Assembly (NCBI RefSeq): GCF_014844095.1
Contig: NZ_CP062163.1
Span: forward strand, 4,311,501 to 4,375,500
DNA length: 64,000 nt
Direction of reading: 5' to 3'
From: Brevibacillus sp. JNUCC-41
GTDB taxonomy: Bacteria; Bacillota; Bacilli; Bacillales; DSM-1321
Positions within the stretch are counted from its first letter, which is position 1, and each line of letters opens with the position of its first letter. The position numbers were made by a program, and so were the translations under genes. Positions 1 to 64,000 of the stretch are shown here, piece after piece. The notes under the pieces were generated by a model. The model worked only from the letters and a program-made list of their open reading frames with translations. It did not search any database and had not been told where the DNA came from.

Positions 1-1
1 C

Positions 2-235
2 AATCTTTTATTGAAGCCCCATATTGCTATGGAAGATGAAGGGGAATACTACGGATATGGCATATGGATAAGTAAAAAAAATGAAGCGATTTTCAAATAT
101 CATCTTATGGGGTATGACCCGGGTGTAAGTTTCAATTCAGCGGTATATCCGGCGAGTCGATTGAAAACCGTCATTACTTCAAATGAAAACACGGGACCAT
201 ACCATATTGCTTACGCGATTGAGAAAGAACTATGA
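2..235 (+). CDS. Serine hydrolase (beta-lactamase-like), C-terminal fragment
   Basis: The reading frame is open from the window edge, so only the last 77 residues are seen. The motif GYGIWI, then HLMGYDPGVSF and later VITSNENTG, is the usual C-terminal pattern of class C beta-lactamase / penicillin-binding-protein-like serine hydrolases, where a His-x-Gly-type motif precedes the last strands. The catalytic Ser-x-x-Lys would lie upstream of the window. The substrate cannot be inferred. A terminator hairpin starts 1 base after the stop codon, so this is the last gene of its transcript. The family call rests on the fragment alone. Confidence 0.6.
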   Translation, partial: NLLLKPHIAMEDEGEYYGYGIWISKKNEAIFKYHLMGYDPGVSFNSAVYPASRLKTVITSNENTGPYHIAYAIEKEL

Positions 236-236
236 A

Positions 237-275
237 CAAAGGGAACCTTTCTGCTTGTGAAGGGTCCCTTTGTTT
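237..275 (+). terminator. Rho-independent terminator
   Basis: A 13-bp inverted repeat with one mismatch (CAAAGGGAACCTT and AAGGGTCCCTTTG) is followed by a short T-rich stretch, immediately after the serine hydrolase stop codon. Confidence 0.7.
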
Positions 276-316
276 ATAGTCAATGTGAATTCTTTCATGG
301 AGAACCTGTTTTAGAA

Positions 317-485
317 TTAAGAAAGGGACGAATTCGCATTCAATTGCTCGATTGTTTCCAGAAATTCAGGATTTTCTAGTGAAGATACTTCAACTGTACC
401 TTTATTTAAGACGCGGCGCATTACTTTCCATTTCTTGTATTAGGTAGATCTTTAAGTTCAAGGCTTTTCCAAACAAAGAATTTGT
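317..485 (-). pseudogene. Remnant of an unrecognised gene
   Basis: Reading the minus strand gives a coherent C-terminus (ending EFLETIEQLNANSSLS and a TAA at 317-319) that continues upstream into another frame near position 435 (ELKDLPN). No start codon or ribosome binding site is visible. This looks like the frameshifted 3' end of a gene. I do not recognise the family. Confidence 0.35.
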
Positions 486-566
486 ATATTTAGATATCTT
501 GAAGTAGAGTATATTTAATAAACATTATTTTAACCGGTATTTTCCGATGGAGGTTCTTTTTACTTT

Positions 567-860
567 ATGAAGGCAAGATATGAACTCGCGAATATGAACT
601 TAACAGTAAGCAATGTGACTTTACGTAATGCGGCGGATAGTTATGTCCTCTTGAAAGCTGCAGATGATCAAAATAATGAAATCACGATAAAGCTTTCCCA
701 CGAGCAAGCGGAATTTCTGGAAGCGGAATTAAGGGAAGTGAATCGCCGCCGCAGGGAAAATAGTCCTGATATATCCGGGTATGACCAGGAACGTATTAAT
801 GACGACGATTCTTTCAATCTGTTCAGCATTGATTTATTCAATGAAAGTGAACCGAAGTAA
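567..860 (+). CDS. Hypothetical protein, 97 aa
   Basis: A 97-residue soluble, acidic protein with no signal peptide or membrane segment. GGAGG at 549-553 supports the ATG, although the 13-base spacing is long. The N-terminal half is predicted beta-rich (alternating TVSNVTLRNA and EITIKLS) and is followed by an Arg-rich stretch (EVNRRRREN) and an acidic tail. It stands alone between a remnant gene and a convergent membrane protein gene. The family is not recognised and no function is proposed. Confidence 0.6.
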   Translation: MKARYELANMNLTVSNVTLRNAADSYVLLKAADDQNNEITIKLSHEQAEFLEAELREVNRRRRENSPDISGYDQERINDDDSFNLFSIDLFNESEPK

Positions 861-1025
861 TTGAGAGTATATATTACCCCGAATCAAATTTTCTTCTCTG
901 TAACCTTCCTTCGGGTTTAAGATGATGCTACAGAGATTTTATCATTCCCGCCAATACAAAATCCGAATTTAAAGTTATTGAAAGGCCATTAGGAATGTTT
1001 TGAGCAAGGTGACCTATCGTTACCT

Positions 1026-1430
1026 TTATTTTGATGGCTTGAAAAAATTCTTCACCAAAAGGAAAATGGATGATAGTACAGCAAAAACCATGAAAAATAC
1101 GATGAACCCCCAAAGGCCTACCGCCGCATCCTGAAACTCCATATTCCCCCTGCTGGTAAGGGCTTGCTGTATTTCAATGGCAAATACTAAAACAACCATG
1201 ACGGTAAAGGTATAAAGGAAAGAGAGTATCGTTATCCCAAAACGCATCCGGGAAATTAAATTAGATAAAAATAACACGAACAAAAATATGATGATACCGA
1301 TGATCCCCATTATCCAAAAATGCAAATCTTTGTCCGTTGCATTTGAATTTAATGTGTCACTCACAAAGAATAGGATGAAATCGTGAAGATTATTGACGAT
1401 TTCAGCTAATATCTGGATGATTTCTTTCAT
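1026..1430 (-). CDS. Small integral membrane protein, 134 aa
   Basis: The product has about three hydrophobic segments (roughly residues 40-60, 68-90 and 108-128), one of them nearly uninterrupted Ile/Phe/Leu/Val, separated by short charged loops and ending in a basic tail. GGAGGTG lies 6 bases before the ATG on the minus strand. It converges with the 97-aa gene on its left. No catalytic or transport motif is seen. It is an unrecognised membrane protein. Confidence 0.65.
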   Translation of the reverse strand: MKEIIQILAEIVNNLHDFILFFVSDTLNSNATDKDLHFWIMGIIGIIIFLFVLFLSNLISRMRFGITILSFLYTFTVMVVLVFAIEIQQALTSRGNMEFQDAAVGLWGFIVFFMVFAVLSSIFLLVKNFFKPSK

Positions 1431-1815
1431 TTTTCACACCTCCAATCCTTAGATTATAGCAGGTTATAAATCTATATAGAAGAGGGCGTTGCCAGACTGA
1501 CCTTCGATGGAAGTAATATGAAATCATAGACATGTTAAGAGAAGTATATCCCGGGTAACGTAAAAAAACATAAGGAAATGAATTGGGAAGTCAGGAAATG
1601 CAACGTCAGTTTACTAAGATTATAGTTAATAGATCAACCAAAATACATAAAAAAAATAAAGTATAAGCGATTCAGGGAAAGTATGTGTGTCTATTTCCAA
1701 TGTTTTAATGCCTTTAGCGATCTTAACCATGGTTTGTTGTTTGGATCGGTTTCTTTATTATAATGCTAGTAAAAAATATCTTTACTTAATGCTTTCATGG
1801 TTGGAGGAAAAAAGA
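1431..1815. other. Intergenic stretch
   Basis: About 385 AT-rich bases. The frame of the next gene is open upstream to a GTG at 1687, but that start has no ribosome binding site. A small inverted repeat or promoter could be present, but nothing is convincing. Confidence 0.4.
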
Positions 1816-2064
1816 ATGAATGATGTACATGATCATGTGTTAACGGTAATTGATTTTATGAAAACCGGTCACAAAACTTGCTTTGTGAAAGTCATCGGTT
1901 TTGATGGTGAAAACGGACAGGCTTTTGAAGGCGAAGTTAAGTTTGTCGGTGATTTGCCTTTTGGAGATTTGATACATCCTGAGCGGTCACATCTATCTTC
2001 GACTTGCAGGGAGTTTGTTCGGGATGATTTGTTGCACAGATACAATTTAGGGCAGTTTGAATGA
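1816..2064 (+). CDS. Hypothetical protein, 82 aa
   Basis: The ATG at 1816 is chosen because GGAGG at 1803-1807 sits 8 bases upstream. An in-frame GTG at 1687 would add 43 residues but has no ribosome binding site. The product is a small soluble protein (KTCFVKVIGFDGENG, then EGEVKFVGDLPFGD) with a likely beta-rich core. It lies just upstream of the LXG toxin locus but in a separate transcript, with more than 200 bases between. The family is not recognised. Confidence 0.55.
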   Translation: MNDVHDHVLTVIDFMKTGHKTCFVKVIGFDGENGQAFEGEVKFVGDLPFGDLIHPERSHLSSTCREFVRDDLLHRYNLGQFE

Positions 2065-2290
2065 ATTGGGGCAATACTTTAGGGAATACATTCTGCCCAC
2101 TTGTTTAAAATTGGTAAAATGCAGGGTATAAAGAATATGGTATGTAGGAACTTTTTTATGCCAATCTTCACTTTTAACTGACAAAATAGCATATTTCTCC
2201 CTATTTAACTCTCGGACTTTAATCCTTATAATATTAAATAGGAAAATATGACATTTAGTGTAGGATTATACTGTTTCTGAGGTGAGTTTC

Positions 2291-2719
2291 ATGGTTTATG
2301 CAGATATTTTGAGTAATATAAACTCTGCTATCTCCAGTAAAAAAGCTGATTTGAATGTGAAAATTGAACGTTTAGAAAATGCGAAGAACGATATTATAAA
2401 AGAGCAGAGCATGTGTCTGAACGAGATTAGGAAAATAAAAGACCCTGGGCTAGGTGGCAGCTGGACAGGGAATCGCTCGGATCAATTTCAGGAAGCCCGT
2501 CATGATGCCTATAATGTGATGTTCAGTATCATTCATGACGATTATGACGATTACCAATGGAAAATCGAGGCAATGATTACAAAGCTGAATGCCGAAAATA
2601 CGCTTCTGAGCATAGCGGGGAATATAGCCCAAGAAGCCGACTCCCTTTTGAGCAAAGGCGAAGAGGCATTTGAGCAGCTGGAAAGTAAAATAACAGATTT
2701 AAAAAGGCGGTTGTTTTAA
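2291..2719 (+). CDS. YwqH-like protein (DUF5082), LXG locus
   Basis: A 142-residue, largely helical coiled-coil protein with a conserved central W-x-G (GGSWTGNR), as in WXG100-like partner proteins. YwqH/DUF5082 proteins are encoded directly before LXG toxins and are thought to act as helical partners for secretion through the type VII (Yuk/Ess) apparatus. The ATG at 2291 follows GAGGTGA. An upstream in-frame GTG overlaps that ribosome binding site and is not used. The stop codon overlaps the next start (TAATG), so the three genes form a coupled operon. Confidence 0.8.
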   Translation: MVYADILSNINSAISSKKADLNVKIERLENAKNDIIKEQSMCLNEIRKIKDPGLGGSWTGNRSDQFQEARHDAYNVMFSIIHDDYDDYQWKIEAMITKLNAENTLLSIAGNIAQEADSLLSKGEEAFEQLESKITDLKRRLF

Positions 2720-3009
2720 TGACGACAATCAAACTGAATCATCCTGCCGTAACGAAGCAAGTCGATCAGGTGAAGACGGCACTTGGTACAGTCACGCTTG
2801 GAAATTTGCCTGCAGGCGAGCTTGGCAGCAATAAATTGGAATTCACCTCGAAATGGATCGACCGGGAAATAAACCTGGAGAAGGTCTTCGAGCAATATAT
2901 CAAAATCGTCCAGAAAAACGTGGAAGATACCCGTGCCAACATTGACTTATTAAAAGAACAGGATGAAGCCATCGCCCATACGTCTTCACATGGGTATCCT
3001 ATGCGATGA
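2719..3009 (+). CDS. YwqI-like protein (DUF5344), LXG locus
   Basis: A 96-residue helical protein in the position of B. subtilis YwqI, the second small partner protein before an LXG toxin. Its start overlaps the ywqH-like stop and its own stop overlaps the toxin start (ATGA), a tight translational coupling that implies stoichiometric expression. The helical content is high and there is no membrane segment. By family knowledge it probably helps deliver the LXG toxin to the type VII secretion system. No secretion genes lie in this window. Confidence 0.8.
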   Translation: MTTIKLNHPAVTKQVDQVKTALGTVTLGNLPAGELGSNKLEFTSKWIDREINLEKVFEQYIKIVQKNVEDTRANIDLLKEQDEAIAHTSSHGYPMR

Positions 3010-5018
3010 AAATATATGAAGCCAAGACATTAACGGCTGCAACCAAGTCGCGCGCCAAGCAATATGAAGAACTAAAGAAGGAAGTCGCAGCCCTGAAAAA
3101 GGAATTTCAGGGCATCGTCGGCTTGGACAACGAGTTTCAAGGGGCCGGTGCCACTGCCATCAAAAGCTTCTATGAAGCGCAAATCGAGGTGGCGGACGCC
3201 TGGATGGAGCTATTCACGACCCAGATCAGTTTTTTGGAAGGCATTCCGGCCAGCCTGGAAGAGGCGGACCTCTCCGGAAATACGGTGGTCGAGGTTCCCT
3301 TTTTAGATGGGGAAGTGTCGAACGGCATCAGCCAAGCGAAGTCGCTTGTCGATGAACAAGCGAACGATCTCCAAAGGATCCTCGACAGCATTGACGATAT
3401 CCTGCCTCTTGATAGGTTCGACCAAAAGGACTTTAATGAAAAAATCACGCTGGCCGGACAAAGGCTGGATGATACCGTGACAAAGGTCGAGAATGTCGAC
3501 CGGCAATTGGTCGAGGAATATGATGTGTCCGTCGGGCAGGAAAACGTTGCCGTTGGCCTCTTCCGCGCCTTGCTTGATGCCACCAAACAGGACGGCAACG
3601 TTTCGCCGATGACGTTCAACCAATCGGCATTCAAGAATAGTGACGTCTATCAAGTGAAGGATGAGGTCGCCGGTCAGATGAAAGACTATCAGACCTTCAA
3701 AAAGCAGCAAGCCGAAGCCAGGAAAATCGAACAAGAAATGGAAGAACTCGAAAACCGCCCATGGTACGAAAAAGCCTGGGATACGACAAAAACCTTTACA
3801 GGGGAATTCACGGGATATTATGATTCTATCAGGGCCTCAACCGGAGTCGATCCAGTAACCGGCCGCAAGCTGTCCGATGCGGAACGAATCGCCGCCGGCG
3901 CCATGGCCGCCGCTGGATTCATCCCCGTCGTCGGCTGGGCCGGCCGGGCCATCAAGGGTGGCAGCGCCATCTACAAGACCGCCAAAGGACTCAACGCAGC
4001 GGACCACGCGCTCGATGCCTATAAAACGACAAAAGGCTTTAGCCTCCTCCAGAAAACCGAATACGGAATATACGGACTCCTCGCAGCCAACGGACTTGGT
4101 GAAGCAGCAACAGGCAAAGACATGTTCGGCAACCAGCTGACCGAGGAACAGCGCCAGAATGGGCTGTTGATGGCACTCGGAATCGGCGGTGTGGCAGGCG
4201 CAGCCAAAGTCGCCGATAAAGTGGCGAGTGGTACAAAGTTCGTCCCTTACAGCAAGGAATTTGCGCAAAAGCAGCTTCAGAAGGCTCAAGCTACAATAAC
4301 AGACATAGCGAGATCAGGAAAAACCACTTTAAAAAATATAGGTGAAGAACTAAGTAAAAAAGAAATTCCTAAACATATAAGTGTGGAACAAGTTTCCCTC
4401 GCAGGAGGACCACCCCTTCGCCAAGTTATGATGGAAAAGCAGACAATTAAGGAAGCCTATCAGAAATTTACGGTGAAGGATAGTAAAGTCGAGGGTGTTT
4501 CAGGGGAGAGTATTCCTAAGGGTACGGGTAAAGTGTATCCAACTAGACAAATAGATCCCGTAGCAGAAGCACATATAATTGATAGAGTGAAAGAACTAAG
4601 AGGGAATTTAACAAGTAGGTATAAGAAATCTGGTAATTTTGCTGTAGCAGAAGTGGATGTCAGTGGGATAAATAAATCTGAATTTTATGCTCAAAGTAGC
4701 ATAAATGAACTTAAAGGTAGTCTTGAGGATATGGTACCTGATATTTCTTTACAACCTGAAAATCCAATGTTTAAAGCTACGGAAGCAGTTGGTAAAGAGG
4801 GAGAGAGTTACTTAAGGAATACAGATACGGAGTATAAAATACTAAATGACATTGCTTATAGGCTTGGAGAGAATACACAAGCTACAGGGAAAATTAAGTT
4901 ATTTACAGAATTGGATACTTGCGACAGTTGCAATAAAGTCATATCAGAGTTTGCTGCTAAATATAAAAATATTGAATTAGAAGTCATACACAACGATGGT
5001 AATAGAATTATTCCTTAA
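3006..5018 (+). CDS. LXG polymorphic toxin with deaminase-like C-terminus
   Basis: A 670-residue toxin. Residues 1 to about 205 form a long helical LXG domain, the type VII secretion targeting module. Residues about 275-330 match a pre-toxin TG-type linker (ASTGVDPVTGRKLSDAE, then a glycine/alanine-rich hydrophobic stretch). The C-terminal ~130 residues resemble YwqJ/BURPS668_1122-type deaminases: a Glu in TDTEYKIL (E609) and CDSC (C639, C642) would be the zinc and catalytic residues. The predicted activity is nucleobase deamination in a rival cell, which is an inference. The N-terminal part is GC-rich; from about position 4290 the DNA turns sharply AT-rich, typical of an exchanged toxin tip. 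Positions 4221-4524 are repeated downstream in the silent cassette. Confidence 0.85.
   Translation: MKIYEAKTLTAATKSRAKQYEELKKEVAALKKEFQGIVGLDNEFQGAGATAIKSFYEAQIEVADAWMELFTTQISFLEGIPASLEEADLSGNTVVEVPFLDGEVSNGISQAKSLVDEQANDLQRILDSIDDILPLDRFDQKDFNEKITLAGQRLDDTVTKVENVDRQLVEEYDVSVGQENVAVGLFRALLDATKQDGNVSPMTFNQSAFKNSDVYQVKDEVAGQMKDYQTFKKQQAEARKIEQEMEELENRPWYEKAWDTTKTFTGEFTGYYDSIRASTGVDPVTGRKLSDAERIAAGAMAAAGFIPVVGWAGRAIKGGSAIYKTAKGLNAADHALDAYKTTKGFSLLQKTEYGIYGLLAANGLGEAATGKDMFGNQLTEEQRQNGLLMALGIGGVAGAAKVADKVASGTKFVPYSKEFAQKQLQKAQATITDIARSGKTTLKNIGEELSKKEIPKHISVEQVSLAGGPPLRQVMMEKQTIKEAYQKFTVKDSKVEGVSGESIPKGTGKVYPTRQIDPVAEAHIIDRVKELRGNLTSRYKKSGNFAVAEVDVSGINKSEFYAQSSINELKGSLEDMVPDISLQPENPMFKATEAVGKEGESYLRNTDTEYKILNDIAYRLGENTQATGKIKLFTELDTCDSCNKVISEFAAKYKNIELEVIHNDGNRIIP
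4221..4524 (+). repeat. 304-nt linker repeat, copy 1 (inside the LXG gene)
   Basis: This segment is nearly identical to 6362-6665, with the same length and no indels seen by eye. It encodes the linker just before the toxic domain and so offers homology for swapping toxin tips. Confidence 0.85.
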
Positions 5019-5045
5019 TCTTAATTTGTTTGGAGGGGAAAACTA

Positions 5046-5402
5046 ATGAAAGACTGGAAGTATAATGAATTATTTGATGCAATTCAGGAGACATATGAAG
5101 AGTTGTTAGATGAAGATAGGGGATATAGGTATGCTATAGCAAAACTAGCTGATGAATTTGATAAATTAGGCAAGATAGAAGATGTTATTGTTGATACAGC
5201 AATTGGAGAAATTGCAATTGGCCATGAAAAAGTTTTTGTTGGGCGCATTGAAGGTATTACTAAAAGATTAAGTATGTTTAACCCACAAGAAGCAAAAGCT
5301 GACTTAACATTAGAAGAGGTACAAGACTTATCAAAACGAATTAATAAAGTAATAGAGGGACTAAGAAATGCAGAGGTTGATTATAATTCCTCAGCAGAAT
5401 AG
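5046..5402 (+). CDS. Imm3-like immunity protein
   Basis: A 118-residue acidic, helical cytoplasmic protein that starts 27 bases after the toxin stop, with GGAGGGG before the ATG. The pattern of an N-terminal helix, then RYAIAKLADEF, DTAIGEIAIG and a C-terminal LSKRINKVIEGL, fits the Imm3 family, which is found next to deaminase-type polymorphic toxins. The expected role is to bind and neutralise the LXG deaminase tip in the producing cell. The assignment rests on position and remembered family pattern, so the toxin pairing is inferred. Confidence 0.7.
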   Translation: MKDWKYNELFDAIQETYEELLDEDRGYRYAIAKLADEFDKLGKIEDVIVDTAIGEIAIGHEKVFVGRIEGITKRLSMFNPQEAKADLTLEEVQDLSKRINKVIEGLRNAEVDYNSSAE

Positions 5403-5435
5403 CATTATGAAAGAAAAATAAATAAATGTAGTGTT

Positions 5436-5470
5436 AACCTTGGGTGGCTAAAGCCATTCAAGGGTTTTTT
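5436..5470 (+). terminator. Terminator after the LXG-immunity operon
   Basis: An imperfect stem (AACCTTGggtGGC with GCCattCAAGGgTT) is followed by a run of six T. Confidence 0.6.
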
Positions 5471-5712
5471 AAAATCGGCTAGGAACATTAATTTCACCTA
5501 TTAGCTCAATTCTAATAATGTTAGGATTGAACCCCGGAACCTTATCCAGCTGAAATAACATTTACATTCCCTTTTCTAAAACAGATGAGGTGAAAATTAC
5601 TCTAGTTTAAAGGAGACTCTAAGCGGCCCGCTAGTTTTAGAATAAATTATAAGATTGATAATAGTCGTTGGGAGAGAAGAATTTTTGAAAATAGATCAGG
5701 AGGTAGGTAAGT
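5471..5712. other. Spacer between immunity genes
   Basis: No coding frame is convincing. This is probably scar DNA left by an earlier toxin cassette, since the next immunity gene has no toxin in front of it. Confidence 0.35.
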
Positions 5713-6180
5713 ATGAATGAAATTAAACTTAATAGTATTTATCAACAAATAGCTCAAACTATTAATGAAACTATACCAGAGGAATGGTCAAAGGTATTAA
5801 TGTACGGTGAAATTGCTGAAGGTACCGGTACTGCATTCTTTTTTTATTATACTCCTAAAAGTGAAGTGCCTATTTATAGTCATGATATACCTGAAATATA
5901 TAGTTTTAATGAAGAAGAATACGATAAATTATGGTATCAATTATTAGATGAATTAAAACTATTGTCAGATGAATTTAAAAATAATAATCAAGAACAATGG
6001 ACCAATTTAACTTTCACTTTAGAAAGTACAGGGAAATTTAAAGTTGACTATGATTATGAAGATCTATCAGATGCAGATGATCATGAAAGAAGGGTTATTT
6101 GGGAATATACTCGTTTGGGCCTTTTACCTGACTCTGATTATGATAAGAGTATTTCAGAAGAATACCTTAAGAAAGAATGA
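5713..6180 (+). CDS. DUF600 (YezG-like) orphan immunity protein
   Basis: A 155-residue cytoplasmic protein of the DUF600 family. Shared features with the copy at 7148 are IYQQIAQTINETIPEEW near the N-terminus, FFYYTPKS, and QEQWTNLTFTLESTGKFKVDYDYEDLS. DUF600 proteins such as YezG protect against LXG nucleases such as YeeF. Here no toxin precedes the gene, so it is probably retained as defence against sister strains. AGGAGG lies 7-12 bases before the ATG. A strong hairpin terminator follows at 6205. Confidence 0.8.
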   Translation: MNEIKLNSIYQQIAQTINETIPEEWSKVLMYGEIAEGTGTAFFFYYTPKSEVPIYSHDIPEIYSFNEEEYDKLWYQLLDELKLLSDEFKNNNQEQWTNLTFTLESTGKFKVDYDYEDLSDADDHERRVIWEYTRLGLLPDSDYDKSISEEYLKKE

Positions 6181-6204
6181 TATAGGGCAAGAAAAGCCTG
6201 TTCG

Positions 6205-6235
6205 AAAGACCTTAACGTAAAAGTTAAGGTCTTTT
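6205..6235 (+). terminator. Rho-independent terminator
   Basis: A perfect 12-bp stem (AAAGACCTTAAC / GTTAAGGTCTTT) with a 6-base loop and trailing T residues. It separates the orphan immunity gene from the silent toxin cassette. Confidence 0.8.
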
Positions 6236-6352
6236 CATTGTATAGAATATGTATCATCTTAGTTATATCGGTTACCTCAGAAAAAAGGCCGTCAGGTCAA
6301 GAAAAACTTTCTTTAGAAAATATATGGATTTACTGACCTCAGGCAAGGTGCC

Positions 6353-7147
6353 TTGAATATAGTAGCGAGTGGTACAAAGTTCGTCCCTTACACTAAGGAA
6401 TTTGCGCAAGGGCAGGTTCATAAGGTTCAAGCTACAATAACAGACATAGCGAGATCAGGAAAAACCACGTTAAAAAATATAGGTGAAGAAATAGGTAAAA
6501 AAGAAATCCCTAAACGGGTAAGTATGGAACAAGTATCCCTCGAAGGAGGACAACCCCTTCGCCAAGTTATGATGGAAAAGCAGACAATTAAGGAAGCCTA
6601 TCAGAAATTTACGGTGAAGGATAGCAAAGTAGAGGGAGTTTCAGGGGAGAGTATTTCTAAGGGTATAGATAATGTTAGATATGGTGAACAATACACGAAA
6701 GTAAATCGTAAGAAGACCTTAAAACCCAATGTAGAATATACAACAAAAGAAGGATATAAATATACCACTGATGATAACGGGCGTATTGCAATTGCTGAAG
6801 CTAAATTAGAATTTGGTAAAGCAAAACAAAATCCTTATGCCCAAAGAAAGGTTGGAGGAGGCGATAGACTATCAAACGATGATGGTGGACATTTAATTGC
6901 AAGTATCTTTAAAGGTTCTGGTGAAATAGATAACTTAGTACCCATGAATGCTACTTTAAATAGGAGTGAATATAAGACTCTAGAGAATACATGGAAGAAG
7001 GCTTTAGTAGAGGGGAAAGAAGTAACCACTAAAGTAAAACCCATATATGAGGCACAATCAGCTAGACCAAGTGAGTTTAAAATCAACTATGTAATAGATG
7101 GTAAAAAATATTCAGATAGATTAACTAATTATTTAGGAGGTAAGTAG
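6353..7147 (+). CDS. Orphan toxin C-terminus: linker plus DNA/RNA endonuclease domain
   Basis: A 264-residue open frame without LXG or pre-toxin domains. Its first ~104 residues duplicate the linker of the LXG protein. The remainder carries a DNA/RNA non-specific endonuclease pattern (DDGGHLIAS with the catalytic-type D-G-H, then NLVPMNATLNRSEY and later WKKAL), as in the tip of B. subtilis YeeF. The only start is a TTG at 6353 with a weak ribosome binding site, and a terminator sits upstream, so it is probably silent until recombined behind the LXG gene. The downstream DUF600 gene is its matching immunity gene. Whether it is ever translated as it stands is unknown. Confidence 0.75.
   Translation: MNIVASGTKFVPYTKEFAQGQVHKVQATITDIARSGKTTLKNIGEEIGKKEIPKRVSMEQVSLEGGQPLRQVMMEKQTIKEAYQKFTVKDSKVEGVSGESISKGIDNVRYGEQYTKVNRKKTLKPNVEYTTKEGYKYTTDDNGRIAIAEAKLEFGKAKQNPYAQRKVGGGDRLSNDDGGHLIASIFKGSGEIDNLVPMNATLNRSEYKTLENTWKKALVEGKEVTTKVKPIYEAQSARPSEFKINYVIDGKKYSDRLTNYLGGK
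6362..6665 (+). repeat. 304-nt linker repeat, copy 2 (orphan cassette)
   Basis: This is the homology arm matching 4221-4524. Similarity stops abruptly at its right end, where the two toxin tips diverge. Confidence 0.85.
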
Positions 7148-7558
7148 ATGGAAAGCAAAATAATGGAGCAGACATATCAACAAATTGCGAATACATTAAT
7201 TAATATAATTCCAGAGGATTGGAAACAAATCTTTTTATACGCTGAATTTAGAGAAGGTTATAAAAAAGTTTTTTTCTATTATTACCCTAAAACTGGAGGG
7301 GAACCAGTATATAGTCTGGATATAACAGATTTATTTAATGTTGATGAGGAAGAGTTTGATGGGCTTGATGATGATTTGTATAATTGTTTTTCGAAATTGC
7401 GTGAAGAATTTAAGGAGCAAGGACAGGAACTATGGACAAACCTAACTTTCATTTTAGATAGCACAGGAAAAATGAAAATAAATTATGGGTATGAGGATAT
7501 TTCAGAACTTAGCCCTGTAGAAAAACAAGATAAATGGGAAGCTGAATATCTAAAGTAA
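7148..7558 (+). CDS. DUF600 (YezG-like) immunity protein of the orphan endonuclease
   Basis: A 136-residue DUF600 protein that starts right after the endonuclease stop codon, with AGGAGG upstream. It shares TYQQIANTLINIIPEDW, FFYYYPKTGGEPVYS and LWTNLTFILDSTGKMKINY with the copy at 5713 but lacks that copy's ~20-residue C-terminal extension. By family precedent it would inactivate the adjacent endonuclease. It is probably translated from the cassette or carried as an immunity reserve. Confidence 0.8.
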   Translation: MESKIMEQTYQQIANTLINIIPEDWKQIFLYAEFREGYKKVFFYYYPKTGGEPVYSLDITDLFNVDEEEFDGLDDDLYNCFSKLREEFKEQGQELWTNLTFILDSTGKMKINYGYEDISELSPVEKQDKWEAEYLK

Positions 7559-7573
7559 AACATAATATAGAAT

Positions 7574-7617
7574 GAAACCTCTTGATTGGCTAAATACCTT
7601 TCAAGGTTTCTTCTTTT
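7574..7617 (+). terminator. Terminator after the toxin cassette
   Basis: The arms GAAACCTCTTGA and TCAAGGTTTC are followed by a T-rich stretch, 16 bases after the immunity gene stop. Confidence 0.65.
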
Positions 7618-7633
7618 GAGGGCTACCTAATGC

Positions 7634-7671
7634 CGAAAAAATAGTCCCCCAAGCTCTTATTCTGGGGGAAC
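7634..7671 (-). terminator. Terminator of the metalloprotease gene
   Basis: On the minus strand, a stem of GTTCCCCC and GGGGGAC is followed by a run of T residues, downstream of the protease stop. Confidence 0.6.
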
Positions 7672-7744
7672 ATTAAACGCACTTCAATATTCTTCTAAAA
7701 TCCGCTAAAAATATTGATTCCTGCGGGCGGATCCAATTATATAC

Positions 7745-9415
7745 TTAGTAAATTCCCACCGAATCAAATCCGGCAGCAGCTGCAGCCTCTTCCTTGCTAC
7801 CTTCACCATAAATATCAATTGCAGACTGAACAATAGCCTTACGAGCGTCACTAAAATCGGAATTTGGCGTTAAATAAATGCTTATTGCACGATAGTAGAT
7901 TTGTCCTAACTTGTGCCTTCCAATTTCTTGACCAATCAAGTATGCAGCGTGGTTTGTAATCGAGGAGTTAACATGGACACCGCCGCCATCTACCGAAGTT
8001 GGCATGTGATAAAATTCATCCATATGAGCCGGATAGACTCCACTGCCATATGCAGCTCTTTCCGCATTACTTACTACAACACTGTTTGGATTACTCAAGC
8101 TGCGCAATCTCGTTACACCGTCAGCTTTAGCAGCTGGTGCCATAATATCCTCACCCATTTCCCAATCATCGTCGTCAACAAGTGCACCAAAGACGTCAGC
8201 AAATGATTCGTTTAGTGCTCCAGATTGATTGCGGTAAACTAAATTTGCTGTATGAGTGATGACGCCATGAGTCATTTCGTGAGCAGCAACGTCAAGACCG
8301 GCTGATAGTGAAATAAAGAACTCACCGTCACCATCCCCATAGGTCATCCAACGCCCATTCCAGGATGCATTGTTGTAATTATTGCCATAGTGGACCTTGG
8401 AAATGATTGCCATTCCTTCACCGTCAAGAGAATTTCGGTCATGCTCATTAAGGTAATAATCATATACCTTTTCCGAATTATAGTGTGCATCGACAAGAGC
8501 CCGATCATAGTCGCTGATAAATGCAGCAGAATTCCCCACATAGAGAGTATCATTACTGGAACTATTATCATTTTTAGCATCAAACGTAAGTATTCCATCA
8601 AGACCATTATGAGAGTAATCAGCTAACGCAAACTGAGTTCCAGATTTAGGTTCCTTCACTTGGGTAATATGTAATTCCCTGTGAGCACCATGTACCCCTT
8701 TTCCAGCACCTTTTTGTGTTTTCATTTCATCAGCATGCATTAAACCATTATACTTATCGATGATTTCTCCCGTGTTTGCATCCACAAAGACAAACCAGTT
8801 GCCAGGCTCATCCCCCATGAAGTTAACATTCACTTTATAAGCTGTATGATTCTCTCCTTCAAAAGGATAGACTACAAGCTCAGAAGTTGGCTCATACGTT
8901 AGCTCTTCAGGGGCATTGACAGATGATAGTGCCTGATTTAGTGCTGCATCACTGCTTAAGGAGGCAGTCGTGTACACCGCATCATCGGCAATCGTCTGAT
9001 TTACTCTTCCGTTGACGGATACGACTTCATTATTCTTGTTAAAATGAACAATAACTTCGGTTCCTTCTACGTTCACTCCATTTATTGATTGATTAAAGCG
9101 AACGTGGGTCATACCGAGTTTATCTTTTTGTGAATCTTTTACTTTTAGGTTTTTATCTGGATTTTTAATTCCGGTTTTACCTTCGTTTTTCTTTAAATAA
9201 TTTAGTGCATTGGAAGGGTTGCTAGAAGAGAATTTCTCAGCAAATCGCTCCTTCACAAAAACAGGAACGCTTGCCTTCTCATTCCACTTTTTAGAAGCTT
9301 GTACACTACTAGCCACCTTCGAATCAACCGGCTTCGCAAATACATTACCGGCTGGGATAGAACCTACCAACAACGCTGACGATAGAACTGCAGGAACAAT
9401 AAACTTTTTCTTCAA
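7745..9415 (-). CDS. Secreted thermolysin-family (M4) neutral metalloprotease
   Basis: A 556-residue bacillolysin-like preproenzyme. Residues 1-27 form a signal peptide ending ...NVFA. Residues ~40-230 are the FTP/PepSY-type propeptide that acts as intramolecular chaperone and inhibitor. The catalytic domain carries HEMTH near residue 380, with NESFADVFG supplying the third zinc ligand, and GGGVHVNSSITNHAAYL with the active-site His. It is an extracellular zinc endopeptidase that degrades proteins. Translation starts at TTG with GGGGGGT upstream. The gene is monocistronic, with its own terminator. The length matches NprB/NprE-type enzymes, and key residues are all present. Confidence 0.92.
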   Translation of the reverse strand: MKKKFIVPAVLSSALLVGSIPAGNVFAKPVDSKVASSVQASKKWNEKASVPVFVKERFAEKFSSSNPSNALNYLKKNEGKTGIKNPDKNLKVKDSQKDKLGMTHVRFNQSINGVNVEGTEVIVHFNKNNEVVSVNGRVNQTIADDAVYTTASLSSDAALNQALSSVNAPEELTYEPTSELVVYPFEGENHTAYKVNVNFMGDEPGNWFVFVDANTGEIIDKYNGLMHADEMKTQKGAGKGVHGAHRELHITQVKEPKSGTQFALADYSHNGLDGILTFDAKNDNSSSNDTLYVGNSAAFISDYDRALVDAHYNSEKVYDYYLNEHDRNSLDGEGMAIISKVHYGNNYNNASWNGRWMTYGDGDGEFFISLSAGLDVAAHEMTHGVITHTANLVYRNQSGALNESFADVFGALVDDDDWEMGEDIMAPAAKADGVTRLRSLSNPNSVVVSNAERAAYGSGVYPAHMDEFYHMPTSVDGGGVHVNSSITNHAAYLIGQEIGRHKLGQIYYRAISIYLTPNSDFSDARKAIVQSAIDIYGEGSKEEAAAAAGFDSVGIY

Positions 9416-9824
9416 TATCGATACCCCCCAATTTTTTCTATCTGCTTTATTATAGATTAATAAAAGTTAATTCACATGAATAATTAGAATTATTAGAATT
9501 TTATAAAAACAATCAAAAAACCCAGATGCTATCTTGTGGTAGGTATAATTTACCACCTGATATTGTGATGAAATTAAAAATAATTCTAAATTTATTGGAT
9601 TTTCTATACTTTTTTTGTAGTTAATTTAAACTAATTATAAAAAGGAGGATCTTAGCTAGTTAATGAATATCCATTATAATAGGTATAATGATAGTCGGTT
9701 TGACACGGAAACTTTGCGGGCATGATGCACGGCCATGCCGTCAGGTTTTAGGAGAGTTAGCTACCTTTGGGTCAGTCCCAAGAAAAGAAGTGCCAGGCAC
9801 CTTCCAATTTAGTTGATTTTCTTC
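9416..9824. other. Intergenic region upstream of the protease gene
   Basis: AT-rich DNA that presumably holds the protease promoter. Around 9790 it contains the palindrome GTGCCAGGCAC, within text that resembles a dispersed repeat. No coding frame is supported. Confidence 0.4.
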
Positions 9825-9869
9825 AAAAAATAAGAGTATTCGAAATGAAACTCGAATACTCTTATTTTA
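9825..9869. terminator. Strong bidirectional hairpin
   Basis: A perfect 17-bp inverted repeat (9827-9843 and 9852-9868, containing AAGAGTATTCGA / TCGAATACTCTT) with an 8-base loop, flanked by A on one side and T on the other. Confidence 0.75.
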
Positions 9870-9914
9870 TCGAATGGAGAATAAGTAATAATCGCCCACA
9901 CTTCTTAATTTCGC

Positions 9915-10154
9915 GTGTCTGCTGAACTCCAAAAAGTTTTTACTTATAACGATCAAGTACCTTGGTTTTCGGTGACATTATTAGTAAATGATACAGAAAG
10001 GTTAAATGTACATTTTGATTATACAAATTGGCTTGAAAGTGAATTTGGTCCAACAGCTAGAATTAAGTATTTTGAATATAAATATATAAGCGACAACAAA
10101 GAACAGCTAGATTTAGATTTAATAGAGAGAATGAAAGAATTTGAAGAAAATTAA
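9915..10154 (+). pseudogene. N-terminally truncated DUF600-like immunity gene
   Basis: The frame encodes 79 residues resembling the C-terminal half of an immunity protein (VPWFSVTLLVNDTERLNVHFDYTNW and FGPTARIKYFEYKY). It opens with a GTG that has no ribosome binding site, right after a hairpin. The N-terminal half is missing. I read it as a remnant of a third immunity gene from an older toxin cassette, later separated from the locus by the protease gene. The family assignment is tentative. Confidence 0.5.
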
Positions 10155-10157
10155 ACA

Positions 10158-10200
10158 AAAAGCACCTGATTGCCATTTAGGCACAGGTGTTTTTTGTTTT
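10158..10200 (+). terminator. Terminator
   Basis: The stem AGCACCTG / CAGGTGTTTTTT directly follows the immunity remnant. Confidence 0.6.
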
Positions 10201-10231
10201 TCTAAGAAGAAATTCAAGTATAAACCACATT

Positions 10232-10266
10232 AAAGCAGGAATTCTTATTTAAAGAATTCCTGCTTT
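10232..10266 (-). terminator. Terminator of the siderophore-binding protein gene
   Basis: A perfect 15-bp inverted repeat (AAAGCAGGAATTCTT and its complement) ends 5 bases before the stop codon of the minus-strand gene. Confidence 0.7.
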
Positions 10267-10271
10267 GCATA

Positions 10272-11189
10272 CTATTTGTTAAGAAAGGATTTTTCGAAAA
10301 ATTCGAGAAGATGCTCTAGAGTGATTGGGTCACTGTAGGTGGAAGCTTTACTATTTATTTCAAATATACGATCGTTTTTAACGGCAGGTATATTTTTCCA
10401 TGTGTCAGTCTCCACGAATGAATTAACCACATCCGGGTTTTTACTAAAGATAATATAATCTCCAGTATACTCAGGAAGCACTTCCGGTGAAAGGACATAA
10501 ATGCCGGGTTTAAGTGCTTTTTCTTTTACTTTTTCAGGCATTTTCAAATCCATTGCTTGATACAATATTTCTGTCCCACGCGCATAATTATTTCCGAATA
10601 CATAAAACTCTTTAGCATCATTTTCAATGACAGAAACGGTTGTTGCATCTTCACCAATTTTTGCACGTATCGCTTTTCCTGCGGATTCTGCACGCGTTTT
10701 GAAATCATTAACCCATTCTTTTGCTTCCTTTTCTTTATTTAATAGTTTTCCGATTTCAATCTGCTGTGATAAATAATCTAATTTTCCCCAAGTGAATACT
10801 ACAGTTGGAGCAATTTCATTTAGCTTTGCAATATTTTTCATCTCGGATCCCGCTATGATTAGGTCCGGTTCCAGTTCAATGATTTTCTCCAGGTTATCTT
10901 CTGATACGACTTCGACACCCTTTAGTCTTTCTTGAAAAAGGGGATTCATATTAGTCCATTGATCTATCCCGACCACATTACCTTCTAAAGCCAATACATT
11001 AGGTCCATTGGAGAGAGCAATTATTCTTTTTGGGTTTTTAGGAATCTCAATAGGGCCAGTTTCTGATTGATACGTAACTGTTTCTTTTTTTGTCTTGGAT
11101 TCATTATCTTCGTTCGATGTCTCTTTGTTCCCACAAGCACTAAGAATAAATACAAACAAGAGCAGGAAGGGGATGAATAGCTTTTTCAT
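10272..11189 (-). CDS. Iron-siderophore ABC transporter substrate-binding lipoprotein
   Basis: A 305-residue FecB/FhuD-type periplasmic-binding-like protein. The start at 11189 gives a lipoprotein signal (KKLFIPFLLLFVFILSAC, lipid-anchored Cys19) and has AAGGAG upstream; a longer frame back to 11273 has neither. Motifs PKRIIALSNGPNVLAL, IIELEPDLIIAG and a final strand-helix with AVKNDRIFEI are typical. It should capture ferric siderophore at the cell surface for an ABC permease. No permease or ATPase gene is adjacent, so it depends on a transporter encoded elsewhere. Two Fur-box-like sequences lie upstream and predict iron repression. Confidence 0.87.
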   Translation of the reverse strand: MKKLFIPFLLLFVFILSACGNKETSNEDNESKTKKETVTYQSETGPIEIPKNPKRIIALSNGPNVLALEGNVVGIDQWTNMNPLFQERLKGVEVVSEDNLEKIIELEPDLIIAGSEMKNIAKLNEIAPTVVFTWGKLDYLSQQIEIGKLLNKEKEAKEWVNDFKTRAESAGKAIRAKIGEDATTVSVIENDAKEFYVFGNNYARGTEILYQAMDLKMPEKVKEKALKPGIYVLSPEVLPEYTGDYIIFSKNPDVVNSFVETDTWKNIPAVKNDRIFEINSKASTYSDPITLEHLLEFFEKSFLNK

Positions 11190-11257
11190 TCTGATTTTCT
11201 CCTTACTAATTATAGTGTAGGTTAAAAACATATCAAAAAAATGCACGTAATTAATAA

Positions 11258-11272
11258 TGATATTCATTTTCA
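11258..11272. promoter_or_regulatory. Degenerate Fur box
   Basis: TGATATTCATTTTCA matches the 7-1-7 consensus TGATAATnATTATCA at 12 of 14 defined positions. It lies 69-83 bases upstream of the lipoprotein start. Confidence 0.5.
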
Positions 11273-11299
11273 ATGACTACATCAACATATTAATAGGAA

Positions 11300-11314
11300 T
11301 GATAATCATTGTCA
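11300..11314. promoter_or_regulatory. Fur box
   Basis: TGATAATCATTGTCA matches the 7-1-7 Fur consensus with one mismatch. It lies in the divergent region between the siderophore-binding lipoprotein gene and the decayed AraC regulator. Confidence 0.75.
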
Positions 11315-11508
11315 ATAATTTTCGGAAGATTGCCAAACTCCGTGAACCAAACTGTCAATCTACTTGTAGAAATATGTTTGAGGCTGGTTGGAGAAAAGCT
11401 ATACACTAATGAAGGAGTAGGGTACTCATATATTAATGAAGGAAAAAACTATCCGGTAGTTGGTCTAAAGGTAGCCAAGGAGGAGAGGCAAGGTAAGGTC
11501 AGGAATTT

Positions 11509-12009
11509 TTGATAGATCAGAACCATTTTCAATTGGCATACCAGAAGGATATGATGGGTACGCTAATTTGGAAATCCCTGCTTATCCAAGCGACAAAGAC
11601 CGAACAAGCCTTTTCAGAAGAAAAGCTAAAAAAATTGGCTTATTTTCTCATTCTTTCGTTAGTGCAAACCTTTGTTTCTCATTTACATGATGATAATCAT
11701 CATACCTTTCCTAAAACGGCTTCTTCACTTTTTAATATAGCGAAATTGTTTATCAAGGATCATCCAATACAACCTTTAAAAACTTACTGATGTAGCGAGT
11801 CATTTGCATATGTTTGGTTGGCACTTGTTCTAATATTAGTCTTGGAATCAGGTGTAAGTTACTCGGAGTTTGTTCAAAATGAGAGAATACAGAGAACTGC
11901 GACCTTACTCAAAACAACAGATTTATCCATTAAAGATATTTCGGAAGAAGGCAGTACTTACCATTTTTTATTTTTTGAGCCACTAACCTGTATAAGCGCC
12001 TGTATCTGA
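11509..12009 (+). pseudogene. Decayed AraC-family regulator
   Basis: The frame from 11509 ends in AKLFIKDHPIQPLKT. A frame change near 11785 continues with LTDVASHLHM, the first helix-turn-helix of an AraC protein, and another change leads to FVQNERIQRTATLLKTTDLSIKDI, the second AraC helix region. At least two frameshifts and loss of the C-terminus make it non-functional. Upstream (11309-11508) an open frame of unknown origin shows no AraC similarity. The position opposite a Fur-controlled siderophore-binding gene suggests it once was a siderophore-responsive activator of the Btr type, which is inference. Confidence 0.65.
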
Positions 12010-12140
12010 AATGTTTAGTTATGAAAGATATTTATTCCTTTCTGTACTATAGTTATAGTTCCAAATTTGAGTTCAAATATATATGACATTTCTTTTAATA
12101 TCTCATAATATAATTATGTAAATAGAAAGGGGATGCAAAA

Positions 12141-12460
12141 TTGGCAAAAGAGTTCAACTATTCTATTCCTGACCCTTCACTGGACAAAATGGCAACACCG
12201 TTAACAGTTGGAAATATGAAAATTGAAGCATACATCCCCGGAGAAACCCAACATGGCTGCCAAAGTATAATTTATTATTTGGTGATATGATTTTCTTGCT
12301 GGAACAAAAGAAATCAGGAATCATCTATGAAGCAAACAAGGAAGCATGGCCAAATACGATGAAGAATTTCATATATGTATATAAAAGATTCGAAAATCAC
12401 CTCATACTTATGAAATTGTGCAGAATCATGGAAAATCAATTAATCTGCATTCACTTCTAA
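12141..12460 (+). pseudogene. Frameshifted gene of unknown family
   Basis: AAAGGGG precedes a TTG that opens a frame reading AKEFNYSIPDPSLDKMATPL and continuing to IPGETQHG; it then closes. A second frame from about 12261 carries on with LLFGDMIFLLEQKKSGIIYE and ends at 12460. The amino-acid composition of both parts looks genuine, so a single frameshift is likely. The family is not recognised. Confidence 0.4.
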
Positions 12461-12526
12461 ACTTTTAGCAACTTGTCCACACCTTCCACCAGTCCAAGCA
12501 TATACAATAGTAAGGAGGGTGTTAGG

Positions 12527-12652
12527 ATGGAGATGAATTGTTGTTTTGAGGAAAAATGTTTTGTGGACAATGATCCCAGTACAGTATGGTTTCCTGGGAA
12601 ACATTGTAAATGTAAATGCAAATGCAAAAAGGACAAGCGCCGTAAACATTAA
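12527..12652 (+). CDS. Small Cys/Lys-rich protein, 41 aa
   Basis: A 41-residue protein with AAGGAGGG 7 bases before the ATG and its own terminator 33 bases after the stop, so it is very likely expressed. It has seven cysteines. Three lie at the N-terminus (NCCFEEKC) and four alternate with basic residues in GKHCKCKCKCKKDKRRKH, giving a C-x-C-x-C-x-C array in a strongly cationic tail. There is no signal peptide. Metal binding or a disulfide-linked spore/coat role are possibilities. I do not recognise a family. Confidence 0.65.
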   Translation: MEMNCCFEEKCFVDNDPSTVWFPGKHCKCKCKCKKDKRRKH

Positions 12653-12684
12653 GTGAATGAAGCAACTGTAAAAGTTGTTCAACA

Positions 12685-12712
12685 GAGGCAGTCCTTGTGG
12701 CTGCCTTTTTTA
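12685..12712 (+). terminator. Terminator of the Cys-rich gene
   Basis: The stem AGGCAG / CTGCCT with a 9-base loop is followed by T6. Confidence 0.75.
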
Positions 12713-13081
12713 TTTGGACATGCAGGTATGGATTAGAATGGGGTGTATGAGTGAAAATATAAAGATGAAAAAAACACTCCAACATGATGGCTAAATAATG
12801 ATATTTTGCACGATAAGTAAATTTATTAAGGAAAATTTTGTAGCCTTAAAATAAAGATTGATTAAAATAAGTTTTAAGCTTATTTAATAGCAAATGTAAA
12901 AACCCCATTTTGAAAAAGGATTGATTCAAAAATGGAGTATCACTTTTTACCTAAGTATAAGATTTTTATAAGTTTGATTAAATGTCCTTATTCCCCTAAA
13001 GCACATGTTTGTTTTAGTGCATTTATTCACAAACCCCCTTTAATTGAAGGATAATTTAATGAAGGTGTATTCTATATTAAA
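12713..13081. other. Intergenic stretch
   Basis: About 370 AT-rich bases. A weak inverted repeat near 12902-12938 could terminate the minus-strand operon to the right. No gene is seen. Confidence 0.4.
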
Positions 13082-13363
13082 TTACAGTCTAACCTTAACC
13101 TCAGTACCGTCCTTAGCTTTGACATCTACTAGCACGATCCCTTTATAATTTTGTAGTTCCTTGACGATAGGCTTTAGCGTTTTTTTGTCTATTAGCGGAA
13201 AGGTAAAGTCCAGTTTTTTCCTTTCGAAGTGCTCTTTTATCCATTTGTTTGCATTTTGCTGAAAAAATTTTGAAGACAAAATTGAAATAACAATGTTTAA
13301 AAAAGCATATGGAACTGGGATGGAAAACCGAACGTCTTTTGCTTTCACTTTTACATGCATCAT
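13082..13363 (-). CDS. Hypothetical protein in the DUF2089/YvlB-like cluster, 93 aa
   Basis: The last gene of a three-gene minus-strand cluster. The ATG at 13363 is preferred: it lies 10 bases after the upstream stop, implying translational coupling. The longer frame back to 13423 would overlap the previous gene by 50 bases. The protein is basic, with a hydrophobic patch (RFSIPVPYAFLNIVISILSS) and a beta-rich C-terminus (GIVLVDVKAKDGTEVKVRL) that repeats the style of its neighbour's C-terminus. The function is unknown. Shared architecture with the 129-aa protein suggests a common partner. Confidence 0.6.
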   Translation of the reverse strand: MMHVKVKAKDVRFSIPVPYAFLNIVISILSSKFFQQNANKWIKEHFERKKLDFTFPLIDKKTLKPIVKELQNYKGIVLVDVKAKDGTEVKVRL

Positions 13364-13373
13364 AAGCAAATCA

Positions 13374-13763
13374 CTAATCAATGATGACCGAAACGGTATC
13401 CCCGTTTGCCGATTTAATATCAACTATCTGGCCATCTAATTCGTTTTCGATTGCTTCAATAATAAGGTTTATGTTTATATCTTTAACGTATTTTTCCGAT
13501 TGAGGAATACTAGCTGCGATGCTGTGTCCAGCCATTAATACGACCTTGACGAGTTTTATAGGCAAATTGACCGTGACGTTATCATTTTCGGATGATACAA
13601 CACGAATTTTTAATGTTTTATCTAAATATTTAGTCGGTTTTTCAAGAAGCTTATTACCTGTTTCTTCTTTCTCTTTTAATACTTGAATCAGTTCTGATCC
13701 CTTATCTGCATCAATCTTCCCTTCTTGAACCATTGTTAACACTCTTGTAATTTCCTCTTTCAT
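13374..13763 (-). CDS. YvlB/LiaX N-terminal-domain-like protein, 129 aa
   Basis: Residues 1-35 form a short helical hairpin (VLTMVQEGKIDADKGSELIQVLKEK) of the SHOCT-like/YvlB N-terminal type. The rest is beta-strand-rich and ends in a repeat-like segment (QIVDIKSANGDTVSVIID). Such proteins belong to envelope-stress (Lia/Psp-like) clusters and generally follow a DUF2089 regulator, as here, with a 13-base gap. The ATG is preceded by AAGGAGG. A role in envelope stress response is inferred from family context. Confidence 0.65.
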   Translation of the reverse strand: MKEEITRVLTMVQEGKIDADKGSELIQVLKEKEETGNKLLEKPTKYLDKTLKIRVVSSENDNVTVNLPIKLVKVVLMAGHSIAASIPQSEKYVKDININLIIEAIENELDGQIVDIKSANGDTVSVIID

Positions 13764-13776
13764 GAAAAATGCCTCC

Positions 13777-14142
13777 TTATTCCTCTTTTAAGAGCTTAAT
13801 AGCTTCTTCTGGTGTGATTTCGCCATTTTCCAACATGGTGACAACTTTTTTCTCGTCTACTTCATTTTTCTTCTTCTGCACATATCCAAGGGATGAAATG
13901 ATGTCTGTTAGCTTGCCTCGAACCGTTGGATATGAAATCCCCATTTCCTTTTCAACTTCCTTGATATTCCCTCTGCATGTTAAAAATACTTCCACAAAAT
14001 GAAGCTGATCCTTTGATAAAGATGCCAGCTTAGATAATTCAAACTCATTTTCAATCGTGGTGTGACAATGAGAGCACTGTAACTTTGTAATTTTCAATGT
14101 TTCACTGCAAACAGGACAATTTGTGATTACTTTATAAGCCAT
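13777..14142 (-). CDS. DUF2089-family zinc-ribbon/HTH regulator
   Basis: A 121-residue protein with two CxxC pairs near the N-terminus (CPVCSETL and CSHCHTTI), a zinc ribbon, then an HTH with STRICT spacing (FLTCRGNIKEVEKEMGISYPTVRGKLTDII), and a C-terminal SHOCT-like helical hairpin (VVTMLENGEITPEEAIKLL) that mirrors the N-terminus of the downstream protein. It is the first gene of the cluster and the likely transcriptional regulator of all three genes. This is a standard DUF2089 architecture of the usual length. Confidence 0.8.
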   Translation of the reverse strand: MAYKVITNCPVCSETLKITKLQCSHCHTTIENEFELSKLASLSKDQLHFVEVFLTCRGNIKEVEKEMGISYPTVRGKLTDIISSLGYVQKKKNEVDEKKVVTMLENGEITPEEAIKLLKEE

Positions 14143-14695
14143 AATGAAATTCCTTTCTTTTGTGTGATTCGATTATACAACAAGGAATTGAAAATATAAA
14201 TAATTAATTTTAGATTTTTAATTTAAAAAATCAATAATATTAATTTGCTGTTTAATATTATTGATTAACCGTGTCCGTTATTCATTTAAGTATTATATTA
14301 ACCTTAGTGGTGAATTGTAGGCATTCCTCTTGGTGAAATCCCCAGTTACATATTGAGCACGATTACTTAGACTATGAAATGCTGATAAATAATCCCTGGA
14401 TATTCGATATTAATATTCCACCTGAGGATGATTCAGCAGTCGTAGCATTGATGTATTATTAAATGATTTAGAACTTGAAAATTACTTCGTCATATTTAGT
14501 TAATAGGCGCTATTTTTGAATGAAAATTAGATTTTTAAACGACTTTAATGTTATATTTTTTAAGTACAGTGAAGGATACTATTTCGAAAATTATTCGACT
14601 ATATTTTAATCCCGTCCTAAATTTTTGAACGGGGTCTTCTTAGCCTGTTTTTCCTGTATAATAATACTATATTTTACATTCAGGAGGGAATATTA
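14143..14695. other. Intergenic region with a possible gene remnant
   Basis: About 550 bases. A 41-codon open stretch (14337-14462, + strand) ends in WIFDINIPPEDDSAVVALMY and reads like the C-terminus of a lost gene, without a start. A weak hairpin (CCCGT / ACGGG) at 14611-14634 precedes the next gene. Nothing else is seen. Confidence 0.35.
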
Positions 14696-14896
14696 ATGGA
14701 CCACGTCAGCAATTTAATAGGGCTTTTTGCAATCATACCGATTTTGTTTTATCTGGGACTTATTGTTTTAAGTGTTTATTTCATAATTAAGGTAATAAAA
14801 TTCATCAATACAAAGACAAGATTAGATCAAGAAAGAAATGAAAAGCTGGATGAATTGATAAAAGTTATTGACAAAGAAAAAGAAAATCAAAATTAG
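14696..14896 (+). CDS. Small single-span membrane protein, 66 aa
   Basis: AGGAGGG lies 8 bases before the ATG. A hydrophobic segment at residues ~8-35 (FAIIPILFYLGLIVLSVYFI) is followed by a basic, coiled-coil-like tail (TRLDQERNEKLDELIKVIDK), giving a short membrane-anchored helix with a cytoplasmic tail. It is monocistronic with a strong terminator. The function is unknown. Confidence 0.7.
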   Translation: MDHVSNLIGLFAIIPILFYLGLIVLSVYFIIKVIKFINTKTRLDQERNEKLDELIKVIDKEKENQN

Positions 14897-14907
14897 CCTC
14901 TATAAAA

Positions 14908-14944
14908 TAAAAGCACAGCCCCATTAAGGGTTGTGCTTTTGTTG
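14908..14944 (+). terminator. Rho-independent terminator
   Basis: The stem AAGCACAgCCC / GGGttGTGCTT is followed by T-rich sequence. Confidence 0.75.
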
Positions 14945-15075
14945 TTTTACAAGAATTGTATGGATGATGAATTCATAATAGGTCCACTTAAAAGGGCGTT
15001 TTTTTTGTAACCCGTCAAGGGGGGGTGTACAAGCATTTCCTAATAAGTGCCATAACATATTAGGAGGTGATAAAA

Positions 15076-16038
15076 TTGCCAGTTAAATTAGAAACTTTAT
15101 TGAATCGTTCGGAAAAGAATATGGGCAGCGGAATTCATCCAGTCGTAAAAGAATCAGCATTGGAAATGGTTAAACAGGCATACGAAGAGGGCATTTTTGT
15201 CCAAATCAGTGAAGGTTATCGGTCTATGGAAGAGCAAGCAAAGCTATATGGTCAAGGACGCCTGGGTTATATCTACGATGGAAAAAACTATAGTGATTTA
15301 TCGAAACCGAGAGTGACCAATGCGATGCCAGGTCAATCTTATCATAACTATGGACTAGCCATTGACTATTTCATAGTCAGCGATGATGGAAAGAATGCCA
15401 TTTGGACAATTGATGCAAAATGGAAACGGGTAGCGGCCATTGGTAAATCCATGGGCTTTGCATGGGGCGGGGATTGGTCAAACTTTAAAGATTATCCGCA
15501 CTTGGATATGACGGACGGACTAACTTATTCTCAGTTAAAAGCGGGCACAAAGCCTAAACTGATATCAAAAGTGAATGGAACCACTCCACCAGCAACACAA
15601 GTCGAATCGGATGTCATTGTAAAAGATACGCCCGCAAAGGATAGCGGCAATCAGACTATCAAGTCCATCCAAAGGACATTAAATAGCCGGTATAATGCAA
15701 AGATAGATGTGGATGGTTATTATGGTCCTAATACTAAAAAAGCTTTGATAAAGGGTTTCCAAACCGAATTGAATAAACAATATGGTGCAAAGATTAATGT
15801 TGATGGAATATGGGGACCCCAAACAAAAGCGGCTTCACCTAATGTTAGGGAAGGGGCGAAAGGGAATATCACCTATATTCTTCAAGCTGCACTTTATTTG
15901 GAAGGGCAAAATCCACATGGCATAGATGGTATCTTTGGAAAAGGAACGGAAATAGCGGTTAAGGCATTTCAAAGGGCCAAGGGAATACCTGCAGACGGTA
16001 TTGCAGGTAAAAATACCTTTGCAAAACTATTGGGATAA
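15076..16038 (+). CDS. CwlK/Ply500-type L-Ala-D-Glu endopeptidase with peptidoglycan-binding repeats
   Basis: A 320-residue M15C peptidase. AGGAGGTGA at 15062-15070 supports the TTG at 15076; an in-frame GTG overlaps that site. The catalytic domain (residues ~1-150) has the zinc-binding set: His and Asp in SYHNYGLAIDYF, the downstream PHLDM, and GYRSMEEQ. Residues ~185-320 hold two to three peptidoglycan-binding repeats (VDGYYGPNTKKAL, VDGIWGPQTKAA, IDGIFGKGTEIAV). It should cleave the L-alanyl-D-glutamate bond of stem peptides. There is no signal peptide, as in phage endolysins and CwlK relatives. No holin is adjacent, so a cell-wall turnover or sporulation role is as likely as a phage origin. 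Confidence 0.87.
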   Translation: MPVKLETLLNRSEKNMGSGIHPVVKESALEMVKQAYEEGIFVQISEGYRSMEEQAKLYGQGRLGYIYDGKNYSDLSKPRVTNAMPGQSYHNYGLAIDYFIVSDDGKNAIWTIDAKWKRVAAIGKSMGFAWGGDWSNFKDYPHLDMTDGLTYSQLKAGTKPKLISKVNGTTPPATQVESDVIVKDTPAKDSGNQTIKSIQRTLNSRYNAKIDVDGYYGPNTKKALIKGFQTELNKQYGAKINVDGIWGPQTKAASPNVREGAKGNITYILQAALYLEGQNPHGIDGIFGKGTEIAVKAFQRAKGIPADGIAGKNTFAKLLG

Positions 16039-16082
16039 TATATGAAAATAAAACGATAATGCTTAAATGAAATTGGCTTAGA

Positions 16083-16113
16083 AAAAAAGCCCTAATAATG
16101 AGGGCTTTTTTTG
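16083..16113 (+). terminator. Rho-independent terminator
   Basis: The stem AAAAAGCCCT / AGGGCTTTTTTT with a 7-base loop follows the endopeptidase gene. Confidence 0.8.
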
Positions 16114-16148
16114 TTTGAATAAAAAATGGTTTTATAATAGCAGTTTTT

Positions 16149-16463
16149 TTAAAAGTGAATATCCCAATCGTTCAAGAAACGTAGTATAAGAAATGTAAGA
16201 ATACATACTGGGACAAGAAATGTGACCGCATTTACGATATGGAAGTACTTCAATGTGGGATGCTTTATACCTTTGACTTTAATCACTAAATAAAAGAATG
16301 ATAAGGTTGCGATAATTGGGCATAGCAAACCAAGATCTGTTAAAATCCTTGAAATTGGATTGTTCATGATACTAAGTCCAATAAGGAATGAAGCAAGGCA
16401 GATAATATTGATAACCGACAAAATGGTTGGTATTAATAATAAGTTCTTTTTTACTGTCTCCAT
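16149..16463 (-). CDS. Small membrane protein, 104 aa
   Basis: Start chosen at 16463, where GGAGGTG lies 6 bases upstream; an earlier in-frame ATG at 16478 overlaps that site. Three hydrophobic segments are visible (residues ~8-32, 40-62 and 74-98), with a short basic loop (VKGIKHPTLKY). It is monocistronic, convergent with the endopeptidase gene. No family is recognised. Confidence 0.65.
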   Translation of the reverse strand: METVKKNLLLIPTILSVINIICLASFLIGLSIMNNPISRILTDLGLLCPIIATLSFFYLVIKVKGIKHPTLKYFHIVNAVTFLVPVCILTFLILRFLNDWDIHF

Positions 16464-16747
16464 ACATTTCACCTCCAAAGTGATAATCCAATGTGTTATC
16501 TTATACTATCCACTGATTAGGTAGCAAGGCAAGGTTTAGGCTTTGTTAAAGTAAAGGTTTATTTACTGAGTGCAAAGAGAAAATATCCAAAAGTTGTCCT
16601 TTCACAAATATGAATTGTAATATTTTTCGAGCATTTATACTCATTTTTGTTCACTTAAAATTGACTGAAATATAATGGTCTTTTTAATTTCCCATCACAT
16701 TTAGACAATAAAGTTAAAGGAGGACATAACTTTATTGGAGGAAAAAT

Positions 16748-18352
16748 ATGAAAAATATATGGAAAAAGCCAATTTTGCCTATCGCCTCTATTAGTCTAGC
16801 GTCATGGATGATTGTAAATGCGATTCCTGAAACTCCAGTTCAAGCAGAATTGAATGTTCAATCACAGGTGAAAATGAAAAGTCATGAGCTTCCACTGGGA
16901 ACGTCTTATTTGCATGAGCGAAGAACTTCCATGAATCCAGCGCCTGGATTGACGTATACCAAAATCAATCGTGGTGAAACATCTTCTAAAGACTATTTCA
17001 CAGTGGATGTGGCATTTGTAGAAACACAGAAGCAGGCAAAGATATTGTTGGGAGGTTTAAAGAGAGACGGTTTCAAAAATGCCCGCATTATAAGGGAACC
17101 GGATCGGGCCTTGGATGACCGGGAAAAAGGTCCACTTGGATACATTGTTCGCATCGGCCAATATCAGCAGGAAGCGGATGCAGCCGAAATGAGAAACAAG
17201 TTATCGGATAAGGGATATTCGGGTCTACGGACTGTTTATACGGGTGAAGACGGTGAGAAAACAACAGGACCTTGGGTAGTGAACGTACTTGAAGTGGATC
17301 AGGATCGATTTCAAGGGCATGTGGTGCCTGAATTAGCAAATGACGCAGTGATAGGAAAAGAAACATTGACCCAAATGGCTGATAGAAATGATGCCATTGC
17401 AGGAGTTAATGCTGGATACTTTGTTGTTGGAGCCAAGGATGGAACACCAGGCGATCTTGCCGGTATATTCGCCAGCAATGGTCAACTCGTCAGTGAAGCG
17501 ATAAATGGCCGTTCAGCTCTGATTTTATCTTCTGTTGAAGAGAAGGCAAACATTGCATCTGTTTCCACGTCCATTCAGGCTACTTCATCTGATGGTGCGG
17601 TTAGGGAAGTGGATGGATTAAATCGTAAGCCGGGATTGATCCGCAATTGTGGCGGTGTTGGAGGAGATACGACAACAGAACGGCCGAAACATGATTATAC
17701 TTGTATGGATGAAAGTGAGCTTATCCAATATACATCCGTATTTGGAGAAAAGACGGAATCGGGCGATGGTGTGGAAGTGGTAGTGAATCATGCCGGGGAA
17801 GTGGCGGAATTCCGTAACCATCGTGGGGGAATGATTCCAAGCAGCGGTTCTGTTCTTGCAGGAACGGGGGAAGCGGCAGAATGGCTTCGTGACCATGCCC
17901 AACAAGGGATGAAGATTCAGGTGAAAAGTGAAATCATCGGGGATGGAAAGCCATTAAAATTAGACCAAACCACTAGCATGATTAACGGAGGTCCTCGATT
18001 AATGGAAAACGGAGAAATTTCCATTAATGCCGTAGAGGAAGGATTTCACTGGGAAGAAGATCCTGGGTTTTATTATCGTTTTGGGGAACGTCGTAATCCG
18101 AGAACGCTTGCAGGAATAAAAGAGAATGGAAATCTATTATTTGTCACCATTGATGGGCGCGCACCCGGATGGAGTGTGGGGGCAAATTTTGAAGAAAGTG
18201 CAAAAGTCATGAAGTCATTAGGAGCCATAGATGCCATCAATCTTGACGGCGGCGGATCGACGACCATGACAGTTGGGGCTGATCGAGTCACAAGACCATC
18301 TGACGCAACAGGTGAACGCCCGATTGCCGACGGAATATTGTTAGTAAAATAA
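16748..18352 (+). CDS. Secreted SPOR-domain phosphodiester glycosidase (NAGPA-like)
   Basis: A 534-residue exoprotein. A signal peptide (residues 1-34, ending PVQA) is followed by SPOR-like repeats (~65-180; VRIGQYQQEADAAEMRNKL is characteristic), which bind denuded peptidoglycan. The C-terminal ~330 residues match the phosphodiester glycosidase / NAGPA domain, with GVNAGYF, INGGPRL and the terminal NLDGGGSTTM, which contains the key Asp. It probably hydrolyses phosphodiester-linked sugars in the cell envelope or exopolysaccharide. GGAGG lies 6 bases before the ATG. Monocistronic. Confidence 0.85.
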   Translation: MKNIWKKPILPIASISLASWMIVNAIPETPVQAELNVQSQVKMKSHELPLGTSYLHERRTSMNPAPGLTYTKINRGETSSKDYFTVDVAFVETQKQAKILLGGLKRDGFKNARIIREPDRALDDREKGPLGYIVRIGQYQQEADAAEMRNKLSDKGYSGLRTVYTGEDGEKTTGPWVVNVLEVDQDRFQGHVVPELANDAVIGKETLTQMADRNDAIAGVNAGYFVVGAKDGTPGDLAGIFASNGQLVSEAINGRSALILSSVEEKANIASVSTSIQATSSDGAVREVDGLNRKPGLIRNCGGVGGDTTTERPKHDYTCMDESELIQYTSVFGEKTESGDGVEVVVNHAGEVAEFRNHRGGMIPSSGSVLAGTGEAAEWLRDHAQQGMKIQVKSEIIGDGKPLKLDQTTSMINGGPRLMENGEISINAVEEGFHWEEDPGFYYRFGERRNPRTLAGIKENGNLLFVTIDGRAPGWSVGANFEESAKVMKSLGAIDAINLDGGGSTTMTVGADRVTRPSDATGERPIADGILLVK

Positions 18353-18458
18353 TAGTTGAACATGTAAAGAAGATAAAGGGTAACTTCTTCATATATTCAG
18401 AGGATACCTTTAAGCAACGATAGTAGTTTTAGTTCAAACAGGCCGTCACGAATAAACT

Positions 18459-18500
18459 AAAAAATCTCTTCAGATAGGTTTCTGAAGAGATTTTTTAATA
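18459..18500. terminator. Bidirectional terminator
   Basis: A perfect 16-bp inverted repeat (containing ATCTCTTCAGA / TCTGAAGAGAT) with T6 on the plus side and A6 on the other, between the convergent glycosidase and iclR-type genes. Confidence 0.85.
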
Positions 18501-18525
18501 ATGGGATCATCCGAGCCAGATCAAT

Positions 18526-19257
18526 TTAATATAAGGATTTTGAAATACTTTCAGCAGTTTTTAACAATAAAGAGATATGTTGTTCCATCGATTCCTTATT
18601 CCAGCGAAAGACAGGCCCGGAAATGGAAATAGCTCCAATGACTTTTCCTTTAGCACCGAATACTGGTGCTGATAATGCAGCTACATTCTTCGTGATTTCT
18701 TCCTCATTAATTGAGTAACGGGTATTTACTATAATTTCTAATTGCTGTTGTAGCTTTTTTCTTTCCTCCCCTGGAAGGAGGTTTAACACTTGTGCCTGTA
18801 AACCTTCGCTTAGAAATGCCAATATTACCCGTCCGCTTGAGCCAAATTGTAGCGGAATCCTATTGCCAACCCCTGCTCTTCTGCTTATTTCCTGATTACT
18901 TACATGTTCAATTACACACATCCTTACCATATTTGTTAACATATAAAACCCTACCGTTTCCTGTGTCTCGTCTCTTAATTTAATTAGTTGTGGATCGATT
19001 ATTGAGACAAAAGGTACATCGGTGATTATTTTATTTGCATAATCAATAAACACCGTACCAAGTGAATATTTTTTAGAATCTGCATCTTGGAATACCAAAC
19101 CGTCCATTTTTAAAGTAGTAAGCAGACGATGAGTGATAGGGGGAGAAATGTTAAGATTTTCGCTAATATTTTTAATTCCTTGTGGACCGGTTGTTTCATT
19201 TAAATAATTGATGATTTTGATTGCACGTTGCACCGTAGAAGAAATCTTAGTGTTCAT
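18526..19257 (-). CDS. IclR-family transcriptional regulator
   Basis: A 243-residue regulator. Start at 19257 has GGAGG 7 bases upstream, while a longer frame (19284) lacks it. The N-terminal winged helix (SSTVQRAIKIINYLNE, then PPITHRLLTTLKMDGLV) is followed by the IclR effector-binding domain (GSSGRVILAF and VIGAISISGPVF). It is divergent from the acyl-CoA dehydrogenase gene. The 50-bp palindrome in between, with the IclR-type core GGAAT...ATTCC, is its probable operator. It likely senses an acyl-CoA or aromatic acid related to the pathway. Confidence 0.88.
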   Translation of the reverse strand: MNTKISSTVQRAIKIINYLNETTGPQGIKNISENLNISPPITHRLLTTLKMDGLVFQDADSKKYSLGTVFIDYANKIITDVPFVSIIDPQLIKLRDETQETVGFYMLTNMVRMCVIEHVSNQEISRRAGVGNRIPLQFGSSGRVILAFLSEGLQAQVLNLLPGEERKKLQQQLEIIVNTRYSINEEEITKNVAALSAPVFGAKGKVIGAISISGPVFRWNKESMEQHISLLLKTAESISKSLY

Positions 19258-19504
19258 AAATAAATCCTCCAAATAAAATTCCAAATTAATTTAATTATTA
19301 AAAATATTATATCATAGTGTAATAAGGGCCAATCAGTAGCTAGAATAGTTTCCGTTATCATTATTATGAATTGAAAGGGATGATTCAGAAAGTTCACCAG
19401 TAGTGATCTTTTTGGAATATCCCATTTTTTTAAAAAATTATATTTATATAAATTTTGAGAAGAAAAGGTCAAATTTTCTGCTAGTTGAGGTCTTGAATAA
19501 TAAA

Positions 19505-19533
19505 TTGACTTTTCTGAAAATTAACTTTATTAT
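19505..19533 (+). promoter_or_regulatory. SigA-type promoter of the acyl-CoA operon
   Basis: TTGACT at 19505-19510, a 17-base spacer and TATTAT at 19528-19533. The -10 box lies inside the left arm of the palindrome. Confidence 0.65.
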
Positions 19534-19575
19534 TCATAATATAGGAATTATAATTCCTTTATTATGAATAATAAA
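19526..19575. promoter_or_regulatory. 50-bp palindromic operator, probably for IclR
   Basis: Perfect 16-bp arms (19526-19541 and 19560-19575) enclose a perfect 14-bp inner palindrome GGAATTATAATTCC (19544-19557). It overlaps the -10 box and start point of the acyl-CoA dehydrogenase promoter, so a bound regulator would block it. Confidence 0.75.
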
Positions 19576-19728
19576 TTATTGCAATGTTGAAAGGAAGTGA
19601 AATAGTAACCTGAAAAATGAATAACTTGTACGATCCTGATTCGGTAAACCGTAAAAAAGTAAAAGGAGGGATAACAGAAATATTCTTTATTAATTATTAA
19701 AAATGAAAATTAAACAAGGGGGATTAAT

Positions 19729-21528
19729 ATGTCCGTGAAATTAATAAATTCTAATTCAAGAAAAGCCTATTCTGGTTCGATGCCCGACACAAAGGGATTA
19801 AACTTTTTTGAAGAGGATCAAAATTTGTCTTTTATACTTAAGCATTATCTTTCTATAGAAAATTATAATCGGGCCCTTCCTCACTTAAAAGAGTTGGGGG
19901 AAATAGCCGGAACAAGGCTTGATGAATTATCCCGGATGGCGGATAGGCATACTCCCGAGTTAATAAATTATGATGCAAAAGGGGAACGAGTAGACGAAGT
20001 TGCCTATCATCCGTCCTATAAAGAGATGGAATCATTAGGATATGGAAAGTTCGCACTGGTCGCTATGTCTCATAAACCTGTGCTGGGATTTCCTACTAAA
20101 CTACCGCATGTGTTAAAGTACGGATTTTGGTATTTGTTTGTCCAATCCGAGTTTGGTTTAGCTTGCCCGATGAGCATGACTGACTCTGCCGCTAGGGTCT
20201 TAAGTAAATTTGGTGATCAAGGATTAAAAGAAACCTATTTGTCTCGTATGACGAGTACAGATATGAAAACATTATGGACAGGTGCCCAATTTATGACCGA
20301 AAAACAAGGCGGGTCTGACGTTGGCGCAAATACGGTCACAGCAAAGAAAGTTGATGATCATTGGGAGATTTGGGGTGATAAATGGTTTTGTTCCAATGTT
20401 TCTGCAGATGTAGCATTAGTTTTGGCTCGTCCTGAAGACGCCCCCGAGGGTACTAAAGGTCTTGGAATGTTTTTAATGCCAAGGAAACTGCCAGATGGAT
20501 CTCTTAATAATTACAAAGTTAATCGCCTAAAAGATAAATTCGGGACCCGCGATATGGCTTCTGGTGAGGTGACTTTTGAAGGGGCCGTTGCGTATGTCGT
20601 AGGGGATATTTCAAAGGGTTTTAAACAAATGATGTCAATGGTGAATTCTTCACGGTTATCGAACGCCGTACGTTCTAGCGCGATGATGCGTAGAAGCTTT
20701 TTAGAAGCACTCGTTTCATCTCGAGGTCGTGTCGCATTTGGCAGCTCATTGTCTGAAAAACCCCTTATGAAAGAAACTCTTTTTGAACTATTGCTAGATT
20801 GCGAAGCAGCTGCGTCCATCACATTTTACACAGCTTCCGTTTATGATAATTCCGATCAAGGGAACCAGGAAGATGAAAAGCTATTACGAATTTTGACGCC
20901 ATTGCTAAAAGGATTCATTTGTAAACGTGCAAGAAATTCTACCTCGGAAGGGATGGAAGCCAGGGGAGGAAATGGATATATCGAGGATTGGATAGATTCG
21001 AAACTTGTACGTGATGCTCATGTGGGCTCCATTTGGGAAGGCACCACGAATATTGTTGCTTTAGACGTTGTAAGAGCGTTAGTGAAAGACGAAGCAGGAG
21101 AAATCTTTTTTAAGGACCTATACAATCGATTGGATGGGATTACGAATTCTTTGACTCAACAGATTGGGAAGATCCTTCTGCAAATATCAAAAAAAGTTGA
21201 ATCGCAATCAAAGAGGATAATGAGTCTGAATGGACCAGAAAGGGAATTGCCTGCTAAACAATTAATGAACCGGATGTATCATATATTCACTGCCAGTCTT
21301 CTGCTAAATGAAGCGGAAGTACAAATTACAGCCCAAGAAAACTATCGAAAATTATACATGGCTTTGCAGTATATCCATCGTTATTTGCTTTCAAGTGGCT
21401 TGGATGAACTTAATTACTTTGATTCATCACTATTAAAATGGTTTGATGCTATTGTTGACTTTGACCAAGTATCAAAAGGGGCCGTAGAAGGTTTACTGGA
21501 AAACGTGCAACAGGCCGTGAAACTCTAA
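19729..21528 (+). CDS. Acyl-CoA dehydrogenase, AidB-like
   Basis: A 599-residue flavoprotein. FAD/acyl-CoA dehydrogenase motifs include LWTGAQFMTEKQGGSDVGAN, KWFCSNVSAD and, near residue 410, ARGGNGYIEDW followed by VGSIWEGTTNIVALD, the pattern typical of AidB-type enzymes. It is longer than standard short-chain enzymes, with a helical C-terminal extension. It probably oxidises the CoA thioester made by the adjacent CoA-transferase, in the cytoplasm. AGGGGG precedes the ATG. First gene of the IclR-controlled operon, 25 bases before the transferase gene. Confidence 0.87.
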   Translation: MSVKLINSNSRKAYSGSMPDTKGLNFFEEDQNLSFILKHYLSIENYNRALPHLKELGEIAGTRLDELSRMADRHTPELINYDAKGERVDEVAYHPSYKEMESLGYGKFALVAMSHKPVLGFPTKLPHVLKYGFWYLFVQSEFGLACPMSMTDSAARVLSKFGDQGLKETYLSRMTSTDMKTLWTGAQFMTEKQGGSDVGANTVTAKKVDDHWEIWGDKWFCSNVSADVALVLARPEDAPEGTKGLGMFLMPRKLPDGSLNNYKVNRLKDKFGTRDMASGEVTFEGAVAYVVGDISKGFKQMMSMVNSSRLSNAVRSSAMMRRSFLEALVSSRGRVAFGSSLSEKPLMKETLFELLLDCEAAASITFYTASVYDNSDQGNQEDEKLLRILTPLLKGFICKRARNSTSEGMEARGGNGYIEDWIDSKLVRDAHVGSIWEGTTNIVALDVVRALVKDEAGEIFFKDLYNRLDGITNSLTQQIGKILLQISKKVESQSKRIMSLNGPERELPAKQLMNRMYHIFTASLLLNEAEVQITAQENYRKLYMALQYIHRYLLSSGLDELNYFDSSLLKWFDAIVDFDQVSKGAVEGLLENVQQAVKL

Positions 21529-21553
21529 ACATCAAAGGATGGAGGTGAGAACA

Positions 21554-22741
21554 ATGAATGGAGCATTAAGCCGGATAAAAGTTCTTGATCTAAGCCGAGT
21601 GGTGGCTGGACCTGTCTGTACAAGTATTTTAGGAGATCTGGGTGCAGATATTATTAAAGTGGAAGGGCCGGATATCGTGGATGAAACACGAACATGGTTT
21701 CCTCCGGACATTGAAAATATTAGTTTGTATTATATGGCAGTTAATCGAAATAAACGTGCCATAACGGTGAATTTAAAGACAAAAGAAGGAATTCAAATCA
21801 TAAAAAAACTCATCCAGGAATCTGATGTTGTCGTAGAAAATTTTAAGACAGGAACGATGGAGCGGTTAGGACTGGGATATGAAGACTTGAAAGCGTTGAA
21901 CACTAAAATCATTCACTGCTCCATTACAGGGTTTGGTCATACAGGACCGTATAAACAATTACCTGGATATGACTTTCTTGCTCAGGCAATGAGTGGGTTT
22001 ATGAGTGTGAATGGCACATCCGATGGTGCACCTGTTAAAGCAGGGATTGCTATGGCCGATTTATATGCAGGACTATATGCAACCATTAGCGTATTAGCCG
22101 CTTTGGAGGCTAGGAATCATTCCGGTCGTGGTCAGCATTGTGACATCTCCCTTATGGACTCGATGGTTGCTTCATTGCTTAATATAGGAACAGGTTTTTT
22201 AAATACAGGAAATCTGCCTAAACGATATGGAAATCAGCACCCGACCCTAGTTCCCTATCAGAATTTCCAAACAAAAGATAAAGAGATTATAATTGCAGTA
22301 GGCAACGACAGACAATTCCGGCGTTTTTGTTCATTAATAAATGCAGAGGAATTACCCCAGGATGAGCGTTTTGCAACAGCAAATGCAAGAATCATATATA
22401 GGGAAGAGTTAATTCCTATATTACAAGAAGTGATATTAACAAAAACAGCAGCTGAATGGCTTAGAATTTTCCAAGAAAACAATATTCCATGCGGTCCCAT
22501 CAATACTTTAGATAGAGTTTTTATAGATGAACAAGTACTTGAAAGGAAAATGATTCAGGAAGTTGAACATCCTTCAGTTGGAATTGTTAAACTTTTGGGG
22601 TCACCATTAAAACTCTCTGATACACCTGTCACAATCGAGAGGCATCCCCCTTTACATGGGGAGCATACTGAAGAAGTACTGATGGAATTAGGCTACGATA
22701 AAGAAGAAATTAAATCGTTTATGGAAGATAAGGTTATTTGA
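21554..22741 (+). CDS. Family III CoA-transferase (CaiB/BaiF)
   Basis: A 395-residue protein. ATG at 21554 is used because GGAGGTG (21541-21547) lies just before it; an in-frame ATG at 21539 overlaps the site. Typical motifs are VLDLSRVVAGPVC, GADIIKVEGP, NRNKRAITVNLKTKEG and the catalytic Asp in CDISLMDSM. It transfers CoA from a donor thioester to a carboxylic acid, activating the substrate for the upstream dehydrogenase. It is co-transcribed with it. The acid is not identifiable from sequence, though the neighbouring AAHS transporter suggests an aromatic or similar organic acid. Confidence 0.88.
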   Translation: MNGALSRIKVLDLSRVVAGPVCTSILGDLGADIIKVEGPDIVDETRTWFPPDIENISLYYMAVNRNKRAITVNLKTKEGIQIIKKLIQESDVVVENFKTGTMERLGLGYEDLKALNTKIIHCSITGFGHTGPYKQLPGYDFLAQAMSGFMSVNGTSDGAPVKAGIAMADLYAGLYATISVLAALEARNHSGRGQHCDISLMDSMVASLLNIGTGFLNTGNLPKRYGNQHPTLVPYQNFQTKDKEIIIAVGNDRQFRRFCSLINAEELPQDERFATANARIIYREELIPILQEVILTKTAAEWLRIFQENNIPCGPINTLDRVFIDEQVLERKMIQEVEHPSVGIVKLLGSPLKLSDTPVTIERHPPLHGEHTEEVLMELGYDKEEIKSFMEDKVI

Positions 22742-23017
22742 AATGACTAAATCGGCATCTATATATATCGTTAATGGTGGCTGGAGTAAGATTCTGTAGT
22801 TAGCTTTTAAAGAAATCTCTAATTAATCAATAATACTATTGAAGCTAAATAGCATGTTAATTGAACAATATTAGTTTGGGAAAACGAAGCAGTGATGAAT
22901 AAAGTCTTCATTAGTTCCTATCATCCGATGATTTTTCAACTTCAAATTGATGGCGCTTACATCGAATAGATGTTTACCGTTTTTACAAGTAGATAATCCA
23001 AAATCAAGGGGGTTAGT

Positions 23018-24298
23018 ATGAATAATGGTGCGTCAGATCGGACTTGGATTGTGGTATTCGTCGCATGCTTTTTAGGTCTTATGGTAGATGGCATGGACTT
23101 AATCATGCTATCTATCACGATGCCTAGTCTAATGGAAGAGTTTAATATTGGTAAAGTAGATGCAGGTCTCATCGCTACATGGTCCTTAGTGGGTATGGCC
23201 GTTGGCGGAATCGGTGGCGGTTGGTTATCTGACCGGTTTGGCCGGGTAAGAATGGCAACCTGGATGATGGTTCTATTCTCCATTGGAACGTGTTTACTTG
23301 GATTTGCCCAAACGTATGAACAATTTATCGTTATTCGTTTCATTTCTGCTATCGGGATTGGGGCCGAATATACTATCGTTACGATGCTCATGGCTGAATA
23401 TGTACCTACGAAAAAAAGGACGACGATTTTAGGTACACTACAAGCAGCTTATTCATTAGGATATTTAGTGGCGGCTTTATTGGCTGGTGCAATCTTGCCT
23501 GAATACGGATGGAGGCCTCTTTATTTTATCGCTGTTGTACCTGTTCTTTTGGCAATTTATATCAGATTCAAAATTCCTGAACCTGAAGGGTGGAAAGAAA
23601 GGGCTCAAGCTCAAAAACAAATGGGTAGGGGAAATAAGAAAAATGAGTGGGCTGCGATTTTCAAAGATTCAAAAACAAGAAAGACTTTTATATTTTGGGG
23701 ACTTACTGCGACCTTCTTACAATTTGCTTATTATGGCATTGGTACCTGGCTGCCGACGTATATTGTTTCTGATTTAGGCTTTGATTTTAAAAAAATGACA
23801 GGGTATATTGTAGGGACATATACAGCGGCGATCTTAGGTAAAATCATTGCAGGTTGGCTGGCAGATCGATACGGTCGTAAAACGCTGTTTGTATTTGGTG
23901 GTTTCTCTACTGCTATTGTCTTACCAATCGTTTATCTTTATAATTCACCGTCTAATATTATTCTGTTACTTACTTTACTAGGTTTTCTCTATGGTATACC
24001 TTATGCAGTTAATGCTACTTACATGGCTGAGAGTTTTCCTGCACATATTCGTGGTACAGCTGTAGGGGGATCATATAATGTTGGTCGAGTCGGATCAGCT
24101 ATGGCTCCATTTCTCATTGGTATCATGGCGGAATCCTATTCAATTGGGTTCGGATTAGCTACACTTGCTATTGCGTATGTGGTATCAGCGTTAATTCCTG
24201 CACTGTTTATTCGGGAAAAAATGTACGATCCATTTGGGAAGGAAAAAAATTCTGCAACCAAGCAAAAAGAAAGTGTTTACGAGAATCAAACTATATAA
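23018..24298 (+). CDS. MFS transporter, AAHS (aromatic acid:H+ symporter) type
   Basis: A 426-residue, 12-helix major facilitator. The DGMD motif in helix 1 (LMVDGMDLIMLS) and GWLSDRFGRVRM / GWLADRYGRKTL between helices 2-3 and 8-9 fit the AAHS subgroup that imports benzoate-like acids. AAGGGGG lies before the ATG. It is 276 bases after the CoA-transferase in the same orientation, so it is either the third gene of the operon or has its own promoter. It likely takes up the acid activated by that enzyme. Confidence 0.85.
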   Translation: MNNGASDRTWIVVFVACFLGLMVDGMDLIMLSITMPSLMEEFNIGKVDAGLIATWSLVGMAVGGIGGGWLSDRFGRVRMATWMMVLFSIGTCLLGFAQTYEQFIVIRFISAIGIGAEYTIVTMLMAEYVPTKKRTTILGTLQAAYSLGYLVAALLAGAILPEYGWRPLYFIAVVPVLLAIYIRFKIPEPEGWKERAQAQKQMGRGNKKNEWAAIFKDSKTRKTFIFWGLTATFLQFAYYGIGTWLPTYIVSDLGFDFKKMTGYIVGTYTAAILGKIIAGWLADRYGRKTLFVFGGFSTAIVLPIVYLYNSPSNIILLLTLLGFLYGIPYAVNATYMAESFPAHIRGTAVGGSYNVGRVGSAMAPFLIGIMAESYSIGFGLATLAIAYVVSALIPALFIREKMYDPFGKEKNSATKQKESVYENQTI

Positions 24299-24732
24299 AT
24301 TATATTATTAGCCTTTGTTAATGCAAAATTTGTTCGGTGGTTTAAAGGAAGCACTGATTATAAATGAATATCAGCAAAGTGTTTACATAATGGTAAAGAG
24401 GAAGTGTTATGAAGGACGAAGGAGGTTATATTTACCTCGTTTATCGTGGTGGAGTATGAATATTTATCTATAGAAGTCGAGGGTGTCCTCTACGAGCTTA
24501 CAGATGTTAGAAAGGAAGCAGAAGTTGGTAAACAAAAAAGTGAACGGAGAATTTTCAGAAAATAATTTTCAGAAGGCTGCCCAAGATGACTGAAACATCA
24601 TTTTGCGGTCAGCCCCTTTTTTTCATTCTAGCAGGATATGTGATTTCCAGGTTCATGCCCAAAGGTTTAACACCCGGTTGCTGCAGTTCCTCATTTAATC
24701 TTTATTCAAGATATGGCCTGTCAGACGGTAGA
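24299..24732. other. Intergenic region
   Basis: Contains short unrelated open frames without support. A GC-rich stem (GGCTG / CAGCC) followed by T7, at 24573-24623, may terminate the transporter transcript. Confidence 0.4.
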
Positions 24733-25317
24733 CTAGTTACAAAACTCCCTTATAATCTGGTTCTTTATTTCTTCTACCGGAAACCCTTGTTGGTAGGTGG
24801 AAATCATCAACATAATCCCCTGTAGCACAGATGAAAAGTATAACGATCGTTTCCTTGGTTCCTCTTCCCCCATACTTTCAAATATCTTACATTGAAACTC
24901 AAATTGTCTAGCATTTTCTTCAATTATGAGATGACTGTATTTTATCAAATCTTCATCAGCCTCTGGCTGAGTTTGCAGGTGTAGATAGAAGCGGTGTACT
25001 TCCGGTTTTTTGTGGATATTATCAATGGCACCATTGACTATATATTCAAGTTGTTCACGAGGTGTATTTAAGGTGAAAGCTTCTTCCATGACTTCAACCA
25101 CTTCCTTGATTCTGGCCACGACCATTTCAGAAAGAAGTTCTTCTTTTCCTTTGTAATAGTTATACAGTAACCCTTTAGAAATCCCAGCCTTCTTGGCTAT
25201 ATCGCTTATAGAAGTAGCGTAATATCCTTGTTTCATAAATAACTCCATGGCTGCAGCACGGATTTTTTCTTTGGATGCTTGGCGAATGCGGTCATTCTCT
25301 TCGGGTGTACGTGGCAT
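24733..25317 (-). CDS. TetR-family transcriptional regulator
   Basis: A 194-residue TetR protein. The start at 25317 gives the standard N-terminus with an HTH at residues ~28-50 (TSISDIAKKAGISKGLLYNYYKGKEEL spans it). The upstream extension of the frame lies inside the hydrolase gene. It begins 7 bases after the hydrolase stop, so the two are one operon. The effector domain (RFYLHLQTQPE) is of the TetR_C type common in Bacillus stress regulators. It probably represses its own operon through the operator at 26123. Confidence 0.87.
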   Translation of the reverse strand: MPRTPEENDRIRQASKEKIRAAAMELFMKQGYYATSISDIAKKAGISKGLLYNYYKGKEELLSEMVVARIKEVVEVMEEAFTLNTPREQLEYIVNGAIDNIHKKPEVHRFYLHLQTQPEADEDLIKYSHLIIEENARQFEFQCKIFESMGEEEPRKRSLYFSSVLQGIMLMISTYQQGFPVEEIKNQIIREFCN

Positions 25318-25324
25318 TTTACCT

Positions 25325-26077
25325 TCAATCCTCCATAAAAGCAGTGAATTCTTGATATAAAACTTCAGAATGGGTGAGGGGCAGCATATGATCGGCATCC
25401 TCCAGTTCGATGAAACGGATGTTTGGAACCTTGCGGAAACAATCGGCAACCCGAAAATTGTCTGCCAAGTCCTTTTTGCCGATAAAAAATAAAGTTTCGG
25501 GGTTCAATTCTTCTAATCGTCCCATTGCTGGCGGCTGAGGCCATATCATGCAGAAATCAGCGGGCCACTTAAGCATGCGCCCGAAATGATGCCTGAGCAT
25601 TTGAACAGCGAGATCTTTGTACGGACTATCGATAACAACTTGATATGTTGGTGAAAGAAGGGCAAGATCCAACATCTTATCTATATTGGGGGCACTTTCC
25701 AATATTTTGTCATGATATTGTACAAAGTCCTTTGAATAGGGAAAACCAGTTAAAGAAGGAGCAATTAATACAAGTTTCGATACTCTTTCAGGGTGATTAA
25801 GGGCGAAATCAGTTGCAATCTGTCCGCCCATTGAATGACCTATAAGCGTTGCCTGATTAAGTTCCAGGTAATCCATTAATGCCAAAACATCGTCAACATA
25901 GTTTGCATGTTTTATAGGTGATGGTGATTTACCAGCACCACGTCCATCAAAAGCAATAACTTTGTAATCCTTAGATAAAAGAGAAGCCAAAAATGTCCAT
26001 TGCCTCAAATCAGCACCACCGCCATGAATAAGAACAACAGGATGACCACTGCCAGTAATCTCAAAATGTAAATCCAA
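25325..26077 (-). CDS. Alpha/beta hydrolase
   Basis: A 250-residue alpha/beta hydrolase. The TTG at 26077 follows GGAGGGG at proper spacing; a longer frame from 26098 overlaps the ribosome binding site. The oxyanion segment is VVLIHGGGADLRQW, the nucleophile elbow is GHSMGG (Ser), an acid is available near FIGKKDLAD, and the catalytic His lies in ELEDADHMLPL. Sequence style resembles 3-oxoadipate enol-lactonase-like and related esterases; the substrate is unknown. It is controlled together with the TetR gene. Confidence 0.85.
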   Translation of the reverse strand: MDLHFEITGSGHPVVLIHGGGADLRQWTFLASLLSKDYKVIAFDGRGAGKSPSPIKHANYVDDVLALMDYLELNQATLIGHSMGGQIATDFALNHPERVSKLVLIAPSLTGFPYSKDFVQYHDKILESAPNIDKMLDLALLSPTYQVVIDSPYKDLAVQMLRHHFGRMLKWPADFCMIWPQPPAMGRLEELNPETLFFIGKKDLADNFRVADCFRKVPNIRFIELEDADHMLPLTHSEVLYQEFTAFMED

Positions 26078-26113
26078 TGCAACCCCTCCATTTTTCACTG
26101 AATTTTCAGTATT

Positions 26114-26142
26114 ATTTTATTATTGAATGAACGTTTAGTCAA
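26114..26142 (-). promoter_or_regulatory. Promoter of the hydrolase-tetR operon
   Basis: On the minus strand, TTGACT (26142-26137), a 17-base spacer and TAAAAT (26119-26114): a close match to the SigA consensus. Confidence 0.7.
26123..26142. promoter_or_regulatory. TetR-type operator
   Basis: TTGAATGAACGTTTAGTCAA is a 20-bp palindrome with 8 of 10 symmetric pairs. It resembles operators of BM3R1/FadR-type TetR proteins and covers the -35 box and most of the spacer. Confidence 0.65.
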
Positions 26143-26189
26143 TATAAAACACGGGTTAATTTTAAACGATTTTAGATTTTATATCGATT

Positions 26190-26880
26190 CCGCATAAAGG
26201 CGCTAATCAATAGTAAATCCGATGGCTTCAGCTTTACTCTGAATAAGATTGTTTATGATGCTGAAACAGAAATAAAAGCATCAGAACATGAATTAAATAT
26301 ATTACAATCCGCACAAAATGAAGCGTATAGTGATAACTATTTTGGAGCAATTGAGAACAACTCGGCTTATCCTTGTGGTGTTGGTAATCATGGACATACA
26401 CCGGATAGATTCATTAGAAACGTTCGTATTAATGATCATACATTTGAAGGTTGTACTTTTGCATGAATTCGACCTTGCAAATTTGAAAATACTTAAGAAT
26501 AATACCTTTGATATCTGTGAATAGGGAATACGTCTCTAATCCTGTTGGTAAAGGTACATATGACAATGGAGTCCCAGAAGCAGCTAAAACGTTACAATTA
26601 AAGATAATTCCGCAAATGACACAACCACGGAAGTAGTGTATATAAATGACGGTGATGTTGCATAATTTCTTCGTAAAGGATAAACAAAGGATTATTACGT
26701 TAGTGGAAATAGAGCTGAAAGGGTTAGGCGTACTGAATTAGTTATTTCTGGTTTAGATGGAGTAGAGATACATAATAACGTATTAATTGATATCACATTC
26801 GAAAATGTCAATGGAAGAAGTTGCATCAGTTTATCCAGTTCTTCAAGAAATGGTCGTGTTTACAATTATAGGACAATAAC
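26190..26880 (+). pseudogene. Decayed phage-like right-handed beta-helix protein
   Basis: Fragments in several frames read as one protein: NSAYPCGVGNHGHTPDRFIR, RINDHTFEGCTFA, SNPVGKGTYDNGVPEAAKTL, YVSGNRAERV, and ELVISGLDGVEIHNNVL ending in a stop near 26880. The repeated short beta-strand/turn pattern is typical of pectate-lyase-fold tail or spore-surface proteins. At least three stops or frameshifts are present and no start was found. Probably a leftover of a prophage insertion. Confidence 0.5.
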
Positions 26881-27098
26881 TTTGCGGGGGGATTTTCATC
26901 TCAGGTGGAGATGTAAAAGGATTCTTAAGTAATGCCTTAAACATTGAACAAAAAATATATCGACATTGGCATCGAAGAAATTGATCTGTATTAAAACGAT
27001 TGGAACAAACTAAGCGTAGGCTAGAAATTCTATTATTCAAAGTTATTTTTCCTAATTTGATATTAGGTTATAATAGTTATAAATGAATAATAAAAGGT

Positions 27099-27992
27099 GT
27101 GGTTTTTCTGAAGGAAGGTTTAGCACGAAAAAAGCAGCATAGACAGTTATCCCGTTTGGTAATTATCCAGCGGACCATTCTTATTACAATTGGTGCGTTG
27201 TTAATGGCCACTGGATTGGAAATCTTTTTAATTCCCAATCATGTAATTGATGGTGGAATTACAGGTATTTCCATTATGCTTTCTCATCTTACAGGTATAA
27301 AACTAGGAATCTTTCTTTTCCTATTGAATCTACCATTTGTATATCTGGGATATAAACAGTTTGGAAAAACTTTTGCTATATCTACTATATATGGGATTGT
27401 AATGCTTTCCATTTTTGCAACATATTTTCATCCTATTCCACCCTTCACTGAGGATATCCTTCTTGCTACAATTTTTGGCGGTATTTTCTTAGGTGTAGGT
27501 GTAGGAATTGTAATTCGTAACGGTGGTGCGCTTGACGGTACAGAAATACTTTCCATTGTAATAAGTAAAAAAGTGCCTTTTTCTGTTGGCGAAATTGTTA
27601 TGTTCATCAATCTATTTATACTGGGTTCTGCTGGATTCGTTTACACATGGGATAGAGCCATGTATTCAATCTTAGCTTATGTAATTGCTGCTAAAGCCAT
27701 TGACATTGTTATTACTGGAATGGAAGAAACAAAGTCAGTGTGGATAATTAGCGATGAAGCAAGAGAGATAGGTGATGCAATCAATAATCGCCTAGGACGT
27801 GGTGTGACATACTTACATGGTGAAGGTGCCTATTCTGGAGAGGAAAAGAAGGTAATTTTCTGTATAATTACCAGACTTGAAGAGTCTAAGTTAACTACAA
27901 TTGTTGAAGAGATTGACCCTTCATCTTTCTTAGCAATTGCAAATATTGCGGAAGTACGTGGTGGACGGTTCAAAAAGAGAGATATTCATTAA
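27099..27992 (+). CDS. YitT-family membrane protein
   Basis: A 297-residue protein with five to six membrane helices in residues ~25-215 (GLEIFLIPNHVIDGGITGIS is the family signature), followed by a cytoplasmic DUF2179 domain (TYLHGEGAYSGEEKKVIFCI and FLAIANIAEVRGGRF). YitT proteins are abundant Bacillus membrane proteins of unknown transport function. The start is uncertain: GTG at 27099 has AAAGG too close upstream, and a CTG at 27108 is better spaced, so the exact N-terminus is open. Monocistronic, with a terminator. Confidence 0.82.
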   Translation: MVFLKEGLARKKQHRQLSRLVIIQRTILITIGALLMATGLEIFLIPNHVIDGGITGISIMLSHLTGIKLGIFLFLLNLPFVYLGYKQFGKTFAISTIYGIVMLSIFATYFHPIPPFTEDILLATIFGGIFLGVGVGIVIRNGGALDGTEILSIVISKKVPFSVGEIVMFINLFILGSAGFVYTWDRAMYSILAYVIAAKAIDIVITGMEETKSVWIISDEAREIGDAINNRLGRGVTYLHGEGAYSGEEKKVIFCIITRLEESKLTTIVEEIDPSSFLAIANIAEVRGGRFKKRDIH

Positions 27993-28007
27993 AAAATTAC
28001 TTATAAA

Positions 28008-28040
28008 CAAAAGCCAGCATCAAAATGTTGGCTTTTGTTT
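28008..28040 (+). terminator. Rho-independent terminator
   Basis: The stem CAAAAGCCA / TGGCTTTTG follows the yitT-like gene. Confidence 0.75.
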
Positions 28041-28104
28041 ATGTCACACTTGAGCAAATTTTTAGGCTTTGTTAAGCAGTATTATCGTTTTTTAGGTAAA
28101 ATAC

Positions 28105-28135
28105 CGGGAACGTCCGATTTGGACGTTCCCGTTCT
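28105..28135. terminator. Hairpin between convergent genes
   Basis: A perfect 11-bp stem CGGGAACGTCC / GGACGTTCCCG with a 5-base loop and a T-rich tail. Confidence 0.7.
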
Positions 28136-28188
28136 TATTCAATTAAAACTCCCTATAATGGAATAACTGTAATGCTAATGAAGCTTTT

Positions 28189-28680
28189 TTAAAAGCTGCG
28201 TTTCTCTGGCCAAGCTCCTTGCATTTTACTAAGGAATACAATTTGCCCAATATGATATGCGTCGTGCATTGCTAAACTCTTCAGTTCAAGCACTAATGGA
28301 TTATCTCCTGGAATCTGTCTATACAAATCTTCAGGTTCTGATTTTGCTAGTATTTTTCCAAGTTCACGATGAACATAAAAGTATTCTTGTTTTGTTTCCT
28401 TCCAATTTTCTAACGTCTCAGTTGGTAATCGAAATGTAGAGTCATTATTTTCTGCCTGTGGTTCATTCGCTGTTTCACCAAGAAATCGCATCAGATATCT
28501 CTTTTCATAGAAAAGTAAATGACAAACAAATTCCCAAATGGAATTCATTGCCCCATCAGCTGGTTTCCAAATTGCCTGTTCAAAAGTGATGTCTTCTAGC
28601 ACTTTTTCAAGTGGTGGAAACCAGTCTTCTTCATCTAAGCAGCTTGCCCATTGTTGTAACAAAAGTGTTTTTACATCCAT
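28189..28680 (-). CDS. DinB-family protein
   Basis: A 163-residue four-helix-bundle protein of the DinB/YfiT superfamily. The three metal-binding histidines are seen in WEFVCHLLFYEKRY (first) and near the C-terminus in MHDAYHIGQIVFL (two). Family members bind a divalent metal and act as thiol-dependent S-transferases or have unknown roles. GGAGGG lies before the ATG. It is monocistronic and convergent with the YitT gene. Confidence 0.83.
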   Translation of the reverse strand: MDVKTLLLQQWASCLDEEDWFPPLEKVLEDITFEQAIWKPADGAMNSIWEFVCHLLFYEKRYLMRFLGETANEPQAENNDSTFRLPTETLENWKETKQEYFYVHRELGKILAKSEPEDLYRQIPGDNPLVLELKSLAMHDAYHIGQIVFLSKMQGAWPEKRSF

Positions 28681-29130
28681 TTTCTATTCCCTCCAATTCA
28701 ATCCCTTTGGTCAAAGTTCATTTGCGTCGTGTTGTAGATAGCTAACTAATTAAGGTGTCATGCCAATCACTTGTTCAATTAAACTGGCCCTTTAAAGGAA
28801 CAATGAACGTTCCGTAATTTCGAAAATTCTGATAAATTTAGTTTATCATAAATTGTGTTAACTGAGAAAGATCAACTGTCTAAAACCATTTTGGTTATTT
28901 TAACGGCATTAAACTCACTCGCTCTCAGTAATTATAGTTCACCACGGAATTTGTATATATGGCTTATAGCAAATACATGGATGAACATGATCGATTAATC
29001 GAAAAGCATAAGATAAAATGTGTATCCGTTGTTATCTGGGTATAGTTTAACTTAAAGTGCTTTTTTTTATGAATATTCTCGGAAATACAGCAGATAGTAA
29101 TAGGGTATCTAATTTAAAGGAGTGACTAAC
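28681..29130. other. Intergenic region
   Basis: About 450 bases between divergent genes. A 28-codon frame at 28959 (AYSKYMDEHDRLIEKHK) has no ribosome binding site and may be a gene scrap. Otherwise only promoter-like AT-rich DNA. Confidence 0.35.
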
Positions 29131-29664
29131 ATGAAGTACACATTTTTAACAAGCGCTTTGATTGCTCTATTCCTTACTGGCTGCGGAACAAATGATAATA
29201 ATAATGATGGAAAAAATGTTGGAATGAATACTCGAAGCAATCAAAATGATGCCTTTGACAATACCCTGAATGTAAATGACAGAAACGGCGACAACGATCA
29301 CAATGCAAGGCAATTAAACAATGATGACAATGATAATAAAATGCGCGTGGCTGATGAAGTAGCAAATCGGCTAGAGGACATGGATGATGTAAAGGGTGCC
29401 TCTGTCATTGTTACAGATAATAACGCATATGTCGCCGTGGATCTGACAAATGACAAGAACCTGACAAATGACTTAGAAAAGAAAATTGTTGATCAAGTAA
29501 AAAAACATGATCAAGGTGTAGACAACGTTTATGTCTCTGCAAATCCAGACTTTGTTAAAAGTATGAAGGGATATGTCAACGATATTCAAAATGGAAAGCC
29601 GATTAGCGGACTATTTAATGAGTTTGGTGATATGGCACAAAGAATGTTCCCGGATGCCAAATAG
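29131..29664 (+). CDS. YhcN/YlaJ-family sporulation lipoprotein
   Basis: A 177-residue lipoprotein. ATG at 29131 (AAAGGAGTG upstream) gives a signal peptide with lipobox LTGC (Cys15). An Asn/Asp-rich low-complexity stretch (residues ~18-65) is followed by the YhcN/YlaJ domain: VADEVANRLEDMDDVKGASV, TDNNAYVAVDL, and VYVSANPDFVKSMKGY. Members are found in the spore inner membrane or cortex and contribute to germination. A terminator lies ~150 bases downstream. Confidence 0.87.
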   Translation: MKYTFLTSALIALFLTGCGTNDNNNDGKNVGMNTRSNQNDAFDNTLNVNDRNGDNDHNARQLNNDDNDNKMRVADEVANRLEDMDDVKGASVIVTDNNAYVAVDLTNDKNLTNDLEKKIVDQVKKHDQGVDNVYVSANPDFVKSMKGYVNDIQNGKPISGLFNEFGDMAQRMFPDAK

Positions 29665-29814
29665 AAGAGGTCAGTTGTAACGGTAATGTAAGTATTCTGC
29701 AGCGTTTCTGCTGCCACAATCCAGAAGAGAATGTAATTAATAAGAAGAGGCAAACACCGGTAGTAAGGTTTAGAGGTTGAAGCTTACGATATATTATAGG
29801 CCATTCCATCCATG

Positions 29815-29847
29815 ATAAAACCCCTTGGTCTCAAGAAGGGGTTTTAT
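29815..29847 (+). terminator. Rho-independent terminator
   Basis: The stem ATAAAACCCCTT / AAGGGGTTTTAT with a 9-base loop. Confidence 0.7.
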
Positions 29848-30025
29848 GCATTCAATTACGACAAACTAGTGACCCAAGTATACACGCTCTTACTTGACGA
29901 ATTATTCCTTTAGCTGTTTCATTTATTTTTATCCGCATTTTGAACATAGGTTGGAATCTCATTGTCGGGACTTCGAGGTACATATAATGAACCACCGAAA
30001 ATGGCAGTCCTTTAGAAAGACAAAC

Positions 30026-30143
30026 ATGAAAAAGTTAGTGAATTATTGCAGTAGTAACATCAATTGTTTGTTTATGTGGAGCTAATCAGGTTGATTACAA
30101 AGATATTTCTGATCCGGTCGGTGGACCACGTCATGTGAGGTAA
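30026..30143 (+). pseudogene. Frameshifted short secreted-peptide gene (Phr-like?)
   Basis: An ATG at 30026 starts MKKLV. Removing one base near 30042 gives a hydrophobic signal-like stretch (IIAVVTSIVCLCGANQVDYK) and a short exported tail (DISDPVGGPRHVR). This is the size and layout of a Phr signalling-peptide precursor or a tiny lipoprotein. The preceding ~100 bases hold a coherent but startless frame (NHRKWQSFRKTN) that could be the end of a Rap-type gene. The identity is speculative. Confidence 0.3.
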
Positions 30144-30239
30144 GTTTATATAAATAAATAGAAGAAGAATTAAAAAAGGCAGTCACAAAGACCACCATGA
30201 TTGGGATATAAAGTCACAAATCATCAAATTTTCGTGTGA

Positions 30240-30716
30240 CTCAGATTATTTCTAACTTTTATTTTTGATTTTTTCAATTAGTACTTGTAACTCATCCGGC
30301 CCATGAAACTCAATCGGCGACACGCCTTTATCGAATTCTATTGTATTGGATTCTATCATCAATACATACTTCCCATTGATCTTTCCTAAGTGGATACTGT
30401 CGCCGAAATCGGCTAGAAGTCCTTTGATGGATGTACTGCCTAGCTTCATGCGAAGTTCGGCTTCAGGTGTATCCCTCGACAATCTGGGCTGTGGCTTCGA
30501 CGACCAGATGGGTTTCAAGACGCTCCTGGATTTCACGCTTTTCACTCGTTTCGGTCTTTTTTTCGAATTTGTGCAGTTCGTCACTGTTTTCTTCGAATTG
30601 TGAGGATACATGCTCATAACCATGTGGATGACCTGGTTTTTCATGATTTCCGGCATCGATTCTCCATATTCGACGAATTTCAAGAAGTTCTCGAAGTAGC
30701 GGGCATGTGAGGCCTT
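30240..30716 (-). pseudogene. 5'-truncated, frameshifted copy of the DUF3900 gene
   Basis: The segment is homologous to the 3' ~470 bases of the intact gene at 49118-50179. Its C-terminal part (ELRMKLGSTSIKGLLADFGD, LGKINGKYVLMIES, DKGVSPIEFHG) and its left part (HARYFENFLKFVEYGESMPE) are in frame, but the middle is shifted. Similarity ends sharply at 30716, where unrelated sequence (ENGLLSDEDMVMVDKIVHGK, + strand) begins. It is a recombination scar. Confidence 0.75.
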
Positions 30717-30936
30717 AGAAAATGGATTATTATCAGATGAAGACATGGTGATGGTTGATAAGATAGTGCATGGCAAGATTGAAAAACACGGATTGCCAAA
30801 GTATCCAGCTGTACATAAAATTGGGTTTACTAATACTTATACTAGCAATTGATTATTTAGAAAAGGCTAGCTTTCATTATAAGAACCGAGAAGATAAGTA
30901 TTCGGATGTTTTTTATTTGGTGTACTTCATGCATAG

Positions 30937-30970
30937 AAAAGCACTTAACCTAAATGGTCGAGTGCTTTTT
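30937..30970 (-). terminator. Terminator of the 89-aa gene
   Basis: AAAAGCACT / AGTGCTTTTT stem; it overlaps the final codons and stop of the minus-strand gene. Confidence 0.65.
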
Positions 30971-31214
30971 GAGTCTTATTTAATACTTCTTTATTCTTAT
31001 TAATGAAAACTTTATTTCTTACTATCATTTCTTTATTATTAAGCTCATCATTCAGTCCGGTAGTGTTGTCCAGTTTCTCTAGAAGTGAGACTATTGATGG
31101 CATTGTTAATAATTCATGGAAAGCTATGTTTGTTTTAGTAGATAAGATTTTTAGCTCAGTAAGTTGACGAGGAGATAAAAAAGACTCAAATGGTTGCCTT
31201 TCATTTATTTCCAT
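30945..31214 (-). CDS. Hypothetical protein, 89 aa
   Basis: GGAGGGT lies 7 bases before the ATG on the minus strand, and the stop codon sits in a terminator hairpin, supporting a real gene. The protein is helical and hydrophilic (FLSPRQLTELKILSTKTNIA, then NKNKEVLNKTQKALDHLG). No motif or family is recognised. It lies at the left edge of the mobile-DNA mosaic. Confidence 0.6.
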   Translation of the reverse strand: MEINERQPFESFLSPRQLTELKILSTKTNIAFHELLTMPSIVSLLEKLDNTTGLNDELNNKEMIVRNKVFINKNKEVLNKTQKALDHLG

Positions 31215-31392
31215 TGATTGTACCCTCCATATGATGATGAATTATTAAATTGTAATTTAATTATAAAATAGATAAGTTCAATAAATATATTAATTATGTA
31301 AAGATTTAATGAATTGCAGAAGGTTGGATGAAATTAGGGTAATATTCCTGTTATTATGGTAAAATATCGATGGTGAATAGGGGGAGATTATA

Positions 31393-31794
31393 ATAGATAC
31401 AACTAAATACTCAGATAATTTTTCTGAAGATTCATTTTGGAAGAAGATTAAAAAATTCGGCAAAAAAGCAGGGGTTAAAGTTGTTTATGTAGCTTTGTTA
31501 TTGTTTTACACACTTCAAAAGCCAACTACTCCTGTTTGGGCAAAAACAGTAATTGTTGGTGCATTGGGATATTTCATACTTCCGATTGATTTAATTCCTG
31601 ACCTAGTCCCAGGTGGATATACTGATGATTTTTCAGGGTTATTTGGAGCATTGATTACTGTTTCAATGTTTATCGATGAGGAAGTTAAGCTAAATGCAAA
31701 AGAAAGAATTGGGATTTGGTTCGGTGAAAGTGCAATTTCTGATACAGATTCAGTTGATGATAAATTAAATAAGAAAACGGATCAGGATGAGTAA
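31393..31794 (+). CDS. DUF1232 (YkvA-like) membrane protein with ATA start
   Basis: A DUF1232 protein: LQKPTTPVWAKTVIVGALGY, FILPIDLIPD and TDDFSGLFGAL are the domain signature. The conserved family N-terminus (KYSDNFSEDSFWKKIKKFGK) is in frame upstream of any ATG, GTG or TTG that could work. AGGGGGAG at 31379-31386 places the start at ATA 31393, 6 bases on. Either ATA is used as start, or ATG mutated to ATA and the gene is weakened. One or two membrane helices are predicted. Function unknown. The internal TTG at 31495 would remove the conserved N-terminus. Confidence 0.72.
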   Translation: MDTTKYSDNFSEDSFWKKIKKFGKKAGVKVVYVALLLFYTLQKPTTPVWAKTVIVGALGYFILPIDLIPDLVPGGYTDDFSGLFGALITVSMFIDEEVKLNAKERIGIWFGESAISDTDSVDDKLNKKTDQDE

Positions 31795-31825
31795 GATAAA
31801 GATGAAGATAAGATAAATAAATTCA

Positions 31826-31860
31826 AAAAGAGCACTTAACCAATAGGGAAAGTGCTTTTC
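31826..31860 (+). terminator. Rho-independent terminator
   Basis: The stem GCACTT / AAGTGC with T-rich flank, after the DUF1232 gene. Confidence 0.6.
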
Positions 31861-31890
31861 TAATTTGTGCCAATGAGATAAAATAATTCC

Positions 31891-32041
31891 CTACTTTTCT
31901 GTACGAACACCTTTAAATTTCCCACCAGAAGAAGTCTTTTGATCCATAAAACGTCCTGTAGATGCATCTCGTTGGAGCTTTGAATTGGGTTCTGTTTTTT
32001 ACCGCTCCATCACGATGATTTTTACCTGAATTACCAGCCAT
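31891..32041 (-). pseudogene. Small basic protein gene with a poly-A frameshift
   Basis: The minus-strand ATG at 32041 (GAGGTGA upstream) starts MAGNSGKNHRDGAVK. The frame is then lost at a run of six A. With five A it would continue as a ~49-residue protein ending RDASTGRFMDQKTSSGGKFK plus GVRTEK, a familiar small-protein pattern in Bacillus and Staphylococcus mobile DNA. A one-base insertion, an assembly error or slippage can explain it. The function is unknown. Confidence 0.6.
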
Positions 32042-32147
32042 AATACTCACCTCACTTTCTACTAAAATATAACATTATATGAAAAAAATATGTAGGTAAA
32101 TCACTCGCCTATATAGAAAGTATTAGGTAGAAGGGGGTGTGATATTC

Positions 32148-32357
32148 GTGGATAAAGATATATTGTTTGATAAATTAAAAGAGTTTCCTGGTAACACAAG
32201 GGTATTCGGAGGATTGACAGAAATACAGATAGATAAAACGTTAAAATCAGCAAATGATTTACACGATGAACAGCGAATTGTTTTAAAAGAAGCTGCTAAA
32301 GAAGATAGCCAAAGTGTACGTATTACAGCTGTAATAAAAGAAGGGAGTTCAAGTTAA
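32148..32357 (+). CDS. Hypothetical protein, 69 aa
   Basis: The GTG at 32148 has AAGGGGGTGT 8-9 bases upstream. The product is a small soluble protein (KLKEFPGNTRVFGGLTEIQI, then a helix and RITAVIKEGSSS). Its stop overlaps the next start (TTAATGG), so both are one operon. No family is recognised; phage-mosaic context. Confidence 0.55.
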   Translation: MDKDILFDKLKEFPGNTRVFGGLTEIQIDKTLKSANDLHDEQRIVLKEAAKEDSQSVRITAVIKEGSSS

Positions 32358-32596
32358 TGGTGGAAAAGTCAATTGATTATCAGGTTGAAGTAACACCTAT
32401 TTTAGCAACACAAGGAAAAAGAGAAACAAAAACCTATAATTGGGTAATTAAAATTGGACAAAGGAATAATAAATACTATGGCTCTATAAGTTGTAAAGAA
32501 AATGGAGTTAAACAACAGTTCTCAAATTTTGATAGTCAAAATGAAGAATCTGTTATAAATAAATTAAGGGAATACTGTAGGGAAAGAACAAGATAG
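32357..32596 (+). CDS. Hypothetical protein, 79 aa
   Basis: Overlaps the stop of the 69-aa gene by one base. The product is beta-rich (YQVEVTPILATQG, NWVIKIGQRNNKYYGSISCK) with a basic C-terminal helix. A terminator follows 11 bases later, so the pair is a closed two-gene unit. Unrecognised; a two-gene toxin-antitoxin-like layout is possible but unsupported by motif. Confidence 0.55.
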   Translation: MVEKSIDYQVEVTPILATQGKRETKTYNWVIKIGQRNNKYYGSISCKENGVKQQFSNFDSQNEESVINKLREYCRERTR

Positions 32597-32607
32597 ATAC
32601 CAATTAG

Positions 32608-32633
32608 AAGCATCCTTTCGAGGGTGCTTTTTA
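32608..32633 (+). terminator. Rho-independent terminator
   Basis: AAGCAtCC / GGgTGCTT with a short loop and T-rich tail. Confidence 0.65.
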
Positions 32634-32738
32634 TTTATCGAAATTATTTTTCTACATAATTTTTTCGCAGGATATATTCCGATTTTTGTTTCAGAGAGTA
32701 GATATTAATGGTTATAGTTTCCATTTAGAAGGGGAAAC

Positions 32739-33092
32739 TTGAGATATACACTACTCAAGAAAGGACAAAGTGAATTGGCGAGAAAAAAGGAAGAGAAAAT
32801 TGATTATGTAAAAATGTTTCGTGAAGAATGGAAAAATAAGTACAACGATGAAAAGTTGAAAGGAAAGAACGAGGAACAGCTAAAAGCAATTATGGAAGAG
32901 CTAGAAGACGGACTAGCAGGGGCAAGAAAAAAACAGAAAGAATATGATTCGATCAATGAAAGTTGGACGAAATTAGCTGACAACGTACTCATCATATTTA
33001 AGTTAACAGATGGTGATCGGATTGAAGAAGCGATTTTAGAACAAAAAAGAGAGCTTGGTTTCCTTAAGGATGATGAGGAAGAGATCATGTGA
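32739..33092 (+). CDS. Hypothetical charged protein, 117 aa
   Basis: A TTG start with AAGGGGAA upstream. The product is highly charged and almost fully helical, with coiled-coil character (KLKGKNEEQLKAIMEELEDG), and has a C-terminal acidic tail. No domain is recognised. A further coherent frame with no start (EYKCTYEKSGGVTSSIG, ending at 33332) lies downstream and is probably another remnant. Confidence 0.5.
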   Translation: MRYTLLKKGQSELARKKEEKIDYVKMFREEWKNKYNDEKLKGKNEEQLKAIMEELEDGLAGARKKQKEYDSINESWTKLADNVLIIFKLTDGDRIEEAILEQKRELGFLKDDEEEIM

Positions 33093-33424
33093 GAAAAGAT
33101 GACTCCTTATTAATTAAAGAATTTAGAGGGAACAAGGGAAAAAATAAAAATTGGGGTAGAGTACAAATGTACCTACGAAAAAAGTGGTGGTGTGACCAGT
33201 TCAATTGGTACACCAAATTCGGAGGTATTAGGTAAGTTTATTTATTCTAAGTTTTCTCAAGAACGGGGGCTTAGTACATTGAGCTCTGAAACACAGATAG
33301 GCTTATTTTTCGATAGCTGGAAAAAAAGTTAATAAAGCAAGTCCTTCGACACTAATAACGCATTGATCATTGATTAATATACTCAGTGATTTGTGCGTTC
33401 TTTTCTGTGGAAAGGGGAGTAGTT

Positions 33425-33673
33425 ATGGCTAAAATTATACATTTTCCTAATAAGGATGAAGACTTAATTGAACAGTTGGAATACATAACGGAACAAGCTA
33501 GGGAAGGTAAGATAAAGAATTATGCGTTAGCTGCAGAGCTCCAAGGTGATGATGCAGGGTTAGTTGCTACTTCTTATTACAATGCTGATGTTGAGACGAA
33601 ACAGCTTCTTAACTCACATATTCATATTGATATTGTAGTGGAAGTGGTTAAAGTAAATTTCCTTGAAGAATGA
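33425..33673 (+). CDS. Hypothetical protein, 82 aa
   Basis: The ATG at 33425 has AAAGGGGAG upstream; an in-frame start at 33386 would overlap it. The product (AKIIHFPNKDEDLIEQLEYI, then LAAELQGDDAGLVATSYYNA) is a small helical protein with a beta-rich C-terminus. Similar short proteins occur in Bacillus phages near terminase genes, as here. Confidence 0.55.
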   Translation: MAKIIHFPNKDEDLIEQLEYITEQAREGKIKNYALAAELQGDDAGLVATSYYNADVETKQLLNSHIHIDIVVEVVKVNFLEE

Positions 33674-33719
33674 TTAATATAGTGTCCTTTCTTATTTAAC
33701 GTGTAAAAGGGGGTAGGAG

Positions 33720-34093
33720 ATGAGGTGGATAAGGATTGCTCAGACAGTCGGAGTGAGTAGAACAACCTTATATAACTGGATGAAGAAAGATGATAATTTT
33801 AATGCTGAGGTGGACAGACTCAAACGAGAACATAGAAATTTCGGACATCAATTAATTGAATCTAAACTAGTGGATGCTATTAATGGATATTGGAAACTGA
33901 TCATTGAATCTAATAATGATATGGTTAAGAATTCTTTATTGAGAGAAGTCTAGGTAAGCTATCCAATAAGACTGAAATAAGCGTGGATAATACAGTAACT
34001 AAAGTAGATGAGGATATATTAGATACTGAACATGAGCGTTGGTTGAAGGATATGGGTGATGTAGTGGAAGCAGAGTACAAGGAGATTGAATAA
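33720..34093 (+). pseudogene. Phage terminase small subunit (HTH), frameshifted
   Basis: The frame opens at an HTH (RIAQTVGVSRTTLYNWMKK), as in phBC6A51-like terminase small subunits, without the usual N-terminal helix. A frame change near 33947 continues as LGKLSNKTEISVDNTVTK and ends DMGDVVEAEYKEIE at 34093. The family normally binds phage DNA ends for packaging. With a shortened N-terminus and a frameshift, the gene is dead. It lies just before the group I intron. Confidence 0.65.
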
Positions 34094-34290
34094 GATATAT
34101 ATTCTAATAGGAATATGCAGTGTTTTATACACTTTCTTAGCTATGTGTTGGTCAATGTATATACAAGGAACGTTGGTATATCAATGACGTATAAAAAGAT
34201 GTATGACGGTAATGGTGATATGGCTTCAATAACTGGCAAGCCGTTAATGCAGGCAGTAGAAGCGATTACTGATGCCCAAACAGGTTAACT

Positions 34291-35389
34291 TGAAAGGTTA
34301 ACTTTTAACCTTGTCGTATAGGGATATACGGAAAAATAAACTCGGTTAAATCGGTGAAAATCTTTTATAAAAAATCAATTACCCCATGTTTTGTTATACC
34401 ATATTATGTTAAAATTAGATAATTTTAATTAAGTATAGTAGATTATAACGCGGGGTGAAAACATGGAATTCATATGCCAAGAATGCGGTAAAAAATTTAT
34501 TAAAGGGTATAGCACAGCAAAATTCTGTTCAAATGAGTGTAGATTTAAGGGTGTATCAAAAATCAATAGGAAACTTTCTGATAAAGAATGTGAGTATTGT
34601 AAGAAAGTATTCCGACCTAAAAGCTCAAGAACAAGATTTTGTTCTGTTAAGTGTAGACCTGCAAACAGGGAAAATAAAATTCAAACAAATTGTCTGAAAT
34701 GCGGAAAAGAAATGCACATCATCCCTGCTCGATTGAAGGATGGTAGAGGTAAGTATTGTTCCAAAAAATGTTTTGCTTCTAGAACGGGAGAAACAAATTG
34801 TAAGCATTGCGGAAACAAATTGACCCTTTACCTAAGTGATATTAAAGAAAATAATTTTTGCGATCAAAAGTGTAAAAATGAATGGATGTCTTACACTTTC
34901 AATGGTGAAAATGCTCCTTCATGGCGAGGTGGATGTGATAATTATAGAGGTGAAAATTGGAAATCACAGAGAAGAAAAGCATTAAAACGTGATGGGCATA
35001 AATGTGTACAATGCGGAATACCTGAAAGTGAAGCAAAATTGATGGTCCATCATAAAATCCCTTTCCGTTTTTTTAATGGCAATTATGAAAAAGCTAATAT
35101 TTTAGAAAATCTTGAAACGAACTGTAATTCTTGTCACAGTTCCCAACAATCTCATTTATGGCATCAAGTACCCGAAAAATTCCAATGTTTTTTATAAAAG
35201 ACAATACCGAGGAAAGCCCAACTGGAAACAGTTCGAATCTATAGAGAGCAGAGGGAGGCTAAAGCTTTAAGCTATGCCAATAACACTCGCCATGGGAAGG
35301 TAACAACTACGACCAGAACGGTTGAAGATGTGCTCTGAACCATATGGTGACATATAGAGACAGACAGAAATGACCTGTCTTTTCTTATG
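34291..35389 (+). ncRNA. Group I intron with internal HNH endonuclease gene
   Basis: P1: exon GTTAACT (34284-34290) pairs with GGTTAAC (34296-34302), ending in the required U.G wobble at the splice site. P2: CGTATA / TATACG (34315-34330). CTCGGT (34341-34346) pairs with ACCGAG (35206-35211), and the HNH gene is looped out between them. The 3' core follows: GAGGAAAGCCC, AACTG-GAAA-CAGTT, then P7 AGAGCA (35245-35250) / TGCTCT (35331-35336), perfectly complementary but different from the common GACTA/TAGTC. The region after P7 (CTCTGAAC, then CATATAG) resembles the 3' domain of the Twort phage intron. The 3' end is uncertain by ~10 bases. The exon host gene is not clear. Confidence 0.72.
34463..35197 (+). 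CDS. HNH homing endonuclease with zinc-ribbon array
   Basis: A 244-residue protein. Residues 1-140 hold four consecutive C4 zinc-knuckle units (CQECGKKF...CSNEC, CEYCKKVF...CSVKC, CLKCGKE...CSKKC, CKHCGNK...CDQKC), followed by the HNH nuclease: RDGHKCVQCG, LMVHHKIP, NILENLETNCNSCH. It should recognise and cut intron-less alleles of the target site to spread the intron. GGGGTG lies before the ATG. It lies entirely inside the group I intron loop. All Cys and His residues look intact. Confidence 0.85.
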   Translation: MEFICQECGKKFIKGYSTAKFCSNECRFKGVSKINRKLSDKECEYCKKVFRPKSSRTRFCSVKCRPANRENKIQTNCLKCGKEMHIIPARLKDGRGKYCSKKCFASRTGETNCKHCGNKLTLYLSDIKENNFCDQKCKNEWMSYTFNGENAPSWRGGCDNYRGENWKSQRRKALKRDGHKCVQCGIPESEAKLMVHHKIPFRFFNGNYEKANILENLETNCNSCHSSQQSHLWHQVPEKFQCFL

Positions 35390-35509
35390 CCTTGATTTCC
35401 AATGCGAAAGATGTTCCTCCTTATAGAAATTGTGAAACTTTCCATTGATCAGGTATGTCTTTCTTCCGGTGAGGTTTTTTACACAGCTGATTAAAGATTG
35501 TATTTTCAT
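35267..35509 (-). CDS. Hypothetical protein, possibly truncated, 80 aa
   Basis: The ATG overlaps the stop of the upstream gene (TAATGA), indicating coupling. The first ~40 codons (QSLISCVKNLTGRKTYLING, then FHNFYKEEHLSHWKSRHKK) look coding. The C-terminal 40 codons run antisense through the 3' end of the group I intron, so the original gene was probably cut by the intron-bearing DNA. Family unknown. Confidence 0.35.
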   Translation of the reverse strand: MKIQSLISCVKNLTGRKTYLINGKFHNFYKEEHLSHWKSRHKKRQVISVCLYMSPYGSEHIFNRSGRSCYLPMASVIGIA

Positions 35510-35709
35510 TACCGTATAGGATTGTTAATAACATAGTTAGAGATTTCAATTCTACAATCCTTTAAACTATGACAAGTTGCTAAATATTTTTCAGGAGAAT
35601 GAGGGGATTTAAAACTGACAGAATACGAACCATCCAGTTGAGGTCCCTCTGTTATAAAATAGAATTCATGACTTTTAAATTTTTTGTGACTTAATGCTAA
35701 CAATCTCAT
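35509..35709 (-). CDS. Hypothetical protein, 66 aa
   Basis: GAAGGAGTG lies 7 bases before the ATG at 35709. The product is a small basic protein (LLALSHKKFKSHEFYFITEG, then YSVSFKSPHSPEKYL) of unknown family, translated together with the gene that follows. Confidence 0.5.
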   Translation of the reverse strand: MRLLALSHKKFKSHEFYFITEGPQLDGSYSVSFKSPHSPEKYLATCHSLKDCRIEISNYVINNPIR

Positions 35710-35756
35710 TTTAGCCACTCCTTCAAATATAATAAGTTAATTATAATATAACTGTT

Positions 35757-35944
35757 ATATATATTGTCGCTTTCGGAACAAACTGTGCGGTAATAGAGTG
35801 GGAATCAGATGGAATTCATCCACTAAGATATCCGGGAACATATATGTGGTCATATATTGACAATGTTGGACACGCTTTAAATTATAAAACGTCAACTAAA
35901 ATTAAAGGAAACACTTACACTTTTGTCGAAAATAGTTTTCAATG
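35757..35944 (+). pseudogene. C-terminal remnant of an unrecognised gene
   Basis: An open frame without a start reads VAFGTNCAVIEWESDGIHPL, RYPGTYMWSYIDNVGH and KIKGNTYTFVENS, then stops at 35944. The composition looks genuinely coding. A 66-aa gene starts 18 bases later. No family is identified. Confidence 0.4.
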
Positions 35945-35961
35945 ACAAAGGAGGCTATTTT

Positions 35962-36165
35962 ATGTTAAATGGATATGTTATTTTATACACCGGGTGGGCA
36001 GGTCTACAGCAATATTCGTCAACTGGATCTTGTCAAGCTAAGTTGGTATCGAATGAAACATGGTGTTGCCAAATTGTAGTACCGAGAGAGTCGACAAATA
36101 TTGAATGGGATGGTGGAGAAAAAGGTATTCCTGATATTGTAAAGGTTGATTTGAAGAAACGTTAA
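35962..36165 (+). CDS. Hypothetical protein, 67 aa
   Basis: AAAGGAGG lies 8 bases before the ATG. The product has several aromatic residues and cysteines (VILYTGWAGLQQYSSTGSCQ, ETWCCQIVVPR, NIEWDGGEKGIPDIV) and no signal peptide. The style resembles the remnant upstream (IEW...DGG), so both may derive from one phage or bacteriocin-type locus. Unrecognised. Confidence 0.55.
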   Translation: MLNGYVILYTGWAGLQQYSSTGSCQAKLVSNETWCCQIVVPRESTNIEWDGGEKGIPDIVKVDLKKR

Positions 36166-36299
36166 CAAAGAAAGCAACTTTCCATAATGTTATGCATTTT
36201 AACTTTTGAAATAAACATTTCGTAATAATTCTTCATTTCTATTGACAATTTTTGCACTAAAAGGTTTAGATATCAATAGATTAAAAAGGAGGATTTATT

Positions 36300-36551
36300 A
36301 TGAAATCGAAATTACATGTCGAAGAAGTTTTTGTAGCTGAATTAACACAACAAGATTTCCCAGTATATCTGCTTGGATATGACCCGTTTACTGATCAAAA
36401 TTTTAAAGGGAAATTTGTTTACCGTGATGGTGAATTATTACCAGTATCATATGAAACCTCAAGGAATAAAAAAATTAGCACTCGGTTTGTAACAGAAGCA
36501 GTTTCTTATATGAGGCGCTATAAAGAGGATTATGAGAAGATAAGTAACTGA
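36300..36551 (+). CDS. Hypothetical protein, 83 aa
   Basis: AAAAGGAGG lies 8 bases before the ATG, and TTGACA (36242) offers a -35 box. The product is soluble (HVEEVFVAELTQQDFPVYLL, then a basic C-terminal helix VSYMRRYKEDYEKISN). No motif is recognised. Confidence 0.6.
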   Translation: MKSKLHVEEVFVAELTQQDFPVYLLGYDPFTDQNFKGKFVYRDGELLPVSYETSRNKKISTRFVTEAVSYMRRYKEDYEKISN

Positions 36552-36658
36552 GAATTGGTACAAACTGTCCGGTATGCACTTCTTAATTGAAGTGCTATTT
36601 TTTATGAATAAACAGGGAAATGAGTTTAAATGTAGAATATTAATAGTGAGGTGGAATT

Positions 36659-37369
36659 GTGGCAGAATTTTTGAGTACATTTGTATTTATTTTACCTGGT
36701 ATTATGGCTTACTTCTGGTTGCAGGCATTCGGGCTTACCCCTTCTGTAAAACATACTGCACCAGAGCTATCAGGGATAGCAGCTTTATTATGGCTTCCTG
36801 TTAGTTTTGGTACACTGTTAGTATTAAATGCTTGGGGAGCGGTATTTAAAAATGGTCCTTTATCAGTAAAAAGAGTCTGGACTGTTGAAAATTTAAATAC
36901 TGCAACATCAGATATTCAGTATCTAGTATTGTTTTTATTTTTAAGTTTTGTAGTAAGCTTTTTAATTTGTTCATTATGGAGTTTATGGGGAAACGATATA
37001 CTCCATATGCTTATTAATAAAATTAGAAAGTTGAGAAAGATAGCACCATTATCTTCAAGTACGTCAGTTTGGGAAGAATTTTTCATTAAAGTCAATGAGG
37101 ATGAAAAAGAGAAGGAAGCTGTCTATATTGTTTATAAAATTGATAAACCTGAGGAAAAGATTATAGGTTCTATGGCTAAAGCTTCAAGACCCGTAGAAAC
37201 CGATAAAGGACTTGTATTGGAGAAAACAAATGAATGGAAAGAATCAATTAACAAACATTATGACTATGAGGTTAAAAGAGTATTTGTTGACACCAAATCA
37301 GGAATGGTTATTGAAGAGATAGATCATAGGAATCTAAAAGATAAAGCCATTCCTGAAGATAGTCAATGA
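36659..37369 (+). CDS. Membrane protein, DUF6338-like, 236 aa
   Basis: GTG start with GAGGTGG upstream. Three hydrophobic segments (residues ~5-25, 40-60 and 88-112) precede a ~120-residue cytoplasmic domain (WEEFFIKVNEDEKEKEAVYI, KIIGSMAKASRPVETDKGLV, VKRVFVDTKSGMVIEEIDH). The topology of a short membrane domain plus a soluble beta-rich tail fits DUF6338, which is of unknown function and common in mobile DNA. The family name is a tentative match. Two short peptide genes face it on the other strand. Confidence 0.6.
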   Translation: MAEFLSTFVFILPGIMAYFWLQAFGLTPSVKHTAPELSGIAALLWLPVSFGTLLVLNAWGAVFKNGPLSVKRVWTVENLNTATSDIQYLVLFLFLSFVVSFLICSLWSLWGNDILHMLINKIRKLRKIAPLSSSTSVWEEFFIKVNEDEKEKEAVYIVYKIDKPEEKIIGSMAKASRPVETDKGLVLEKTNEWKESINKHYDYEVKRVFVDTKSGMVIEEIDHRNLKDKAIPEDSQ

Positions 37370-37373
37370 AAAC

Positions 37374-37493
37374 TTATATCTTTTTAGGTGGTGGGGATAC
37401 GATTTTACCATCTACAGATCCATTAATTCCACCACCTGGAGCTTTTCCAGTTAGTTTAACTGGGGATGTAGATCCTACTTGTTTTTTGCTCAT
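37374..37493 (-). CDS. Small peptide, 39 aa, GKIVSPP motif
   Basis: Minus-strand ATG at 37493 with GGAAGG upstream. The peptide begins SKKQVGSTSPVKLTGKAP, is glycine/proline-rich and ends GSVDGKIVSPPPKKI. It has no signal peptide and no Cys. The C-terminal motif recurs in the next small ORF, which argues that both are translated. Confidence 0.5.
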   Translation of the reverse strand: MSKKQVGSTSPVKLTGKAPGGGINGSVDGKIVSPPPKKI

Positions 37494-37563
37494 GTAATTC
37501 ATCCTTCCTGATTTCTTAAAAAAGAAAATTGAACAATTAATGCTCTCTGAAAATAATTATTAA

Positions 37564-37650
37564 TTATTTTTTAGTTGTTGGAGGAGAAGGTGGGGATACA
37601 ATCTTACCCTCTATGGATCTTGTTTCAGTAGATGAATTATTAATACCTAT
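37564..37650 (-). CDS. Small peptide, 28 aa, GKIVSPP motif, ATA start
   Basis: On the minus strand AAAGGAGG (complement of 37659-37666) is followed 8 bases later by ATA, then GINNSSTETRSIEGKIVSPP and a Thr/Lys tail. The S-[VI]-[DE]-GKIVSPP motif is shared with the neighbouring 39-aa peptide. No ATG, GTG or TTG is available in frame. Either ATA is the start or the start codon has mutated. Confidence 0.45.
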   Translation of the reverse strand: MGINNSSTETRSIEGKIVSPPSPPTTKK

Positions 37651-37847
37651 GATAATTTCCTCCTTTGAAAAAATTGATATGTAACCTTTATTTATAATTC
37701 GACATAAGGAATGATTGTCCTTTTTTCTTTTTTAGAAGGATGCGAATGGTGAGATAACTTGTGTGGTACTGAAAACTAAATAGCAATCTAATTCTACGTC
37801 GTCCAAGAGGGCGGCTTTTTTTTTTGCAATCAAAGGGGTGATGGACA

Positions 37848-38075
37848 TTGGAAACTGATATCTTAAGCATGTTTTTAAAAGAAGGTGTATTCGCAGCCTT
37901 ATTTGTATGGATGTTGTACTCAACAATGAAAACTAATAAAGAAAGAGAAGCGAATTATCAAGCTGTAATTGAAAAGAATCAAGACGTAATTGAAACACAA
38001 GCTCAAGCATTCTCAACACTGGCTCAAGATGTAAATGAAATTAAACAAATCATCGTTCAAGATAATAAGAATTAA
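37848..38075 (+). CDS. BhlA/UviB-type holin
   Basis: A 75-residue protein with one N-terminal membrane helix (MFLKEGVFAALFVWMLYSTM) and a helical cytoplasmic tail (NQDVIETQAQAFSTLAQDVN), the layout of BhlA/UviB holin-like proteins. TTG start with AAAGGGGTG upstream. It lies 17 bases before an amidase gene, a classic phage lysis cassette in which the holin gives the lytic enzyme access to the wall. Confidence 0.8.
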   Translation: METDILSMFLKEGVFAALFVWMLYSTMKTNKEREANYQAVIEKNQDVIETQAQAFSTLAQDVNEIKQIIVQDNKN

Positions 38076-38092
38076 CCAGGGAGGTATTTAAA

Positions 38093-38753
38093 ATGAATGA
38101 ATTCGTTATTTCAAGTGGACACTCTAAAGTTATACGTGGTGCAAGTGGATATATTGATGAAGTAGATGAAGCAAGGATGGTTGTACCGAAAGTTGCAGAA
38201 TATCTAAAAGAATTAGATTGTAAAGTACATACATTTAATGATGATACGTTAAAGACACAACGGGATAATATCAAGACAATTGTAAAATATCACAATGGTA
38301 AAAGTCGGGATTTAGATGTATCTGTACATTTTAATGCTGGTACAAAGGAAGTCGGTGGTACAGAAGTGCTTTATTATGGAGACGGAAATAAAGCATTGGC
38401 TAAAAGTGTAGAAGGCTATTTCAGAAGCACTTGGAATTAGTGATTGTGGTGCGAAGAAAAGAACTGATCTCGGATTTTTAAAGGGAACAGCTAAACTAGC
38501 TATTCTGATTGAAATATGTTTTGTTGATACTAAAACCAATGCTGATGCATACAAAAAGAACTTCGATAAATGTTGTAAGGCTATAGCTGAAACTTTATCA
38601 GATAAAAAGTTGAAAGAACAAGCTAAACCAGTTGATAAGAAAAGTGTTTTACATAAGGTACAAGTCGGAGCTTTCTCTGATGAAAAGAATGCAACTAAGT
38701 TAACGGCAGGGTTAAAGAAAAAAGGATATTCAGCTAGTATTGTAAAAGGGTAA
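38093..38753 (+). pseudogene. N-acetylmuramoyl-L-alanine amidase with SPOR domain, frameshifted
   Basis: GGGAGG precedes the ATG. The N-terminal part is an Amidase_3 domain (FVISSGHSKVIRGASGYIDE and VSVHFNAG with the zinc His residues). A frame change near 38412 is needed to continue with LGISDCGAKKRTDLGFLKG, IEICFVDTK and a C-terminal SPOR-like repeat (HKVQVGAFSDEKNATKL), ending at 38753. Without the frameshift it would be a ~220-residue lytic amidase. As read, the product ends early and lacks the last catalytic region. Confidence 0.75.
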
Positions 38754-39314
38754 AATCATAACCCATACTCCTTTTTGAGTATGAGCTATTTTGTCTTAAT
38801 CATAAATAAATCACTATACTAGTAGGTCTGAAAAACTATTCCTCATAAGTCAAAACTTCATTTTTGTTGCCCTAAATAAATCTTTTGCAGCCTCAATGTC
38901 ATAACTTATTAAATGACTTTTAACATGAATCTGTGATTGTTCAGGGTTTAATTTCCTAATAGTTTTTTAGTAGGTGGATTTTTCAATTTCAAAGAATCAT
39001 AGTTATTTGATTACTTTTTTAACAGATTTGGATTTAATGGAAAACTAGGTTCACTTGATATGCTATTAATTAAGTCAGAGAGTTTGATCATGCATGTAGC
39101 CTATCGATTTAAGATGAAGCAGAAAAGTTATATTAATGATTTAAGGAAGGATGTTCAACAATTGAAGGTAGTGGCTAATTATTTTAAATGGTATATAGAC
39201 ATAGTCCCAGTGCTAGTATTATGGAATATTATTAACCAAAATTTGTTTACAAATACAATTTATGGTTTATAATATTATACGTGATAAAAATAGTTAAAAG
39301 GGAGTGGTGAGAAC
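38754..39314. other. Intergenic region with gene scraps
   Basis: A small hairpin (CATACTC / GAGTATG, 38764-38784) follows the amidase. On the minus strand a startless frame (SQIHVKSHLISYDIEAAKDL, ending 38859) is a likely phage-gene scrap. A 70-codon plus-strand frame at 39060 has no ribosome binding site and is not called. Confidence 0.35.
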
Positions 39315-40046
39315 ATGGTAAATTTCAAAAGGTTTTTTTATAGTTTCTTAGCTTTAATACTATTAATTGGTTTTATAGGTCCTGGTGTTGGTAATGCCAA
39401 TACAGTTCAAGATAATTCCAACCAAATTGAATATTCTGATGTTATAAATGACACAGTATTATCTGAAGAGTTAGTAGATATTGAGCAGGAGATAGATAAT
39501 TACTTAGAAGAAATTCCATATACAGAATCAGATTACGAGAATATGAGTGATGAAGAGTTCGAAGAGGTTTATACCAAATACTTCGAAAGTAATGAATTTT
39601 TGCAATTAGAAAAGGAACATGAAACGTTATATAATGAAATAGATGGTGATCAATCAACAATTACTCCAAGGATTGCTCCAATCTTAATTCCTATAGCTGC
39701 AGCTGCTGCAAGAGTGGCTTTAAAGACCATAGTAAAGCAAGGTAATAAAATAGCTACAAAATACCTGAAGAATAAGTTGAAATCTGCTGGTAAAAAATAT
39801 AAGTTAGAATGGAATGTGAAAAATAGTAAAGGTAAAATTACATCATTATTAAAAATAACTCATAAACCCTCTAAAACACAGATTTTTCGTTTAGATAATG
39901 GTAAACTCGGACTAAAACCAGGTACAAATGATTGGTTTTGGCATTATCATATAGGTGATACAAAAGGCAAAATGAAGCATCATTATTCATTAAGGTCACT
40001 TGTACCATCTAAATATAAGCCGCTATCGAATACAACATTGTATTAA
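39315..40046 (+). CDS. Secreted SAR2788-family putative toxin
   Basis: A 243-residue protein with a signal peptide (KRFFYSFLALILLIGFIGPG, cleaved near NANT), an acidic helical middle (TESDYENMSDEEFEEVYTKY), and a C-terminal region with an Ala/Ile-rich helix (PRIAPILIPIAAAAARVALK) followed by a basic domain (KLEWNVKNSKGKI, then a Trp/His-rich WFWHYHIGD). The architecture matches the SAR2788 family annotated as putative toxins. It is probably exported and released against competitors. AGGGAGTGG precedes the ATG, and a 74-aa gene follows after 13 bases. Confidence 0.65.
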   Translation: MVNFKRFFYSFLALILLIGFIGPGVGNANTVQDNSNQIEYSDVINDTVLSEELVDIEQEIDNYLEEIPYTESDYENMSDEEFEEVYTKYFESNEFLQLEKEHETLYNEIDGDQSTITPRIAPILIPIAAAAARVALKTIVKQGNKIATKYLKNKLKSAGKKYKLEWNVKNSKGKITSLLKITHKPSKTQIFRLDNGKLGLKPGTNDWFWHYHIGDTKGKMKHHYSLRSLVPSKYKPLSNTTLY

Positions 40047-40059
40047 AAAGGAGTAAACT

Positions 40060-40284
40060 ATGAAAATATATGATATTCCCCTTTCGGGTTTTTTAATTAA
40101 TAATTTAGTAGCTTATGAGAGCGAAGAAAATGATAACCAAATAGTTTACCAAATAAAAAAAGGGAAAGTTCAAGTCTTAGGTGAATTTAGATCAGTAAAA
40201 TATGATAGTGGTATTGCATATATTATTTTTGCTAATGATGAAGTGATTTCAGTTGACAAGGACATGGTGAAGTTAAAAGACTAA
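40060..40284 (+). CDS. Candidate immunity/partner of the SAR2788-like toxin, 74 aa
   Basis: Starts 13 bases after the toxin stop with AAAGGAG, and is followed by a terminator, so the two form a closed operon. The product is a small cytoplasmic beta-rich protein (IPLSGFLINNLVAYESEEND, YQIKKGKVQVLGEFRSVKYD, AYIIFANDEVISVDKD). No known domain is recognised. The immunity role is inferred only from gene order and size. Confidence 0.55.
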   Translation: MKIYDIPLSGFLINNLVAYESEENDNQIVYQIKKGKVQVLGEFRSVKYDSGIAYIIFANDEVISVDKDMVKLKD

Positions 40285-40287
40285 ATA

Positions 40288-40317
40288 AAACCCTTCTCTT
40301 TTGAGAGGGGCTTTTTT
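40288..40317 (+). terminator. Rho-independent terminator
   Basis: CCCTTCTC / GAGAGGGG with a TTTT loop and T6 tail, closing the toxin operon. Confidence 0.8.
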
Positions 40318-40435
40318 ATATCAGAAAAAAGACTTCAAATTTATTATAGTATGATTACATTAGTAATTAACTTTTAATATCTTCTATTTCTCTTCTTATT
40401 TTTCCCCATTATTGTGGGAAGCATTTCAATTATAA

Positions 40436-40705
40436 TTACAACATAGTATCTAAATCACTAATTTCAACTTTACCCGGACGGGATGTGTCAAGATACTTAA
40501 CTTTACCATATATCCCTCTTTTGTTATTTTCTGTCTTCATGTAAATTACTTTCCTATCTCGATTTTTAAGCTTGTTCGGATTCAAAGGATTTAAAATATA
40601 TTCATTACCTTGTATTAAATCTATTTTCCTAATAAGTTCTCCATTATTTCCCGAAATAGTTAAAACACTTTTATGGTTAAATTCCTTTATAGAAATAATC
40701 TGCAT
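40436..40705 (-). CDS. Hypothetical protein, 89 aa
   Basis: Second gene of a minus-strand pair. ATG at 40705 lies 4 bases after the lipoprotein stop; an alternative ATG at 40723 would overlap it by 14 bases. The product is basic and beta-rich (QIISIKEFNHKSVLTISGNN, then DRKVIYMKTENNKRGIYGKV). No family is recognised. Confidence 0.5.
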   Translation of the reverse strand: MQIISIKEFNHKSVLTISGNNGELIRKIDLIQGNEYILNPLNPNKLKNRDRKVIYMKTENNKRGIYGKVKYLDTSRPGKVEISDLDTML

Positions 40706-40709
40706 TTTA

Positions 40710-41234
40710 TTATTCCCACTCATTAGGAAGTACTGCTATATTATCATCTGCAAAAGTATCATTGAAAATAACTTCATAACCACTCCCAAACTTATAAGGT
40801 TCAACAGTATAATTCTCAAAAGAAACTCCAAGTCCTTTTTCGATATCTTCAATAGATGACTCAGTATCAACTTGCATATGCGCTATTTTACCTTTATAGA
40901 AAATTACAGAAGCATAATCAAATACATCATTTTCTCCATAATTAAACTTATCTGCGGTTACAATTGATCCATCTTTCAATTGAAATTTTCCGTTTGGATA
41001 TTGTGTTTCTTCTGGATCTTGCTTAAACATTGCATTAAATTCATCAGCAGATAGTGAATCTTTAAGACTGTTACTTTCTTTAGGTTCTACTTCCTCATTG
41101 CCGTTAGTTGTATCATTAGCAACTTCATTTGACACGTTTTTTGCTGTATCCTTCGCAGGTTCACTAGTTTTTTCTTCATTACTACAAGCTACTAGCATTA
41201 AAGCAGCAAAACTTACAATTATTAAATTCTTCAT
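40710..41234 (-). CDS. Lipoprotein, 174 aa
   Basis: A signal peptide with lipobox LMLVACSNEE (Cys17) is followed by a Glu/Thr/Asn-rich spacer and a folded domain of ~100 residues (LSADEFNAMFKQDPEETQYP, FQLKDGSIVTADKFNYGEND, FYKGKIAHMQVD). It should be anchored on the outer face of the membrane. AAGGAG precedes the ATG. The function is unknown. Confidence 0.7.
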   Translation of the reverse strand: MKNLIIVSFAALMLVACSNEEKTSEPAKDTAKNVSNEVANDTTNGNEEVEPKESNSLKDSLSADEFNAMFKQDPEETQYPNGKFQLKDGSIVTADKFNYGENDVFDYASVIFYKGKIAHMQVDTESSIEDIEKGLGVSFENYTVEPYKFGSGYEVIFNDTFADDNIAVLPNEWE

Positions 41235-41371
41235 AGATAATCTTCTCCTTGTGGAATATATCCGTATTTATTATAATTCACTTTGATAAAATTATTGAAA
41301 AAAAATTACATGCCCTTACTCTAATTAAGTTGGGTTTTGGTTAATCTTAAGATTGATTAATAATATTATTA

Positions 41372-41761
41372 TCATACTTTTTTCAATATTAAATCGTGAA
41401 TATATCCCCATGCTTGTTGTACTTCATTTATTTCTAATCCCAATAATTCTTCCTGCTTTTTGTACTTGCCAATTAATGAAGGAGCGCCTTCTAACAATTC
41501 AACAACTTTGACTACATTTGGATATGGTGTGTAATTTATATCATTGTGAAGTAATCTGTAAGCTCCTGGTGCCTCTTTGACTATGGCATTATACTTAGCT
41601 AGAATTTTTAATCTGTTACTTACATTTGTTGTACTAATACTTAAGTGAGATGAAATTTCCTTTTGAGATAAATAAGAAATACCATCTTCATTTTGACTTG
41701 TTTCGATAAGGTCTAAAATAGCCATAAATATGTTAAACCGACTTTTTAATTCATCTTTCAT
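41372..41761 (-). CDS. Winged-helix transcriptional regulator, 129 aa
   Basis: ATG at 41761 chosen because AGGTGAGAG lies just upstream. The N-terminal winged helix (IFMAILDLIETSQNEDG, SYLSQKEISSHLSISTTNVS, NRLKILAKYNAI) resembles MarR/ArsR-like or replication initiator-like regulators. The C-terminal half is helical. It is the last gene of the minus-strand conjugative-element debris and may have regulated it. Confidence 0.62.
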   Translation of the reverse strand: MKDELKSRFNIFMAILDLIETSQNEDGISYLSQKEISSHLSISTTNVSNRLKILAKYNAIVKEAPGAYRLLHNDINYTPYPNVVKVVELLEGAPSLIGKYKKQEELLGLEINEVQQAWGYIHDLILKKV

Positions 41762-41823
41762 TACTCTCACCTACAACTAATTATTTCCTATAAGTCCTAT
41801 ATACACGTTCAGCAATATCTAAC

Positions 41824-42180
41824 CTAAATTGATTTACACACATCTTCATTCATTTCCTTTAAACAATATGCCAATTGTACAATCAGTTGAGCCCAATCTT
41901 CAATATTAGTTAAGAACATTGTGGTGAGTAACGACACTAGTAAATCATTATAATCTATATCTGATTCATCAATAGTTAGTAAAATTTTAGTGGTTCTAAC
42001 TTCTGCTCTTGAACGAAATGGTTTGTTTTCTGATTTTGTAATAATCAACTCATCTATTAACTTAATAAGTTGTGAATTCTCGAAATCTCTATATTCATTC
42101 TTATAATTATCTACTGTTTCATTTCCGCCATGTTCATTAAGAATATCTGTCCAAATTAATAATTACCTTTTGTCATCCAT
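41824..42180 (-). pseudogene. Gene with an in-frame TAA at codon 6
   Basis: GAGGAG precedes an ATG at 42180 that reads MDDKR, then TAA (42165-42163), and continues in the same frame for 112 more codons (LLIWTDILNEHGG, ELIITKSENKPFRSRAEV, LVSLLTTMFLTNIEDWAQL). A single nonsense change best explains it. The family is not recognised. It is one of several neighbouring genes broken by TAA. Confidence 0.6.
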
Positions 42181-42219
42181 GCATTCTTCTCCTCTGAAAT
42201 TTGTTTCACTTTAAAACAA

Positions 42220-43116
42220 TCATTTTTTCTTTCTCTTTTTTTCAACAGCCATCTGACATTCTAATATTCTTTCTGGAGTTAAATCTTCAATTGCGTCTAC
42301 TAGATAATCGAAAAGCAAAATGACTTTCAGCGATATAGGTAAAGTGCCAAAATCTGTGTGACCGCCATGTAATATAGCATGTCGACTAATATCGTTACCT
42401 AATTCTTCTCCATGTCGGAAAGATACTAAAATATTTGAGTTATAATAATCAAATATTACCTTGTCAAAACCCAAACTGCTCATACTTTCATGTTTCAGTA
42501 AATGCTCTAAAAGTATTTGTTGAATGTTTCCATTTACATACCCAGTAATTTTAAAAGCATCTACGATAAGTCCTTCATACTGAGAAATAATTCCCAGAAC
42601 AGATAATTGATACATTCCTTGATTGTGAGATTTAACTACATTTCTTTAAATTTGAATTCTTTTATCAAGAAATGGTTTGCCTTCCCACTTTATCAGCATT
42701 TCATAGATAGCAGTATTATCATAATTCCATGCCATAAATTCATCAATATATTCCACTACTTGTTTCTTATCCTCAATGAAATCTCTAATAATAATTCTCA
42801 TCTGTCTAATATCAACATCATAGTGAGGTGGATATCCTAATTCAACAATTGTAGCCTGAAATACTTCCATATCTTCCTCAGTTTGTTTAATCCCTTTGCG
42901 TATCTTTTCAAAAGTATCTTGAATTTTATACTGTGGAATTACGGATTTTATAATTTGGTCAACATTTCCAACGGCTATTGCACTTTCTCGTATTTCTCTA
43001 AATACAGGAGGTATTATGTCTTTGGTTGAATTTGCAAGATCTATAGAATGTTTAATTAATTTATTTTGTTTTTCAATTGCTGCAATTAGTGGATTTTTAT
43101 ATGGTTTAATTTTCAC
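42220..43116 (-). pseudogene. HEPN-like helical protein gene with an in-frame TAA
   Basis: One continuous 299-codon frame, interrupted only by a TAA at 42646-42648 (KRIQI, stop, RNVVKSHNQG). The N-terminal half is helical (KNPLIAAIEKQNKLIKHSID). The C-terminal half has HGEELGNDISRHAILHGGHT, resembling the R-x4-6-H motif of HEPN-type proteins found in abortive infection systems. The start at 43116 lies at the left end of the original gene. As read, a 156-aa truncated product is made. The HEPN likeness is tentative. Confidence 0.55.
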
Positions 43117-43189
43117 AATTAATCTCCTATTATAATTTAGTTGAAATGAATTTAATTCCCTTTCTGGGATTTAAAGGTAAATAAATCCA

Positions 43190-43917
43190 TTACATTTGAA
43201 GATTAACAGTTATAGATATGTTTTGTAAATCCATTTTATTTTTTAACTTCAACGATCCACCATTAGATTGAATTACATTTTTAACATTTTTAGGTTTGAT
43301 TTGTAGTGTTGATCCGCCTAACCTACTTTCAATGAAGTCAGCAATAGAAGGGGATTGATAAATTTCAAGTTTTATACTTTTAACAGCATATCGAGTAGGA
43401 GTAATAATTAGGATAGAAGGGAATACCTTTTTATCTGGCTTTTGCCAAGGTTCATCTTTCCAATCACCTGTATCATAATAAGTTTCATAAAGATCAATTT
43501 TCTTTTGCATGACTACTTTCGTATAAACATTTCGCTGAACTTCAATAAATATTGGATTAAACCAAATAGCAAAGATGTCTGGTTCTATTGTGCCTTTGTC
43601 ACCATATTTAGGCTCAATCATGAGGTTTTTAGTTTCTCTGTGTGCTTTCATTTCAATAACAGTATCGACTAGTTCAAGAAAGTGGGGTATTTTAGTTGAG
43701 TCTGGTTTAATATTACACAGTCAACAGTGAAGTAAACGTATGGAGAGTGAAGAGTACTGCATTTGATAAAGTTATCTCTTGTTAAACACTTTAAAACGCT
43801 ATTAAATGAATTTATAGGATTCTTAAGATGCTTAAAATGCAATTAAACTATCTGGTTTCTTGACATCATTCTGAATTGTCTCAAGTCATTAATAATGGCT
43901 TTATCCCTTTGGTTCAC
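43190..43917 (-). pseudogene. Replication-relaxation family protein, broken
   Basis: GAGGTG precedes a GTG at 43917 that starts NQRDKAIINDLRQFRMMSRN. An in-frame TAA at 43845-43843 follows QIV, then LHFKHLKNPINSFNSVLKCL and SPYVYFTVDCV continue. A frameshift near 43700 is needed to reach KIPHFLELVDTVIEMKAH and the C-terminal domain (YGDKGTIEPDIFAIWFNPIF, ILIITPTRYAVKSIKLEIY). Replication-relaxation proteins assist DNA mobilisation of plasmids and conjugative elements. Two lesions make it inactive. It overlaps the FtsK-like gene, as in related operons. Confidence 0.7.
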
Positions 43918-44940
43918 TATCGAACACCTCATCTAATGAAAATTCATTTACCTTTCGATCTGCGACATCTTCAAGCTCTATTTTTTCTTGTTTCACTTTT
44001 AATGGATCAAGTAACCTTTTAGAGGTAATTGAATCACTATTTCTTTACCTTGAATTGAAAGTATCATCCTTCCTGTATTAAATAATTCAACTGATTGCTT
44101 CAATCCACTTATTTTTGCATTCGTTTCATCTGATTGTTTACCTGATATCCTAAAGGTAAGGTTATTTTTCAATTGTCCACCTAATGATTTCGCATCACCA
44201 CGTTGCATTGACAACATCAGATAAACACCATTAGAACGACCTATACAAGATATACTTTCAATTATCTTCATTATTTTTGGTTTATCTTTAAGCAATAAAA
44301 TATCATCAATACAAACCACAATTGTAGGTAGCTTCACTTCTAATTCATAAATACTTTCAACGTCCATCGCATCAAGTAATTTACCTCTTCGAACCATTTC
44401 TTTTTCAATTATTTGAAGGGGAGGGAGGAGTAACTTAGCATCCATAAAAACACCCATTACATGAGGTAAACGTTTATATATCCCGAATTCAGAGAACTTC
44501 AAATCACCAAACAAGAATTTTACTTCATCAGGTGAGTTATGCAGAATCAATGAAGTCAATATCCCCCTAATCAATGATGATTTTCCACTTCCAGTTGTTC
44601 CTGTAAGCAACATATGATGTTCTTCTACCATGTCTTTTACATTCATCTTACCTGACCTATCTACACCACACATAATAGGGACTATTTTATCCTTGCAATG
44701 TGGCTGGATCTTTTTAAAATCTATCGCGATATTAAAACATGTATGAAGGGACTCTGAAACATCATAATTTCCTTGATGTTCAAAAAACTTTTCCAAGAGA
44801 GCTATAGAAAGTAACCCAACACCCATTAGGCAAATTACAGGGTCTAGCATTACAAATGGACTGACTGAATACATGTTAATGTTCGGAATAGCTTTCCATT
44901 TTTCCTTCTTTTTAACCTTAAAAGTTCCGTCCTTAAATGA
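43901..44940 (-). pseudogene. FtsK/SpoIIIE-type DNA translocase (conjugation coupling), broken
   Basis: Two N-terminal hydrophobic segments (PFVMLDPVICLMGVGLLSIA) precede a P-loop ATPase: Walker A LLTGTTGSGKSS, Walker B IVVCIDDILLL, and an SMQRGDAKSLGGQLKNN stretch. It is probably the coupling/translocase component of an integrative conjugative element, like ConQ/YdcQ. The C-terminus is frameshifted near 44010 (LPLKG, then LLDPLKVKQEKIELEDVADR in another frame, ending at 43901). The frame extends upstream of the ATG at 44874 into KKKEKWKAIPNIN, then is cut by unrelated DNA near 44940. Confidence 0.72.
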
Positions 44941-45209
44941 AGCAAATAAGGATTATTACCGTCAAGTAAAGCCAATATTAGATGAGTACCAGTTAGAGGA
45001 GTTTGAAAACAAGATACATACCGCAATGGAGTTTGCTTCACTTGTAAAGTTTAAAGTTTGGGGAGATGGATTTGATTGGGAGTATACAGGAGATGATACA
45101 CAGGCTAGATCCATTCACCAAGGCGATATATTTGGAGCTGGAAAATGAGAAGGGACATATTATTAAGGTGAAGTTTGAAGATCTTGTAGCGGTAGAAGTA
45201 ATGGAGTGA
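44935..45209 (+). pseudogene. YolD-like protein, startless and frameshifted
   Basis: The plus strand carries KDYYRQVKPILDEYQLEEFE, VKFKVWGDGFDWEYTGDDTQ and, after a frame change near 45105, LDPFTKAIYLELENEKG and IIKVKFEDLVAVEVME ending at 45209. This is the pattern of YolD-like proteins, usually encoded next to UvrX/DinB-type Y-family polymerases in phages and ICEs. No start codon remains. No polymerase gene is nearby. Confidence 0.65.
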
Positions 45210-45213
45210 AAAA

Positions 45214-45333
45214 ATGACTAAAGCAAAACCAAAAAGAAAACTGTGGATTAAGAGTAGAACATTCCTAAATGAATTTACAGTAGATAAATACTTGAAAAAA
45301 GAAGTGAAGTTAATCTTAGCTAAATATACATAA
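45214..45333 (+). CDS. Small basic protein, 39 aa
   Basis: ATG at 45214 with GGAGTGA upstream, 4 bases after the YolD remnant's stop. It encodes a Lys-rich peptide (KPKRKLWIKSRTFLNEFTVD). A terminator follows 7 bases later. Similar short ORFs follow yolD genes. Function unknown. Confidence 0.45.
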   Translation: MTKAKPKRKLWIKSRTFLNEFTVDKYLKKEVKLILAKYT

Positions 45334-45340
45334 TGAATAG

Positions 45341-45374
45341 AAATCACCAGTCTATACGATTGGTGATTTTTTAT
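45341..45374 (+). terminator. Rho-independent terminator
   Basis: AAATCACCA / TGGTGATTT stem with T6 tail. Confidence 0.75.
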
Positions 45375-45479
45375 TTTCTATAATTTTACTCGTTACTATT
45401 TTCATAGATAATTTAGTGAAATGTGAATATAAGATATTTTGTTTGGAGATTATTATGTAGGACAGGAGAGTGATAGTGA

Positions 45480-45647
45480 TTGGATAAAAAGTCAAAGAAA
45501 ATTAATCTTAATGATGTCGATATGACCGATGTAGAAGTTATTTCAGCGGATAATATCGATATTAATGAATATTTTAGAAGGAAGCTTTTCGAGTGTATAG
45601 CCAAAGAAGAAAGTAGGCTGTTTTTGTATAAGGAAAAGAATAAATAG
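45480..45647 (+). CDS. Hypothetical protein, 55 aa
   Basis: TTG start with GGAG and GTGATAGTGA upstream. The product is a small acidic helical protein (KKINLNDVDMTDVEVISADN, then YFRRKLFECIAKEESRLFLY). Short phage/ICE-type ORF; family unknown. Confidence 0.4.
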   Translation: MDKKSKKINLNDVDMTDVEVISADNIDINEYFRRKLFECIAKEESRLFLYKEKNK

Positions 45648-45671
45648 TTTAATTGAAAGGACTATTCTAAT

Positions 45672-45818
45672 GTGAAAAAGAGTAAACCAAGAAAAGAACT
45701 GCGAGGAAATGGCTATTTTGTAATTGAACCTAACTACGAATTAATGGTTAAGGCGTTTACGGAACTATACTTTAGTTTTACTAAAGGTGGATCTGGAGAT
45801 ATAGAATTCGACAAATAA
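45672..45818 (+). CDS. Hypothetical protein, 48 aa
   Basis: GTG start at 45672, 25 bases after the previous gene. The peptide (KPRKELRGNGYFVIEPNYEL, then MVKAFTELYFSFTKG) shares a PN-x-ELM-x-KAFT-x-LY segment with the ORF ending at 48177, so the two are related. After its TAA the same frame stays open and coding-like (SALAKDEKGKQKELDKM, ending 45929), so the original product may have been longer. Confidence 0.45.
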   Translation: MKKSKPRKELRGNGYFVIEPNYELMVKAFTELYFSFTKGGSGDIEFDK

Positions 45819-46003
45819 GGCACGATAGCTTTATTTTCTGCATTGGCAAAAGATGAAAAAGGGAAACAAAAGGAATTAGATAAAATGAGAGCTCACGTTA
45901 AAAGACTTAAGAATGAAAAAAAGAAATAGATAAAGTCTTGTCGTGGTCATCTAGTTTACCCTCTGCATGCAGAGTACCGATAAAAAGGGAAGCAAACAAA
46001 ACA

Positions 46004-46043
46004 TAGCCCCCAAATACACCATCCATGTAGTATTTGGGGGCTA
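46004..46043. terminator. Bidirectional terminator
   Basis: A 14-bp stem TAGCCCCCAAATAC / GTATTTGGGGGCTA, at the end of the ECF transporter gene. Confidence 0.75.
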
Positions 46044-46068
46044 CTTGACGTTTACCTTTATAGCGAAT

Positions 46069-46608
46069 TTACTTAAAATAAGGAACCTTTTTCAAAGCCA
46101 CACAAACTGGAACGGCAACGATAATTCCTAATATATTTTGAACGAGATCTCCAGGTATCGAAGCTAAAGGTGCAATCCAAGTACCGTATAGAATCCCTTC
46201 ACCAATATAATAAACAGCTATCATAAATGGAATGGAAACGATTGTTGCTATTACATTGAAAGCAGTGCTAGTACCGTTGCGACCCTTTGACCAAGCGATT
46301 TTACCAACTATATATCCTTGCAAACCACGCGCCACAATGGTGATAGGTGCCCACAATGTCCACCCTCCAACTATATCAAATAACCCCATTCCTATCGCAC
46401 CAGCAAGAGCTGCTTTTTTAGGACCAAATAAAATAGATGCAATAAAAAGCATAGCTGTTCCTAGATGAACTAACCCTCCATTTGCGGAAATTGGCAGTTT
46501 AATATTCAAAAAGAAAGTAGATACGAACACAAGTGCAATCAACATTGCGGTAATAATTAAATCCATAGTTTTTTGACTTGACCTTGAATAACTTTGTGTA
46601 TTTTGCAT
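46069..46608 (-). CDS. ECF transporter S component, probably for pyridoxine (PdxU-like)
   Basis: A 179-residue protein with five to six membrane helices and a glycine-rich loop (GPKKAALAGAIGMGLFDIVG), typical of energy-coupling-factor substrate-binding (S) subunits that work with a shared ECF module (EcfA1/A2/T, not in this window). It is divergent from pyridoxamine kinase, with 209 bases between, which suggests vitamin B6 uptake followed by phosphorylation trapping. The substrate is inferred from the neighbour, not from sequence. Confidence 0.75.
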   Translation of the reverse strand: MQNTQSYSRSSQKTMDLIITAMLIALVFVSTFFLNIKLPISANGGLVHLGTAMLFIASILFGPKKAALAGAIGMGLFDIVGGWTLWAPITIVARGLQGYIVGKIAWSKGRNGTSTAFNVIATIVSIPFMIAVYYIGEGILYGTWIAPLASIPGDLVQNILGIIVAVPVCVALKKVPYFK

Positions 46609-46817
46609 ATCTGTAAACCTTCCTAACTAGAATTTTCTTATGATTTTAGCAAAAGACTGGTGTCTATAAAAGTGTCAATTTATTAAAAAACTATGAGGTC
46701 AGTTGATAAAAAATACAGATATTATACGTATTGAAAAGAGAGAGGAGATGACTGTTTTTAGCTGATTTATGATAAGATAAATAAAGTTTAAAGTGGATAG
46801 GCCATAGGGAGGTTATT

Positions 46818-47666
46818 ATGAAAAAAGTTGCTGTACTACAGGATTTATCATCTTTTGGAAAATGTTCATTAACAGCTGCAATTCCGGTTCTTTCGGTCAT
46901 GGGCGTGCAGGCATGCCCTTTACCAACGGCCATATTGACTGCGCAAACCGGATATCCAAGTTTTTTTTGTGAAGATTTTACATCCAAAATGAAATACTTC
47001 ATAGAAGAATGGAGCAAGCTTAATGTAATCTTTGATGGAATCTATACCGGCTTCGTTACTGGTGAAGAGCAAATTGATAATATTTTCCATTTTTTAGATA
47101 AATTTTATACAAAAGAAACCATTTTACTTGTTGATCCAGTAATGGGGGATATAGGAGAAGTCTATAAACTTTTTACCGATGAATTACTGGTACTTATGAG
47201 AGAACTGGTGAAGCGTGCAGATGTCATTACACCAAATGTTACAGAGTGCTGTTTATTAACCGGATTGTCTTATGAAAAGCTGCATAGCTATTCAAACGAA
47301 GAGGACTATATTAAAGCGATAGAAGAAGCAGGGAATATGTTGCAGCAAGAAACGGGAGCTCAGGTTATCATCACTGGAATGAATCCACCGTCAGCAGATT
47401 CAGAGAAGCAGTTTATCGGAAATATGTATTTGGACGGAAGTAGAACCTTTTATAGTGCGACGCAGTATAACGGTGAAAGCTATTCAGGTACTGGTGATTT
47501 ATTTGCATCTGTGATTATGGGAAGCATGATGCGTGGAGAGAACCTAGAAAAATCCGTACAGCTCGCAGTGGCATTCCTGACAGAGGCTATCAATGATTCC
47601 TCCTTGGAGCAAATTCCTAAAGTAGAAGGAGTTAACTTCGAAAAATATTTACGAATGTTATTATGA
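46818..47666 (+). CDS. pdxK: Pyridoxamine/pyridoxal kinase
   Basis: A 282-residue ribokinase-superfamily enzyme of the pyridoxal kinase group. Motifs: VAVLQDLSSFGKCSLTAAIP at the N-terminus, LLVDPVMGDIGEVY, DVITPNVTECCLLTG, and the anion hole GESYSGTGDLFASVIMG with its catalytic Asp. It phosphorylates pyridoxal or pyridoxamine using ATP, for PLP salvage. GGGAGG precedes the ATG, and a terminator follows. It works with the divergent ECF S subunit. The length is as usual for this family. Confidence 0.87.
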   Translation: MKKVAVLQDLSSFGKCSLTAAIPVLSVMGVQACPLPTAILTAQTGYPSFFCEDFTSKMKYFIEEWSKLNVIFDGIYTGFVTGEEQIDNIFHFLDKFYTKETILLVDPVMGDIGEVYKLFTDELLVLMRELVKRADVITPNVTECCLLTGLSYEKLHSYSNEEDYIKAIEEAGNMLQQETGAQVIITGMNPPSADSEKQFIGNMYLDGSRTFYSATQYNGESYSGTGDLFASVIMGSMMRGENLEKSVQLAVAFLTEAINDSSLEQIPKVEGVNFEKYLRMLL

Positions 47667-47696
47667 ATGCTTTAAAAAATGGAAAAAATAGAGTAA

Positions 47697-47731
47697 CAAA
47701 AGCTCGGCTTTTTGACTAACCGAGCTTTTTG
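47697..47731 (+). terminator. Rho-independent terminator
   Basis: AAAAGCTCGG / CCGAGCTTTTT after the kinase gene. Confidence 0.75.
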
Positions 47732-47889
47732 TATAAATTAAATAGTACTTATATTTTGCCGAATATTGTAAAAAATCACTTAAATAATAAGGAAACTTTC
47801 TATTTACCTCACAACAGCCAGTATTTATGTTCGTTAAAGTTTGAAAATATTTAACTTCCATAGACCTTTACAAAGATTAAGAAAAATTA

Positions 47890-48177
47890 CTTGAAGAAAA
47901 AACAATATTATCTACAATCGAGGAATTAGAAGCTCTATTTCCTGATAAGGATAGATCAGAAATTATAAAGAAAATGCGTCAATTAGGTTGCTTAGAATTA
48001 AAAAACGCAAAAATTCCATGGAGTGCAAAAACAAATAAAGAAGATAGACCGCCTTGTAAAATTACTTATGCTAATGAGCCTAATATGGAATTAATGGCTA
48101 AAGCATTCACTCACCTATATTATGAACTATTAAAAAAGGGTAAACTTAACGATAAACCTTGGCTTGAAGAGGAATGA
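47890..48177 (+). pseudogene. Startless small ORF related to the 48-aa protein
   Basis: An open frame follows an in-frame TAA and reads EKTILSTIEELEALFPDKDR, MRQLGCLELKNAKIPWSAK, and PNMELMAKAFTHLYYELLKK. Only an internal ATG at 47974 is available and it has no ribosome binding site, so the N-terminus has been lost. It shares a PN-x-ELM-x-KAFT-x-LY block with the ORF at 45672. Family unknown; phage/ICE context. Confidence 0.45.
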
Positions 48178-48293
48178 AAAAAGCTAAGGAATATACCTCA
48201 GCTCAGTTAAGGGGAATTAATAAAGAAAGAAAAGCTAGTGATAATAATATCTTTTACAATAAATTTCCTGTTTATACAAAAGACCACCAGTAA
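48174..48293 (+). CDS. Small basic protein, 39 aa
   Basis: ATG overlaps the previous stop (ATGA), with GAAGAGGA as ribosome binding site. The peptide is KKAKEYTSAQLRGINKERKA followed by an Asn/Phe/Tyr-rich tail. A terminator sits over its last codons. Unrecognised. Confidence 0.45.
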   Translation: MKKAKEYTSAQLRGINKERKASDNNIFYNKFPVYTKDHQ

Positions 48294-48312
48294 TTGCTAT
48301 TGGTGGTTTTCT
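48280..48312 (+). terminator. Rho-independent terminator
   Basis: ACCACCA / TGGTGGT with T-rich tail. Confidence 0.65.
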
Positions 48313-48359
48313 TCAGTTTGAACTAATTCAATTTCAAATAAATCTTCTAGACAACTCAA

Positions 48360-48607
48360 ACAATTGAGGTTAAAAAGGTATTCGTAACTGACAACCAAGA
48401 GCAATGGATTGTATTTGAAGAAGAAATGCAAGCAGGATTCCAATACAAACTTGCTACTATTGACGACCTTCACGATTATGTAGCTGGAACTGGCGAAGTG
48501 TTTACATACAACGTAGAAACATCAGAGGGTGTGTTCAATGGCATGAAGAACACTTTCCTTATGATTCTCCAGTTGACTACATCTGTGAATACAGGGTGAT
48601 CAACTAA
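48360..48607 (+). pseudogene. Frameshifted phage-type small protein
   Basis: Two frames read as one protein: VFVTDNQEQWIVFEEEMQAG, LATIDDLHDYVAGTGEVFTY and, after a frame change near 48535, WHEEHFPYDSPVDYICEYRV ending at 48607. No start codon is present. Its stop overlaps the next ATG (TAATG). Similar proteins are common in Bacillus phages; the function is unknown. Confidence 0.5.
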
Positions 48608-48879
48608 TGAATAACAGATATCTTCCTTCCATTACTCTCGCCAATGATGTCCTCCAAGAAATTATCACAGCCACTGAGTTAGAGATTACCGAGTTAAAGA
48701 GGCAACTTGATAAATACGATAGGAAAGGTAATAAAGAAGCTGCAAAAGTCACGGTGGAAGTGTTATTCGCTACAATGAGGAAGCAAACATCTTATGAGAA
48801 AATGCAAAATAATCTTCCTAAACGTGGCAGGCAAGGGGAAATTTATAACTTTGGAATACCAGAACGTGAAGTTGTATGA
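48607..48879 (+). CDS. Hypothetical protein, 90 aa
   Basis: The ATG overlaps the stop of the frameshifted upstream frame. The product is helical, with a coiled-coil centre (NDVLQEIITATELEITELKR, then AAKVTVEVLFATMRKQTSYE). No family is recognised. Probably translationally coupled to the broken upstream gene. Confidence 0.5.
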   Translation: MNNRYLPSITLANDVLQEIITATELEITELKRQLDKYDRKGNKEAAKVTVEVLFATMRKQTSYEKMQNNLPKRGRQGEIYNFGIPEREVV

Positions 48880-49117
48880 AAACAAGTTCTATAAGAAAAG
48901 AGGCTAAGTAGCAGTATTTACTTAGGCTCATGATAAGCATGCATTTCTAAAAAATATATTTAACTTCTTAATTGAAAATAGGATTGGAAAAAATAAATAA
49001 ACTGGAGAAACTACTAACAAAAGTTAGTAGTTAGATTTAAGAGTATTAATAGTATTTTAAGGTCTAAAATTGATTACATACTGCTCACATTTTTGCTCAC
49101 AAAACTCGGACTATTTC

Positions 49118-50179
49118 TTAACTTTTATTTATTATTTTTTCAATTAGAATTTGCAAATCATCCGGCCTATGAAATTCAATCGGCGAGACACCTTTATCGA
49201 ACTCTATCGTATCGGCTTCTATCATTAATACATACTTCCCGTTAATCTTGCCTAAATGGATGCTTTCGCCGAAATCGGCTAGAAGTCCTTTGATGGATGT
49301 ACTGCCTAACTTCATGCGCAGTTCGGCTTCAGGTGTATGCTCGACAATCTGGGCCGTGGCTTCGACGACCTGATGGGTTTCAAGTCGTTCCTGGATTTCC
49401 CGTTTTTCACTCGTTTCCCAGATTTCCAGGTCTTGTTCGAATTTGTGCAGTTCGTCACTGTTGTCTTCGAATTGTGCGGATACATGTTCATGGACCATGT
49501 GGATGACCTGGTTTTTCATGATTTCCGGCATCGATTCGCCATATTCAACGAATTTCAAGAAATCTTCGAAGTAGCGGGCATGTGAAGCCTGGTGAATTTT
49601 CAGTTCGCCTTCTTCGACCATTCCTTCTTCGGGCATGTAGGGGTATTGAATCGATTTCATATTTTTAGTGGTGATTGCCATTTCAACGTGCCTAATCAAG
49701 GTTCGTTCATCCGAAATGGAAGCAACTTTAGGCTCGAAATCACATTTTAATAAGAATACGAATGGTTCATCAAGATATTTCGATAATTTAGCCGAAGCAA
49801 TTATGAAGACACCGCCACGGACGGCACTTGTATCAATATAGGACCGCGTGAATTGTTCATTTTCCTCTTGGAATTCCTCTTTCGTTTTGGCATAGCGAAC
49901 ACGGTTAAATACATTGTAATTAGGGTTGGAATCAAGTGCATGTCCTTCTTCGACAATAAAAGAACCGAGTTTCGTCGGTATTTGTTCAGTTTTTGGATGA
50001 CGGTCCACTTTTCGCTTGGAAATCTTCATCAATTCCCCATCCAAAAAATCCTTTAGAGGACTTTCCTCGTATTCCTGGGTATCAAGTGTTTGGAAATGTT
50101 TAAAACGCTTATCAGCTTGATCGCCTTTTCCTTCAACTTGGATTAGATAAAAAGATAGATAGGTAATTGTAAAATCCAT
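49118..50179 (-). CDS. DUF3900-family protein
   Basis: A 353-residue protein of the Bacillus DUF3900 family. ATG at 50179 (AAGAAGGTGA upstream) gives the usual N-terminus DFTITYLSFYLIQVEG. Conserved blocks include KHFQTLDTQEYEESPLKDFL, SAVRGGVFIIASAKLSKYLD, MAITTKNMKSIQYPYMPEEG and SHARYFEDFLKFVEYGESMP. It is cytoplasmic with no known function. A 3' fragment of the same gene lies at 30240-30716. Monocistronic. Confidence 0.82.
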   Translation of the reverse strand: MDFTITYLSFYLIQVEGKGDQADKRFKHFQTLDTQEYEESPLKDFLDGELMKISKRKVDRHPKTEQIPTKLGSFIVEEGHALDSNPNYNVFNRVRYAKTKEEFQEENEQFTRSYIDTSAVRGGVFIIASAKLSKYLDEPFVFLLKCDFEPKVASISDERTLIRHVEMAITTKNMKSIQYPYMPEEGMVEEGELKIHQASHARYFEDFLKFVEYGESMPEIMKNQVIHMVHEHVSAQFEDNSDELHKFEQDLEIWETSEKREIQERLETHQVVEATAQIVEHTPEAELRMKLGSTSIKGLLADFGESIHLGKINGKYVLMIEADTIEFDKGVSPIEFHRPDDLQILIEKIINKS

Positions 50180-50326
50180 GAATGTCACCTTCTTCAATTA
50201 GTAAGCATTATTCCCGTACTTTTTTTAAGACTTAATAAGTATAGTGATGTACTTTGATTCCGTCAAACGATTGGTGCACGAATGGTCAGAAGAATATTGA
50301 TGAATTATTTCATAATCTTCTCTGAG

Positions 50327-50348
50327 ACACTCACTGGAGTGTTTTTTT
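50327..50348. terminator. Hairpin upstream of hemAT-like gene
   Basis: ACACTC / GAGTGT with a 4-base loop and T7. It faces the plus strand, so it may end a short transcript from the left. Confidence 0.5.
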
Positions 50349-50473
50349 GTTTGGACATAAATAGTTCATAAGTCTTGTGTGAATGAGGAAAATTTATCAA
50401 AGTGAATTAAGATTAATAGACTTTATGTCGAAATAGTATATATGGGTAGAAAAAAATGGAGGGTAATTCAATC

Positions 50474-51772
50474 ATGAAAAGTATATGGAGAAGTAGACAA
50501 AAGATAGATTCAATAGACTATATGCAATATAAAGAACAAGTCGGTATCAATATCAGCGAATATCCGAGTGTATTGAATCAAGTGGACATGATTCATTTGA
50601 CGATCGGGGATTTGTGCATAATTCGTTCTTTACAGGAAAAAGTGAAAGAGCACTTGACCCAAATTGTAGGGAATTTTTATAAAAATCTAGAAAATGAACC
50701 CTCTTTAATGAAAATCATTTCGGACAATAGTTCTGTTGAGAGATTGAAAAAAACATTGCATCGCCATATGTTCGAAATGTTTAGCGGTACCATTGATGAT
50801 GCGTATGTTAAACAGCGTTATATTATCGCACAAGTACATGTGCAAATTGGACTGCAGCCAAAATGGTATATGAGTGCTTTTCAGGATTTATTGCAATCAT
50901 TAATCATTCATGTGATTTCCGATATAAAAAATATTGAGCAATATCAAGAAAACATTCTGGCTGTCACTAAAATTTTTAATTTAGAGCAGCAAATAGTTTT
51001 AGAGGCATATGAACTTGAAAATGAGAAGATTCGCCAAAAAAGCTTAGCAGAAAAAGAAACGATTAAACTACAGGTCAATCATAATGCAGAGGAATTGGCA
51101 GCAATCAGCCAAGAGACTAGTTCAGCAACTCAATTAATGGCAAATAAGGTAGGCGAAATTCATGATTTCACTCAAAAAGGGTCAGAGATTGCCATACATG
51201 CAGAGGGAAAATCAAATGAGGGAGTCGAACTGTTACAAGGATTAGAGAGAAGATTGGTAAAAACGCAAGAGCAAATGACGATCATCTCCAAAGATATGGA
51301 ACAGCTATCCAATACGTCAAAGGAAATTGAACGAATTGTCACGATCATCACTTCAATTGCAGAGCAAACGAATTTGTTGGCGTTGAACGCAGCGATTGAA
51401 GCGGCAAGAGCCGGTGAAAATGGTAAAGGATTTGCGGTTGTGGCTGGTGAGGTTAGGAAGCTTTCAGAAAATACCAAGGAATCAGTTTCGGAAGTAGTGA
51501 AACTGGTTAATGGAATTGCTCATTTTACCGATGTCATGAACACGTCAATTACCATGGTTAGCGGTGAAATTACTAAAGGCACGAAACAAGGAAAAGAGAC
51601 TGGCATATTTTTTACTGAAATAGCAAACTCCATGCTTTCTGTTAAAGAGCAGAATATTAAGATCTCAAAGGAAATGACAGAGCTGAATGGGATATTCGAG
51701 GATATTAATGAAGCGTTCAATCAGGTGGCCGTTTCCTCGGATCAATTGACTCAATTGACGATGAACTTGTAA
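50474..51772 (+). CDS. hemAT: HemAT-type globin-coupled aerotaxis transducer
   Basis: A 432-residue soluble methyl-accepting protein. ATG at 50474 follows GGAGGG; the earlier in-frame ATG at 50456 overlaps that site. Residues ~15-185 form a globin-coupled sensor domain; H99 in [12 protein letters not shown] aligns with the proximal haem histidine of B. subtilis HemAT. Residues ~215-432 form the coiled-coil MCP signalling domain, with the hairpin [20 protein letters not shown] and [12 protein letters not shown]. It senses oxygen and signals to CheA for aerotaxis. Monocistronic. Confidence 0.88.
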
Positions 51773-51946
51773 TGAAGTGTAACGATTTTGTTTGATGGAA
51801 CACCTTGTTGGGGTGCATTCATATTTTAATAAACAACTCGATAGAATATTTATAAAAAAGCCCTAAAGCGGTTTATAGAATAGGAACAAACATGAAGGAA
51901 ATAAAACGATCCCAAGGTACCGGTAACAGGCTGCTCAATAAATCAC

Positions 51947-51975
51947 TTGATATAAAATAAGTTTAATGTTATATT
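51947..51975 (+). promoter_or_regulatory. Promoter of a probable small RNA
   Basis: TTGATA, a 17-base spacer, TATATT; predicted start near 51982. No ribosome binding site or ORF follows before a terminator ~115 bases on. Confidence 0.55.
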
Positions 51976-51981
51976 AATAAA

Positions 51982-52098
51982 GCGATGAGCTAATTTGTGT
52001 AAGTCGTAGAACATGCTTTTAGCTAAACGTCGGGATGTGGCCTGACGGTTCTGCGCCACAAACGCATCAAAGACGCCTGCTGCGTGCAGGCGTCTTTT
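51982..52098 (+). ncRNA. Probable ~117-nt small RNA
   Basis: Between a good promoter and a strong terminator lies a GC-richer segment without an ORF. Long-range pairing is possible: GTAGAAC with GTTCTGC, enclosing ACGTC / GACGGT, and a GTGGC / GCCAC element. It is convergent with the tatA gene and its terminator ends at the tatA stop codon. No riboswitch family is recognised. Confidence 0.5.
52070..52098. terminator. Strong terminator, shared by the small RNA and tatA
   Basis: AAGACGCCTGC / GCAGGCGTCTT stem followed by T5; the stop of tatA (minus strand) lies at its right edge. Confidence 0.85.
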
Positions 52099-52305
52099 TC
52101 ATTTGATCGATTCTTTTTTTGCAGCTTGTACATCTTCCTTGAATTCCTCTTGTATTTCTTCTGTTATTCCTTTGGTTGCATCCTTAAACTCCCTTAGTGA
52201 GGTACCCACTGCCCGACCAATTTGAGGCAGCTTGTTCGGTCCAAAAACAATTAAAGCCAAAAGAAGGATTAAAATCAAACCGGGAAAACCAATGTTTGAA
52301 AGCAT
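52099..52305 (-). CDS. tatA: Twin-arginine translocase subunit TatA
   Basis: A 68-residue protein: an N-terminal membrane helix ([20 protein letters not shown] with the FGPxKLP hinge), an amphipathic helix ([18 protein letters not shown]) and an acidic/basic tail. This is the pore-forming TatA/E subunit that exports folded proteins with twin-arginine signals. GGAGTGA precedes the ATG. No tatC is adjacent, so it acts with TatC encoded elsewhere. Confidence 0.9.
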
Positions 52306-52653
52306 AACTAGTCACTCCAATCAAGTCTGTTAGTTAATATTATAGACTCCTTCCATGTATTTGCAAATGTTATTTAGGATATACTATAAAGTTCAGCATC
52401 TGATGATCTTCGCAAGACAAACACTTTCAATTCCGTCCTTATTTTATCTTGCACATTCTATCAGAAAATATTAAATACCCAAGGATGCTATTTCTTAAAT
52501 AGATATCAATGAAAGTCGGGGACAGCATGGGAAATTAGAGTGCAGCCATTAATTTTGCCGTTTGGGCATGACTAATCCGCCTGCTTAATGTGTAACATGA
52601 AATTTTTTTGTTGTCTTGGAATGATTAAACTTGCAAGATTGAAGATATTTCGG
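52306..52653. other. Intergenic region upstream of tatA
   Basis: About 350 AT-rich bases. Includes GTCGGGGACAGCATGG near 52515, which resembles a dispersed-repeat fragment. No gene is seen. Confidence 0.4.
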
Positions 52654-52665
52654 TATTATAACTAT

Positions 52666-52895
52666 ACAAGCTGCGTTGTTCGTAATGATAATTAAGTTTT
52701 AACCTTTAAGCTGTAATAGGGAGTTTTATATCGAGACAGGAATGTTATGCCTCGTCACTGACTTGGACAACAGGATCGTTTCTGCAAACACCCACTTTGA
52801 GGAGTGGTGGTTTAAAACTTTCTTACTTGAATACGGCAATTGCGGCTTACTACTTTTATAATTAGAAACCAGTTCCGATAAGGGACTGGTTTTTT
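52666..52895 (+). ncRNA. Probable structured non-coding RNA, ~230 nt
   Basis: TTGCAA, a 17-base spacer and TATTAT (52631-52659) form a good promoter, and AAACCAGTtCC / GGACTGGTTT plus T6 (52866-52895) a terminator. Between them no ORF exists but several stems do: CGAG / CTCG around 52733-52755, CACT-TTGAGG-AGTG near 52793-52806, and GAGTTTTA with TAAAACTT enclosing them. Size and extended hairpin shape are 6S-like, but I cannot confirm that identity. Confidence 0.5.
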
Positions 52896-53083
52896 GTTGT
52901 TCTTACTTATTTTCGGAACTTTGTATATATCGATAGCATCAGAAAACATTTTAAGATATTTATGAAAAATATATGAAACTTTTTATTGAAATATCAGATA
53001 ATTAGCATTTATAATAATAATTAGATAACACAGTTCACTATTTGTATAAAATGATGGTGAGTTGATATTTTTTTAAAGGATTA

Positions 53084-53097
53084 CGTAAGCGCTGTCA
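53084..53097. promoter_or_regulatory. Candidate cre (CcpA) site
   Basis: CGTAAGCGCTGTCA matches the cre consensus TGWAANCGNTNWCA with one mismatch, 44 bases upstream of the transporter start. It predicts glucose repression. Confidence 0.5.
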
Positions 53098-53140
53098 TTT
53101 TGATGGAAGTACTGGCGTCACCTGGAGAGGAGAAAATTTT

Positions 53141-54508
53141 ATGGCTAAAATTAATACGAGCGAGGTAATTAGCAACAGTAAGTTCAATCGATTTCATTTT
53201 GGATTGCTGGCATGGTGTTTTATCATTATCCTTTTTGATGGCTATGACCTCGTCGTTTACGGTACGGTTGTCCCGGTATTGACGGAGGAGTGGAACCTTA
53301 CTTCCGTGGAAGCGGGGGCCATGGGGAGCTATGGACTATTTGGAATGATGTTCGGGGCCATTTTCTTTGGTACATTAGCAGATCGGATTGGCAGAAAAAA
53401 TGTAATCGCTATTTCACTGATTTTATTTAGTTTATTTACACTATTATGTGGATTCGCGAACACGCCTACCATGTTTTCGACTTTCCGATTTTTAGCCGGA
53501 TTAGGGCTAGGGGGAATCATGCCGAACGTCATTGCCTTATTGACGGATTATGCACCGAAAACGATGCGGAGCATGGTCGTTTCAATCGTTTTGTGCGGTT
53601 ACTCATTCGGAGGGATGCTTGCCCCGATACTGGGTATCTTGCTTATGCCTTCACTAGGCTGGGAATCAATATTCTGGTTTGCAGGTATACCATTGTTATT
53701 TTTACCCTTCATGATGAAGCGTTTACCAGAGGCTTCGACGCATCTGATCAGAATTGGCAAAAAAGAAGAATTGATCAGGGTATTATCCAAGGTCAGTCCG
53801 GAGAGTAAATTCGACATCAAGGATGAAATGGTGGAAGTGAAAAAAACAGATGCGAATATGCCGATTGTTGGATTATTCAAGGATTCCCGTGCATTAAGCA
53901 CACTGATGTTCTGGATTGCCTTTTTCATGTGCCTATTGATGGTATATGGATTGAATACATGGTTACCAAAGTTAATGATCGAGGCAGGCTATGCGCTGAA
54001 TTCAAGCTTAGGTTTCTTGATCGTTCTTCAAGGGGGCGCTATCGTAGGCACACTTATCATCGCTAAACTTTGTGATCGCTATGGATCCAAGAAAATGCTT
54101 GTGCCGATGTATGCGCTTGGGGCAGTCAGTTTGACCCTATTGGGAATGGGCGGAAGCTCCTTTGTAATTTACACTTTGGTAGCGGTTGCAGGAGCCTGTA
54201 CCATTGGTGCCCAAAATCTTGTACAAGCCTATGTTTCCCAGTACTATCCACCCAATATTAGATCTACGGCATTAGGGGTTGCATCTGGAATCGGAAGGAT
54301 CGGCGGTATGCTCGGACCAATCCTCGGCGGATTCCTATTATCCATCTCGCTGCCCATCCAACTGAATTTCATCGCCTTCGCTATTCCGGGTCTCATTGCA
54401 GCGGTTGCGTTATCATTCGTTCCAGTAAAAATGGCTTATTATAAACATGATCATCTGGAACCAGCTGAAGAAATGGTGGAAGAGTCCAATAAAATGAACG
54501 TCTTGTAA
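53141..54508 (+). CDS. MFS transporter, AAHS (aromatic acid:H+ symporter) type
   Basis: A 455-residue, 12-helix transporter. Helix 1 carries FDGYDLVVYGTVVP, and the loops GTLADRIGRKNVI and AKLCDRYGSKKM are the MFS A-motifs; the overall pattern is that of benzoate/4-hydroxybenzoate/protocatechuate uptake carriers (PcaK/BenK type). GGAGAGGAG precedes the ATG. It is monocistronic with a cre-like site upstream, so probably catabolite-controlled. It is distinct in sequence from the AAHS protein at 23018. Confidence 0.85.
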   Translation: MAKINTSEVISNSKFNRFHFGLLAWCFIIILFDGYDLVVYGTVVPVLTEEWNLTSVEAGAMGSYGLFGMMFGAIFFGTLADRIGRKNVIAISLILFSLFTLLCGFANTPTMFSTFRFLAGLGLGGIMPNVIALLTDYAPKTMRSMVVSIVLCGYSFGGMLAPILGILLMPSLGWESIFWFAGIPLLFLPFMMKRLPEASTHLIRIGKKEELIRVLSKVSPESKFDIKDEMVEVKKTDANMPIVGLFKDSRALSTLMFWIAFFMCLLMVYGLNTWLPKLMIEAGYALNSSLGFLIVLQGGAIVGTLIIAKLCDRYGSKKMLVPMYALGAVSLTLLGMGGSSFVIYTLVAVAGACTIGAQNLVQAYVSQYYPPNIRSTALGVASGIGRIGGMLGPILGGFLLSISLPIQLNFIAFAIPGLIAAVALSFVPVKMAYYKHDHLEPAEEMVEESNKMNVL

Positions 54509-54514
54509 AATTAA

Positions 54515-54575
54515 ATGCATGAAATGCAGTGCAGGGATACCTCCCTCCGCAGTCATTTCATGCATATTTGTTTTA
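54515..54575 (+). terminator. Terminator of the AAHS gene
   Basis: A perfect 12-bp stem ATGCATGAAATG / CATTTCATGCAT with a 27-base inner region and T-rich tail. Confidence 0.6.
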
Positions 54576-54811
54576 TTGTCCTATTTTGACGAAGTAATGG
54601 TTCTATATGAAAATTGAAAAGAATAAGCGGAAAGGTTTCTGGATGGCTTGTCCTATTCTTGAGAAAAGTTGCTTAAATGTTCATAATTTCGTAATTCAAG
54701 TCACTCTTAAGGGTAAGAATAAATGTTAGAATGATGGTACGGATAATTAATTCCTCCTTAAAATGGAGCGAACTAGAAAAAATAATCTCATCTTTTGTGA
54801 GGAGTCTTACT

Positions 54812-55000
54812 TTGAAAATTTTAAAACATGTAATTTTTTGGTTAAGCATTATAGGGACATTATTCTCTATGATTTATTTCTTTGTAGCGGACATTCCGTT
54901 ATATGTTAAATTATTAGGCGGAGCCATCATCCTTTACCTTGCTTATGATCTTATAACAGAATCAAGGAAAAGAAAGCGTAAAGAAGCCTTGGAAGCTTAA
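54812..55000 (+). CDS. Small membrane protein, 62 aa
   Basis: The TTG at 54812 is preferred, with GAGGAG 7 bases upstream; ATGs at 54731/54734 have no ribosome binding site. Two hydrophobic segments (FWLSIIGTLFSMIYFFVAD and LGGAIILYLAYDLI) are followed by a Lys/Arg-rich tail (TESRKRKRKEALEA). Function unknown. A terminator follows 18 bases later. Confidence 0.65.
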   Translation: MKILKHVIFWLSIIGTLFSMIYFFVADIPLYVKLLGGAIILYLAYDLITESRKRKRKEALEA

Positions 55001-55017
55001 TCCTTATATTCGTTAAA

Positions 55018-55045
55018 AGCCCTCTTTGAAAAGAGGGCTCATTTG
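55018..55045 (+). terminator. Rho-independent terminator
   Basis: AGCCCTCTT / AAGAGGGCT with a 4-base loop. Confidence 0.75.
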
Positions 55046-55137
55046 TTTAAAAAAGGGGTTTGGAATGGTCACATTTCGAATCCCTTTCACGATTTTATCG
55101 AGGGAATTATCACTCGGATTTTATAATAAGATTTGAA

Positions 55138-55250
55138 CGGCGTTTTCCTCTCCAGGCACTCGCTTTCCGCGGGCGGTCTGCCCATTGGCGCTGCTTGCGA
55201 CTGTGGGTGGACCCCTTTCCCCGCAAGGAGTATTGAACGCATATTCCGAT
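55138..55250 (-). repeat. Degenerate copy of the GC-rich palindromic repeat
   Basis: CTCTCCAGGCACTCGCTTTC and CGCGGGCGG match, in reverse orientation and with differences, the right part of the repeat at 61671-61798. The rest is eroded. It stands out by GC content in an AT-rich region. Confidence 0.6.
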
Positions 55251-55388
55251 CAACTGGAATGTTTTTTTAGAAAAAAATGTGGACAAACTGGCGTGTCTTC
55301 GAGTTTGCCTCCAGTCTGAGCTCTCTTTAATAAGAGGGGGGGAAGCCAATATTTCGGAAATTTTGTACGCTTAGGAAATTTAAATCTA

Positions 55389-55428
55389 AAAAAGCCGATA
55401 TCCTTCAAAGGAATCGACTTTTTTTAAT
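55389..55428. terminator. Terminator of the ABC transporter operon
   Basis: AAAAAGCCGATatCCTT / AAGGaATCGaCTTTTT, bidirectional, downstream of the permease gene. Confidence 0.65.
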
Positions 55429-55500
55429 TACAAATACTAAAAATGCAAACAGTATTACAAATATTATTACTTTCATGTATATTCACCTCAAAATAAGAAG

Positions 55501-56151
55501 CTATAAGTTTTTCTTTGAAAAGATTTTGATTGATATAATCATTGAAATTAAGATAATAAATATAGATATCATAAAAGGCATCCAAACCATTACTGTTTGA
55601 GGTAGTGGCAAGTGAAAATTGATATTAAAATTCATCGATTGATACCATTCAATAATAGTAGGTAGTATAAATGGAGTTAAAAATATCAAAATAAAAAAGA
55701 TATACTTTGTTTTTTCATAGCCAAATTTAGTTTGAATAGGTATTAATATTCCGAAAAAAATAGAAATGATCAAAAGAGCTATCCCTATACTATAAATATT
55801 TAATCTTGCTAGCCCTGTAGAAGAACCAATTGCTCCTGCAAGGTTAAATAAAAGGAAACACCCAATAAAAATCACAAGAACAAATAGATATTTTGCTTTA
55901 ATGACACCATTACGAGTATGTGGGGTTGTACAAAGAAGTGCTGATCCCACATATTTATCCTCTTGCATCGAAACCATATTAAACAAAATATATTCCGTAA
56001 ATAAAACGGTAATAAGAAAACTTGTAAAGCTACCGTTATCAAATCCTAACTTTGAATAAATAATTATGGGTCCAATAACTGCAAAAATAACCATAAATAA
56101 TAGATATTTTTTGGCTAGAATGAAATCCTTTTTGACAAGATGAAATAGCAT
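55501..56151 (-). CDS. ABC-2 type transporter permease
   Basis: A 216-residue protein with six membrane helices, of the short ABC-2 permease type (ABC2_membrane_5-like). ATG at 56151 follows AAGGAG; the upstream frame start overlaps that site. LVKKDFILAKKYLLFMVIFA and a cytoplasmic loop CTTPHTRNGVIKAKY are typical. With the ATPase gene (overlapping stop) it forms an exporter, probably of an antimicrobial or lipid-like compound. Confidence 0.8.
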   Translation of the reverse strand: MLFHLVKKDFILAKKYLLFMVIFAVIGPIIIYSKLGFDNGSFTSFLITVLFTEYILFNMVSMQEDKYVGSALLCTTPHTRNGVIKAKYLFVLVIFIGCFLLFNLAGAIGSSTGLARLNIYSIGIALLIISIFFGILIPIQTKFGYEKTKYIFFILIFLTPFILPTIIEWYQSMNFNINFHLPLPQTVMVWMPFMISIFIILISMIISIKIFSKKNL

Positions 56152-56156
56152 TTTTA

Positions 56157-57011
56157 TCACTCCTTTACATAGGCTAACATTATATTTTCAATGGAAGGCC
56201 TCTCTATTAGACAATCGTTCATTTGTTCACGTACTACCTCTAATTTGTCGGTAATTCCTTCGAAGCCAACTGCTGTTTGACGCAAACTTAAAAATAATCT
56301 TCTTGTATGTTCATTGATTAAACTATTATCTCCTTTGACCAAAGCATGCCTATCCAGTAGGTCATCTTTACTTTCGTTGAATATGATTCTGCCTTTATCA
56401 ATCAATATAAGCATGTCAGCTACTTTATCCAAATCAGAAGTTATATGAGTAGAAAAGAATACACTTTTTCCATCCTCTTCCATGAAGTCTAAAAGTATCT
56501 CCATTAACTCATTACGAATTAATGGGTCAAGACCACTTGTTGGCTCATCCATTATCAATAAATCAGCATGATGAGAAAGAGCTAATGTAATGGCAAATTT
56601 CATTCGCATACCTTTCGATAAGGTTGCAATTTTTTGGTTTAATTTCAAATTAAATCGATTGATATACTTTAAAAAAACAGATTCATCCCAGTTCGTATAT
56701 GCAGGAGCAATTATACTTTTCATTTCTTTCAATGTCATATCTTCATAAAAATAGCCTTCATCTAAAACAACCCCGATACGATTCTTTACTATGTACTCAT
56801 TTTTTTCTATTTCTTTGCCAAAAAACTTAATGCTACCTTCGTCCCTTGGATAAAGTCCAAGTATAGTTTTTATAGTTGTTGTTTTTCCGGAACCATTAAT
56901 TCCGATAAATCCAGTTATACAACCTTCGTTTAATAAAAATTCAACGTTATCTAAGCTGAAAGTATCTAACTCTTTCTTTAAGTTTTTCACATCTAAAACA
57001 GCTGTCATCAC
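56157..57011 (-). CDS. ABC transporter ATP-binding protein
   Basis: A 284-residue ATPase. Walker A GINGSGKTTTIKT, signature LSKGMRMKFA, Walker B LLIMDEPTSGLD, and the switch His in FFSTHITSDL are all present. The start overlaps the GntR stop. Middle gene of the GntR-ATPase-permease operon. It resembles YtrB/YhcG-type exporters that respond to cell-wall-active compounds; the substrate is not known. Confidence 0.88.
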   Translation of the reverse strand: MMTAVLDVKNLKKELDTFSLDNVEFLLNEGCITGFIGINGSGKTTTIKTILGLYPRDEGSIKFFGKEIEKNEYIVKNRIGVVLDEGYFYEDMTLKEMKSIIAPAYTNWDESVFLKYINRFNLKLNQKIATLSKGMRMKFAITLALSHHADLLIMDEPTSGLDPLIRNELMEILLDFMEEDGKSVFFSTHITSDLDKVADMLILIDKGRIIFNESKDDLLDRHALVKGDNSLINEHTRRLFLSLRQTAVGFEGITDKLEVVREQMNDCLIERPSIENIMLAYVKE

Positions 57012-57388
57012 TCATCATCCTCTTCAAAAATGATATCCATCATTAAATAAAGTTCTTGTTTATTTATTCCTAGAGTTTTAGCCATTTGCCATGCCTCTGA
57101 GAGCTTTTTTTCAATCATGCGCCTTTTAGATTCCGACAACATCTCTAAGTTGTCGGATGCTACAAATGAACCCTTTCCAACGGTTGTTACAATAAATCCT
57201 TCCTTTTCTAATTCGTCATATACTCTTTTTGTTGTAAGAACACTAACATGTAAATCATTTGCTAATGAACGAATGGACGGAAGTTTTTCACCTTCTTTTA
57301 ATTCCTGACGGAGAATTCCACCTTTGATTTGATCCTTTATTTGTTGATATAACGGATGTTCGGAACCATTTTTAATAATTATTTTCAT
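57008..57388 (-). CDS. GntR-family regulator (YtrA/YhcF-type)
   Basis: A 126-residue short GntR protein: the winged helix (PLYQQIKDQIKGGILRQEL, EGEKLPSIRSLANDLHVSVL, RVYDELEKEGFIVTTVGKGS) followed by a short helical C-terminal segment. Start at 57388 has GAGGG upstream. These small regulators autorepress operons of ABC exporters, as here, and are relieved by the cell-wall-active compound. A 7-7-7 inverted repeat lies just upstream. Confidence 0.85.
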   Translation of the reverse strand: MKIIIKNGSEHPLYQQIKDQIKGGILRQELKEGEKLPSIRSLANDLHVSVLTTKRVYDELEKEGFIVTTVGKGSFVASDNLEMLSESKRRMIEKKLSEAWQMAKTLGINKQELYLMMDIIFEEDDE

Positions 57389-57407
57389 AGAAACCCTCTT
57401 TTTCAAC

Positions 57408-57428
57408 TGTATATTTCATTGATATACA
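57408..57428. promoter_or_regulatory. Operator upstream of the GntR operon
   Basis: A perfect inverted repeat TGTATAT-7-ATATACA 20 bases before the gntR start, within a run of GTATA elements. Confidence 0.6.
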
Positions 57429-57618
57429 CTATATACATAATATACAATCATTACAAGTTAATTTCAATTATCAAGAAAAAATAATTTCTTAAGATTAATC
57501 CAATAATTGTAAAGGGCGACCGTTTTTAATGGCATTCCCAAAATCAAAGTAACAATTTTGATATCTAATACCGTTTTTGGTGCTAATAAAGGGTTATATA
57601 AACTATTGCAAGTGATGA

Positions 57619-58013
57619 ATGATGATATTTGATTATGCACGTGTAAGTAAGAAGGAACAAAACTTGGATATGAAGGTTGATGCTCTTACAAAGTTTGAGG
57701 TAGAAAAACTTTATAAAAAAATTGATGAAAGTTTTTCTTTCGTACAATGGCAAAAATTGCAGAATAAGAACGAGAGCAAGCCAGAGGAAGGAATGGTGGC
57801 AGACCATCGAAGAAAAAGGACAAAGTTGAAATGGCAATAAAAATGAATAAAGAGTCAATAAATTATTTAATGATAAAAAACAAAAAAAGCAAATTGTTGG
57901 ACGTTCTGAATCAAGTGAATCTAGACGGACAATGCACCATGAATGATAATTATGTCTTTCAGGAGCAACTCAAAAGTGAAACGAAAGGGCTTCCAGTTTC
58001 CAAAAAGGAATGA
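57619..58013 (+). pseudogene. Decayed serine recombinase (resolvase)
   Basis: FDYARVSKKEQNLDMKVDAL matches the N-terminus of Tn3-type resolvases (the Y-A-R-V-S motif with its Ser nucleophile). An internal deletion and a frame change lead to RPSKKKDKVEMAIKMNKES, the start of the resolvase HTH domain. No intact catalytic domain remains. It is a fossil of a transposon or resolvase gene. Confidence 0.65.
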
Positions 58014-58547
58014 CTTTAAGCACCCTCATGTTTTTGTTCGTAATATATGGCTTGAGTAGATGGCTTCCAAAGATCATGGGAGGGTGGGATATGAATTAGG
58101 TTCAAACCTGACATTCTTAGTAGTATTGAACCTTGGAGCAGTTTTTGGAGCAATTGTTGGAGGGAAGCTTGCAGACAGATATGGTTCCAAGGGGATTCTG
58201 GTAACTTTTTTGGTCATTGGATTCATCACCCTCACGATGCCGAGTTTCAAGCCAAGCATGATCATGCTTTATATACTGATTTCCATTCAAATCGTCACGA
58301 ATGCATATGTATCCCATTATTATCCGAATGAAATCCGTTCTACAGGAGCCGGCTGGGCATTGGGCATCGGCAGAATTGGCGGAATACTTGCTCCTACTTT
58401 CTGCGGGATCCTGCTTGATATGAGCTTGTCATTGGTCAATTTTTTAGCTTTTGCCATACCATGCATCATGCAGCAGCGGCGATTTGGTTCATTCAGGATA
58501 ATTTCAGCAACATGACTGCAATCAGGCAGGAAAAGAAAATGATATAA
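58012..58547 (+). pseudogene. MFS transporter C-terminal half, decayed
   Basis: Fragments STLMFLFVIYGLSRWLPKIM, then after a frame change YELGSNLTFLVVLNLGAVFG, GKLADRYGSKGILVTF, YVSHYYPNEIRSTGAGWALG and the end FIQDNFSNMTAIRQEKKMI (58547) align along the second half of the AAHS transporter at 53141. N-terminal half missing, at least two frameshifts. Confidence 0.72.
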
Positions 58548-58781
58548 CGTACTCCAATGCTGAATCACTGCAAGTGGAGAATTTGGTAATAGAAATTGCT
58601 CATTTCGTAAAGAGTGTTGTTTTTAAAAATGGCTGTTTTCTAAAAGATTGTTGCTTTCAGGAAGAAAAATAACCCCGTTATATCCATCTACTAGGCAGTT
58701 TAATGGAATAGAGATATTTGTTCACCTATTGAGAGAGAATACCTTATCTAAAAATGTTGTTTTTTAGGATTCGCATTTACA

Positions 58782-58787
58782 TATAAT
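58782..58787 (+). promoter_or_regulatory. -10 box of the T-box transcript
   Basis: A consensus TATAAT; the -35 region is T-rich and weak. Predicted start near 58794. Confidence 0.5.
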
Positions 58788-58793
58788 GTTAAT

Positions 58794-59092
58794 ATGGGTA
58801 TTATAGATTTAATAACAATTGCGATGAAGAGAAGAGTAGATAAGATCAATTCTTTATAGAGAGCTCCGTTTGGTGGGAAGGAGCAAGAATGATTTATTGA
58901 ACCAAGACTCTGAGTGTCATATTGGAACCCTATTGGGGGGGATGGTGTGACGGGAGCTCCCGTTACAGAGCTAAGGTATAGAATTATTGTACCTGATAAG
59001 ATTAGTATGGCGACATATTAATAAAATGGGGTGGCACCACGATTATAAATCTCGTCCCCAAGACACAGGTCTTGGGGGTGGGATTTTTTTGT
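58794..59092 (+). ncRNA. T-box riboswitch (tRNA-sensing leader)
   Basis: All main elements are visible. Stem I begins with GCGATGAAGAGAAGAGTAGAT (AGTA loop-E strand), its distal arm is AGAGAGCTCC...TTGGTGGGAAGGAGC, and the specifier loop is TTGAACCAAG. The T-box core TGGGGTGGCACCACGA lies at 59027-59042, followed by the terminator CCCCAAGAC / GTCTTGGGG with T7. The specifier reads ACC (Thr) or CCA (Pro) depending on register; ACC is favoured because specifiers usually end in C. Uncharged cognate tRNA would stabilise the antiterminator and turn on the MFS exporter downstream. Confidence 0.88.
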
Positions 59093-59184
59093 TTTGTATA
59101 TTGGTTATTGAAATACACTAAAAAAGAAATATTTTATTCCTACAAGTAGAATTTTTACTTGATAATGAGAGGAGAGAGGAAAGA

Positions 59185-60438
59185 ATGGTTTTGATAAAAA
59201 ATTTATCTTCTTGGAAATATCCATCCATATTATTAATTGGAATCGGAGTTTCAAATGTTGGCGAATGGATTTATTTTATAGCTCTTAATTTAATCGTTTT
59301 GGATATGACCAACTCACCCCTTGCTGTATCAGGACTTTATATCATTAAACCCTTGGCTTCACTAGTTACGAATTTTTGGTCCGGGAGTATGATTGATCGA
59401 ATAAACAAACGAAAACTTATGGTTTTTCTTGATGTATTCCGAGCTGTATTTATAGCTTTTTTACCCTTTATGACATCCATTTCTCTAATTTATATAGTTG
59501 TATTTATTATAAATATGGCGAGTTCTATGTTTGGTCCAACTTCAATGATTTATATAACAAAATTAATTCCTCAAGAAAAAAGAAAACAATTTAATTCCCT
59601 ACATAGCCTTGTTACATCCGGAGCATTTTTAATTGGACCAGCAGTTGCAGGGTTATTATTTTTTATTGGTACGCCGATATTTGCAATTTATATAAATGCA
59701 ATAGCATTATTTATATCAGGAATGATTACGCTAATAATGCCTAATATAGAAAAACAAACAGTTGCTTCATCAACGAATAATAGGCTATCGATTGCAATAA
59801 TAAAAAATGATTGGAATTCTGTCGTTGAATTTAGTCGCCGATCTCGTTACATAATGTTGATATACTTTTTGTTTAGTTGTGTAATGGTAGTAATGGCGAG
59901 TGCCGTAGATTCCCTTGAAGCTGCTTTTGCCAAAGAGGTTTTATTTTTGTCAGACAGTAAATATGGTCTATTGGTCACAATAGCAGGAGCTGGAATTATA
60001 GTTGGATCTATAATTAATTCCTTACTAGTAAAAAAACTGGAAACATCAATTTTAATTGGTTTGGGGACTGTTTTAGTCTCATCTGGATATATTATATATG
60101 CCTTTTCAAATTCTTTTACCGTTGCAGCAGTAGGTTTTTTTATTCTAGCTTTTTTTATCGCCTATGCTAATACAGGCTTTCTTACATTTTATCAAAACAA
60201 TATACCAGTTGATGTTATGGGACGTATTGGGAGTGTCTATAGCTTGATACAAGCGATTTTAGTTATAACAATAACTAGCATTATGGGAGTGGCAGCTCAG
60301 ATTACTTCAATTGAGACAGTTGTGATTTTAGGTGTTTTAATAATGATGATATTATCCATAGCCTTGTGTATATTTACCTTAATACCCGCAAATAAAAAAT
60401 TCTATAAAGGTGAAACTGATGGAACTATTGGTCTTTAA
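59185..60438 (+). CDS. MFS exporter (DHA3-type)
   Basis: A 417-residue, 12-helix transporter of the DHA3/MFS_3 type. MSGSMIDRINKRKLMVFLD carries the loop 2-3 motif, and a long helix-rich pattern fits macrolide/enterobactin-like efflux carriers. GGAGAGAGG precedes the ATG. It is the only gene after the T-box leader, so its expression is tied to aminoacylation of one tRNA. The substrate is unknown; export of an aminoacyl-tRNA synthetase inhibitor or of an amino acid/peptide are both conceivable. Confidence 0.78.
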   Translation: MVLIKNLSSWKYPSILLIGIGVSNVGEWIYFIALNLIVLDMTNSPLAVSGLYIIKPLASLVTNFWSGSMIDRINKRKLMVFLDVFRAVFIAFLPFMTSISLIYIVVFIINMASSMFGPTSMIYITKLIPQEKRKQFNSLHSLVTSGAFLIGPAVAGLLFFIGTPIFAIYINAIALFISGMITLIMPNIEKQTVASSTNNRLSIAIIKNDWNSVVEFSRRSRYIMLIYFLFSCVMVVMASAVDSLEAAFAKEVLFLSDSKYGLLVTIAGAGIIVGSIINSLLVKKLETSILIGLGTVLVSSGYIIYAFSNSFTVAAVGFFILAFFIAYANTGFLTFYQNNIPVDVMGRIGSVYSLIQAILVITITSIMGVAAQITSIETVVILGVLIMMILSIALCIFTLIPANKKFYKGETDGTIGL

Positions 60439-60505
60439 CCCGAGACTAATGGTGCTATTCTTCTAGCAATAATCTGGGCCTTAATACCGAATAACTTAAA
60501 TTATA

Positions 60506-60538
60506 ACGCTTAGAGTAAATATGCTCTGAGCGTTTTTT
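60506..60538 (+). terminator. Rho-independent terminator
   Basis: AACGCTtAGAG / CTCTgAGCGTT with T7, after the MFS exporter gene. Confidence 0.8.
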
Positions 60539-60562
60539 TGTACACCAAATTACCAAAGCCGG

Positions 60563-61570
60563 TTAATTCCTGATCATTTCAACAGTATGATAATTAGATC
60601 TTTGGCAAGCTGAAATAAGCATTTGTTCAACTTGTTTATCAAATGCCAAATTCTTTCCTATTTCTAGCCAACGAAACCAGTAAAGGTAATTATCCAAATA
60701 ATATGTTCCGACTCCTTGAAAACGCTCCATCCAACCCTTTAGTCTGTTGTGAAAGTTATTAACGTGCTGTATATGATATATACCTTTTTTTACACGTTGC
60801 TTGTTACGTTCATTAATCGTCTCGTGCAGTAAGCCTTTTATCTTGGCAAATTTTTTATAGTTTGTTGCGGTATCAGTGCATAACAAAGCAGATGGGTGAA
60901 TAAAATCACCTATCACTGCATCAATTTCTTCAGCTTTAACCCGCCCTGTACCTGCTTTACGTGCAACCATATTTCCATTGCGGTCTTGAGCTACAACTAC
61001 GGCAATCTTAAGATTAGAAATTCCTCTTTTTTTGTCTTTTTCTCCTCTTTTTTTCGGTTTTCTATGATTGATCACGCGGCGGCCTTTTAAAGACTCACGA
61101 AAAAATGTTTCATCACTTTCACCAATACCTTCTAATTGTTTGAAGCCGAGGCTACCTATTGCGTTCAAGATTTTATGTCTCCAATAGAATGCAGTGGAGA
61201 TATGTATTTTTAAGCGTTTAGCTATCTTGGGTAAAGTAACCCCCTCAATCATAAACTCAATATATTTCACCCATTTTTCTGGATATTTAGAGCCTGAAAA
61301 TGGAGTATTAGTCATATCATTGAAGGATTTATTGCAGTCCTTACATAAATAGCGTTGCCTTGAACGATATTTCCCATTGCGTTTTACAGATGTACTTCCA
61401 CAATGAACGCAACCTATTCCTGAAGCAAATCGAGCTTCACGTATAGATCCGAGCAATTTATCAATTTTATTAGTTTCTTCTGGAAACAAATCTTGTTTTA
61501 TTGCCTCAAATAGAGTCATCTGCTGTGACTTAGTTAATTCGTTGAAACCTTCGTATACATTTTCCCACAT
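60563..61570 (-). CDS. IS1595-family transposase
   Basis: A 335-residue ISXO2-type transposase. An N-terminal zinc ribbon (CVHCGSTSVKRNG...YLCKDCNKSF) is followed by an HTH (TLPKIAKRLKIHISTAFYWR) and a DDE-like RNase-H domain (GESDETFF, LCTDTATNYKKF, HVNNFHNRLKGWMERFQGV). It catalyses movement of the IS. AGGAGG precedes the ATG. The length is normal and no lesion is seen, so it may be active. Clear terminal inverted repeats were not identified in the flanks. Confidence 0.87.
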   Translation of the reverse strand: MWENVYEGFNELTKSQQMTLFEAIKQDLFPEETNKIDKLLGSIREARFASGIGCVHCGSTSVKRNGKYRSRQRYLCKDCNKSFNDMTNTPFSGSKYPEKWVKYIEFMIEGVTLPKIAKRLKIHISTAFYWRHKILNAIGSLGFKQLEGIGESDETFFRESLKGRRVINHRKPKKRGEKDKKRGISNLKIAVVVAQDRNGNMVARKAGTGRVKAEEIDAVIGDFIHPSALLCTDTATNYKKFAKIKGLLHETINERNKQRVKKGIYHIQHVNNFHNRLKGWMERFQGVGTYYLDNYLYWFRWLEIGKNLAFDKQVEQMLISACQRSNYHTVEMIRN

Positions 61571-61670
61571 AACTAAACGCCTCCTATAAAACGGATTATA
61601 TCAACGTTCAATTAGTATGTGGAAAAAACAACAATCTATACGAAAACAGCCTTAAAAATAAACGATTTAC

Positions 61671-61798
61671 GGTTGATTGGAGCGCAAGTGCGAGACTCCT
61701 GCGGGAGCAGCGGGACAGGTGAGACCCCACAGGCGTTTACGCCGAGGAGGCTCACCGTCCGCCCCGCGGAAAGCGAGCATCTGGAGGGGAAATCAACC
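61671..61798. repeat. GC-rich palindromic dispersed repeat (bcr-like)
   Basis: A 128-bp element bounded by the inverted repeat GGTTGATT / AATCAACC, with inner palindromes (GGTGAG / CTCACC, GGCGTTTACGCC) and a CCGCGGAAAGCGAGC core. Such elements are repeated many times in Bacillaceae genomes. A degenerate inverted copy lies at 55138. GAAAACAGCCT occurs on both sides (~61641 and ~61835), like a target duplication. Confidence 0.75.
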
Positions 61799-61847
61799 AC
61801 ACCGCTTTACTTGATAAATAGCAACAAAGTATGAGAAAACAGCCTAT

Positions 61848-61876
61848 AAATTAAAGGGCCTTATGCCCTTTAATTT
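61848..61876. terminator. Terminator of ynfA
   Basis: A perfect 12-bp stem AAATTAAAGGGC / GCCCTTTAATTT with a 5-base loop. Confidence 0.8.
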
Positions 61877-61877
61877 C

Positions 61878-62204
61878 TTAGTGTCTAGGGCCCCATATAA
61901 TGACTGAAACCCCGACCAAACAGATTACAGCGCCAATCCAATCATATAAATCAGGGGTTTTCTTATCGATGCCCCATCCCCATAAAACCGATAAAACAAT
62001 GAAAACCCCACCATATGCAGCATAGACCCGCCCAAAGGTTGGGAACGTTTGGAAAGTTGCAATGATGCCGTATAGCACCAATCCGAAACCTCCGGCTAAA
62101 CCTAGGTAAATGGATTTACCTTCTCTTAACCAGAGCCAAATCAGGTAACCGCCACCAATTTCCGCCAGGCCAGCCATAATGAAAATCAAAGTAGTAACTA
62201 CCAT
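61878..62204 (-). CDS. ynfA: YnfA family (UPF0060) membrane protein
   Basis: A 108-residue protein with four membrane helices. [18 protein letters not shown], then [16 protein letters not shown] and [20 protein letters not shown] form the UPF0060 signature, and the fold is that of small multidrug resistance (SMR-like) transporters. E. coli YnfA is a small multidrug efflux protein. The gene ends right at a terminator hairpin and is monocistronic. Confidence 0.88.
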
Positions 62205-62568
62205 ATATATACCTCGCTTCCTCGTTGAAATTTTATCATATATTCAACTGTAAATGATTATACTTCAACAAAGTTCTAACTAAATGAAAGTTACTGGAGA
62301 ATCATCTTTTTCTTCATTAATGGGATATAGGTATGAGGGTGTTTGGGCAGTTCTGGTAACCTTCTATATTTTTAAGATAGAAGTTAAAAGAATATTGATA
62401 AACGTTAAAGTAGGATCGTTTAAAATATATATATATGGCGGAATATTCTGAATTTTTATTGACTTTTTATAACGTTGTGTGTATTATTCACTAAGAAGTG
62501 GTACTGACGTTATGATGAGTTTTCGTAAATGTAAAAATATATTCAATTATAAAGAAGGAGGAAATTAA
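62205..62568. other. Intergenic region
   Basis: About 360 AT-rich bases between divergent transcripts. Promoter-like T/A-rich stretches are present (for example TTGACT at ~62459). No gene or structured RNA was recognised. Confidence 0.4.
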
Positions 62569-62667
62569 ATAGCGGAAATGTTATTACGTATAGTGGAAGG
62601 ATGTATTCGCCTGATTACTGATGGGTGGGTTATATACTATTTTCGAAAGAGACAAGAAAAAATTTAA
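62569..62667 (+). CDS. Small peptide, 32 aa, with ATA start
   Basis: AAGGAGG (62555-62561) is followed 7 bases later by ATA at 62569, opening a 32-codon frame (AEMLLRIVEGCIRLITDGWV, then YYFRKRQEKI), an amphipathic/hydrophobic helix with a basic tail. An internal ATG at 62578 is 16 bases from the ribosome binding site, too far. It is the third case in this window of an ideal ribosome binding site placed before ATA. Function unknown. Confidence 0.4.
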   Translation: MAEMLLRIVEGCIRLITDGWVIYYFRKRQEKI

Positions 62668-62729
62668 GGCTTTAATGTTACTTCTTTTATCCGTATTAAT
62701 TCAAATAGATCTTTAAAGGAGGCATTTTT

Positions 62730-64000
62730 ATGGTTCATGTGGATCTCTTGATAACGAACGCAAACGTTTTGACATTAGATAAAAAAAGTCGTATAGGAGG
62801 TTCTGTAGCAGTAAGTAATGGAATCATCATCGGAATCTGGACTGGATTGGAACCTCCGCGCGCGTCCATTGAATATTCCAGCCGGACACAAGTTATCAAT
62901 TTAAAAGGTGCAACATTGCTTCCTGGCTTTATCGACACCCACAACCATTTATTGATGTATTCCCAGTTTCGAAAACAAGCAAACTGCAGTTCACCCCTTA
63001 ATCAAAAGATTGAAGATATACAAGCCCGCCTTCTTTCAATCGCCAAACAAACTAAAAAAGAGAATTGGATTTTAGGTTTTGGCTATGATGATACCCTTTT
63101 AAAAGAACAAAGGCATCCAACACGGGCTGAATTGGATGCAGTCGTACCAGATCATCCCGTTTTTATCAGGCATGTTTCCGCACACTTCGGAGTGGTAAAC
63201 TCTGCAGCTCTTAAAATTGCAGGGATTGATGAAACTGTTTTGGACCCTCCTGGTGGACATCTGGGCCGGGATAGTTCAGGGCGACTGAATGGTATATTAT
63301 ATGAGCTGCCTGCTATGAATTTGGTGGAAACGAAGATCCCGGCACCATCTTTGGATTTATTGGTTTCACTATTAAGCGAAGGCTCTAAGGATTACGTAGA
63401 AAAAGGCATCACTACAAATACTGATGCCGGTGTAGGGTTAAATATGGGCATAGTTGAACTAGAAGCCCATCTTCAGGCAATGGCAGAAAGAAAAAATCCA
63501 ATGCGGATGCAATTAATGGTCATGCACAATATCCTACGGGAAGGAAATGAATTAGGAAAATATACAGCAAGTGAACTCAATATGGAGATTATTGAAAAAT
63601 CATATGGTCGCGCCCGTCTGGATAGTGCTAAGTTGTTTCAAGATGGGTCAATTCAAGGATTAACAGCAGCATTGCGGCAGCCATACCATTGTAATCCTAA
63701 AGTTTCCGGTGAATTATTACATGAACAAAAAGAATTCAACGAAGAAGTTCTTGATTTAAATAAAAGGGGTTTTCGCATAACTACACATGGAAATGGAGAC
63801 AGGGCCATTGGCTCCATTTTAGATGCTTATGAATTCGCATTGAAAAAAAATCCCCGCATAGATCACCGCTATCGAATTGAACATTTGCAAACCGTGACTA
63901 GATACGATTTAGAACGAATGAAAAGCCTTGGCATAGCAGGTTCATTTTTCATTAATCACGTGTATTATTGGGGTGATAGGCATAAAAAAATGTTCCTTGG
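62730..64000 (+). CDS. Amidohydrolase (YtcJ-like), cut by the window end
   Basis: At least 423 residues; it runs off the window. AAAGGAGG lies 8 bases before the ATG. It is an Amidohydrolase_3 (YtcJ-type) metal-dependent hydrolase: TLLPGFIDTHNHLL carries the H-x-H metal ligands, KLFQDGSIQGLTAALRQPY, then ITTHGNGDRAIGS and YRIEHLQTV provide further ligands. It probably hydrolyses an amide bond of a cyclic or N-acyl substrate in the cytoplasm. The C-terminus and the final Asp ligand lie beyond the window. Confidence 0.85.
   Translation, partial: MVHVDLLITNANVLTLDKKSRIGGSVAVSNGIIIGIWTGLEPPRASIEYSSRTQVINLKGATLLPGFIDTHNHLLMYSQFRKQANCSSPLNQKIEDIQARLLSIAKQTKKENWILGFGYDDTLLKEQRHPTRAELDAVVPDHPVFIRHVSAHFGVVNSAALKIAGIDETVLDPPGGHLGRDSSGRLNGILYELPAMNLVETKIPAPSLDLLVSLLSEGSKDYVEKGITTNTDAGVGLNMGIVELEAHLQAMAERKNPMRMQLMVMHNILREGNELGKYTASELNMEIIEKSYGRARLDSAKLFQDGSIQGLTAALRQPYHCNPKVSGELLHEQKEFNEEVLDLNKRGFRITTHGNGDRAIGSILDAYEFALKKNPRIDHRYRIEHLQTVTRYDLERMKSLGIAGSFFINHVYYWGDRHKKMFL

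Follow-up and report, generated by a model that had tools for sequence, protein, structure and literature searches.

Our results indicate that the analysed DNA, a window of 64,000 nucleotides from Brevibacillus sp. JNUCC-41, most probably holds the relic of a group I intron of the phage type, whose P5 loop carries an HNH endonuclease gene. The intron would have resided in a tape measure gene like that of Geobacillus phage TP-84, where prophage decay and a deletion left it unable to finish splicing. The relic is very probably dead. The original prediction of a complete group I intron with an HNH gene in a dead prophage survives in part: the intron, the HNH gene and the decayed prophage are there, but the intron is not complete, as its 3' end is missing, the wobble at the likely 5' splice site is absent and two invariant pairs are broken. 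What had been described as an intact ribozyme is better read as a dead representative of a type already known.

The genome consists of a single contig of 5.49 Mb, and the G+C content of the window is 35.7%. Prophage relics span 33.3-38.8 kb of the window and include ORFs resembling a small terminase subunit, a BhlA holin and an amidase or endolysin (Table 1). An ORF at 33386 has a weak PHROG match to 'virion structural protein' (E 0.002), while none of the 20 window ORFs scanned had a portal or capsid protein as its best PHROG match. Phage records searched with the surroundings of the feature yielded nothing besides the TP-84 stretch, and a search of plasmid records gave no match. Near the prophage relics, minus-strand ORFs at 43190-44871 resemble a replication initiation protein and FtsK/SpoIIIE, like part of a conjugative element. 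Elsewhere, a repeated gene is found at 30214-30715 and 49104-49643, both of which resemble one region of a congener (L124 of genome G031, ~7765-8327).

Table 1. Features of the intron relic and its surroundings, in window coordinates
Feature	Position	Strand	Basis or remark
Terminase-small-subunit-like short ORF	33720		PHROG E 1.3e-10
5' exon relic: tape measure protein gene fragment, in-frame TAA at 34286-34288	34184-34298	+	tblastn, TP-84 tape measure protein
P1-like hairpin AAGGTTAA/TTAACCTT	34294-34312	+	Likely 5' splice site after T34298; by-eye comparison with L071
P2 hairpin, strands 34315-34320/34325-34330	34315-34330	+	Helix reading and lowest-energy fold
P4 5' strand TCGGT	34351-34355	+	Pairs with 35206-35210; same letters in L071
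P5 5' strand	34361-34374	+	Pairs perfectly with 35188-35201 across the ORF (14 pairs)
HNH endonuclease ORF, 244 aa, repeated Cys-pair motifs, open	34463-35197	+	Between the P5 strands
P5 3' strand, overlapping the ORF end	35188-35201	+	Helix reading and lowest-energy fold
P4 3' strand ACCGA	35206-35210	+	Helix reading and lowest-energy fold
P6/P6a region, hairpin AACTG/CAGTT; P6 itself weak	35211-35240 (P6a 35220-35233)	+	Helix reading
P7 5' strand GAGCA	35246-35250	+	Complementarity; outside lowest-energy fold
P8 candidate CGACC/GGTTG	35310-35324	+	5' strand doubles as the sole P3 partner found
P7 3' strand TGCTC	35331-35335	+	Position set by covariance-model alignment
P9 and P9.1 region, one broken pair per hairpin	35340-35379	+	Homology; outside lowest-energy fold
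Putative deletion junction; the GTAACA end is missing, as are the 3' exon and the tail genes beyond it	35380-35411	+	Comparison with relatives and L123
BhlA holin-like ORF	37848		Pfam/PHROG match
Amidase/endolysin-like ORF	38093		Pfam/PHROG match
BsrF RNA	51982-52094		Rfam
6S RNA	52665-52852		Rfam
T-box leader	58815-59062		Rfam

The host exons had been called not obvious, but the 5' exon is recognisable. In a tblastn search, the TP-84 tape measure protein matched 34214-34300 with 26 of 29 residues identical, preceded by a weaker match that begins at 34187. At the DNA level, identity to the TP-84 gene is 79% over 34214-34294. Judged from its sequence, the host gene of the intron is a TP-84-like phage tape measure gene. 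The in-frame TAA stands at a place where TP-84 has a sense codon. No other part of the TP-84 protein had a significant tblastn match in the window, and when the genome was searched with 200 residues spanning the insertion site, the exon relic was the sole tape measure match.

The homology ends at ~34298-34300, and the exon end at 34298 was placed by eye from L071, a contig from IMG/VR whose tape measure gene is interrupted by group I-like introns. The motif at the insertion site, GELER(L/M)KEFG, is unbroken in 22 of 22 related loci, a set that was partly retrieved with a pattern of residues following the site and is hence biased toward uninterrupted copies. The exon homology runs into the intron within this conserved motif, and there is no sign of the move to a new site that had been suggested. 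At the splice site homologous to that of L071, again compared by eye, the U is likely paired with A and not with G, and the U.G wobble of a group I P1 is thus missing. The wobble previously reported at 34284 belongs to another P1, which lies within the exon, in the stretch with tape measure homology. This alternative P1 is created by a ten-base direct repeat, AGGTTAACTT, at 34282-34291 and 34295-34304, the two copies flanking GAA at the exon end.

The core helices P4, P5, P6a and P7 are able to pair in the order of a group I core. The 14-bp match of P5 was equalled in none of 1000 simple shuffles. When the arms flanking the ORF were folded together as two strands, they reached -86.2 kcal/mol versus -59.3 (SD 4.5) for 100 shuffles, none of which was as low (z = -5.9). 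The lowest-energy fold includes P1, P2, P4, P5, P8 and four of the five P6a pairs. It holds 0/5 pairs each of P7, P9 and P9.1, and in it part of the P9 strand is bound by 35287-35296; therefore, these three helices rest on homology and not on energy. In P9 and P9.1, two pairs that are invariant in 16/16 relatives read C.A and A.C in the window.

Several details of the predicted fold could be compared with these helices. P2 is present as described. ACCGA(G) does pair with a CGGT on the other side of the ORF, but comparison with L071 and with L126, an HNH-bearing intron in another tape measure gene, shows that the partner is the 5' strand of P4 and not the CTCGGT at 34341. No P3 partner independent of the P8 strand was found. 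The best P3 duplex, on the P8 strand, was matched by a fraction of 0.512 of 500 shuffles as low, in a scan that separates a real P3 poorly (of 10 controls tried, seven were scored, with fractions from 0.002 to 0.432, and three were unscored). This hints that one strand is claimed by both P3 and P8. The exact 5' splice site, P3 and the last hairpin of the relatives are assignments made by eye.

One might object that there is no intron, and that hairpins surround the HNH gene by chance. In line with this objection, P7, P9 and P9.1 are missing from the lowest-energy fold, and the Rfam search proposed in the original prediction came out negative: at the gathering threshold the window yielded the T-box, BsrF and 6S RNA and no group I intron, while permissive scans gave no match to Intron_gpI even at E 10. 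However, among seven relatives used as control, Intron_gpI matched four (L007, L078, L097, L113) and missed three (L071, L126, L133), so that the negative result for the window is weak. Moreover, a covariance model of the region from J8/7 to the 3' end, built from 16 relatives with the window excluded, matched at 35318-35411 with 45.4 bits (E 2.1e-8), versus E 0.92 for the next best match in the window. This agrees with the phage-type 3' domain that had been predicted. The strong pairing of the arms and the position within a conserved tape-measure motif likewise argue against chance. Barring a double coincidence, the model match and the exon homology already contradict it, and we regard chance hairpins as hardly credible.

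The relatives behind the model were drawn from 47 loci, of which 16 passed a motif filter besides the window. One of these, L094, was discarded as a chance match; manual addition of L004, overlooked by the filter, brought the set back to 16 relatives. They are not independent, several being near copies, and the end of L073 is misplaced by a few columns in their alignment. The P9.1 motif occurs in 15 viral contigs. When one mismatch was tolerated, it also occurred in 52 of 397 genomes of the order, in a scan in which a reversed control pattern matched some genomes too; 30 places from this latter scan served as loci. Two candidates from another pattern scan, L106 and L107, resembled chance matches and were discarded. 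Genome-wide, the covariance model had a single match (E 1.9e-6). In other genomes of the family it had four matches, with GTAACA downstream in three and L112 as the fourth. A search for the 3' domain gave weak matches in five of 100 other genomes; of these, L006 falls outside the P9 region and is not intron-like.

The intron had been predicted to end at 35389, but homology to the relatives ends at 35379. GTAACA starts 31-40 bases past the start of the P9.1 motif in 16/16 P9.1-bearing relatives, after a hairpin that we recognised by eye and that is absent from the consensus fold. In the window, GTAACA is absent at the expected distance, and the next one downstream is at 36489. Another GTAACA, at 35300 between the 5' strand of P7 and P8, looks like a misplaced intron end and may be chance. 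Outside the P9.1-bearing set this ending is not universal: L126 has GATAACA, and the phage locus L114, which is without this P9.1 motif, has no GTAACA in the stretch viewed. A 3' end and a 3' exon are both missing, and no tape measure sequence is found on the right. Because the 3' end, with any recognisable 3' splice site, and the 3' exon are gone, the relic should not join exons. A guide sequence that might predict the lost exon through P10 pairing was rejected, as L071 does not fit it.

An alternative explanation might be that the intron is complete and active, with an unusually short 3' end and a 3' exon after 35389. P2, P4, P5 and P7 can indeed pair, the P9/P9.1 domain is recognised, the HNH ORF is open, and L126 illustrates that an intron may end otherwise. 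Yet this would make the window an exception to the 16 P9.1-bearing relatives, and it would have to accommodate a U-A pair at the likely splice site, the loss of an invariant pair in each of P9 and P9.1, and the conflict between P3 and P8. Furthermore, the right flank resembles prophage DNA from beyond the tail module. An active intron is therefore very unlikely. The perfect P7 and P5 and the open ORF do speak against a dead relic, and could reflect either recent death or some remaining selection.

The right flank also suggests how the relic lost its end. Window positions 35412-35752 are 84% identical to DNA of congener G035 (L123), where the matching DNA begins 35 bases after the stop of a tail spike ORF (PHROG E 3.2e-231). 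This ORF closes a tail module that also encodes sheath, tape measure and baseplate proteins. After ~2 kb without a match to L123, the similarity resumes at 37762-38790, with 87% identity, through the holin/endolysin region. From these sequence comparisons, a deletion very probably removed the 3' end of the intron together with the 3' exon and the tail genes that followed. How far it reached is read by analogy from G035, whose tail is of the sheathed kind.

The ORF looped out of the intron core contains an HNH domain (Pfam PF01844, E 2.5e-6, above the Pfam cut-off), also matches PHROG 1271 (E 2.2e-27), and has a predicted cutting activity. Its best relative is the HNH protein of L126, with 89 of 251 aligned positions identical. 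Among 13 HNH relatives examined, 11 are followed by GTAACA, L126 lies in a tape measure gene with GATAACA, and L138 lies in no recognisable intron. Comparison with solved structures gave nothing credible. Possibly, the RNA is dead while the HNH protein was retained as a free-standing homing endonuclease whose cutting targets are the intron-less tape measure genes of phages entering the cell. This would be consistent with an ORF of 244 aa that stayed open amid decay and still scores above the Pfam cut-off, and phage homing endonuclease genes are described near structural genes (PMC10448857). Protein scans of viral and genome contigs, however, gave one short match (L027) and no close copies with which selection on the protein could be tested. 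We consider such retention unlikely, and prefer the reading of a dead intron whose ORF has so far stayed open.

P7 deserves separate attention. In group I introns, the outer G-C pair of P7 forms the guanosine site. In the window its strands are complementary, as predicted, and read GAGCA/TGCTC versus GACTA/TAGTC in many relatives, with two adjacent pairs altered on both strands. GAGCA occurs once in 35195-35330 versus 0.26 times expected, a number that is not strong by itself. The assignment is nonetheless credible because of the position of GAGCA and because L126 has GCGTA/TACGC. The change had been taken as a compensated one that argues for a working fold. Its two-sidedness is confirmed, and as P7 of L126 is also altered on both sides, the fold was probably under selection at one time. 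One may speculate, with some doubt, that the window and L126 represent a lineage of phage introns that Rfam misses, specialised on tape measure genes, with an HNH gene in the P5 loop and a pair-wise drifted P7. That a P5-loop ORF and a drifted P7 occur together in two separate tape-measure introns is mildly of interest. A literature search, with most subscription journals outside its reach, found nothing on an ORF in a P5 loop.

The relic most probably arose as follows. An intron with an HNH gene in its P5 loop would have inserted at the ...GELERLKEFG... motif of the prophage tape measure gene. By comparison with its family, the whole intron would once have followed the usual guanosine-started splicing in two steps, and the HNH protein would have carried it into copies of the gene that had no intron. 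A deletion with its right edge just past the tail module would have taken everything after P9.1, the 5' exon would have acquired a stop, and conserved intron pairs would have been lost. What could persist, at best, is expression of a free-standing nuclease from the HNH ORF.

This case shows that identification of the exon and a check of the 3' end can separate a dead from a live intron. It also brought out the misses of the Rfam group I model (three of seven relatives), and adds another instance of tape measure genes as intron targets. Judged by titles, the literature on truncated or degenerate introns that we found contained nothing on phage intron relics.

Among known systems, L126 (genome G300), from another genus and family of the order, resembles the window in its ORF between the P5 strands, its layout of P4 and P5 (helices by our own reading), its P7 altered on both sides and the class of its host gene. 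Its group I-like intron splits the PhageMin_Tail domain PF10145 of a tape measure protein into positions 1-128 and 129-201. In contrast to the window, L126 has both exons, lacks the P9.1 motif, ends in GATAACA and occupies another site in another tape measure family. L071, whose last exon matches a PHROG tape measure protein (E 1.4e-14), is similar in P4, J3/4, the place of P6, and the sequence and order of P9.1. It differs in its short P5 without an ORF and in having P3, the GTAACA end and, by eye, U.G at P1. Positions 1-2260 of L071 apparently represent a tape measure gene with two or three consecutive group I-like introns, as read by eye.

Group I introns in ribonucleotide reductase genes of Bacillales (L007, L078, L133 and others) carry related HNH ORFs, and L007 and L078 share the P9/P9.1 domain with the window. 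Unlike the window, these introns have a GACTA-type P7. L127-L134, L136 and L137 differ in the position of their ORF, which as judged by eye is in the P8 region. The host gene matched PF02867 in L133 (E 1.5e-11) and weakly, below the cut-off, in L078 (E 0.005), the one relative among the 16 whose downstream exon was tested; beyond these two, ribonucleotide reductase as the host gene is our own reading.

Lactobacillus phage JCL1032 also has an intron in its tape measure gene. Group I introns are known from a Bacillus phage (PMC4299906), and introns bearing homing endonucleases in tape measure genes are already known (PMC10448857). In phage ICP1, as described there, the tape measure gene is spliced round an HNH gene and is functional (PMC10448857). 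By that description, ICP1 shares the class of host gene with the window, where the intron resides in a prophage relic and is very probably dead.
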